A DNA stretch of 37,516 nt, taken from NCBI GenBank assembly GCA_903892675.1, contig CAITJJ010000292.1, positions 1 to 37,516 on the forward strand, in the 5' to 3' direction. How positions within the stretch are numbered: position 1 is the stretch's first letter; each line of letters opens with the position of its first letter. Below the pieces are notes generated by a model. It ran no database searches. It was not told where the DNA came from and saw only the letters and a list, made by a program, of their open reading frames with translations. This document shows, piece by piece, positions 1 to 37,516 of the stretch. This DNA is from an uncultured Hyphomicrobiales bacterium (lineage in GTDB: Bacteria; Pseudomonadota; Alphaproteobacteria; Rhizobiales; Xanthobacteraceae). The position numbers and the translations under genes are program-made.

Positions 1-1155
1 CAGCACGTCCTTGACGTCGCCTTGCAGAACGCCGGCCTGGATGGCGGCGCCGATGGCGACGACCTCATCCGGGTTGACGCCCTTGTGCGGCTCCTTGCCG
101 AAGAACTGCTTCACGACTTCCTGGACCTTCGGCATGCGCGTCATGCCGCCGACCAGAACAACTTCGTTGATATCGCCGGCCGAGATGCCCGCGTCCTTGA
201 GCGCCTTGCGGCACGGCTCGACGGTGCGCTGGATGAGTTCGTCGACCAGCGCTTCGAACTTGGCGCGCGTCAACTTCATCGTCAGATGCTTCGGACCGGA
301 AGCGTCCGCGGTGATGAACGGCAGGTTGACTTCGGTCTGCGTCGTCGACGACAGCTCGATCTTGGCCTTTTCCGCCGATTCCTTGAGACGCTGGAGCGCC
401 AGCTTGTCCTTGCGCAGGTCGATGCCCTGCTCTTTCTGGAATTCGTCGGCCAGATAGTTGACGAGCTTCATGTCGAAATCTTCGCCGCCGAGGAACGTGT
501 CGCCGTTGGTCGACTTCACCTCGAACACGCCGTCGCCGATTTCGAGCACCGAGATATCGAAAGTGCCGCCGCCAAGGTCATAGACGGCGATGATGCCGGT
601 CTTGGCCTTGTCGAGGCCGTAGGCCAGCGCCGCCGCGGTCGGCTCGTTGATGATGCGGAGAACTTCAAGACCCGCGATTTTACCCGCGTCTTTGGTGGCC
701 TGACGCTGCGCGTCGTTGAAATAAGCAGGAACGGTGATGACCGCCTGATCGACCTTCTGTCCGAGATAGGCTTCCGCGGTCTCCTTCATTTTCTGAAGGG
801 TGAAGGCGGATATCTGCGAGGGCGAGTAACCTTTGCCGTCGGCTTCGACCCACGCGTCGCCGTTGCCGGCTTTGACGATCTTGTAAGGGACGAGCTTCTT
901 GTCCTTCTCGATGATCGGATCATCGTAGCGGCGGCCGACAAGACGCTTGACCGCGAAGATCGTCTTTTCCGGATTGGTGACCGCCTGGCGCTTGGCCGGC
1001 TGGCCGACCAGACGTTCGTTATCGTCCGCGAAGGCGACAATCGACGGCGTCGTGCGCATGCCTTCGGCGTTTTCGATGACTTTCGGTGCCTTGCCTTCCA
1101 TAACGGCAACGCACGAATTGGTGGTGCCGAGGTCGATACCGATGACCTTGCCCAT
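1..1155 (-). CDS. dnaK: Chaperone DnaK (Hsp70), 3' end outside the window
   Basis: Hsp70 chaperone that folds and rescues cytosolic proteins in an ATP cycle driven by DnaJ and GrpE. The 385 codons visible cover the whole nucleotide-binding domain: phosphate-1 loop [13 protein letters not shown] near residues 6-18, the [14 protein letters not shown] segment, phosphate-2 motif [11 protein letters not shown], and the adenosine motif [12 protein letters not shown]. The window ends at DVKDVL, the start of the interdomain linker, so the substrate-binding domain and lid (about 250 residues in the family) lie to the left. Start ATG at 1153-1155 gives [10 protein letters not shown] and has an AGAGGGA ribosome site just upstream. 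A near-perfect RpoH promoter lies about 130 bp further upstream. dnaJ would be expected next outside the window; this is inference from relatives. Confidence 0.98.
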
Positions 1156-1288
1156 AGCTGTCCCTCTTCAATTTGCGGCAGGCCAGCCGGGCCAAATTAG
1201 CGCCCGAAAGAGATGTCCACGGCCAATCCGCGGACCCCCTGATCCAGCCCCCTGGATACGCGATTCACCGCAGTTTCGCGGCTCAAGG

Positions 1289-1319
1289 CTCATATAGGAG
1301 GGCCACCCCGGCCTGCAAG
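1289..1319 (-). promoter_or_regulatory. RpoH (sigma-32) promoter of dnaK
   Basis: On the minus strand, CTTG (1316-1319), a 17-bp spacer and CCTATATGAG (1289-1298) match the alphaproteobacterial heat-shock consensus CTTG-N17/18-CYTATNTNNG at every fixed position. It points at dnaK and predicts a leader of about 125-130 nt. The -35 element lies inside an imperfect inverted repeat (CCACCCCGGC / GCCGGGTGG, 1304-1328). The sequence match is direct; heat-shock use is inferred from the consensus and the target gene. Confidence 0.82.
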
Positions 1320-1455
1320 CCGGGTGGTCACGAAATCGCGATTAACGGCGTCCCCGGCCCGCTAAAATAGCCTGATTGCTGGCTTCCCATTGCCCTGCCC
1401 TATCGGGCCGGTTAGGCAGACCGGGCCTGTATAAAAACCAAAAGCAGTTAACCGC

Positions 1456-2400
1456 ATGCACGTACGATGGCCGGTCGCATTGCTCACCCTCTGGGCCGTA
1501 TCGATACTCCCGCTCCCGGTTGCCCTGGGTGCCGAGCCGGTCTTCCCGCCCGGCTTGCGGATTGGCCTGGAACCGCCCGGCGATTTCACGATCAGCAGCA
1601 GGCTGGCCGGTTTCGAGGATACCGGCCGCGGCGCGGTTATCTCTCTTCTCGACTTGCCGGCGCGCGCCTATGAGGACCTCGCGCGGTCGGCCTTCGCCGA
1701 GGGCCAGAAGGGAATCGCCAATCTCAAGCGCGAAAGCTTCCCGTTCGAAAACGGCATCGGCGTTCTGATAACCGGCACCGGCAACGAAGGCGGCGGTCCG
1801 GTTCACAAATGGTTTCTGCTGGCGCAAGCGGTCAATGGCGTTCAGGACCTGGCCGCGCTGGTGCAGGTTGCGGTGCCGGATGCAGCGCTTTCGGTCTATT
1901 CCGACGCGGTGGTGCGCAAGGCGCTGGCCAGCGTCACGTTCCGGCCGATGCCGGTGAAGGAGCGGCTGGCCCTGCTGCCGTTCCAGCTCAATGAAATGGC
2001 CGGTTTCAGGGTCATGCAGGTCTTGCCGGCAGGCGGTGTCATCCTGACCGAGGGGCCGACCGACGATATTACCACGCAGCCTTACATGGTGATTGCCGTC
2101 GGCCCTGGCGCACCCTCGGACCCCGGCGAACGCGGCCAGTTTGCCAACGACCTGTTGGCCACCGCGCCGCTTGCCAATATCAAGGTGAAGCTCTCGGAGC
2201 CGATGCGGATCACGGGCGGACAGGGCTACGAGACGCGGGCGGACGCCATCGGCCCGCGCGGCAACGAAGTCGCGCTGGTGCAATGGCTCCGCTTCGGCGG
2301 CAGCGGGTTTATTCGCATCATCGGCGTGGGCGCCAAGGACGACTGGGACGCCTTGTTCGCCCGCTTCCGCGCGGTGCGCGACGGCGTCGAACCGCATTAG
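1456..2400 (+). CDS. Conserved hypothetical exported protein between dnaK and grpE
   Basis: A 314-residue protein of unknown function. It begins with a classical signal peptide: basic MHVR, a hydrophobic stretch WPVALLTLWAVSILPLPVAL, and a likely cleavage after ALGA near residue 26. No further membrane segment is evident, so it is probably periplasmic. The mature part looks like two alpha/beta repeats, each with an amphipathic start and a pattern such as GxxVLITGTGNE or VALVQWLRFGGSGFIRIIG. This recalls small PsbP/DcrB-like folds, but I cannot assign it to a family. It lies on the opposite strand inside the heat-shock cluster, 10 bp from the end of grpE and divergent from dnaK. The start at 1456 is chosen for the signal peptide; no strong ribosome site is visible. 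Confidence 0.8.
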   Translation: MHVRWPVALLTLWAVSILPLPVALGAEPVFPPGLRIGLEPPGDFTISSRLAGFEDTGRGAVISLLDLPARAYEDLARSAFAEGQKGIANLKRESFPFENGIGVLITGTGNEGGGPVHKWFLLAQAVNGVQDLAALVQVAVPDAALSVYSDAVVRKALASVTFRPMPVKERLALLPFQLNEMAGFRVMQVLPAGGVILTEGPTDDITTQPYMVIAVGPGAPSDPGERGQFANDLLATAPLANIKVKLSEPMRITGGQGYETRADAIGPRGNEVALVQWLRFGGSGFIRIIGVGAKDDWDALFARFRAVRDGVEPH

Positions 2401-2410
2401 AACGCTCGCG

Positions 2411-3001
2411 CTAGTTCGACGCCGCCTTCGCCGCCGGCTTGGACACGCCGACCAAAGCCGGACGCAGCATGCGCTCGCCGATCATGTAACCCGACTGGAT
2501 GACCTGGGCGACATGGCCGGCCGGCACGTCGGAATTCGGCACTTCGTACATTGCCTGATGCAAATTCGGATCGAACTTTTCGCCCTGCGGCGTGAATTTC
2601 TTCACGCCATGCTTCTCCAGCGTCTTGTGCAATTCGCGTTCGGTCAGTTCGACGCCCTCGATCAGCAGAATCAGCTTGGCATCGGCACCAGCACGTACTT
2701 CCTCATCAAGCGTCGCCAGCGCGCGGTGCATGTTGTCGGCGACCGCCAGCACGTCACCGGCGAAGCGGGAAATGCCGTACTGCCGTGCGTCGGCGACTTC
2801 CTTCTCGGTGCGGCGGCGAAGATTTTCCATCTCGGCCAGCAGGCGCAGATGCTTGTCCTTGAACTCGGCGGCGGCCTCCAGCGCAGCGGTTACTTGCGCG
2901 GCCGGTACCAATTCCGGCGCGGCGGCGGCCACAGGCGTTTCGCCCTCGGGCAAGCCTTCAAGCTTGGCGGCGTCATCGTTCGCGGCGGGCTTATCCGTCA
3001 T
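2411..3001 (-). CDS. grpE: Nucleotide exchange factor GrpE
   Basis: Releases ADP from DnaK and acts as a thermosensor of the Hsp70 cycle. The 196 residues show the family layout: a low-complexity Ala/Pro/Glu-rich N-terminus (1-40), a long helical region containing LRLLAEMENLRRRTEKEVADARQ near 50-75, then the beta wing with PQGEKFDPNLHQAMYEVPN and the C-terminal VIQSGYMIGERMLRPALVGVSK signature. Length is typical. It lies 133 bp downstream of hrcA on the same strand, with its own candidate heat-shock promoter in that gap, so it can probably be transcribed both with and without hrcA. Confidence 0.97.
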   Translation of the reverse strand: MTDKPAANDDAAKLEGLPEGETPVAAAAPELVPAAQVTAALEAAAEFKDKHLRLLAEMENLRRRTEKEVADARQYGISRFAGDVLAVADNMHRALATLDEEVRAGADAKLILLIEGVELTERELHKTLEKHGVKKFTPQGEKFDPNLHQAMYEVPNSDVPAGHVAQVIQSGYMIGERMLRPALVGVSKPAAKAASN

Positions 3002-3049
3002 GCTTTTGGTCCAATCTTAGGGCAGCTCTTGGGGGATGTCTGAATGCCC

Positions 3050-3081
3050 CGGATATCAGGGCTCGCGGCTAAAAAATCAAG
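3050..3081 (-). promoter_or_regulatory. Candidate RpoH promoter of grpE
   Basis: In the hrcA-grpE gap the minus strand reads CTTG (3078-3081), an 18-bp spacer containing six T, then CTGATATCCG (3050-3059). Against CTTG-N17/18-CYTATNTNNG the only mismatch is G for T at the third position of the -10 element. The target gene supports the call; the mismatch keeps it provisional. Confidence 0.5.
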
Positions 3082-3134
3082 CTTTCCGGGCGTCGCCCTG
3101 GAAAAACATGCATCCCTCGGGCGTTTGAGAGGTC

Positions 3135-4220
3135 TCAGCCGGACAAGAGCCGGCTGACCACCCGGGCGGTATAATCGACCATCGGGATGATGCGGGCGTA
3201 ATTCAGCCGGGTCGGGCCTATGACGCCGATGACGCCGACGATGCGGCCTTCATTGTCGCGATAAGGCGCCACGATGGTTGAGGAGCCCGACAGCGAAAAC
3301 AACTTATTCTCGGAGCCGATGAAAATGCGCACGCCGTCGGCGCGCTCGGCGCGGCCAAGAAGGTCGATGACGCCGCGTTTGGTCTCCAGTGCATCGAACA
3401 GCGAACGAACGCGCTCAAGATCGTCGAGCGCGTGCAGATCGTCGAGCAGGTTGGCGTGGCCGCGCACAATCAGCTGGCGCTCGTCGCTGTCGCCACCCGA
3501 CCAGCTCGCCAGACCGGCGGAAATGATCTTTTGCGTCAACTGGTCGAGTTCGGCCTTGCCTTCGGTCACCGCGGTTTCGATTTCCGTGTGCAGCTCGGCC
3601 AGCGTCTTGCCGCGAATGCGCGAGTTGAGAAAATTGCCGGCCTCGATCAACGCCGAACTCGGCAGCCCGGCCGGCACATTGAGAACGCGGTTTTCAACCT
3701 GGCCGTCTTCCGCCACCAACACCGCCAGAGCGCGCTCCGGCTCCAGCCTGACGAATTCAATATGCTTGAGTCGGACATTCACTTTCGCGGTCAGCACCAC
3801 GCCGGCGGAACGGGTCAAGCCGGACAGCATTTGCGACGCTTCGGTGAGTACCGATTCGACCGACTTGTTGGCGCCGGCAACCGTCACCTGCGCTTCGATC
3901 GAGCGGCGGTTGTCTTCAGTCAGATCGCCGATCTGCATCAAGGCATCGACGAAAAAACGCAAACCCAGTTCAGTCGGCAGACGGCCGGCCGACGTGTGCG
4001 GCGCGAAGATCAGTCCCAGCTGTTCAAGATCCGACATAACGTTGCGGACCGAGGCTGGCGACAGCGTGATCGGCAAAATACGCGACAGGTTGCGCGAGCC
4101 GACCGGCTCGCCGGTCGCCAAATAGCTTTCGACGATCGATTTGAAAATCTCGCGCGAGCGCTCGTTGAGCGCGGCGAGACTCACATGGCTGGCGCCAATC
4201 GGAACATCGTGGGAAGCCAA
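3135..4220 (-). CDS. hrcA: Heat-inducible transcriptional repressor HrcA
   Basis: Repressor that binds CIRCE operators, classically upstream of groESL, and is itself folded by GroEL. The 361 residues carry the N-terminal winged helix ([30 protein letters not shown], then [18 protein letters not shown] and [12 protein letters not shown], about residues 17-85), a GAF-like middle domain, and the C-terminal [26 protein letters not shown] signature. The chosen start is TTG at 4218-4220, because GGAG lies 8 nt upstream and the length then fits alphaproteobacterial HrcA; no ATG precedes the helix-turn-helix. It heads the hrcA-grpE pair and is divergent from rph. No CIRCE-type repeat was found in this window, so its targets are probably elsewhere. 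Confidence 0.96.
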
Positions 4221-4344
4221 ATCTCTTACTCCTTACAGCCGGTTACAATGACGCCCGGCCCGGCTCAGTTCAAGCGTGTTCAGCCTTGTTCCAGCTTTGC
4301 ATATGGCTATGGTGTGCGGCGTTCGCAAAAAAAGGAATATGCAC

Positions 4345-5070
4345 ATGAGGCCCAGCGGCCGGGAAATCGATGAACTCCGCGCCGTGTCGCTTGAGCGCGG
4401 CGTGGTCAAATATGCCGAAGGCTCCTGTTTCGTGAAGTTCGGCGACACCCATGTGCTGGTGACCGCCAGCCTCGAGGAACGTCTGCCGCCATGGCTCAAG
4501 GGCCAAGGCCGCGGCTGGGTCACCGCCGAATACGGCATGCTGCCGCGCGCCACCGGCACCCGCACCCGCCGCGAGGCTTCCTCCGGCAAGCAGGGCGGCC
4601 GTACCGTCGAAATCCAGCGCCTGATCGGCCGCAGCTTGCGCTCGGTCATCGACCTGCAGGCCCTCGGCGAGCGCCAGATCACTATCGACTGCGACGTGAT
4701 CCAGGCCGACGGCGGCACCCGCACGGCGTCGATTACCGGCGCCTGGGTGGCGCTGTCGGATTGCCTGTCGTGGATGAAGACGCGCGATATGTTCAAGGCG
4801 CAGGGCAATGCGCCTGTTCTGCGCGACCATCTCGCCGCTGTCTCGTGCGGCGTGTTCAAGGGCACCGCGGTGCTCGATCTCGACTATGCCGAGGATTCGG
4901 AAGCCGATACCGACGGCAATTTCGTCATGACTGGCAAGGGCAACATCGTCGAGATCCAGGCCACCGCCGAGAAGGACCCGTTCAGCGAAGAGCAGTTGCT
5001 CGCTTTGCTGGCGCTGGCACGCAAGGGCATCGGCGAACTGGTCGAGTTGCAGAAGATCGCGGTGGCGTAA
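4345..5070 (+). CDS. rph: Ribonuclease PH
   Basis: Phosphorolytic 3'-to-5' exoribonuclease that trims tRNA 3' ends. The protein of about 241 residues starts [20 protein letters not shown] and carries the RNase PH core motifs: [20 protein letters not shown], the [14 protein letters not shown] segment, [27 protein letters not shown] near residues 65-95, [19 protein letters not shown], and the C-terminal [20 protein letters not shown]. The reading frame is open upstream to 4276, but the ATG at 4345 fits the family N-terminus and has AAGGA 8 nt upstream. rdgB follows after 2 bp, so the two are probably one transcript. Confidence 0.96.
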
Positions 5071-5072
5071 TC

Positions 5073-5711
5073 TTGTTGTCGCATCGCCAGCTCACCGGCG
5101 CCGTCGTCATCGCCACGCACAATCCCGGCAAACTGGCCGAGATGACCGAATTGCTGGCGCCCTATGGCATCGCCACCCAATCGGCTTCGGAACTCAGGCT
5201 CGCCGAGCCGGAGGAAACCGGCACGACGTTCGCCGCCAATGCCCGCATCAAGGCGATGGCGGCGGCGACGGCGACGGAACGTGCGGCTTTCGCCGACGAT
5301 TCAGGTTTGGTGATCGAGACGCTCGATGGCGAGCCGGGCATTCATTCTGCGCGCTGGGCCGGACCGAACAAAGATTTCCGCGGCGCCATGAATCGCATTC
5401 AGACATTGCTGATCGAGCGCGGCGCCACCACGCCCGAACAGCGCCGCGCGCATTTCATCGCCGCTTTGTGTCTGGCCTGGCCGGACGGCCACGTCGAGGA
5501 ATTCGAAGGCCGCGTGGATGGACACATCGTCTGGCCACCGAGGGGAGAGGCCGGCTTCGGCTACGATCCGCTGTTCCTGCCGGACGATTACGACCGCACA
5601 TTTGGCGAGATGACGGCGCTGGAAAAACACGGCCTGCCGCCTTTGGGCCTTGGCCTGTCGCATCGCGCCCGGGCTTTCGTCAAGCTCGCGCAGGCCTGTC
5701 TGAGGCCCTAA
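5073..5711 (+). CDS. rdgB: XTP/dITP diphosphatase RdgB (Ham1)
   Basis: Hydrolyses dITP, XTP and ITP to their monophosphates, keeping deaminated purines out of nucleic acids. Motifs: VVIATHNPGKLAEM (substrate loop, residues about 10-23), AFADDSGLVIETLDGEPGIHSARWAG, GYDPLFLPDDYDRTFGEM and the C-terminal SHRARAFVKLAQA. No ATG or GTG fits the N-terminus. TTG at 5073 (or the adjacent TTG at 5076) starts two bases after the rph stop and gives about 212 residues, the family length. Translation is probably coupled to rph. The exact start is inferred. Confidence 0.94.
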   Translation: MLSHRQLTGAVVIATHNPGKLAEMTELLAPYGIATQSASELRLAEPEETGTTFAANARIKAMAAATATERAAFADDSGLVIETLDGEPGIHSARWAGPNKDFRGAMNRIQTLLIERGATTPEQRRAHFIAALCLAWPDGHVEEFEGRVDGHIVWPPRGEAGFGYDPLFLPDDYDRTFGEMTALEKHGLPPLGLGLSHRARAFVKLAQACLRP

Positions 5712-5715
5712 ATCA

Positions 5716-5766
5716 TTACAATTGTAAGTACTTGTCCGCAGCAAAACGGCCGAAAAGCTGGCCGTT
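5716..5766. promoter_or_regulatory. Palindrome and hairpin between rdgB and hemW
   Basis: Directly after the rdgB stop is a perfect 12-bp palindrome, TTACAATTGTAA (5716-5727). It is followed by an inverted repeat with 7-bp arms AACGGCC (5745-5751) and GGCCGTT (5760-5766) around an 8-nt loop. There is no T-run after the hairpin, so it is not a textbook intrinsic terminator. The palindrome could be an operator for hemW; no known alphaproteobacterial operator was recognised. Confidence 0.4.
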
Positions 5767-5793
5767 CTGAGCGCCCGCGCCTATAGTCGTTAA

Positions 5794-6954
5794 ATGTCAT
5801 TAACCACGATCTCCCCAGAATTCGCCGTTTATGTGCACTGGCCGTTCTGTCTGTCGAAGTGCCCCTATTGCGACTTCAACAGCCATGTCCGCCACGGCGG
5901 CTATGACGAGGCGCATTATGTGCGCGCCATCCAATCCGAACTCGCTGCCGCGGCGGAACGGGCACCCGGCCGCATTGTATCGACGATCTTCTTCGGCGGC
6001 GGCACGCCGTCACTGATGCATCCGCAAACCGTCGGCGCCATTCTCGATTCCATTGGCAAGCACTGGACGGTTGCCGGCAATGTCGAAGTGTCGCTGGAAG
6101 CCAATCCGACCAGCGTCGAGGCGACGCGCTTTCGCGGCTACCGCGCGGCGGGCGTCAATCGCGTCTCGCTCGGGGTTCAGGCGCTCGACGATCAATCACT
6201 GAAGGAACTCGGTCGTCTGCACAGCGCGAGAGAAGCGCTCGATGCGATCGCCGTCGCGCGTTCGATCTTCGAGCGTTATTCGTTCGATCTGATTTATGCC
6301 CGGCCGCGCCAGACGCTTGAAGGCTGGAAGGCCGAACTCAAACTTGCGATTGCGGAAGCCGCCGAGCATCTGTCGCTCTATCAACTGACCATCGAGCCTG
6401 GAACGCCGTTCTTCGGTCTGCACAAGGCCGGCAAGTTGATCGTGCCGGATGACGATCTCGGCCGCGATCTTTACGACCTCACACAGCAAATCTGTGGCGA
6501 TGCGGGACTGCCGGCTTACGAAGTGTCCAATCACGCGCGGCCTGGCGCGGAGTGCCGGCACAATCTCGTCTATTGGCGCGGTCATGAATATGCCGGCGTC
6601 GGGCCGGGCGCGCATGGACGGCTCAACATAGACGGCCGCCGCTACGCGACCGAAACCGAGAAGAAGCCGGAAGCTTGGCTTGATCTGGTCGCGCGCAACG
6701 GCCACGGCCTCACCGTCGATGAGAAATTGCAGCCGGGTGAAGTGGCCGATGAATTTCTGCTAATGGGGCTGCGCCTCACTGAGGGCATCGACCCGAAGCA
6801 TTTCACGCACTTGTCAGGCCGTGCGCTCGATCCCAAGCGTCTTGCTTTCCTGATGGACGGCGGCGCGGTCGAGACCATGGACAATGGCCGCTTGCGCGTG
6901 ACGCAGAGCGGCTTCCCATTGCTCGATGCGGTGGTCGCTGATCTCGCGGCTTAG
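5794..6954 (+). CDS. hemW: Radical SAM HemW (coproporphyrinogen oxidase-like heme chaperone)
   Basis: HemW-family radical SAM protein. HemW binds heme and donates it to respiratory enzymes; older annotations call it oxygen-independent coproporphyrinogen III oxidase, usually wrongly. The 386 residues include the cluster motif HWPFCLSKCPYCDFN (CxxxCxxC, about residues 15-29), FFGGGTPSLM, VEVSLEANP, RVSLGVQALDD, the LSLYQLTIEPGTPF segment and the C-terminal HemN domain. The HemW-type core cysteine pattern and the short N-terminus, lacking the longer extension of true HemN, favour HemW. A possible operator lies upstream. It converges with the lipoprotein gene 5 bp downstream. Confidence 0.92.
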   Translation: MSLTTISPEFAVYVHWPFCLSKCPYCDFNSHVRHGGYDEAHYVRAIQSELAAAAERAPGRIVSTIFFGGGTPSLMHPQTVGAILDSIGKHWTVAGNVEVSLEANPTSVEATRFRGYRAAGVNRVSLGVQALDDQSLKELGRLHSAREALDAIAVARSIFERYSFDLIYARPRQTLEGWKAELKLAIAEAAEHLSLYQLTIEPGTPFFGLHKAGKLIVPDDDLGRDLYDLTQQICGDAGLPAYEVSNHARPGAECRHNLVYWRGHEYAGVGPGAHGRLNIDGRRYATETEKKPEAWLDLVARNGHGLTVDEKLQPGEVADEFLLMGLRLTEGIDPKHFTHLSGRALDPKRLAFLMDGGAVETMDNGRLRVTQSGFPLLDAVVADLAA

Positions 6955-6959
6955 ATTCT

Positions 6960-8171
6960 TTAAGTGCCGGGCGTGAACGACTTCGGCGCCGGGCTGACGA
7001 CCTGGCCGCCGCCGGGCGCGGCGCGCAACACCGCCAGGCCGCGCTCATTGGTGCCGTCGGCCTTGAAGCGGAAGATGCCATCGATACCGGCAAAGCCGGA
7101 CGATCCAGTCAGCACCTGTTCGCTGAAGCGTTGCTGGCCTTGCGTCTTCACCAGCGCCGCCACCAGGGCGACCGCGTCATAGGCAAGCGTCGCTGTGCGC
7201 ACCGGGTCGGCGCCATAGCGGGCGCGATAGCGTGTGGCGAAGCCGCGATAACCGGTCGATTCGGGCGCGGCATAGAGGCCGCCGGCCATCAATGGGATTT
7301 CGACAATGCGCGGATCGTCCCACAGGCCGGTGCCAAGCAATTGCAGGCGCTTGAGATTGACGCGGTTGGCTTCGAGCTGCTGGATCACCTGCGGCACCGC
7401 GTCGGCGCCGTCGGGAATGAAAAGCGAGTCGGCGCTGGCCGCCGCTTGCGCAACCCGGCGAACCGATTCACCCATTTTGGCCGGGTCGAGCGGATATTTT
7501 TCCAGCGCCACGACGCGACCGCCGCGCCGCGCCACCGCCTGCTGGAACGCGGCTTCCACGACCGCGCCGTAGGCATTGTCCGGCAACAAAGCCGCGAAAG
7601 ATCTTTTGCCGCGCGACGCGGCAAAGTCGACGATCCGCCGCACATCGGATTCCGGCAGGAAGCTCAACAAATAGACGCCGCGCGCAGCGACGCTAGCATC
7701 TGTTGAGAAGGCGATCACCGGAATGCCGCGCGGGCGCGCAACGCCGCCGACCGCGCTCACCGATTGCGCGAACAGCGGGCCGATAATCATTTCGGCGCCT
7801 TCGTCGATCGCCTGCTGCGCGGCGGCCTGCGCACCTTGCGGCGTGCCGGCGTCGTCCTTCACCAGAAGCTGGACGTTCGGTTCCTTGAATTCGGCCAGCG
7901 CCAGGTCGGCTGCGTTTTTCATCGACAGCGCGGCAATGCCGGCATTGCCGGGCGCCGACAACGGCAGGATCAAGGCGACACGAATTTGACCGGCCCCGAT
8001 CGGCCCCTGCTGTGGTGGCGTGCCTTCGGCCTGCGGGGGCGGCGCTTCGGCGCCGAATCGCTCTAGGGAGCCGCTGCTGCAAGCGGCAAGCGCCAAGGAC
8101 GCCGCGCCGACCGCAAGCGTGACCCACAGGCTGCGCCTGCTTATCGCCGATTTACCAACCTGCGTTCCCAA
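6960..8171 (-). CDS. LpoA-like penicillin-binding protein activator, periplasmic-binding lipoprotein
   Basis: A 403-residue lipoprotein with a type I periplasmic binding fold (Peripla_BP_6 / LivJ-like). The N-terminus has a basic stretch, a hydrophobic run and lipobox LAAC near residue 30, followed by a Pro-rich linker. The domain starts QIRVALILPLSAPGNAGIAALSMKNAADLALAE and contains IDEGAEMIIGPLFAQSVSAV and RGIPVIAFSTDASVA. Its place beside rsmI and yraN matches E. coli yraL-yraM(lpoA)-yraN, supporting an LpoA-type role in activating a peptidoglycan synthase. Unlike E. coli LpoA it has no TPR-like N-terminal domain. The start is TTG at 8169-8171 with GGGGAG about 8 nt upstream. Ligand binding, as in amino-acid ABC receptors, is the alternative role; no transporter genes are nearby. 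Confidence 0.85.
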   Translation of the reverse strand: MGTQVGKSAISRRSLWVTLAVGAASLALAACSSGSLERFGAEAPPPQAEGTPPQQGPIGAGQIRVALILPLSAPGNAGIAALSMKNAADLALAEFKEPNVQLLVKDDAGTPQGAQAAAQQAIDEGAEMIIGPLFAQSVSAVGGVARPRGIPVIAFSTDASVAARGVYLLSFLPESDVRRIVDFAASRGKRSFAALLPDNAYGAVVEAAFQQAVARRGGRVVALEKYPLDPAKMGESVRRVAQAAASADSLFIPDGADAVPQVIQQLEANRVNLKRLQLLGTGLWDDPRIVEIPLMAGGLYAAPESTGYRGFATRYRARYGADPVRTATLAYDAVALVAALVKTQGQQRFSEQVLTGSSGFAGIDGIFRFKADGTNERGLAVLRAAPGGGQVVSPAPKSFTPGT

Positions 8172-8344
8172 AAGGGCCGCTCCCCACGCAACAATACTAC
8201 GTAAGTCCTAGACTTTATCGCCTATTTTGTCCTGCAAAAGTTAAGGTAATGAAAAGATAAGGGAATTTGTCGTTCCCCGCTTGATCGCGCGGTCATATAG
8301 GCGCTGTGATCGCGAACCCGCAGCCGACCGGCTAGAGTGCCGCC

Positions 8345-9283
8345 ATGACGACCGACAAGACGATCCCGGCGGGTGACCGCAAATCCACCTACGTGGCATT
8401 CGGCCAGACGGTCGCGGCGCAGGTCTGTCAGCCCGGTCTCTATCTGGTGGCCACGCCGATCGGCAATCTGGGGGATATCAGCTTGCGGGCGCTGGAAACC
8501 GTGGCAGCGGTTAACTGCATCGCCTGCGAGGACACGCGGGTTACTCGCAAATTATCCGAACGTTACGGCATCGCCACGCCGCTGATGGCCTATCACGAGC
8601 ACAATGCGGCCGAGGCGCTGCCGAAGATCATCGCCCGGCTCGGCGAGGGTCAGGCGGTAGCGCTGGTGTCGGATGCCGGCACGCCCTTGATTTCCGATCC
8701 GGGCTATCGGCTGGTGCAGGCAGCGGTCGATGCCGGCCATGCAGTGACCGCGGTGCCCGGCGCCTCCGCCGTGCTGGCGGCGTTGTCGCTCGCCGCTTTG
8801 CCGACCGATCGATTTTTCTTCGAAGGCTTTTTGCCGCCCAAGCAAGGCGCGCGGCAAAAGCGCATTGCTGAACTTTCCAGCATTCCGGCGACTTTGGTGC
8901 TGTTCGAGAGCGGGCCGCGACTGGGCGCGAGCCTCGCCGATCTGGCGGCCGGCCTTGGCCCGCGCTCCGGTTCAGTCTGCCGCGAACTGACCAAATTGCA
9001 TGAAGAGATCCGGCGCGGCAGCCTTCAGAGTCTGGCGCATGATTATGCGGAAGGCCAAAACACACAACCTGAGACGCGCGGCGAAATTGTCATCGTCGTC
9101 GCGCCGCCGGCCGACATCGAAACCGCCGATACCGACGTCGACGACCTGTTGCGCAATGCGCTGTCCCGCGTATCGGTGAAAGACGCCGTCGGCGAAGTAG
9201 CGCTGGCAACCGGCCGCGCGCGACGCGACGTCTATCAGCGGGCGCTCGAACTGGCGAAAGGCGGCGACCATGGCGAAGAATGA
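8345..9283 (+). CDS. rsmI: 16S rRNA (cytidine(1402)-2'-O)-methyltransferase RsmI
   Basis: SAM-dependent methylation of the ribose of C1402 in the 16S rRNA decoding centre. The tetrapyrrole-methylase fold is clear in the 312 residues: [22 protein letters not shown] (about 32-53), [74 protein letters not shown] and [17 protein letters not shown]. It is divergent from the LpoA-like gene across a 173-bp gap and overlaps yraN by 14 bp, so the pair is almost certainly cotranscribed and coupled. Confidence 0.97.
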
Positions 9284-9713
9284 CGGTTTGTTGCCGCCAT
9301 TGCCACGTACGCCGCGCGTTCCCGGATTACGGCCGAAAGCGGCGAAGGCCGAGCCGCGTCCGGAACGCCTGGCCGCGTTCAACCGCGGCATATCGGCGGA
9401 GAGTCTGGCCGCAGCCTGGCTGATCGGCAAAGGCTATCGCATTCTGGCGCGACGTTTCCGCTGCGCGGCCGGTGAAATCGATATCGTCGCCGGCCGGCGC
9501 CATACGGTGATCTTCGTTGAAGTAAAAGCACGCGCAACTTTGGACGATGCGGCCGAATCCGTCACCGAGCGCCAGCGCGCCCGTATCGCCACCGCCGCTG
9601 AGATCTGGCTGGCCAATAATCCGACAATCAAGTTTCAGGATTTGCGCTTCGATGCCATCCTGATCGCGCCGGGAAAATTGCCAAAGCACATTCCGGGCGC
9701 GTTCGAGACTTGA
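9270..9713 (+). CDS. YraN family protein (UPF0102), nuclease-like fold
   Basis: A 147-residue member of the YraN/UPF0102 family, whose fold is that of restriction-endonuclease-like Holliday junction enzymes; its role is not firmly known. The family motifs are present: [40 protein letters not shown], and VIFVEVKAR. The Glu/Asp/Glu-x-Lys residues of these motifs correspond to a PD-(D/E)XK-type site. The N-terminal 30 residues are a Pro/Arg-rich extension. It begins inside the 3' end of rsmI and ends 4 bp before the convergent chemoreceptor gene. Confidence 0.93.
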
Positions 9714-9717
9714 TCTC

Positions 9718-11430
9718 TTACGCGCTCAGCCGGTCGAAGAACTGATCGACCTGACCGCGGATTCGGCCCGCGACCTGACCGAGATTGTCGGCCACTGATT
9801 TAACGGCAGTGGCGCTTGCGCGGGTTTCGGCCGTTGCCGCGCCGACCAGATTGACTTCGTTGGCGGTCTCGACCGTGCGCTGCGCGGCGATTTCAACGCT
9901 GCGGGCGATTTCGCTGGTGGCGGCGCCCTGCTCGGTCACGGCGGCGGCAATCGCGCTGCTGATATTGCCGATTTCCCGAATGGTGTTTTCTATCGCGCCG
10001 ATCGCGGCAATTGACGTCGTCGTGGCGCGCTGCATGCCGGCGATCTGGGCGCTGATTTCCTCGGTCGCGCGGCTGGTTTGGCCGGCCAGCGCCTTGACTT
10101 CGCCTGCCACCACGGCGAATCCGCGTCCCGCTTCACCGGCGCGCGCAGCTTCGATGGTGGCGTTAAGCGCGAGGAGGTTCGTCTGCTCGGCAATGTCGGT
10201 GATGAGCTTGACGACGTCGCCGATGCGCGCGGCCGCCTCGCCCAATTCCTTGACCGCCAGATTGGTATGGCCGGCCTCGTTCACCGCTTTCGTGGCAATG
10301 GTGTTCGACTGCGCGACCTGACGATCGATTTCGTTAACCGATGCCGAAAGCTCCTCGGCGGCGGAAGCAATATCGCGCACATTGGAGGATGTCTCAGTAG
10401 ACGCGGATTCCGCGCGCGCCGCCTTGGCCGAAGCGTTATCGGACGCGTCGGCGAGGTTGGTTGAAGCGCTCAGCATCTGGTCGGATATCTGGCCGAGATC
10501 GGACAAGGTCGCCTCCACCTCGGCAGAGAAGCGGGCGATTTCCCGCGCCATCGTTTCCTGGCTGGCGCTGCGCATCGCCGCATCCTCAAGGACAGTGCGA
10601 TTGAGCGTGTCGTTTTTCTGGATGGCCAACTGGAAAACGCCGATCGAGCGCGCCAGCGCGCCGATCTCATCGCTTCGGTCGCGGAAGGGAATTGAAATAT
10701 TATCATCGCCTTTGGCGACAACTTCGGTGACGCGGGTGATCTCGGACAGCGGCTTGACGACGCCCCGCGAGATCAACAGCACGCCGATGCTCGCCAGGAT
10801 GGCGAGCGCCGCGAACAGACTGAGCCAGACTTTCGTATTGTTGAGCCCGCCGTCGATATCCGCATAGGCTTGCGCCGCGCGCCTGGCATAGAGCGCGGTC
10901 AGCTGGTTCATGTCCGCGTTGAGCGCTTGCCGCATCTGCCGGCCGGACTCGCCCCATTCCCGGGCCACCGCAGGGCCGACATCGCTTGCGATACGCGCCA
11001 GTTCACGCCGATGATCGATGAACGCGGCAATGCGTTGAGCAAAAGTGTTGAACAATTCGGCGTCGTCGGCGCGGACCGATTTGCGCCAGTCGGCAACAAT
11101 TTTTTCCATCTGGCTGTTGAATTCGCCGATACCATCGATGAATTTTTTGCGGCCCGCGGCGTCGGCCGTCATGTAGACGCCGCGCGATTCCGCGACGACG
11201 GCGTAGATCAGACCGTTGATCCGCGCGGCGTTCACGGTACCGGTATTGGCCGATTCAAACTCGCTGGCGGAATCGGCGTGTTGGCGGGCGCCGATCAAAA
11301 TGACGATCGCCAGCGCCAGCGTCGTGGTGGCCATCAGTGCAAAGATGGCATAAAGCTTGGCGGCGATCGAAAGCTTTGGGAAGGTCACTTGCGGTCCCAC
11401 TTTATCCGGCATAAGTGCGTATGCGCGCAT
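9718..11430 (-). CDS. Methyl-accepting chemotaxis protein (first copy)
   Basis: A 570-residue transmembrane chemoreceptor. The parts seen are TM1 near residues 25-47, a periplasmic helical sensor of about 150 residues, TM2 near 201-221, a HAMP domain about 222-275 ([18 protein letters not shown]), and a cytoplasmic signalling domain. The hairpin tip is recognisable by [20 protein letters not shown] and [19 protein letters not shown]. It ends FFDRLSA with no CheR-binding pentapeptide, as is common in alphaproteobacterial receptors. The ligand is unknown. No other chemotaxis genes are adjacent, so it must signal through a cluster elsewhere. ATG at 11428-11430; an alternative in-frame ATG is six codons in. 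Confidence 0.95.
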
Positions 11431-11487
11431 AGTGCCGCCAATATGTTAACGATTTGTTTTCCTTAAGCTTTGACGTCGAAGGTGAGC

Positions 11488-12429
11488 ATGGCCCTGACAG
11501 TCGCGGTGCAGATGGATCCGATCCAGCGGATCAACGTCAAAGGCGACTCGACTTTTGCCTTGCTGCTGGAAGCGCAGAAGCGCGGCCACGTTTTGAGTTA
11601 TTACACGCCCGATCGCCTCGCCCAGCTCAATGGCCGGCTGTTCGCCGGCGTCGAAGCCTTGAGCGTGCGCGACCAGGCCGGAGACCATTTCACGCTCGGT
11701 GCGCCATCGCGGGTCGCGCTAGCCGATTTCGACGTCGTGCTGCTGCGCCAGGACCCGCCGTTTGATCTCGCCTATATCACAAGCACGCATCTGCTTGAGC
11801 GCATTCATCCGAAAACACTTGTCGTCAACGACCCGGCGCATGTGCGCAATGCCCCGGAAAAAATATTCGTCACCGATTTTCCCGATTTGATGCCGCCGAC
11901 CCTGATCACGCGCGACCTTGCCGAGATAAAGATGTTTCGCGCCGAGCACAATGATATCGTCATGAAGCCGTTATACGGGCACGGCGGCGGGGCGGTATTT
12001 CGTATCACCCGCGACGATCTCAACTTCGGATCGCTCTATGACATGTTCGCGACGACCTTCCGCGAACAGTGGGTGATTCAGAAATTCCTTCCTGCGGTCA
12101 AACATGGTGACAAGCGCATTCTGCTGGTCGATGGCGAATTCGCCGGCGCGGTCAACCGCGTGCCGGCGGCCGACGATCTGCGCTCGAACATGGTGCGGGG
12201 CGGCTCACCGGCTAAAACCGACCTGACGCCACGCGAGCGGGAAATCTGCGACCGGCTCGGCCCGCATTTGCGCGAGCGCGGCATGATCTTCGTCGGCATC
12301 GACGTGATCGGCGACTGGCTGACCGAGATCAACGTCACCTCGCCGACCGGCATCCGCGCGGTGAAAAATCTCGGCGGGCCCGACGCGGCGGCGTTGGTCT
12401 GGGACGTGATCGAAAAAAAGCGCGCATGA
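11488..12429 (+). CDS. gshB: Glutathione synthetase
   Basis: ATP-grasp ligase joining gamma-glutamylcysteine and glycine to make glutathione. From ATG 11488 it has 313 residues: N-terminal domain [30 protein letters not shown], then [20 protein letters not shown], the ATP-grasp segment [18 protein letters not shown] (Gly-rich loop), [23 protein letters not shown], and [25 protein letters not shown] with metal-binding residues. The frame is open to a TTG at 11470, but the ATG has AAGGTGAG immediately upstream and gives the family length. The stop codon lies inside a short interspersed palindrome. Confidence 0.97.
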
Positions 12430-12470
12430 TCCCGAAAAGTGGGAACCGGTTTTCGGATTAGATCGTGCGC
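12422..12470. repeat. Interspersed palindromic repeat at the 3' end of gshB
   Basis: Nested inverted repeat. Outer arms are GCGCATGATC (12422-12431) and GATCGTGCGC (12461-12470), with one mismatch; inner arms are CCGAAAA (12432-12438) and TTTTCGG (12450-12456). The core around AAAGTGGGAACCGGTTTT resembles a very frequent intergenic element of Bradyrhizobium-type genomes (recognised from memory, not searched). It provides the TGA stop of gshB and may act as a bidirectional transcript end between gshB and the convergent small gene. Confidence 0.72.
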
Positions 12471-12490
12471 AAAATAAAGGCTTAAATGGC

Positions 12491-12664
12491 TTAAGCCGCT
12501 TCCTGCTCGAAACCCGCTATCGAGAACACGACACGCTGGCGGCCGAGCCGCACGTGCTGCAATTCCCAAAGCAATTCCTCGACATCGGAATTGGCGGCTT
12601 CGGCTTCCAGCCGCGCCATGCGCGCCTGGTGCAGGTCGTTTTCCATCGCTTTGCGGTCGATCAT
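12491..12664 (-). CDS. Small hypothetical protein, 57 residues
   Basis: A short, soluble, charged helical protein beginning MIDRKAMENDLHQARMARLE and continuing with EELLWELQHVRLGRQRVVFSI; the first 40 residues can form one long amphipathic helix. The reading frame is open further upstream (to 12757), but the ATG at 12662-12664 has an excellent AAGGAG site 8 nt away and is the likely start. It is convergent with gshB and divergent from comM. I do not recognise a family with a known role. Confidence 0.68.
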   Translation of the reverse strand: MIDRKAMENDLHQARMARLEAEAANSDVEELLWELQHVRLGRQRVVFSIAGFEQEAA

Positions 12665-12798
12665 GGTGTCGGCTCCTTTTAGCGGGGGTCTGAAATTCGG
12701 TGATTCGACTATAGCGGACTTAATTTGTTCTGCAAATGTTCTTGCCGCTTTCCACAACTTCGGCTACACTTCCAGGTAGCAGGTTGGAGATTTGCAGC

Positions 12799-14337
12799 AT
12801 GGTTCAGCGCGTCGCCACGGTTGCCTTCGAGGGCATCGATGCCCGCACGGTTGATGTTCAGGTGCAAGTCGCACCCGGCCTGCCCGCTTTCAACATTGTC
12901 GGGCTGCCCGACAAAGCAGTCTCTGAAGCTAAAGAACGCGTGCGCGCGGCGTTGGTTGCATCGGGGCTGGGGCTGCCTGCGCGCCGCATCACCGTCAATC
13001 TGGCGCCCGCCGATTTGCCCAAGGAAGGCAGCCATTACGACCTGCCGATCGCGCTCGGCCTGATGGCGGCCATCGGCGCCATTCCGCAGGACGCGATTTC
13101 CGGTTTCACCGTTTTGGGCGAACTCGGCCTCGACGGTACGATCGCCGCCGTCGCCGGCGTGCTGCCGGCCGCCATCGGCGCCAATGCGCGCGGGCAGGGT
13201 CTGATCTGCCCTGAAATTTGCGGACCGGAAGCGGCCTGGGCCAGCCCAGAAATCGAGATCGTCGCGGCACGTTCGCTGATCCAGTTGGCCAACCATTTCC
13301 GCGGCACGCAGGTGCTGTCGCGGCCACGGCCCAAGATCCGCGAAATCGACGGCGTGCCGCTCGACCTTGCCGACATCAAGGGTCAGGAAAGCGCCAAGCG
13401 CGCGCTCGAGGTCGCCGCCGCCGGCGGCCATAACCTGCTGATGGTCGGCCCCCCCGGCTCCGGCAAGTCGATGCTGGCGGCGCGCCTGCCGTCGATCCTG
13501 CCGCCTTTGTCGCCCGCCGAACTGCTGGAAGTGTCGATGATCGCTTCGGTCGCCGGCGAGATCGAAGGCGGCGCCCTGACCAACAAGCGGCCGTTCCGTT
13601 CGCCGCATCATTCGGCGTCGATGCCGGCTTTGGTCGGCGGCGGCCTGCGGGCGCGGCCCGGCGAGATTTCGCTGGCGCATAACGGCGTGCTGTTTCTCGA
13701 TGAGATGCCGGAATTCACCGGCCAGGTGCTCGACTCGCTGCGCCAGCCGCTGGAGACCGGCGAGGTCGCGATTGCCAGGGTCAATCACCGCATCACTTAC
13801 CCGGCCCGCTTCATGCTGGTGGCGGCGATGAATCCCTGCCGCTGCGGCCGCGCCAGCGATCCGGGCTTTGCCTGCAAGCGCGGCGCCAATGTGCGCTGCG
13901 CCGCCGACTATCAGGGACGGCTGTCCGGGCCGCTGCTCGACCGCATCGATTTGCATATCGAGGTGCCGGCGGTGACCGCCGCCGATCTGATCCTGCCGCC
14001 GCCATCGGAAGGCAGCCGCGAAGTCGCCGCCCGCGTCGCCCGCGCCCGCGACATCCAGGCCGAACGCTACGCCGCGCTCGGCGTGCCGGCTGTCCGTTGT
14101 AACGCGCAAGCCAGCCGCCCGATGCTGGAAGACATTGCCCGCGCCGACAATTCCGGCATGACCTTGCTGCGCGACGCCGCCGACCAGATGCGGCTGTCGG
14201 CACGCGGCTATCACCGCGTGCTGCGCGTCGCCCGAACGCTGGCCGATCTCGACGGCGCCGCCACGGTCGCGCGCGTCCATCTGGCTGAGGCGCTATCTTA
14301 CAAGGCGCTCGCCGACGAAATGCGTCGCGCGGCGTAG
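12799..14337 (+). CDS. comM: ComM/YifB-type AAA+ ATPase (magnesium chelatase-like)
   Basis: YifB/ComM family hexameric helicase, which in naturally competent bacteria extends branch migration during integration of transformed DNA. The 512 residues show an N-terminal Lon-protease-like domain (MVQRVATVAFEGIDARTVDVQ; GLPDKAVSEAKERVRAAL), a Walker A MVGPPGSGKSMLAARLPSIL about residues 214-233, the FRSPHHSASMPALVGGG segment, Walker B GVLFLDEMPEF, MLVAAMNPCRCG, a cysteine-bearing insertion, and the C-terminal Mg-chelatase subunit-like domain. The frame is open from 12736, but ATG 12799 matches the family N-terminus and has GGAG 9 nt upstream. No competence machinery is in the window, so involvement in transformation here is unproven. 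Confidence 0.94.
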   Translation: MVQRVATVAFEGIDARTVDVQVQVAPGLPAFNIVGLPDKAVSEAKERVRAALVASGLGLPARRITVNLAPADLPKEGSHYDLPIALGLMAAIGAIPQDAISGFTVLGELGLDGTIAAVAGVLPAAIGANARGQGLICPEICGPEAAWASPEIEIVAARSLIQLANHFRGTQVLSRPRPKIREIDGVPLDLADIKGQESAKRALEVAAAGGHNLLMVGPPGSGKSMLAARLPSILPPLSPAELLEVSMIASVAGEIEGGALTNKRPFRSPHHSASMPALVGGGLRARPGEISLAHNGVLFLDEMPEFTGQVLDSLRQPLETGEVAIARVNHRITYPARFMLVAAMNPCRCGRASDPGFACKRGANVRCAADYQGRLSGPLLDRIDLHIEVPAVTAADLILPPPSEGSREVAARVARARDIQAERYAALGVPAVRCNAQASRPMLEDIARADNSGMTLLRDAADQMRLSARGYHRVLRVARTLADLDGAATVARVHLAEALSYKALADEMRRAA

Positions 14338-14358
14338 ACCGCGCCAGATCGAGACCGG

Positions 14359-16074
14359 TTAGGCCGCCTCGGATTGGCGCGACGCGCGTGCAACCGGCCG
14401 GCGCTGTTCATGGCCATGGTCCTGTTGGCGCCGTTTCGCCGGTTCCCGGCCATCGCCGGCATTGTCGACACGGAAGAATTCAACCTGCTCGCCCATGTCC
14501 TTGGCCTGATTTTCGAGCGCCTTGGCGGTAGCGGCATTTTCTTCGACCAGCGCCGAATTCTGCTGGGTGACTTCGTCCATCTGCGTCAGCGCCTTGTTGA
14601 TCTGTTCGATGCCGGTCGACTGTTCGTTGCTGGCGTTGGCAATGTCGGAAATGATGTATGCGACGCTCTTTATCGACTCGACGATTTCGCCGAGCGCCGC
14701 GCCGGCGCGGTTGACCAGTTCGACGCCGTCGATCACCTGGCTGTTGCTATTGGTGATCAGGCCCTTGATGTCCTTGGCGGCCTGCGAGGAGCGTTGCGCA
14801 AGGCTGCGCACTTCCGACGCGACCACGGCGAAACCACGGCCGGCTTCGCCTGCGCGGGCGGCTTCCACCGCGGCGTTGAGCGCCAGCAAATTAGTCTGGC
14901 GGGCGATCTCGTCGATCACGCCGATAATGTCGGAAATCTTGCGCGACGATTCCTCGATCTTCGCCATGGCCTGCACCGCCTGAGCGACGACTTCACCACC
15001 GCGATCGGCGACCTTCTGGGTGTTGGCGGCGGAGTCGCTGGCCTTGCGGGCATTCTCGGCGTTGTTCTTCACCGTGGACGCGATCTCTTCCATCGACGCC
15101 GAAGTTTCTTCCAGGCTGGCGGCCTGCTCCTCTGTGCGCTGTGACAAATCTGTGGTGCTGGTCGAGATTTCGGCCGAGGCATTGGTCACCTCGCGCGCCG
15201 AGCTTTTGATGCTGCCAATCACCGAGCGAACCTGCTTCACCATTTCGGCAACCGCCACGGCAATCTGGCCTACTTCGTCTTTGCGGCTCATCCCGGGAAT
15301 CACGACCGAGAAATTCCCTTCGGCCAATTCACCAAGCGGCTTGGCTAAGGCACGGAGCGGAGCGGCGATCGATACGGCGCCAAATACCGCCGTTGCGAAA
15401 AGGACGATAATCGTCAAGAAACTCAAACCTACTGCTAGTTGTTTGCCGGCGGACGCGATCGATGTCGCCTCTGCGTCGGAAGCAGCGCTTCTCAGGGTTG
15501 CCGCGGCCTTGATCTCGTCCAACGTTTTGAGATAGTCGCGGCGAATAGGCTGCGTCTTGGTGCTCGATATTGTGTCGACCGTTTCGCTCAGCGTGGCGAC
15601 CCGCGCCGCGTCCGCGGAATTTACCTCTCCGTTTACTGCTTTGGCGCGGATAGCAAAAATCGCCGCCTTTACAGCAAGCATTTCTCTGGCAACTACCGAA
15701 TACCGCTCAAAATCGCTTTTTACTCTTTGAAGCCGGTCGAGCAAAGTAACGTCGGTCGAGAGCAGACGCATCGTGTCAATGGATTTAAGCGAGGCAGCGA
15801 GCCGCGATTGAATGAGATCGTCGGCCGATTTATTTTCAGCGTCGTTGCGCGAGAGGCGAATGTCCTTGGCGCCGACCTGCATGCCCAGGGCCGCGCCGGT
15901 TAGTTCCGAGGTCATGAACAACAATGATTTTTCGCGGCCGGAAATTTCCAGCGCGGCGTCGACCCTATAGGCATTTATGAACTGAGCGACAGTGATGGCG
16001 AAGACGAGCAGGATAGCGAGGCTGGACGCGCATGCGAGTTTTTGTCCGATGCTCATTCTGTTCAGGATCGGCAT
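14359..16074 (-). CDS. Methyl-accepting chemotaxis protein (second copy)
   Basis: A 571-residue chemoreceptor: TM1 about 13-34, a four-helix-bundle-like periplasmic sensor (about 35-211), TM2 about 212-236, HAMP to about 290, and the signalling domain with [40 protein letters not shown] and [20 protein letters not shown]. The hairpin matches the class typical of Tsr-like receptors more closely than the first copy does. A basic, Gln/Arg-rich tail of about 40 residues follows VEFFRV and lacks a CheR-binding pentapeptide. ATG at 16072-16074 with GAGGAA upstream. By eye the sensor-coding part (about 15500-15960) is less GC-rich than the signalling part, as expected for a fast-evolving or exchanged input domain. 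Ligand unknown. Confidence 0.95.
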   Translation of the reverse strand: MPILNRMSIGQKLACASSLAILLVFAITVAQFINAYRVDAALEISGREKSLLFMTSELTGAALGMQVGAKDIRLSRNDAENKSADDLIQSRLAASLKSIDTMRLLSTDVTLLDRLQRVKSDFERYSVVAREMLAVKAAIFAIRAKAVNGEVNSADAARVATLSETVDTISSTKTQPIRRDYLKTLDEIKAAATLRSAASDAEATSIASAGKQLAVGLSFLTIIVLFATAVFGAVSIAAPLRALAKPLGELAEGNFSVVIPGMSRKDEVGQIAVAVAEMVKQVRSVIGSIKSSAREVTNASAEISTSTTDLSQRTEEQAASLEETSASMEEIASTVKNNAENARKASDSAANTQKVADRGGEVVAQAVQAMAKIEESSRKISDIIGVIDEIARQTNLLALNAAVEAARAGEAGRGFAVVASEVRSLAQRSSQAAKDIKGLITNSNSQVIDGVELVNRAGAALGEIVESIKSVAYIISDIANASNEQSTGIEQINKALTQMDEVTQQNSALVEENAATAKALENQAKDMGEQVEFFRVDNAGDGREPAKRRQQDHGHEQRRPVARASRQSEAA

Positions 16075-16532
16075 ATTGTTTCCTCGGCATGTCGAATTCT
16101 GATGGTGGTCGGCGACCTGTTGCTACCCGCCGACGATCTGGAGAGGCCGAACTCGGGAACCTGGCGATTCGAGCCGCGGCGTCAATTTAAGTCGCTGCAT
16201 ATTAAGGACAAAATAAATAGAACGGCTATCTAGATTGCGTATAAAAATTCGGCCGGCCCACCTGCTGCCGGCGAGCTTAGCGCTTCCTTCACACACCACC
16301 GGGACGCGGCTTGCGAATAATCCAACTCATGGCGCTTCGGAGCGGTGCGATGGATTTCGGCCCGAATTCCGCGGCTGTCGCCCGTGGTTCGCCCGCGCAT
16401 CTATCTGCCGGCCTTCGCCGCTTATCGTGCGGCCGGCGCTATTAAGAGTTCTTTCACTATTTTCCCAACGCCGGTACTGCTTCGAACCTAAAAGAACAAA
16501 ATTGCAATATTCGCGCGGCCTAATGGCCAGCC
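16075..16532. other. 458-bp divergent intergenic region
   Basis: Gap between the second chemoreceptor and the hybrid kinase. Longer frames here lack ribosome sites and recognisable protein, and I see no RNA gene. It is AT-richer near 16185-16255 and 16440-16515, where promoters for the two divergent genes would fit, but I could not define convincing -35/-10 pairs. Confidence 0.5.
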
Positions 16533-18761
16533 ATGAACAGGCCGCGCCCGACCCGTACAGCCCGCAAGACGTCGCGCAACACCGCGGCGCTGGTGCTGTT
16601 CGGCCGTTCGGTCTTCATTACATTATCGGTCGTCTCGGCGTGCCTCGGCTTCTTCGCCGGCATCCGCCTGTCGAGCGAGAGTTACAATCCGCACGATTAC
16701 GCCACCGGGGCCGGCGCGCTGTTCGCCGCCGCCTGCGCCGTCATCGCCTTCATGCTGACGCGGCGCCGCGCCGTGAGAGAGAAAATGCGCTCCCTGGAAA
16801 TGCGAATCGAAGCATTGTCCGACCGCAACTGGGAACTGCGCGAGGCCGAGGTGCGCGCCCGCAGCCTGCTGGAGGCGCAGGGTGACCTGATCGTCCGCCG
16901 CGACGCACAAGGCTTGCTGACCTACGCCAACGACGCCTATTGCGCGCTCGCCGGCAAAAGCCGCGAGCAGCTGCTCGGCCAGCCACCCGCGCTCGCGGTG
17001 CGCGAACAAGGCGCGATCACGATGCTGCCCGACGGCACGCGCGCGCACGATCAGAAAATCGCAATTGGCGACAATGCCCGCTGGACCGCCTGGCGCGAAG
17101 TTGCCGTGCGCACCGAAACCGGCACCGAAGTGCAAGGCGTCGGCCGCGATGTCACCGACCGGGTCGAGGCCGAACGCGCCTTTGCCGCGGCGCGCGATCT
17201 GGCCGAAGCGGCCAACCGCGCCAAATCGCGGTTTCTCGCCATGGTCAGCCATGAAATTCGCACACCGCTCAACGGCCTGCTCGGCATGGCCGATTTGCTG
17301 CTCGACACGAGCCTGACCCCGGAGCAGTTGACCTATGCCAAGGCCGCCAAAACTTCCGGCGAGACCTTGCTGTCGCTGATCGAAGAAGTGCTCGATTTCT
17401 CGAAGATCGAAGCCGGCAAGCTCGATCTGGAGCCGCAGCCTTTCGCGCTGGTGCCGCTGGTCGAGGAAGCCGTCGAACTGCTGGCGCCGCGCGCTCAGAC
17501 CAAAGGCATCGAGATCGCATCCTACGTCGACAATCGCCTGCCGGCGACGATTGTCGGCGACGCCGCGCGCCTGCGCCAGGTGTTGCTCAATCTTGCCGGC
17601 AATGCGGTCAAATTCACCGAGCAAGGCGGCGTCGCGGTTATCGTCGAACCGGGCGAACGCGACGGCGACATTCGCTTTCTGGTGCGCGACACCGGCATCG
17701 GCCTCGCGCCGCGCGATCAGGCCCGGGTGTTTCTGGATTTCGAACAGGCCGATGACTCATCGACGCGCAAATTTGGCGGCACCGGCCTTGGACTCGCCAT
17801 TTCCAAACGCATTGTCGAGCGCATGCGCGGGTCGATCGCGGTTGAGAGCGCCCCCGGCCACGGCTCGACGTTCAGCTTCACGGTTGCTTTGCCGGCGGCG
17901 CCCGCCGACGAAAATCGCATCGACGCCGTCAGTCCCGATCTGAAAGACAGCGCGGTGATGATTGTCGCCGCCGCCGACATCGAGGCATCATTGCTGGCGC
18001 GGCGGCTTGGCTGCTGGGGCGCGAAAACCTGCACGGCGGCCGATGAAAGGATTGCGCATGCTCTGCTGCCAGAACGGCATTGGGACGCGGTTCTGGTCGA
18101 CTTTCCACTCGCGCAGGCGATGATCGCCAATGGCATCGATGCAATGAAAGACGTCGTCCGCCGCATCGTCCTGATCCGTCCCGGCGATCGTCACGAATTG
18201 CCGGCGCTCAAAGCGGCTGGCTTCACCGGCTATCTGGTCAAGCCGGTGCGCGCGGCGTCGCTGGCGGCGCGCCTGCAGGCGCGGAATTCATTCGAGAACG
18301 CGCTCGCCGATAGCGTCGAGGAAATCAACGACGCCGTTACCATCAACGGCAAGGGACTTTCCATCCTGGTGGCCGAGGACAACGACATCAATGCGTTGCT
18401 GGCACGCGCGCTGCTCGCTCGTCTCGGCCATCGTCCCACCATCGCCGGCAACGGCGTGGCTGCGGTCGACTGCTGGAGCAAGGCGAGGACCGCCGGCACG
18501 CCTTACGATCTGGTGCTGATGGACGTGCAGATGCCCGACATGGACGGCATGGAAGCGACCCGCCGCATTCGCGCCGCCGAAGCGCTCGATCCATCCAGAC
18601 CGGCGACCCGCATCGTGGCCCTGACCGCCAATGCCTATGCCGAAGACCGTGACGCCTGTCTCGCCGCCGGCATGGACGGGCTGCTGGTCAAGCCGCTCGA
18701 CCGCGAAAGGCTGCGCGACGCGCTGGAAACGGCGGCCCGCGGCGCGGCGCTGGCGGCCTGA
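16533..18761 (+). CDS. Hybrid sensor histidine kinase with two receiver domains
   Basis: A 742-residue two-component protein. In order: two TM segments (about 19-45 and 56-76), a short coiled coil, a PAS domain (about 105-210), HisKA with [19 protein letters not shown] (phosphoacceptor His 240), HATPase with N box around residue 355 ([10 protein letters not shown]) and G boxes [10 protein letters not shown] and [20 protein letters not shown], a first receiver (about 472-580), and a second receiver (about 609-735). The second receiver is intact: acidic AEDND, phospho-acceptor Asp 664 in [11 protein letters not shown], and LLVKPL. The first lacks the acidic pair (VAAADIEAS) but keeps an Asp in VLVDFPLA and the Lys in LVKPV, so it is probably a pseudo-receiver. 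There is no HPt or cognate regulator nearby; the signal is unknown. It lies just upstream of the olsB-like gene. Confidence 0.93.
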
Positions 18762-18776
18762 TAATCCTTCCCAAAA

Positions 18777-18794
18777 CTGTCATAAATTCGTATC
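18777..18794 (+). promoter_or_regulatory. Possible degenerate Pho box upstream of olsB
   Basis: CTGTCAT (18777-18783) is a perfect PhoB half-site, followed by the A/T spacer AAAT and a weak second half TCGTATC (18788-18794); a further GT-containing heptamer follows at the same 11-bp period. It lies 114-131 bp before the acyltransferase start. Only one half-site is good, so this is a candidate only. Confidence 0.25.
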
Positions 18795-18907
18795 GCTGCC
18801 GTGTTGTAGGGATGTGAAGAACTTGAATTGCGATTCGACCGTTTCGATATTGCGCTCACAGGCACGTTGAGAGAGTACGGATCCGTGCCGAAAAGGACCG
18901 AAAGCCA

Positions 18908-19840
18908 ATGGCTAGCGACAGCCCTTCGCGTAATCTGCTTGGCCGCTTCCGCCCGGCGCCCGCCGCCCCCGGCCTGATCTCCTCGTTGCAGGCTTATGGC
19001 GGATTGCAGGCCTGGGCCGCGCGTGCGCATCGGCCGTCGCAAACCCTCGGCCGCATCGGCTCGCTCGAGGTCCGGCTGGCGCAGACCGCCGCCGAGGTTC
19101 GCCAGGCGCAGAAATTGCGCTACCGGGTTTTCTATCAGGAAGGCTCAGCGATCCCCAATCCCGGCCGGTTGTTCGCGCGCCGCGATGTCGATGGCTACGA
19201 CGCGATCTGCGATCATCTTCTGGTGCTCGATCACGCCACCCGCGAAGGTCAGGCCGGCAATCGTCCGACCGTTGTCGGCACCTATCGGCTGCTGCGGCAA
19301 TCGCTGGCCGAGGATCATGGCGGATTTTACACGTCTGGCGAGTTCGATATTGGCGGGCTCATTGCACGACACGGCAAATTGCAGTTCGTCGAACTCGGCC
19401 GTTCCTGTGTGCTCGCCCCTTACCGCAACAAGCGCACGGTCGAGCTGCTGTGGCACGGCATTCACGCCTATATCATGCAGAATCGCTGCGACGTGATGAT
19501 CGGCTGCGCCAGCCTTGACGGCACCGAGCCCAAGCGTCTCGCTTTGCCGCTGTCCTTCCTGCATCATTACGCGCGTGCGCCGGAAGAGTGGCGCGCGCAG
19601 GCCCTGCCCGAACGCTATGTCGAGATGAACCGGCTGTCGAAGGAATCGATCGATCCCAAGGAAGCGCTGCGGGCGCTGCCGCCGCTGGTGAAGGGCTATC
19701 TGCGGCTGGGCGCCTATATTGGCGACGGCGCCGTGGTCGACCACGAATTCGGCACCACCGATGTGCTGATCGTGCTGCCGGTATCCGCGATCAAGCAGCG
19801 TTATCTCGAACATTTCGATGTAAGCCGCCGCGCGGCGTAA
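18908..19840 (+). CDS. olsB: OlsB-like L-ornithine N-alpha-acyltransferase (GNAT fold)
   Basis: Probable first enzyme of ornithine lipid synthesis: transfers a 3-hydroxyacyl chain from ACP to ornithine, giving lyso-ornithine lipid. The 310 residues contain LEVRLAQTAAEVRQAQKLRYRVFYQE (about 53-78), DHLLVLDH, TVVGTYRLLRQ, KLQFVELGRSCVLAPYRNKR (acyl-donor loop), WHGIHAYIMQNRCDVMIGCASLDGT and the OlsB-type end LPPLVKGYLRLGAYIGDGAVVDHEFGTTDV. It is annotated in many genomes as GNAT or hemolysin-like acyltransferase. The N-terminal 50 residues are a poorly conserved extension. AAGGA precedes the ATG by about 10 nt. olsA is not in the window. It converges with coaA, 3 bp away. Confidence 0.85.
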   Translation: MASDSPSRNLLGRFRPAPAAPGLISSLQAYGGLQAWAARAHRPSQTLGRIGSLEVRLAQTAAEVRQAQKLRYRVFYQEGSAIPNPGRLFARRDVDGYDAICDHLLVLDHATREGQAGNRPTVVGTYRLLRQSLAEDHGGFYTSGEFDIGGLIARHGKLQFVELGRSCVLAPYRNKRTVELLWHGIHAYIMQNRCDVMIGCASLDGTEPKRLALPLSFLHHYARAPEEWRAQALPERYVEMNRLSKESIDPKEALRALPPLVKGYLRLGAYIGDGAVVDHEFGTTDVLIVLPVSAIKQRYLEHFDVSRRAA

Positions 19841-19843
19841 AGC

Positions 19844-20797
19844 CTACAGCCGTCGCAACGACACGTCCTCGACGAGATGGCTGGCGCCTTTTTTAAGGAT
19901 CAGGTCGGCGCGCTGGCGCGTCGGCACGATGTTTTCGTGCAGGTTGACCAGATTGATGCGCTCCCAGATCGACGACGCGGTGTCGACAGCTTCCCGATCC
20001 GACAAATTCGAATAGCGATGAAAGTATGATTTCGGATCGCGGAACGCGGTCGAGCGCAGCGTCAGGAAACGATCGACGTACCACGCCTTGAGCACGTCGT
20101 CGTCGGCGTCGAGATAGACCGAGAAATCGAAAAAGTCGGACACGAACGGAATAGCCTTGCCGTCCTTCGGCAGGCGCCCGGTCTGCAACACGTTGAGGCC
20201 CTCGACGATGAGAATGTCGGGACGGTCGACTTCGACCCACTGGTTCGGCGTTACGTCGTAAGTCAGATGCGAATAGATCGGCGCCCGCACCGGCCGCCGT
20301 CCGGCCTTGACGTCGGAGAGAAAGCGCAACAAAGCCGGCAGATCGTAGCTCTCCGGAAAGCCTTTTTTTTCCATCAGGCCTTCGCGCTCGAGCACGGCGT
20401 TGGGAAACAAGAAGCCATCGGTGGTGATGAGATCGACCTTCGGCACATTCGGCCAGCGCGCAAGAAGCGCCTGCAGCACGCGCGCGGTGGTCGACTTGCC
20501 GACCGCGACCGAACCGGCGACGCCGATGATGTAGGGCATCTTGACGTCCTCGGTGCCGAGGAAGCGTTGCTGCGCGCGAAACAGGCGCTGCGTCGCGGCG
20601 ACGTAAAGATACAAAAGCCGCGACAAGGTCAGATAAATGTCCTCAACCTCGGTAATGTCGAGGCGGTCGTGCAGCGAGCGCAGGCGCGTGACCTCTTCCA
20701 CGGTCAACGTCATCGGCGCGTCTTCGCGCAGCGCCGCCCAGGCCGCGCGCGAGAACGTGCGGTAAGGCGACAGGTTTTCGTCGATACGCTGTTCCAT
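19844..20797 (-). CDS. coaA: Type I pantothenate kinase
   Basis: Phosphorylates pantothenate, the committed and feedback-regulated step of coenzyme A synthesis. The 317 residues include [13 protein letters not shown], the P-loop [22 protein letters not shown] (about 91-112), [29 protein letters not shown], the YSHLTYDV segment, [15 protein letters not shown], and [29 protein letters not shown], all typical of prokaryotic CoaA. It is the last gene of the histidine operon, 17 bp after hisE, an arrangement I recall from other Hyphomicrobiales. coaE, the last step of the same pathway, is also in this window (32257-32856). Confidence 0.97.
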
Positions 20798-20814
20798 CAG
20801 GATTCCGCTTATCG

Positions 20815-21138
20815 CTAGGCTTTGGGACGCGAGGCTTTCTCATCATGCCCGGATTGCGCGGTTCGCTTGTCGAGCTCGGCTTCGACCTCGGCAAACGTCA
20901 CGTCACGGGCCTTCAGCACGACCAGTAAATGATAGACGAGATCGGCGGCTTCCGAAATCAGCCGGCCTTTGTCTTCCTGCACGGCGGCCATCGCCGTCTC
21001 GAAAGCTTCCTCACCCAGTTTTTTGGCACAATGGGCGACGCCCTTGTCGAGCAGCGCGCGCGTATAGGACTGCGCTGCATCGGCTTGCGCACGCTCGGCA
21101 ATGCGGTGTTCAAGATCGGCCAGGGTGAACTTGCTCAT
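20815..21138 (-). CDS. hisE: Phosphoribosyl-ATP diphosphatase
   Basis: Second step of histidine synthesis: removes pyrophosphate from phosphoribosyl-ATP. The 107-residue all-helical protein has the MazG-like signature: [23 protein letters not shown], then [37 protein letters not shown], with the Glu/Glu/Glu/Asp metal ligands in EExxE and EAADxxYH. It is a separate protein, not fused to hisI. A short palindromic repeat lies between hisF and this gene. Confidence 0.96.
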
Positions 21139-21153
21139 GGGGCTTCCTTATCA

Positions 21154-21177
21154 CCTCTCCCCGCCTGCGGGGAGAGG
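21154..21177. repeat. Short perfect palindrome between hisF and hisE
   Basis: Arms CCTCTCCCCGC (21154-21164) and GCGGGGAGAGG (21167-21177) are perfect inverted repeats separated by CT; in RNA the innermost pairs would open to form the loop. This C/G-rich palindrome is a familiar dispersed element in alphaproteobacterial genomes (from memory). It sits in the 46-bp hisF-hisE gap and could stabilise the upstream mRNA or lower expression of hisE-coaA. Confidence 0.75.
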
Positions 21178-21184
21178 GAGAAAC

Positions 21185-21961
21185 TCACGGATCCAGCCGC
21201 ATCGGCAGACCGGCCTTGGCCATATAAGTCTTGGCTTCGCGCACCGAATATTCGCCGAAATGGAAGATCGAGGCCGCCAGCACCGCCGTGGCATGGCCGC
21301 CGCGAATGCCCTCGACCAGGTGATCAAGATTGCCGACGCCGCCGGAAGCGATCACCGGCACGGGAACCGCGTCAGCCACCGCCGACGTGAGCGCAATGTC
21401 AAAGCCGGATCTGGTGCCGTCGCGGTCCATCGAGGTTAAAAGAATTTCACCGGCGCCGAGCGACACCACTTCGCGGGCATATTCGACGGCGTCGATACCG
21501 GTCGATTTGCGGCCGCCAATGGTGAAGATTTCCCAGCGGTCTTTCTCGCCCGGTTGCGATACCTTCTTGGCGTCGATGGCGACGACGATGCATTGCTCGC
21601 CGAATTTCTCGGCCGCTTCCTTGACGAATTCGCGCCGGCTCACCGCCGCCGTATTGATCGACACTTTGTCGGCGCCGCAGTTCAACAGCTTGCGGATGTC
21701 CTCGACCGTGCGCACGCCGCCGCCGACGGTCAGCGGCATGAAGCAGGCTTCCGCCGTGCGCGTCACCACGTCGTAGATCGTGTCGCGGTTTTCGTGGCTC
21801 GCCGTGATGTCGAGAAAGCACAACTCATCGGCGCCGGCGGCGTCATAGGCAATCGCCGCTTCGACCGGATCGCCGGCGTCGCGCAGATTGACGAAATTGA
21901 CGCCTTTGACAACGCGGCCATCTTTTACGTCGAGGCAGGGAATGACGCGCACCTTGAACAT
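21185..21961 (-). CDS. hisF: Imidazole glycerol phosphate synthase, cyclase subunit HisF
   Basis: Uses ammonia delivered by HisH to convert PRFAR into imidazole glycerol phosphate and AICAR. The 258-residue beta/alpha barrel starts [22 protein letters not shown] (catalytic Asp 11), with [45 protein letters not shown], the [15 protein letters not shown] segment (second catalytic Asp) and [16 protein letters not shown] phosphate-binding loop. Three bases separate it from the hisA stop, indicating coupled translation in the his operon. Confidence 0.98.
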
Positions 21962-21964
21962 GCG

Positions 21965-22705
21965 TCAAGCCGCCGGCCGCGTGTCGCGGATCAGCTGCAG
22001 CGCCGCCGCCGGATCGAGCCGCCCGTCATAGAGCGCGCGGCCGGCGATGGCGCCTTCGAGTTTCTTCGCGCGCGGTTCGAGTATTGCCTTGATGTCGTCG
22101 ATTGAACCGAGGCCGCCTGACGCAATCACCGGAATCGTGATCGCTTCGGCCAGTGCAATCGTCGCGTCGAGATTGAGGCCTTGCAGCAGCCCGTCGCGGG
22201 CAATGTCGGTATAGACGATCGCCGACACGCCGGCGTCCTCGAAGCGGCGCGCGATCTCCAACGCGCTGAGTTCGGAGGTTTCCGCCCAGCCCTGTACCGC
22301 GACCTTGCCGTCGCGCGCGTCGAGGCCGACGGCGACGCGGCCGGGATATTTTTTCGCCGCTTCCTTGACGAATTGCGGATCGCGCACCGCGGCGGTGCCG
22401 ATGATGACGCGATCGACACCCTTGCCGAGCCAGGCTTCGACCGTCGCCATGTCGCGCACGCCGCCGCCTAGCTGCACCGGGATGCCGATGGTTTCGAGAA
22501 TGCGGTCGACCGCGTCGGCGTTCACCGGCTTGCCGGCGAAAGCGCCGTCGAGATCGACGATGTGCAAATAGGCGAAGCCCTGCATTTCAAACGCGCGCGC
22601 CTGCGCCGCCGGGTCGCGGTGAAACACCGTGGCGCGCGCCATGTCGCCCTGCTCCAGCCGCACAGCCAGGCCTTCTTTCAGATCGATGGCGGGAAACAGA
22701 ATCAT
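21965..22705 (-). CDS. hisA: ProFAR isomerase HisA
   Basis: Amadori isomerisation of ProFAR to PRFAR, the step just before HisH/HisF. From ATG 22703-22705 the 246 residues start [20 protein letters not shown] (catalytic Asp 8), with [44 protein letters not shown], the second catalytic region [14 protein letters not shown] and [13 protein letters not shown]. The frame is open to a GTG at 22714, but the ATG overlaps the hisH stop as ATGA and is preceded by GGAAG, so coupled initiation there is most likely. Confidence 0.97.
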
Positions 22706-23352
22706 GGCTTCCACTTCAAAAAATTCGCAATCAGCCGCAGGCCAAGACGCTGGCTCTTCTCGGGATGAAACTGCGTGCCGACCATGTTGTCACGCCCGAC
22801 AATCGCCGTAAGCGGACCGCCATATTCGGCCTGCGCCACAAGATCGCCGGCGTTCGCGGTCTTCAGTTCGTACGAATGCACGAAATAGGCATGCAGACCG
22901 TCGCTGCCAAGCGGTATCTCGTCGAGCAGCGGATGCACTTTGCGCATATCGAGCGTATTCCAGCCCATATGCGGGATTTTCAAGGCAGGGTCGGACGGCG
23001 CGATACGGTCGACCGCGCCGGCGATCCAGCCAAGGCCCGGCGTCACCTGATGCTCGCGGCCGACATCGGCCATCAATTGCATGCCGACGCAAATGCCGAA
23101 AAATGGCCGGCCCTCTTTAAGCACGCGTTGTTCGAGGGCGGCGACCATACCTGGAATTTCATCGAGGCCGCGGCGGCAATCGGCGAAAGCGCCGACGCCC
23201 GGCAGTACGATGCGGGAGGCAGCGGCGATGTCATCCGGTTTGCTGGTGACGAGAATCGGCTGATCGTGGCCGCTCTCACGCGCAGCGCGTTCGAATGCTT
23301 TCGCCGCTGAGTGCAGATTTCCCGATCCGTAATCGACGATGGCGACGGTCAT
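22702..23352 (-). CDS. hisH: Imidazole glycerol phosphate synthase, glutaminase subunit HisH
   Basis: Class I glutamine amidotransferase supplying ammonia to HisF. The 216 residues include [40 protein letters not shown], the nucleophile segment [16 protein letters not shown] (Cys about 87), [17 protein letters not shown], and [20 protein letters not shown] with the catalytic His-Pro-Glu. It overlaps DUF2628 upstream and hisA downstream, each by 4 bp of ATGA, so the three genes are tightly coupled. Confidence 0.98.
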
Positions 23353-23861
23353 CGGGGCATTCCAGTCGAAGGATTGCCCGGCTCAGGAAACAGGCCGATA
23401 ACGTCGGACGCCGACGGCGCGCCACGGCGCACCGGCTTGGCGTAAGCCGGCTCCGCTGGCGCAGCGCCGGCCGCCGCGCCTTCGGTCCAGCCAGCGTAGA
23501 AACGCCGCTCGGCGATTTCAGCGTCCTCGGCGACAACAAAGCCAAGCGTCTTCCAGCGGCGGCGCGTCAAGGTCCAGCGCCGGATGGTCGACGCCTCAAA
23601 GCCGATGATGAGCGCGATCACGAACGCTGCCGCGCTTTGCACATAGGATGGCAGACCGGCGAACTTGATGCCGACCGCGACAGCGATCGTGATGACGACA
23701 TAGATAAAGAACGCCAGCCACAGCCTGCGCACGAGCAGCCACACAGGAGGCAGCAGGAAAGCCCAGAAATGGAAGCCGTCGCGCACGAAAACGAAACGTT
23801 CCGGAGCGGTGACGCTCTCGGATTTGCGCGGCGGCGGTTCGTGCACGGTGTAGGTGGGCAT
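23349..23861 (-). CDS. DUF2628 membrane protein inside the his operon
   Basis: A 170-residue DUF2628-type protein of unknown function. A hydrophilic N-terminus ([23 protein letters not shown], about 26-48, with the first membrane segment) is followed by two more hydrophobic helices ([18 protein letters not shown] and [15 protein letters not shown]) and a cytoplasmic [20 protein letters not shown] stretch. The C-terminal 60 residues are Ala/Pro-rich. It overlaps hisH by 4 bp and so is translated with the his genes. The position between hisB and hisH is one I recall from other Hyphomicrobiales, but no role in histidine synthesis is known. Confidence 0.9.
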
Positions 23862-23889
23862 TGAGTTACTCTAAACTAAAATCCGGTCA

Positions 23890-23911
23890 TTCCGGGGCAC
23901 AGAGCCCGGAA
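23890..23911. repeat. Palindromic repeat between hisB and DUF2628
   Basis: Inverted repeat TTCCGGG (23890-23896) / CCCGGAA (23905-23911) with an 8-nt loop; CCGGT (23883-23887) and ACCGG (23925-23929) form a possible outer stem. The sequence resembles the common 'tcattccgggg...cccggaaccc' intergenic element of Bradyrhizobium relatives (from memory). It lies in the 77-bp hisB-DUF2628 gap and could attenuate the operon; it has no clear T-run. Confidence 0.6.
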
Positions 23912-23938
23912 CCCATGTTCAAAGACCGGGACTATCGA

Positions 23939-24532
23939 TCAATTTCCCAATGTTCCCTTGGTCGACGGCACTTCGTCCTTCGCCTTCGGATCGATTGCCA
24001 CCGCGGCGCGTAGCGCCCGCGCCAAACCCTTGAAGCAGGACTCGGCGATATGGTGATCGTTGGTGCCGTACAGGCATTCGGCATGCAGCGTGATGCCGGC
24101 ATTCATGGCGAAAGCCTGAAACCACTCCTGCACCAACTCTGTATCGAAGGTGCCGACCTTGTCGCGCACGAACTCCGCCTTGAATACCAGAAACGGCCGG
24201 CCGGAAATGTCGATGCAGACGCGGGTCAGCGCCTCGTCCATCGGCACTTGGACGTCGGCATAGCGGGTGATGCCCTTCATGTCGCCGAGCGCTTGGCGAA
24301 CCGCCTGGCCGAGCGCGATGCCGGTGTCCTCGGCGGTGTGGTGGAAATCGATATGCAGGTCGCCGACCGCCTTGACGTTGATGTCGATGCGCGAGTGCCG
24401 TGCCAGCAGGTCGAGCATATGGTCGAGGAAGCCGATGCCCGTCGAAATCGTCGACGTGCCCTTGCCGTCGAGGTCGACTGAGACCTCGATATCGGTTTCC
24501 TTGGTCTTGCGCTTGATAGTGGCGGTTCGCAT
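23939..24532 (-). CDS. hisB: Imidazoleglycerol-phosphate dehydratase
   Basis: Manganese enzyme removing water from imidazole glycerol phosphate. From ATG 24530-24532 it has 197 residues: [42 protein letters not shown] (first metal-binding DHM), [20 protein letters not shown] (HHxxED), then [29 protein letters not shown] and [21 protein letters not shown] (second HHxxE). It is the monofunctional form, without a phosphatase domain. The frame is open to 24574, but this ATG has AAGGA 7 nt upstream and the rhizobial N-terminus. It is the first gene of the his operon and is divergent from hslV. Confidence 0.97.
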
Positions 24533-24601
24533 GCCTGGATCCTTCATTCGCGGGCCTTTTATCAGGGGTTGCAAGGATTCGCCACAGGCCCCGGCCGGGC
24601 G

Positions 24602-24630
24602 TTTGCAAAGGCTCCGAACCGTGCCTAGAT
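24602..24630 (+). promoter_or_regulatory. Candidate heat-shock promoter of hslVU
   Basis: TTTG (24602-24605), an 18-bp spacer and CCTAGAT (24624-24630) resemble CTTG-N17/18-CYTATNT with one mismatch in each element, about 25 bp before the hslV start. An alternative sigma-70 reading is TTGCAA-N16-CTAGAT at the same place. hslVU is a heat-shock operon in many proteobacteria, which is the main reason to list it. Confidence 0.3.
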
Positions 24631-24655
24631 GACCCGGGTCTCAGAGGTAAAGCGC

Positions 24656-25207
24656 ATGTCCTCCAACGAATCTCCGGTCTGGCATGGCACAACGATTCTC
24701 ACCGTCCGCAAGGGCGGAACGGTCGTCGTCGGCGGCGACGGCCAGGTGTCGATCGGGCAGACAATCGTCAAATCCAATGCCAAAAAGGTTCGCAAACTGG
24801 GAAAAGGCGACGTGATCGGTGGATTTGCCGGCGCTACCGCCGACGCGTTCACCTTGTTCGAGCGGCTGGAAAGCAAGCTCGAACAGTATCCCGGCCAGCT
24901 GCTGCGTGCCTCGGTTGAATTGGCCAAGGATTGGCGCACCGACCGCTATCTGCGCAGGCTGGAAGCGATGATGATCGTCACCGATGTTAATGTTTCGCTG
25001 GTGCTGACCGGCACCGGCGACGTGCTGGAACCGGAAATGGGCGTCGCCGGCATCGGCTCCGGTGGCAATTATGCGCTGTCCGCCGCGCGTGCGCTCGTCG
25101 ACGGACCACTAAGCGCCGAGGAGATCGTGCGCAAGTCGCTCGATATCGCCGCCGACATCTGCGTCTACACCAACCGCAATGTCACCATCGAGTCATTGAA
25201 ATCGTAA
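24656..25207 (+). CDS. hslV: ATP-dependent protease subunit HslV (ClpQ)
   Basis: Proteasome-beta-like peptidase of the HslUV complex. From ATG 24656 it has 183 residues. The catalytic N-terminal Thr is exposed by cutting [12 protein letters not shown], so the first 11 residues ([11 protein letters not shown]) are removed. Other motifs: [17 protein letters not shown] (catalytic-region Asp and Ser), [49 protein letters not shown] and [19 protein letters not shown]. The frame is open to 24629, but the internal ATG has AGAGG 8 nt upstream and fits the family. hslU starts 4 bp after its stop. Confidence 0.97.
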
Positions 25208-25211
25208 CCGA

Positions 25212-26531
25212 GTGCATCCGTTGACCGACTTCTCCCCGCGCGAAATCGTATCCGAACTTGACCGCTACATCGTCGGCCAGAACGACGCCAAGCGCGCCGT
25301 CGCCATCGCGCTGCGCAACCGCTGGCGCCGTCTGCAGCTTGATGACAAGTTGCGCGAGGAAGTGCTGCCAAAGAATATCCTGATGATCGGGCCAACCGGC
25401 GTCGGCAAGACAGAAATTTCGCGCCGTCTCGCCAAACTTGCCGGCGCGCCGTTCCTGAAAGTCGAGGCCACCAAGTTCACGGAAGTCGGCTATGTCGGCC
25501 GCGACGTCGAGCAGATCATTCGCGATCTGGTCGAAATCTCCATCACGCTGACTCGCGACCGCAAGCGCAAAGACGTGCAGGCGCGGGCCGAAATGGCCGC
25601 CGAGGAACGCGTGCTCGATGCTCTGGTCGGCCCCGGCTCGGGGCCATCGACGCGCGAAAGTTTCCGCAAACGGCTTCGCGCCGGCGAACTCAACGACAAG
25701 GAAATCGAGATCGAGGTGCAGGCCGGCTCAGGCGGCGGCATGCCGATGTTTGAAATTCCCGGCATGCCAGGCGCGCAGATGGGCGCCATCAACATCGGCG
25801 ACATTTTCGGCAAAATGGGCGGCGGCCGCACCAAGACGCGGCGCGTCACCGTGCTGGAATCGCACGTCATCCTGATCACCGAGGCATCCGACAACCTGCT
25901 CGACAACGAGCAGCTCATTCTCGAATCGATCAAGGTGGTCGAGCAGAACGGCATCGTCTTCCTCGACGAGATCGACAAGATCGCCGGCCGCGAGGGCCGC
26001 TCCGGCGCCGACGTGTCGCGCGAAGGCGTGCAGCGCGATCTGCTGCCGTTGATCGAAGGCACCACTGTCAACACCAAGCACGGGCCGGTGAAAACGGATC
26101 ATATCCTTTTCATCGCGTCCGGCGCGTTTCACATCTCCAAGCCGTCCGATCTCTTGCCCGAACTGCAAGGCCGCCTGCCGATCCGTGTCGAACTGCAGGC
26201 GCTGAGCCGCGACGATTTCCGTCGCATTCTGACCGAGCCGGAAGCGTCGCTGATCAAGCAGTATGTCGCGCTGCTCGCCACCGAGGGCGTCACCCTCGAC
26301 TTCACCGAGGACGCCATCGACGCCATTGCCAATATCGCGGTGTCGGTCAATTCGGCGATCGAGAATATCGGCGCGCGCCGGTTACAGACGGTGATGGAGC
26401 GCGTCCTCGACGAAATTTCGTTTGCCGCCACCGATCGCGCCGGCGAAACCGTGCGGATCGACGCCGCTTATGTTGACAAGCACATAGGCGATCTGGCCAG
26501 GAATGCCGATCTGAGCCGGTTTATTCTGTAG
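25212..26531 (+). CDS. hslU: ATP-dependent protease ATPase subunit HslU (ClpY)
   Basis: AAA+ unfoldase hexamer that feeds proteins to HslV. The 439 residues show [34 protein letters not shown], Walker [20 protein letters not shown] about residues 56-74, [23 protein letters not shown], an inserted I domain (about 110-230, Gly/Met-rich [14 protein letters not shown]), Walker [27 protein letters not shown], sensor 2 [16 protein letters not shown], and the conserved C-terminus DLSRFIL that inserts into HslV pockets. The start is GTG at 25212, 4 bp after hslV; the TTG at 25221 is an alternative. Length is normal for the family. Confidence 0.97.
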
Positions 26532-26671
26532 GCAGGACGTGGCTGCAATTGCGTCGCTTAACCGACTGTTAAGCATACTCTTTCACAATTTCAGACGGCA
26601 AGACTTGCGGTTCCAATCTAAATTTCTGGAACGAATTCTGGGCTGGGGCAATTGCCGTCCCAGAGGGACCG

Positions 26672-26938
26672 ATGACTCTAGAGCAACTTGAAGAAGTTCG
26701 CGCTTGGGCTAATAGCAAGCTTGCCACGGGGGACGAGCCCCCGTGGGCTTGGTATCAGCTTATGAAGCTGCAAGAGGCGCTCGACGCCATTCTTGATGGA
26801 ATGGAAGCGACTACGCCACTAAATTCACAGGAATCGGAACCGCGCTCGGAAATGCATCTCCGACTAGTGGAGAATACTGGTTTGCCAGGTAGCGCTCCAC
26901 GCCGTCGCGTTGGGCTGCCGGTACGGATGCCCACGTAA
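26672..26938 (+). CDS. Small hypothetical protein, 88 residues
   Basis: Unknown function. The first 46 residues (MTLEQLEEVRAWANSKLATG, then DEPPWAWYQLMKLQEALDAIL) form a plausible helical hairpin with a conserved-looking PPWAWYQ turn; the second half is polar and ends LPVRMPT. GAGGGA lies just before the ATG. The style resembles short hypothetical proteins of Bradyrhizobium relatives (from memory). Its last 128 bp overlap, in antisense, a second likely gene. It is the first gene of the AT-richer patch between hslU and smr; a TGGAAC-bearing inverted repeat lies 40-62 bp upstream. Confidence 0.62.
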   Translation: MTLEQLEEVRAWANSKLATGDEPPWAWYQLMKLQEALDAILDGMEATTPLNSQESEPRSEMHLRLVENTGLPGSAPRRRVGLPVRMPT

Positions 26939-27158
26939 CGCGTAGGGTCCCGAAAGCGCGATACTGGGTAATTGCGGGATCAAGGCGATGTGCCCTAAGT
27001 CGGCTTGCAATATCCCCTTGGCCAAGCCGTACAACTTTAGCGGGCTGGCCGGGATACCAGATGACATAAACCCCTGAAGCAGTCACGTTAGTGAGATCGA
27101 CAGCTTCAAATGGCAGCCAAGTACCGGAAGTAGATTTAATCCAAGTAAGCGATAGCAT
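26811..27158 (-). CDS. GIY-YIG nuclease-like protein, degenerate
   Basis: A 115-residue protein resembling the GIY-YIG fold. SGVYVIWY (about 28-35) stands for the GIY strand and VVRLGQGDIASRLRAHR (about 41-57) for the YIG strand plus the conserved Arg helix. GVERYLANQYSPLVGDAFP carries a Glu in the catalytic position, and PVNL provides a terminal Asn. The YIG itself reads RLG, so nuclease activity is doubtful. ATG at 27156-27158 has AAGGAG 6 nt upstream, a strong start; the frame is open to 27200. The last 43 codons run antisense to the end of the 88-residue gene. No partner genes suggest a system. Family assignment is by eye. Confidence 0.65.
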   Translation of the reverse strand: MLSLTWIKSTSGTWLPFEAVDLTNVTASGVYVIWYPGQPAKVVRLGQGDIASRLRAHRLDPAITQYRAFGTLRVTWASVPAAQRDGVERYLANQYSPLVGDAFPSAVPIPVNLVA

Positions 27159-27458
27159 TGCATTCTCCTTTTCCCGCGCGCACGCGGGGTTTGACATCAA
27201 ATCACCTCCCCCTTCGGCCCCTTATCTATCTATTGTGGGTCCGCCCTCACGAATTGGCATATCTTGACGGCAGAGTCGAATTTGCAGTTGTGGCAATGGC
27301 TTAGTGCTACCCGCGAATTGAAGTTAGCGCGGCGACCACACCTAAAATTTTGGAACAGACCGGGATCAAAAGGTGCGGAAATTAACCATGCCAACACCCA
27401 GAGTTGCTTTATTATTTTATTCAACTTTTAATAAATTGGTTAGTAATGGGAGAGCGTT
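27159..27458. other. AT-rich intergenic stretch of the hslU-smr patch
   Basis: Visibly lower GC than the surroundings, especially 27405-27450 (runs of T/A such as TTTATTATTTTATT). It contains CTAAAATTTTGGAAC (27342-27356), closely matching CTAAATTTCTGGAAC at 26618-26632 upstream of the other small plus-strand gene. No convincing gene, RNA or mobile-element end was seen. Confidence 0.45.
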
Positions 27459-27632
27459 ATGGACTCCAGTGTTGGGTACACGACCGCAGACGCAGCCGAC
27501 CTGATTCTCGACCACACTCGCGAACTCGCGAACTCGCGAAGATCGCAAAGACAGCGGGCTTGGAAACGCTTGGCTATCTTCTTGAGATGGCTCATTTGGA
27601 AGCGACCGAATTCTGCAAAGCAGGCGGCCTAA
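27459..27632 (+). pseudogene. Small ORF whose frame is disrupted by an 8-bp tandem repeat
   Basis: ATG 27459 (GGGAGA upstream) opens MDSSVGYTTADAADLILDHT then RELA, after which the frame passes through three copies of ACTCGCGA and turns into basic, Trp-rich sequence ending at 27630-27632 (57 residues). In the frame reached by removing one 8-bp unit, the text continues RELAKIAKTAGLETLGYLLE and MAHLEATEF. This is an amphipathic helix pair that reads like genuine protein and like short helical proteins of Bradyrhizobium relatives (from memory). The likeliest reading is a small gene frameshifted by repeat expansion; an active phase-variable switch is possible. The restored frame has no stop before the antisense smr region, so the 3' end may also be lost. 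Confidence 0.5.
27516..27539. repeat. Three perfect tandem copies of ACTCGCGA
   Basis: Units lie at 27516-27523, 27524-27531 and 27532-27539, followed by AAG. The unit length of 8 is not a multiple of three, so gain or loss of one copy shifts the reading frame of the small ORF in which it lies. Confidence 0.95.
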
Positions 27633-27643
27633 ATCTGGAGCCG

Positions 27644-28228
27644 CTAATCTGCCCGGCCGCGCTTGACCCGGACATAGAGCGCGCCCTCGCCGCCATGGGC
27701 GATGTGGGCATCCTCGAAACCGATAACGACGTCGCGAAATTCGGGCAGGCCAAGCCAGTGCGGCACCTGCCGGCGCAACACGCCGATTTCGCCGCCGCGG
27801 CCTTTCCCGGTGATCACCAGCACCAGGCGCGCGTCGCGGGTGCTGGCGGTAAGCAGAAAGCGCAGCAGCACCGCATGCGCCTCGTGCTGGGTGAAGCCGT
27901 GCAGATCGAGCCGGGCGTCGATCGCATGCTTGCCCTTGGCGACTCGGGACTTCATGCGCCGCGTCAGCGGCTCCATTTTCGGCTCCGCCGGTGGGGCGAC
28001 AGGTTTGGCGGCGACCGCTGGCGCGAGCGGTTTTTGCACTTTGGCGGGCTTGATGAATTTGGGCGGTTGCTTGCCGGGCGGCCTGGCTGGTTCCGGCGCG
28101 ACGTCCGTCAAATCGTCAGCGACATTCTTCGCTTCGGCACGCAGCGGCTTGATCGACTTGGCGACCGTCGTCCATAGCACGCGATCTTCGTAAGTCAGGC
28201 CGCGCCGCTTTTTGCCTTCACGGCTCAT
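27644..28228 (-). CDS. Smr domain protein
   Basis: A 194-residue stand-alone Smr (small MutS-related) protein. An N-terminal basic segment (MSREGKKRRGLTYEDRVLW) and a Pro/Ala/Lys-rich linker (about 45-85) precede the Smr domain: ARLDLHGFTQHEAHAVLLRFL (LDLHG, about 104-124), LVLVITGKGRGGEIGVLRRQVPHWL (TGKG) and GGEGALYVRVKR. Smr domains are nucleases or nucleic-acid binders linked to recombination or RNA turnover; the substrate here is unknown. It lies 7 bp upstream-coupled to tim44-mltA (order tim44, mltA, smr), as in relatives. Confidence 0.95.
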   Translation of the reverse strand: MSREGKKRRGLTYEDRVLWTTVAKSIKPLRAEAKNVADDLTDVAPEPARPPGKQPPKFIKPAKVQKPLAPAVAAKPVAPPAEPKMEPLTRRMKSRVAKGKHAIDARLDLHGFTQHEAHAVLLRFLLTASTRDARLVLVITGKGRGGEIGVLRRQVPHWLGLPEFRDVVIGFEDAHIAHGGEGALYVRVKRGRAD

Positions 28229-28235
28229 GCTTTAC

Positions 28236-29468
28236 TCAGTGCGCGGCTGCGACAATGTCCTTCGGCCGCGACTTCGGCAATGGAACGCCGTTGCCGCCGG
28301 ACTCCCCGCTGGCCGCCAGCGCGCGCGGCATCAACATGACGAACTGGCCGAATTGCTTGATGCGCCCGGCAATTGACGGGATATCGGGGCCATGGCCGAA
28401 ATAGATATCGGCGCGCGCCGGACCGCGAATGGCGGAGCCGGTGTCTTGCGCCACCACCAGCCGTTGAAATGTATCTTCCGGCGCCGCGCCCTTGAGCGGC
28501 AATTTGGCGTCGATCCAGATCGGCGTGCCGTAAACGTGAATCTTCGGGTCGACTGCGATCGAGCGGCCGGGCGTCAGCGCGATGCCTTGCGCGCCGAGGC
28601 TTTCGTCGTGCGCCTGCAATTTGGTCTTGGAAATGAATCCGAACGACCGGTTCTTCTCGCGCAGCGCCTTGCCCTCTTCCGGGTTGGCTTCCATGAAATC
28701 GCGAATCTTGTCCATCGACATTTCTTCAGGCGTGAACACGCCACGATCGATCAGCAGCCGGCCGACCGGCGTATAGGGCTTGCCGTTGCTGGCGATGTAG
28801 TTCAGCCGCAGCAGCTCGCCATCTGCAAGCTTGATGCGGGTCGAGCCCTGGATTTGCGCGAAAAACAAATCGACCGGATTCTTGATCCAGCAGATTTCCA
28901 GACCCTTGCCGGCAAGCGCGCCTTTCTCGATATCGACGCGATCGTACTGGACGAAATGCCGGCTTTTCTTGCCGGCGACATGGGCCGGCACGCCGTAAAT
29001 CGGCACCGAATATTCGTCGGTCTTGACCCGCGAGCCCACCACTTCGGGCTCGTAGTAGCCGGTGTAGAAACCGTCGGCGCCGGTGTAATAGCCGTAAGTG
29101 CGTTCCGCCGGCTTGATGCGCACCGGCTTGAAATTGTCCTCGAAGAATTTGCGCGCGGTCAACGTATTAACCGGTCCGCCTGCGGAAAGCGCTGTCGCCC
29201 TTTCGCAAACGCCAAACAGGCCGTCGTAAACCGGCCGCGCCTTGCGCATCGCCTTGGTGCCATTGAGAATCGCGCGGCAGCTTTTCAGATAAGCCTGAAA
29301 GGCCATGGCCTGATCGTCATCGCGCCAGCCGCTGAGCGTCTCGAATGCCAATGGGATAATTTCGGCATCGCGCATTTTCATCTGCTGCGCCATCGCGGAA
29401 GTCGCCGCCGCGGTCAGGCAGATTGAAAAACCAAACGCGACCAGACGGCGAAATCGGCTTGGCGACAT
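28236..29468 (-). CDS. mltA: Membrane-bound lytic murein transglycosylase A
   Basis: Cuts the MurNAc-GlcNAc bond of peptidoglycan, forming 1,6-anhydroMurNAc ends. From ATG 29466-29468 it has 410 residues: a signal peptide (SRFRRLVAFGFSICLTAAATSAMA, cleavage near 28, no lipobox Cys, so probably periplasmic and soluble), the MltA domain with FTGYYEPEV-like GFYTGYYEPEV and YGVPAHV, VDLFFAQIQGSTRIKLADGE and YIASNGKPYTPVGRLLIDRG, then the 3D domain with LVVAQDTGSAIRGPARADIYFGHG carrying the conserved acidic residues. The frame is open upstream to 29768, but that part is the shadow of tim44. It starts 4 bp after the tim44 stop. Confidence 0.95.
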   Translation of the reverse strand: MSPSRFRRLVAFGFSICLTAAATSAMAQQMKMRDAEIIPLAFETLSGWRDDDQAMAFQAYLKSCRAILNGTKAMRKARPVYDGLFGVCERATALSAGGPVNTLTARKFFEDNFKPVRIKPAERTYGYYTGADGFYTGYYEPEVVGSRVKTDEYSVPIYGVPAHVAGKKSRHFVQYDRVDIEKGALAGKGLEICWIKNPVDLFFAQIQGSTRIKLADGELLRLNYIASNGKPYTPVGRLLIDRGVFTPEEMSMDKIRDFMEANPEEGKALREKNRSFGFISKTKLQAHDESLGAQGIALTPGRSIAVDPKIHVYGTPIWIDAKLPLKGAAPEDTFQRLVVAQDTGSAIRGPARADIYFGHGPDIPSIAGRIKQFGQFVMLMPRALAASGESGGNGVPLPKSRPKDIVAAAH

Positions 29469-29472
29469 CGGC

Positions 29473-30195
29473 TCATTGTCCAGCTTCGGTGGCGACCAGT
29501 TTCCAGTTCGGGTCGCGCGACGACAGATCGCGCGCGAAGGTCCAGACATCGGTGACGTCGGTGACCTTGTCGGCGCTGCCGTCGATGACCTCGCCGGCCT
29601 TGTCGCGCGTGACCGACACCAGCTTCGACTGGAACCGCACGGTGAGCTGGGCGCTGCGGCCGCGCAGTTCGGCGGCGGTGATGGTGGCGTTGTCGATCGA
29701 GACGAAACGGCTCTCGACCACGTCGCCGCGCTTCTCGCGCTCGACGATGGCCGCCTCGAAGCCGTCATAGACTTCGCGCGACAGGAGATTTTTCAGCGTG
29801 CGGCGGTCGCCTTCGGCATAGGCGTTGACGATCATTTCATAGGCCGCGCGCGCGCCGGTGATGAAGTGTTTGGCGTCGAATTCGGGATCAGTGCCGGCCA
29901 CCGCATCAAGCCCGATAGCGAGCGGCGAGCCTGCATCGGCCACGCCCTTCCAGCGCTCCACCGGGACGGCTGCCTCAGCCGGCTCGTCGGCTTTCTTCGC
30001 CGTGGCGTCGGCCACGCGGTTCGGCAAGGAAACGACATTTTCACTTGCCGGCCGCGCCGGCTCTCGCGCCGCGTAGGGGTCATAGGGCGGACGTTCGCGT
30101 CCGGTGCGTTGGCCGAGCACGCTGCGCAAGCGCAGGAAAATGAACACTGCGAGGGCCAGGAAAATGATGGTGTAGATGTCGAACACGTCTTGCAT
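29473..30195 (-). CDS. Tim44/TimA family protein
   Basis: A 240-residue protein with an N-terminal membrane anchor (YTIIFLALAVFIFLRLRSVL, about 8-27), a flexible Pro/Arg/Ala-rich linker, and a C-terminal Tim44-like domain (about 100-238: FDAKHFITGARAAYEMIVNAYAEGDRRTLKNLLSREVYDGF, VSIDNATITAAELRGRSAQLTVRF, DVWTFARDLSSRDPNWKLVAT). Alphaproteobacterial relatives of mitochondrial Tim44 (TimA) sit at the inner membrane; the bacterial role is not settled. It heads the tim44-mltA-smr operon and is divergent from fxsA-secB, a neighbourhood often seen around SecB in this group. Confidence 0.94.
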   Translation of the reverse strand: MQDVFDIYTIIFLALAVFIFLRLRSVLGQRTGRERPPYDPYAAREPARPASENVVSLPNRVADATAKKADEPAEAAVPVERWKGVADAGSPLAIGLDAVAGTDPEFDAKHFITGARAAYEMIVNAYAEGDRRTLKNLLSREVYDGFEAAIVEREKRGDVVESRFVSIDNATITAAELRGRSAQLTVRFQSKLVSVTRDKAGEVIDGSADKVTDVTDVWTFARDLSSRDPNWKLVATEAGQ

Positions 30196-30437
30196 TCTTT
30201 CGGCTACCGTTCCGGCAGATCGGCGTCCGGAGCGCGGTCGGATAATTTGATCGAAGTTGCCCGCTAGACGGCGTAGCGGCCGCGCCCACCTCTATTATCG
30301 ACTTTCTTGTATCTAAGCTGACAAACTCGGCGATCCAGTGGCTTTGCGACGTTTTGTCCGCGCAATTTGCCTATCGGCGAATCTTAAACGATTGAGGCGG
30401 CAACGCCAACAAGACCAGACTTACCAGAGAAATAACG

Positions 30438-30911
30438 ATGAATGTGGCAAAATGGCTGTTCCTCGGGGTGCTGGCGGTGCCGCTGGCCGAAGTCGCGGTG
30501 TTTATCGCGGTCGCCGCCGCCTTTGGCTTTTTCCTGGCCGTCGGCCTCCAAGTTCTCGCTACGCTTGGCGGCATCATGCTCCTGCGCCACGCCGGCGGTA
30601 ACCACATCGCCCGCGTCCGGATGGCCATGAACGAAGGCGTCAACCAGGGCAGCTTCGCCGCCTTGCAGGCCGACGGCACCGGCGGGCTGATCCTGCTGGC
30701 TGGAATTCTACTGGTTATTCCGGGGTTTATAACCGATATCGTTGGTCTTTTGCTGCTGTTGGTGCCGCTTTGGCGAGCGATAAACCACAAGCTCGGCCGG
30801 GCTGCCCCGCCGGTCCGCGCCGACGGAGTCGTCGATCTCGAGCCCGAACAATGGCACAGGGTCGACGACCCGGCCCTTCCCGGCCGGCGGGCAGACGAAG
30901 TTGAACGCTGA
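30438..30911 (+). CDS. fxsA: FxsA family cytoplasmic membrane protein
   Basis: A 157-residue FxsA-type protein: three to four hydrophobic segments (KWLFLGVLAVPLAEVAVFIAVAAAFGFFLAVGLQVLATLGGIMLL, about 5-50; GLILLAGILLVIPGFITDIVGLLLLLVPL, about 82-110) and the family signature PGFITDIVGLLLLLP-like. The C-terminal 45 residues are polar and variable. In E. coli FxsA overproduction relieves exclusion of phage T7 by the F plasmid; its normal role is unknown. GAGA precedes the ATG. It lies 138 bp before secB, in the same direction. Confidence 0.94.
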   Translation: MNVAKWLFLGVLAVPLAEVAVFIAVAAAFGFFLAVGLQVLATLGGIMLLRHAGGNHIARVRMAMNEGVNQGSFAALQADGTGGLILLAGILLVIPGFITDIVGLLLLLVPLWRAINHKLGRAAPPVRADGVVDLEPEQWHRVDDPALPGRRADEVER

Positions 30912-31049
30912 CGGCTGGCGCGGCGCGCTTTACCAAGGACACAGAGAGACAGGTTCAGGCCGCCCCCTTTGGCTCCGCGTCCTTGTCCCTATCCGGACCC
31001 TATGTTAGCCACCGCCGCGAAAGTTCGCTGCGGTGCTCAAGGAGAAGTC

Positions 31050-31538
31050 ATGACGACCACGAATGGCGGCCAGGGTCAGGAACCGAGCCCGGATCAGTTG
31101 CCGCAGCTCAATGTGGTGGGCCAGTACATCAAGGACTTCTCGTTCGAAAATCCGAACGCGCCGAAGTCGCTGGCCGGCGGTCAGGAACCGCCGCAGATCA
31201 ACATCCAGATCAACGTCAATGCCACGCCGCTGTCGGATACCGACATCGAAGTGGTGCTGATGGTCGCCGGCAAGGCGGAAGTCGCCGGCAGCCTGATGTT
31301 CAATTTCGAGCTCGCCTTCGGCGGCGTGTTCCGCATCCGCAACGTGCCGCAGGAAAGCCTGAACGCGGTCGTGCTCATCGAATGCCCGCGCCTGCTGTTC
31401 CCGTTCGCGCGCGAGATTATCGCCACCACCGTGCGCAATGGCGGCTTCCCGCCGCTGCTGCTCGACCCGGTCGATTTCGTCGCGCTTTACCGGCAGAAAA
31501 TGGCGCAGATGGCGCCGGTCGACGCGCCGGCTCAATAG
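31050..31538 (+). CDS. secB: Protein-export chaperone SecB
   Basis: Tetrameric chaperone that keeps preproteins unfolded and hands them to SecA. From ATG 31050 (AAGGAG just upstream) it has 162 residues: [103 protein letters not shown], all hallmark SecB. The frame is open to 30969, but the internal ATG is clearly favoured. Its TAG stop directly abuts the TAG of the convergent dnaQ. Confidence 0.98.
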
Positions 31539-32231
31539 CTACAAATAATTCCGCCAGATGGCGTTGTCGCCGAGCGTCGCGACGAACTGCGCATGCGCGG
31601 TACGCTCGGCATCGGTAAGCGGCGACGTCAATGGCGCCGGGCGCGCCCGCACCGCCGCCACGCCATCGATGCCGGTGGTGCGCGTTCCGGTGCTTTCGGC
31701 GAGGCCCAGTTGCGCCTGGCGGCCGCCGATCAATTCCAGATAGACCTCGGCCAGAATCTCGGCATCGAGCAAGGCGCCATGCTTGGAGCGCCGCGAATTG
31801 TCGATGCCGTATTTGCCGCACAAAGCATCGAGATTGTAGGGGCCGGCCGAATGCTTGCGGCGCGCCAGCGCCAGCGTATCGACGAGCCGGTCGCGCGAAA
31901 CCAGCGCGCGGTCGAGCCGCTTGAGTTCAGCGCACAGGAAGCCGTGATCGAAGCTGGCATTGTGAATGACCAGCGGCGCGTCGTTGCCGATAAAGGCGAG
32001 AAAATCGTCGACCACGTCGGCAAAGCGCTTGTGCGTTTTCAGAAACTCGATCGACAGGCCATGAATGGCGAAGGCTTCCGCCGGCATGTCGCGGTCGGGA
32101 TTGAGATAGGCGTGAAACGTCGCGCCGGTCGGAATCCGGTTCAGGAGTTCAATGCAGCCGATCTCGACCAGACGATCGCCTTTGTTGGGATCGAGGCCGG
32201 TGGTTTCGGTGTCTAGAACGATTTCGCGCAT
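31539..32231 (-). CDS. dnaQ: DNA polymerase III epsilon subunit (3'-5' proofreading exonuclease)
   Basis: Proofreading exonuclease of the replicative polymerase. From ATG 32229-32231 it has 230 residues with the three Exo motifs: VLDTETTGLDP (Exo I, residues 5-15), VIHNASFDHGFLCAELKRL (Exo II) and RRSKHGALLDAEILAEVYLEL (Exo III epsilon, HxxxxD). The C-terminal 60 residues are the variable polymerase-binding tail. The frame is open to 32291, but the conserved start MREIVLDTETTG sets the ATG. It follows coaE after 25 bp and ends exactly against secB with no spacer, so the 3' UTRs must overlap. Confidence 0.97.
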   Translation of the reverse strand: MREIVLDTETTGLDPNKGDRLVEIGCIELLNRIPTGATFHAYLNPDRDMPAEAFAIHGLSIEFLKTHKRFADVVDDFLAFIGNDAPLVIHNASFDHGFLCAELKRLDRALVSRDRLVDTLALARRKHSAGPYNLDALCGKYGIDNSRRSKHGALLDAEILAEVYLELIGGRQAQLGLAESTGTRTTGIDGVAAVRARPAPLTSPLTDAERTAHAQFVATLGDNAIWRNYL

Positions 32232-32256
32232 ATTTGCTGGCTTTATTGAAAACGAC

Positions 32257-32856
32257 TCAAGGTTTGCGTTTCGGCATCTTAGCGACTGCATTCAGAATTT
32301 CACGCACCTGCGCGCGGGCGAAGTCGAATCCTTGCGACGTATCCACCACGAAATCGGCGCGGGCGCGCTTTTCCGAATCCGGCATCTGTTTGGCCAAAAT
32401 GGCCGAAAACTTGTCCTCGCTCATGCCGGGCCGCTCGAAGGCGCGGGCCCGCTGCGTATCCGCCGGCGCCGAGACCACGACCACCGCGTCGCAGCGTTTG
32501 TCGCCGCCGGTCTCGAACAGCAAAGGAACATCGAGCACGGCGACTTTCGCGCCGCTGCGTTCAGCGTCGGCGACAAAGCGCTCGCGCGCCTTGGTCACCA
32601 GCGGATGCACGATCTGCTCCAGCCGCGCGATCGCCTCCTTGTCGCCGAGCACCCGCTCACCAAGTTTACCGCGATCGACCTTGCCGCCGCTAGTGGTGCC
32701 GGGAAAAGCCGCTTCGATCAACGGTGTTGCCTCGCCTTCGTAAAGCCGATGCACCACCGCGTCGGCGTCGTGCACCGGCACGCCCTCGTCGGCGAACATT
32801 GCCGCCGTGGCGGTTTTACCCATGCCGATCGAACCGGTCAGACCGAGGATGAACAT
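32257..32856 (-). CDS. coaE: Dephospho-CoA kinase
   Basis: Last step of coenzyme A synthesis: phosphorylates the 3'-OH of dephospho-CoA. The 199 residues start [22 protein letters not shown] (P-loop GSIGMGKT, 8-15), then [59 protein letters not shown] and [17 protein letters not shown]. It lies between maf (18 bp upstream) and dnaQ. In many relatives aroE lies between maf and coaE; here there is no room for it. Confidence 0.97.
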
Positions 32857-32874
32857 GATTCTTTCGGGTTTGGT

Positions 32875-33483
32875 TTAGCCATCGACAAATCCACGCTGGC
32901 GCAAATAAGCCAATAACGGCAGCAGCGGCAGGCCGAGAATGGTGAAGTAGTCACCCTCGACCCGATCGAAAAGATGGATGCCTATGCCCTCGAGCTGATA
33001 GCCGCCGACGCTGCCGAGCGCGGCGTCGCCGACCATGTCGAGATAATCGTCGAGAAAGCGATCGGAGAAATCGCGCATGGTCAGCCGCGCGGTATCGACC
33101 AGTTCGAACAGCACCTTGCCGTCCTGGACCAGCGCCAAAGCGGAATGCAGCGCGTGCGTCTGCCCGCGCAGCGCCCGCAATTGCTGCGCCGCCTCGGTGC
33201 GGTTGCCCGGCTTGTTGAAACGCTTGTTGCCCAGCGCCAAGGTCTGATCGGCGCCGAGTACGAGATAGCCGGCCTGCGTCGCCGCCACCGCGTCGGCCTT
33301 GGCCCTCGCCAAAAGCGCCGCGGCGCTGGCGGCATCAAGTCCACCGGCTTTATCCTCGGTGGCGCGCTCGTCGATCTGCGCCGGCCTGATGGCGAAGCGC
33401 AGACCCGCGGCCGCCAGAATTTTGCCGCGGATATCGCTTCTCGACGCGAGCAGCAAAGGTTGCGAGGCAATCCACAACGGCAT
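32875..33483 (-). CDS. Maf family nucleotide pyrophosphatase
   Basis: Maf/Ham1-like fold enzyme hydrolysing nucleoside triphosphates such as dTTP, UTP or modified pyrimidines. The 202 residues include LLLASRSDIRGKILAAAGLRF (phosphate loop), the AQIDERATEDKA segment, YLVLGADQTLALGNKRFNKP (catalytic Asp in GADQT), LRALRGQTHALHSALALV and SVGGYQLEGIGIHLFDRVEGDYFTILGLPLLPLLAYLR. It lies between ppsR (26 bp upstream) and coaE and probably shares their transcript. I cannot decide substrate class from sequence alone; its neighbourhood is that of the second alphaproteobacterial Maf paralogue. Confidence 0.94.
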   Translation of the reverse strand: MPLWIASQPLLLASRSDIRGKILAAAGLRFAIRPAQIDERATEDKAGGLDAASAAALLARAKADAVAATQAGYLVLGADQTLALGNKRFNKPGNRTEAAQQLRALRGQTHALHSALALVQDGKVLFELVDTARLTMRDFSDRFLDDYLDMVGDAALGSVGGYQLEGIGIHLFDRVEGDYFTILGLPLLPLLAYLRQRGFVDG

Positions 33484-33509
33484 GACGATCCTTTGAGCCG
33501 GTCGATAAT

Positions 33510-34346
33510 CTAGCTGGTGACGGGACGGCGACGGCGCTCGCCCAACAGCTTCATGACCGCCGCGGCGGTTTCCTCGATCGAGCGCCGGGTGACATCGATC
33601 AGCGGCCAGTTATGCTTATTGCAAAGCCGGCGCGAATAGGCGACTTCCTCGGCAACCGCGGTCTTGTCGATATACTGATCGTCGTCGCGATGCGCATTCA
33701 GTCCGAGCAGCCGGTTCTCGCGGATCTGCACGATGCGCTCGGGACTGGCGTAAAGCCCGATGACCAGCGGCCGCGTCAATCGTTCCACTTCCGGCGCCAG
33801 CGGCACGCCCGGCACCAGCGGCACATTGCCGGTCTTGACGCCGCGGTTGGCAAGATAGATCGAGGTCGGCGTTTTCGACGTGCGCGACACGCCGATCAAG
33901 ACGACATCCGCATCCTCGAGCCCGGCGACATGCTGGCCGTCATCATGCATCATGCTGAAGTTGAGGGCATCGATACGATGAAAATATTCGGCATTGAGCA
34001 CGTGCTGCGCGCCGGCACGCAGCGTGGTCTCGGCGCCGAGATAGGACTGGAACAGGCGCAGGATCGGGCCAAGCACCGACATGCAGGGCAGACCGAGTTC
34101 CCGGCATTTATCTTCCAGCAACTGGATCAGGTCTTCTTCCAGCAGCGTGTAAAGCACCAGGCCCGGCGCGTCGGTGATTTCGGCCAGCGCATGGTCGAGC
34201 TGTTTTTTCGAGCGCACCATCGGGTACAGATGCTCGACCGGCGAAACATTGGCATATTGCGCGGCGGCGGCGCGCGCCACCGTGATCAGTGTTTCACCAG
34301 TGGCATCGGAGACAAGATGCAAATGGAAATAGCCGGTGTCGGACAT
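33510..34346 (-). CDS. ppsR: Pyruvate, phosphate/water dikinase regulatory protein (DUF299)
   Basis: Bifunctional ADP-dependent kinase and Pi-dependent pyrophosphorylase that switches PEP synthase or PPDK off and on. The 278 residues contain [20 protein letters not shown] (about 8-27), the [16 protein letters not shown] segment, [46 protein letters not shown] (P-loop GVSRTSKT), and [19 protein letters not shown]. This is the family called RP001 in Rickettsia and Caulobacter, where it flanks the chromosomal origin; here too it borders the origin-like region before hemE. It heads the ppsR-maf-coaE-dnaQ run. Confidence 0.95.
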
Positions 34347-34367
34347 CTGTATAGCGGCCGCATGGTC

Positions 34368-34376
34368 TGTGGATAG
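34368..34376 (-). promoter_or_regulatory. DnaA box
   Basis: TGTGGATAG on the plus strand is CTATCCACA on the minus strand, 8 of 9 matches to TTATCCACA. Confidence 0.6.
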
Positions 34377-34437
34377 CTGGGGACGAACCCGGCTGGCGCG
34401 TGGCCATGTAAGCGGGCGAGGCCGGGCAGGTCAATTT

Positions 34438-34446
34438 TTGTCCACA
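34438..34446 (+). promoter_or_regulatory. DnaA box
   Basis: TTGTCCACA matches TTATCCACA at 8 of 9 positions and lies in a short T-rich context (TTTTTG) within an otherwise GC-rich stretch. Confidence 0.6.
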
Positions 34447-34698
34447 CGGCTGGTGCTGGGGTGAGATCGTAGACGCCGGAAAGGCGACTGGACTGGATTG
34501 TGGAAGCCGGGTTGGGGACAGAGCGGGAAAAGCCTTCAAACCCCAGTAAAATGGCGGCTTGCGCTGTGGACGGCTGCGGCGGGGAAATGACCGGATTCTG
34601 GATAGGGTTCTGACAAGCGGTGGACAGATTGGTGATGCTAAGTCATGAGTCCAATCGACAGCCTAATAAACACTACAAAAAGAACTTAAAGAGTCTTT

Positions 34699-35751
34699 AT
34701 GGAAGAAGCCCTTCAAAGCACTGGCATGGGGATAAAGCCGCTTATTCGCGTCCTGCAAGGTCAGCGCGAAGAGATTCCGCCGGTCTGGATGATGCGACAG
34801 GCGGGCCGGTATCTGCCGGAATACCGGCAGGTTCGTGAGAAGGCGGGCGGATTTCTCGACCTTTGTTTCAATCCGGAACTTGCTGCCGAAGTAACGCTGC
34901 AACCTGTCCGCAGGTTCGGCTTCGATGCGGCGATTTTGTTTTCGGATATTTTAATTCTGCCGTTGGCGCTCGGCCGCAAGGTTGAATTTCTGGCCGGTGA
35001 AGGTCCAAAGCTTGAGTCGATGCTGGATGGCGAAGCCCTCAAGGGCATGCGTGATCGCGCCGACACGAATATTCTGACGCCGATCTATGAAACGGTAAGC
35101 CGGGTTAAATCGGCGCTCGACGACAAGACAACGCTGATCGGGTTTTGTGGTGCTCCCTGGACAGTCGCGACCTATATGGTTGCCGGCGAAGCGACATCCG
35201 ATCAGGCGCCGGCGCGGCTGTTTGCCTACCGCGATCCAGACAATTTTTCACGGTTGATCGAGCGTCTGGTGCGCGGGTCAATCGACTATCTTGTCGGCCA
35301 GCTGAAAGCCGGCGCGGAAGTCGTGCAGATTTTCGATACCTGGGCGGGTGTGTTGCCGCCGGAAGAATTTGATCGCTGGTGCATTCAACCGACACAGAAG
35401 ATTGTCGAAGGCGTGCGGGCGCAAATGCCGGGCACCAAGATCATCGGCTTTCCGCGCGGCGCCGGCGCCATGGCGCTGCCTTATGCGGAACTCACCGGTG
35501 TCGATGGGCTGGGCCTCGACTGGATGTTCCCGCGCAGTCTGGCGCGCGATATTTTGCAGCCGCATGTTGCGGTGCAGGGCAATGTCGATCCGCTGGCCTT
35601 GCTGGCCGGCGGCGCGGCCCTCGACCGCGAAGTAGATGACGTCATGACCCTTGCTGACGGGCCGCTGATCTTCAATCTCGGTCACGGCATTCTGCCCGCA
35701 ACGCCGATCGAGCACGTCGAACGCATGCTCAAGCGCGTGCGGGGCGCATAG
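34699..35751 (+). CDS. hemE: Uroporphyrinogen decarboxylase
   Basis: Decarboxylates four acetate side chains of uroporphyrinogen III to give coproporphyrinogen III in heme synthesis. The 350 residues contain [22 protein letters not shown] (substrate Arg region, about 26-47), [28 protein letters not shown] (catalytic Asp), the [15 protein letters not shown] segment, [40 protein letters not shown] and [11 protein letters not shown], as in all HemE. It is the first gene to the right of the putative origin, and a CtrA-like box overlaps its start codon, so its transcription may be linked to the cell cycle. hemJ follows after 14 bp. Confidence 0.98.
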
Positions 35752-35765
35752 GGTAGTACGCCGCC

Positions 35766-36188
35766 ATGTACCTCTGGATCAAAGCCTTGCACGTCATCGC
35801 GGTCATCTCGTGGATGGCCGGCATGCTCTATCTGCCGCGGCTGTTCGTCTATCACTGCGCCGCCGAGCCGGGATCGACACAGGCCAAGACCTTTGAGGTG
35901 ATGGAGCATCGTTTGCTCACATACATCATGGGTCCGGCGATGGGCGTGAGCCTGATCCTGGGCTTCGTCCTGATGCTGCAGGGACAGTTGCTGAGTGCCG
36001 GCTGGCTCCACGCCAAGCTGGTGCTGGTCGTCGCGATGATTGGGATGCACGCGTTTCTGGGCCGGTGGGCGGCCGATTTTCGCATGAACCGGAATACGCG
36101 CAGCCAGAAATTCTATCGCATAATCAACGAAGTACCCACAATATTGATGATTGTAATCGTCATTCTCGTGGTGGTGAAGCCGTTTTAG
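35766..36188 (+). CDS. hemJ: Protoporphyrinogen oxidase HemJ
   Basis: Oxygen-independent-type membrane protoporphyrinogen IX oxidase used by most alphaproteobacteria in place of HemG or HemY. The 140 residues form four membrane helices: YLWIKALHVIAVISWMAGMLYLPRLFVYH (with the conserved His of KALHV), YIMGPAMGVSLILGFVLML, the GWLHAKLVLVVAMIGMHAFLG segment (conserved Lys), and NEVPTILMIVIVILVVVKPF. It lies 14 bp after hemE and is almost surely cotranscribed with it, pairing two heme steps next to the origin. The ribosome site is weak. Confidence 0.95.
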   Translation: MYLWIKALHVIAVISWMAGMLYLPRLFVYHCAAEPGSTQAKTFEVMEHRLLTYIMGPAMGVSLILGFVLMLQGQLLSAGWLHAKLVLVVAMIGMHAFLGRWAADFRMNRNTRSQKFYRIINEVPTILMIVIVILVVVKPF

Positions 36189-36522
36189 TTGTCGTCACGG
36201 GCCCGCCAGAAATTGCTTGGAGCAGGCGCCGTGAAAACACCACTTTGGGCGCTCTTGATGGCGTTGTCGCGGCGACCCCTTGCGCGCAAGCGCCGTGTCT
36301 CTTATGTTGCAACCATCCCACCGAACGCAGGCGGATGCAGTCGCGTACCGGAACCGAATCGTTCGGATCGGTAGAAAGCATCGGGCCCAATTCCCAAAGC
36401 GATTTGGGACCTCTTCCCAAAGCGCCCTCCTTCAATCCAGACCTGCGATCCCTACCTCTCTTTAGCCGGCCCCGGTCTTTTATTTTTATGACCCCGCCGG
36501 ATTCCCATAGGACCTAACCCGC
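36189..36522 (+). promoter_or_regulatory. Long rho leader region with a C/T-rich segment
   Basis: 334 bp without a convincing gene between hemJ and rho. Its second half (about 36405-36490) is C/T-rich and G-poor on the sense strand, ending in a T-rich run (CTTTTATTTTT, 36477-36487), the composition expected of Rho-utilisation sites. In E. coli rho is autoregulated by Rho-dependent termination in its leader. A hairpin and a direct repeat lie at 36391-36424. The composition is visible; autoregulation is inferred. Confidence 0.45.
36392..36409 (+). other. Hairpin and direct repeat in the rho leader
   Basis: Perfect 7-bp stem TCCCAAA (36392-36398) / TTTGGGA (36403-36409) closed by a GCGA tetraloop. 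The left arm is part of TTCCCAAAGCG (36391-36401), which recurs exactly at 36414-36424, so the right arm could pair with either copy and form alternative structures. Confidence 0.6.
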
Positions 36523-37516
36523 ATGCGGGAAATGAAACTCCAGGACCTCAAGTCCAAGACGCCTGCCGAACTGTTGTCGTTCGCAGAAGAGCACCAGGTC
36601 GAAAACGCCAGCACCTTGCGCAAGCAGGAACTGATGTTCGCCATCCTGAAGCAGCTCGCGACGCAGGAAATCGACATTATCGGCGAAGGCGTCGTCGAGG
36701 TTCTCTCCGACGGCTTCGGCTTTTTGCGATCGCCGGAATCGAACTACCTGTCCGGCCCCGACGATATTTACGTATCGCCATCGCAGATTCGCCGCTTCGG
36801 CTTGCGCACCGGCGACACCGTCGAAGGCCAGATCCGCTCGCCGAAAGATGGCGAACGCTACTTCGCGCTGCTCAAGGTCAACACGATCAATTTCGAGGAC
36901 CCGGAGAAGGCGCGCCACAAGATCAATTTCGACAATCTGACACCACTCTATCCCGATACGCGGCTGCGGATGGAGCATGACGATCCGACCAAGAAAGACT
37001 TGTCGGCCCGCGTCATCGATATCGTTGCGCCGATTGGCAAGGGCCAGCGCGCGCTGATCGTGTCGCCGCCGCGCACCGGCAAAACCGTGCTGTTGCAGAA
37101 TATCGCGCACGCCATCACCGCCAATCATCCGGAATGCTATCTGATCGTGCTGCTGATCGACGAACGTCCGGAAGAAGTCACCGACATGCAGCGTTCGGTG
37201 AAGGGCGAAGTCGTCTCCTCGACCTTCGACGAACCGGCGACGCGCCACGTGGCGGTTGCCGAAATGGTGATCGAAAAGGCCAAACGCCTGGTCGAACACG
37301 GCCGCGATGTCGTCATTCTGCTCGATTCGATCACCCGCCTCGGCCGAGCCTACAACACCGTGGTGCCGTCATCCGGCAAGGTGCTGACCGGCGGCGTCGA
37401 TGCCAATGCGTTGCAGCGGCCGAAGCGCTTCTTCGGCGCCGCGCGTAACATCGAGGAAGGCGGCTCGCTGACCATCATCGCCACCGCGCTGATCGATACC
37501 GGCTCGCGCATGGACG
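36523..37516 (+). CDS. rho: Transcription termination factor Rho, 3' end outside the window
   Basis: Hexameric RNA helicase that ends transcription. The 331 codons visible hold the N-terminal helical part ([20 protein letters not shown]), the RNA-binding cold-shock-like domain ([39 protein letters not shown]), and the ATPase core with [20 protein letters not shown] (Walker A, about 173-192), [33 protein letters not shown] (Walker B) and the Q-loop region up to [11 protein letters not shown]. About 90 more residues are expected to the right. ATG 36523 gives the family N-terminus; ATG 36532 is an alternative. Its position after hemE-hemJ is one I recall from relatives. Confidence 0.98.

Follow-up and report, generated by a model that had tools for sequence, protein, structure and literature searches.

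A predicted chromosomal replication origin between ppsR and hemE in a Pseudolabrys-like Hyphomicrobiales bacterium, and relatives in which hemE lies away from the locus

The origin of Caulobacter crescentus, Cori, lies between hemE and a COG1806/DUF299 gene, and the same boundary genes flank the origins of Rickettsia and of other members of this hemE/COG1806 group, according to the available portions of PMC1914354. The same portions report a separation of hemE from COG1806 in the Anaplasmataceae, and in the predicted origins of Wolbachia, Ehrlichia, and Anaplasma one boundary gene is separated from the origin. Cori contains few 9-mer DnaA boxes together with W-box-like TCCCCA sites, and the accessible text of PMC4285127 gives TCCCCA as the W-box consensus and TTAA-N7-TTAA as the CtrA motif. 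A basal unwinding system has been described as a DnaA box, a spacer, and DnaA-trios, with a rule asking for at least three trios (PMC8287927, available in part).

We analyzed a window of 37,516 nucleotides, the whole stretch of DNA under study, in which an intergenic gap of 352 bp has the same boundary genes as Cori.

34347 to 34698, no strand: predicted oriC, the 352-bp gap
33510 to 34346, minus strand: ppsR (DUF299/COG1806, RP001 homologue), left boundary; NF003742 at 333.7 bits (cut-off 225), PF03618
34699 to 35751, plus strand: hemE, right boundary; TIGR01464 at 388 bits (cut-off 303)
35766 to 36188, plus strand: hemJ; TIGR00701
36523 to 37516, plus strand: rho; TIGR00767 on the first 331 residues, cut by the window end

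Both boundary genes matched their profiles above the cut-off, which places the gap between ppsR and hemE as an earlier note on this DNA had proposed. The parallel that the note drew with Caulobacter, whose origin it put between hemE and the RP001 gene, agrees with the gene pair given for Cori in the available text (PMC1914354). The locus is of the known alphaproteobacterial hemE/COG1806 origin type, with the gap in the position that defines it, between hemE and the DUF299 gene (PMC1914354, as far as the accessible parts go). Judging from sequence comparison, we consider it very probable that the gap serves this Pseudolabrys-like bacterium of the Hyphomicrobiales as its chromosomal origin (oriC), a reading that is well supported, short of proof. 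What was less to be expected is the apparent loss of hemE from the locus in several relatives, with the origin staying.

The leftward order ppsR-maf-coaE-dnaQ and the rightward order hemE-hemJ-rho were confirmed, with maf scoring below its curated cut-offs (224 versus 269 bits and 107 versus 117 bits). The claim that both arms are transcribed in the direction of outgoing forks held for the nearest seven genes, four on the left and three on the right, but not for the left arm as a whole, which uses both strands beyond dnaQ (e.g., secB at 30969-31538 on the plus strand). By hand count, hemE and ppsR are adjacent in 31 of 36 genomes of the genus (three have them apart, one is undetermined, and in one neither gene was found) and in 17 of 24 genomes from other families of the same order; the hemE search gave a match in 58 of the 60 genomes, own genome included. 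Among the records matched, the closest named relatives were two MAGs of Pseudolabrys sp. and a third under the label Rhizobium sp., in a listing that may omit records of the own genome. One MAG locus, L032 (CAMBQQ010000077.1), is labelled Rhizobium sp. Q54, and the position and identity of its hemE locus are as in G012 of the Pseudolabrys-like genus; the label looks wrong. The Brucella pituitosa genome of locus L087 (G075) gave two ppsR matches, C1:44602-45410 and C1:2462184-2462990, near the two record ends and one of them in two pieces, possibly from an overlap of the record ends or an assembly fault.

Because the own genome is a draft of 404 contigs, GC skew was examined in relatives, from sampled stretches rather than full cumulative curves. 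GC skew reached its minimum 0.4 to 6.4 kb from the homologous gap in four relatives whose contigs are long, a distance to be read against a resolution of kilobases. The minimum was at 227,992 in G004, 5.5 kb from the gap at 222,113-222,465 (contiguous first 400 kb); at 3,989,038 in G011, 0.4 kb from the gap at 3,989,431-3,989,780 (200-kb stretch); at 1,595,163 in G019, 4.4 kb from the ppsR start at 1,590,747 (115-kb stretch); and, as a local minimum, at 219,710 in the Bradyrhizobium genome G060, 6.4 kb from the ppsR start at about 226,080. The expectation of a skew minimum at the gap was borne out in relatives. For the own genome the scope is the 37.5-kb contig, with its minimum at 33,951 and less than 3 kb available to the right of the gap. 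Across twenty sampled stretches of G004, which is a single contig, skew went from negative to positive within the interval 20-220 kb and became negative again between the samples at 2,250,001-2,270,000 and 2,475,001-2,495,000, about half a chromosome from the gap. A few samples departed from the trend: G004 was near zero at 3,825,001 and 4,050,001, the G011 sample at 3,800,001-3,820,000 gave +0.039 on an arm expected to be negative, and the G060 stretch holding hemE gave -0.006 within a positive arm. ORF strand bias in the G004 samples showed no clear pattern.

With skew minima resolved to kilobases, the true origin might lie nearby at parABS or dnaA, the gap being merely part of the origin-proximal domain. 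parB lies about 8 to 40 kb from the gap in all six relatives searched (G004, G011, G019, G026, G033, and G054), and keto-skew minima fell at about 7 kb from the gap in G004 and G011, 15 kb in G060, and 18 kb in G019, where the minimum is 2 to 2.5 kb from parB. The GC-skew minima of G004, G011, and G019 are nevertheless closer to the gap than to parB. In these three genomes the distance between dnaA and the gap is about 157, 317, and 168 kb, respectively, and in G004, where dnaA lies at 64 kb and parB lies at 197 kb, the skew is still declining beyond dnaA. A GC-skew minimum near dnaA, one of the outcomes that the earlier note named as speaking against an origin in the gap, was not seen in the three. 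On skew and gene positions, we regard an origin at parABS or dnaA as extremely unlikely; for an origin in the gap, a GC-skew switch and proximity to parB are both seen in relatives, the latter in six of six. The own draft has parB and the gap on different contigs, and the window contained no parS-like sites.

The published origin of Oligotropha carboxidovorans rests on four "DnaA boxes" of the sequence tgtttcacg (PMC3091675, available in part). The tgtttcacg boxes resemble parS half-sites, and this call may therefore mark a centromere cluster near the origin.

The gap holds the two DnaA boxes with eight of nine matches that had been predicted for it, as well as several weaker boxes, some of them W-box-like; W-boxes reportedly go back to Taylor et al. 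2011.

34368 to 34376, minus strand: DnaA box CTATCCACA (8/9); TCCACA core in 26/28 genus gaps
34378 to 34386, minus strand: W-box-like TCCCCA (TCGTCCCCA); exact core in 5/28, GGGA at 34380-34383 invariant
34438 to 34446, plus strand: DnaA box TTGTCCACA (8/9); TCCACA core in 24/28
34499 to 34507, minus strand: weak DnaA box GCTTCCACA (6/9); TCCACA core in 24/28
34513 to 34521, minus strand: W-box-like TCCCCA (CTGTCCCCA); core in 23/28
34565 to 34573, minus strand: weak DnaA box CCGTCCACA (6/9); TCCACA core in 17/28
34619 to 34627, minus strand: weak box-like CTGTCCACC; TCC[AC]C[AC] core in 23/28
34727 to 34735, minus strand: W-box-like TTATCCCCA (8/9), within the first hemE codons; TCCCCA core in 24/28

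Outside the gap, TTATCCCCA is the sole further one-mismatch match in the window. The bare count of such boxes was rejected as evidence, as 3 were found versus 2.26 expected from shuffles; clustering and conservation were therefore used instead. All three fall within 34368-34735. Four of the six TCCACA cores of the window lie in the gap, a count reached in 0 of 2,000 dinucleotide shuffles, and any other 352-bp stretch tried in 50-bp steps had at most one. TCCCCA cores are less distinctive (two of six in the gap, a count matched by 5.4% of shuffles). A repeat search of the gap found a 34-nt pair of 71% identity around two boxes, plus short pairs. The window contains no perfect TTATCCACA box, which we counted against the origin reading.

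An alignment of 28 gaps of the genus (L002 to L029, window included) shows which boxes are retained. Gap length is 350 to 354 bp in 27 of the 28 and 363 bp in one; the DnaA-box cores are colinear, and 47 of 352 columns are invariant, with identity to the window falling to 47% in the least similar of five rows compared. The gap thus contains an intergenic DnaA-box cluster whose core positions are kept in 17 to 26 of the 28 gaps, as had been anticipated for an alignment across relatives. Exact 8/9 boxes are less constant: within the gap and the first 60 bases of hemE, four of the 28 have none (L019, L020, L025, and L027), and in three more (L006, L022, and L028) the sole one is that inside hemE. 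The block from GTGGACA to AATCNAC is conserved, and TGAGTC inside it is invariant. Together with the skew minima in four relatives, this conserved, box-containing gap supports the probable origin of the earlier note.

The conserved block lies near the hemE end of the gap, among GANTC sites and beside an AT-rich tract.

34594 to 34598, no strand: GANTC (CcrM-type methylation) site, from a motif search
34644 to 34659, plus strand: conserved core CATGAGTCCAATCGAC with a GANTC at 34647-34651; TGAGTC invariant in 28/28
34691 to 34695, no strand: GANTC (CcrM-type methylation) site, from a motif search
34655 to 34698, no strand: AT-rich end of 44 bp, 68% AT, putative unwinding element

The AT-rich gap end noted earlier was recovered at 68% AT over its last 44 bp, versus about 38% for the window, a composition consistent with a putative unwinding element. 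Three GANTC sites, starting at 34594, 34647, and 34691, fall within 102 bp, in line with the three in about 100 bp first described; this density is marginal in the single gap (shuffle P of 0.058) and strong over relatives, with 110 sites in 9,864 bp of the 28 gaps (11.15/kb) versus 172 in 102,298 bp of flanks (1.68/kb). GANTC is depleted in the window as a whole (85 sites versus 182 expected from shuffles), so the density in the gap stands out. The own genome encodes DnaA, a RAMA-domain (CcrM-like) protein, and GcrA, and GANTC sites can therefore matter in this organism. The pattern RTGAGTCNAATCNAC occurs once in the own genome. Of 60 genomes searched, 30 contain it, and 29 of these are among the 36 of the genus of the window, with the match at this locus; as outliers, G019 has one additional match elsewhere and G045 a single match away from hemE. 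The reversed control pattern was found in 0 of the 60 genomes.

From the arrangement of these motifs we infer how DnaA binding, the melting site, helicase loading, and methylation control might be organized. DnaA would load on the two better boxes, at 34368 and 34438, and then spread across the weak TCCACA/TCCCCA boxes at their fixed spacing. The oligomer would reach the conserved core at 34619-34659 and melt the AT-rich end at 34655-34698 beside hemE, where the helicase would be loaded and from where two forks would depart, one through ppsR and one through hemE-hemJ-rho. The dense GANTC sites, one of them invariant within the core, would let the state of CcrM methylation mark new origins.

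This gap shares with Cori the combination of few 9-mer boxes and W-box-like TCCCCA sites, as well as the presence of GANTC sites. The 9-mer boxes differ, being TTGTCCACA and CTATCCACA in the window and TGATCCACA G-boxes in Cori. TTAA-N7-TTAA CtrA sites of the Caulobacter type were found in 0 of the 28 genus gaps, window included, a further difference from Cori, and an IHF consensus of the E. coli type, rather than Cori's own site, in one of the 28, not that of the window. The Rickettsia origin is likened to this one by its boundary genes, not by gap sequence, and it is far more AT-rich, at 82% (PMC1914354, in the parts available). By eye, the gap shows a possible likeness to the basal unwinding system, a pattern of low specificity: CTA trios come after an AATCNAC box-like element, at a distance of 3 bp in the window and of 7 bp in L013. 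The sequence CTACTACTA, with three trios by eye, is found in L013, L014, and L016. Unlike that system, the window has by eye only two trios in register, CTA-ATA, below the three asked for.

The gap is a divergent intergenic region, and its motifs could be transcription signals of a mere ppsR/hemE promoter region, with DnaA at most a regulator. A -35 element could lie near 34628, where many of the 28 rows have TTGA as conserved bases, and a hemE promoter lies inside Caulobacter Cori, which we counted in favor of this possibility. However, a consensus scan found no sigma-70-like promoter in 34250-34800, where 0.2 would be expected by chance; a terminator scan and Rfam gave no match. Relatives without hemE at the locus offer a natural deletion test. 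In 16 relatives examined, hemE is not beside ppsR, and a gap between ppsR and hemJ is retained: G019, G001, and G016 (L170, L172, and L173) and 13 loci of the Bradyrhizobium/Nitrobacter/Afipia type (L190 to L202), the latter followed up out of 33 named loci without ppsR beside hemE in the fetched stretch. All 13, as well as G001 and G016, read ppsR-gap-hemJ-rho. In G019, hemE is 1.18 Mb from ppsR, whereas ppsR-gap core-hemJ-rho is retained with the skew minimum there; sampling around hemE, at 0.2, 0.4, and 0.6 Mb, gave the same skew throughout. In G060 the minimum is about 2.27 Mb from hemE. A gap that is kept where hemE is gone is not merely a hemE promoter, and both hemE-away genomes measured, G019 and G060, have their GC-skew minimum near it. 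We therefore consider the promoter-only explanation very unlikely.

The gaps of the Bradyrhizobium type resemble that of the window in their flanking genes (ppsR and, opposite it, hemJ-rho), dense GANTC sites, a nearby skew minimum (in G060), and the TGAGTC-AAT element (8 of 13; it was not found in the other 5), and differ in the absence of hemE. Across the 16 hemE-away loci, the element lies 292 to 306 bp from ppsR in 11, compared with 300 bp in the window, and GANTC sites number 10.7/kb in the first 380 bp versus 2.1/kb in the flanks. With gap and skew minimum at ppsR where hemE is gone, the origin appears to stay with ppsR in this lineage. This tie is not a general rule: in Wolbachia, Ehrlichia, and Anaplasma it was COG1806 that moved and hemE that kept the predicted origin, unlike here, where the gap stays with ppsR and hemE moves (PMC1914354, accessible parts). 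A single-gene tree of 56 PpsR rows requires three changes for the hemE-away state, a number imposed by well supported branches. Two genomes, G017 (C88/C9) and G025 (C9/C20), have two hemE genes each, one beside ppsR and the other elsewhere, with hemE 73% and 65% identical to that of the window; they are plausible intermediates in the departure of hemE. In strain S23321, hemE is in the photosynthesis cluster (PMC4036050, available in part). A relocated hemE as a member of such a cluster was not adopted as an explanation, the ORFs beside hemE in L046, L042, and L171 being listed by position only.

A further proposal is tentative, and we think it less likely to be right than wrong: that 34619-34659, with its box-like GTGGACA, TGAGTC with GANTC, and AATCNAC, is a lineage-specific core in which a CcrM site between weak DnaA boxes gates DnaA assembly by methylation, without CtrA, and that the origin is so anchored to ppsR that hemE left at least three times in the lineage. 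The finding is ordinary in kind, its modest interest lying in the repeated loss of hemE and the conserved core with a CcrM site; it also provides a well-supported origin call for a genus represented here mostly by drafts. Among the literature matches listed (titles and abstract starts, with subscription papers mostly outside), there was no report of an origin for this genus and none on hemE loss from an origin in the order. Ori-Finder uses hemE among its indicator genes (PMC3794950, available in part). In Bradyrhizobium-type genomes this indicator points away from the likely origin, and ppsR-hemJ-rho points to it.

Two minor observations concern the annotation of the window. The stretch 22-1200 on the plus strand matches PF10712 (NAD-GH), with dnaK on the opposite strand beside grpE and hrcA. 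The match is probably an antisense shadow of dnaK, a known annotation trap. Two long ORFs also overlap on opposite strands, at 12709-14280 (minus) and 12736-14337 (plus), the one on the minus strand having no Pfam match.
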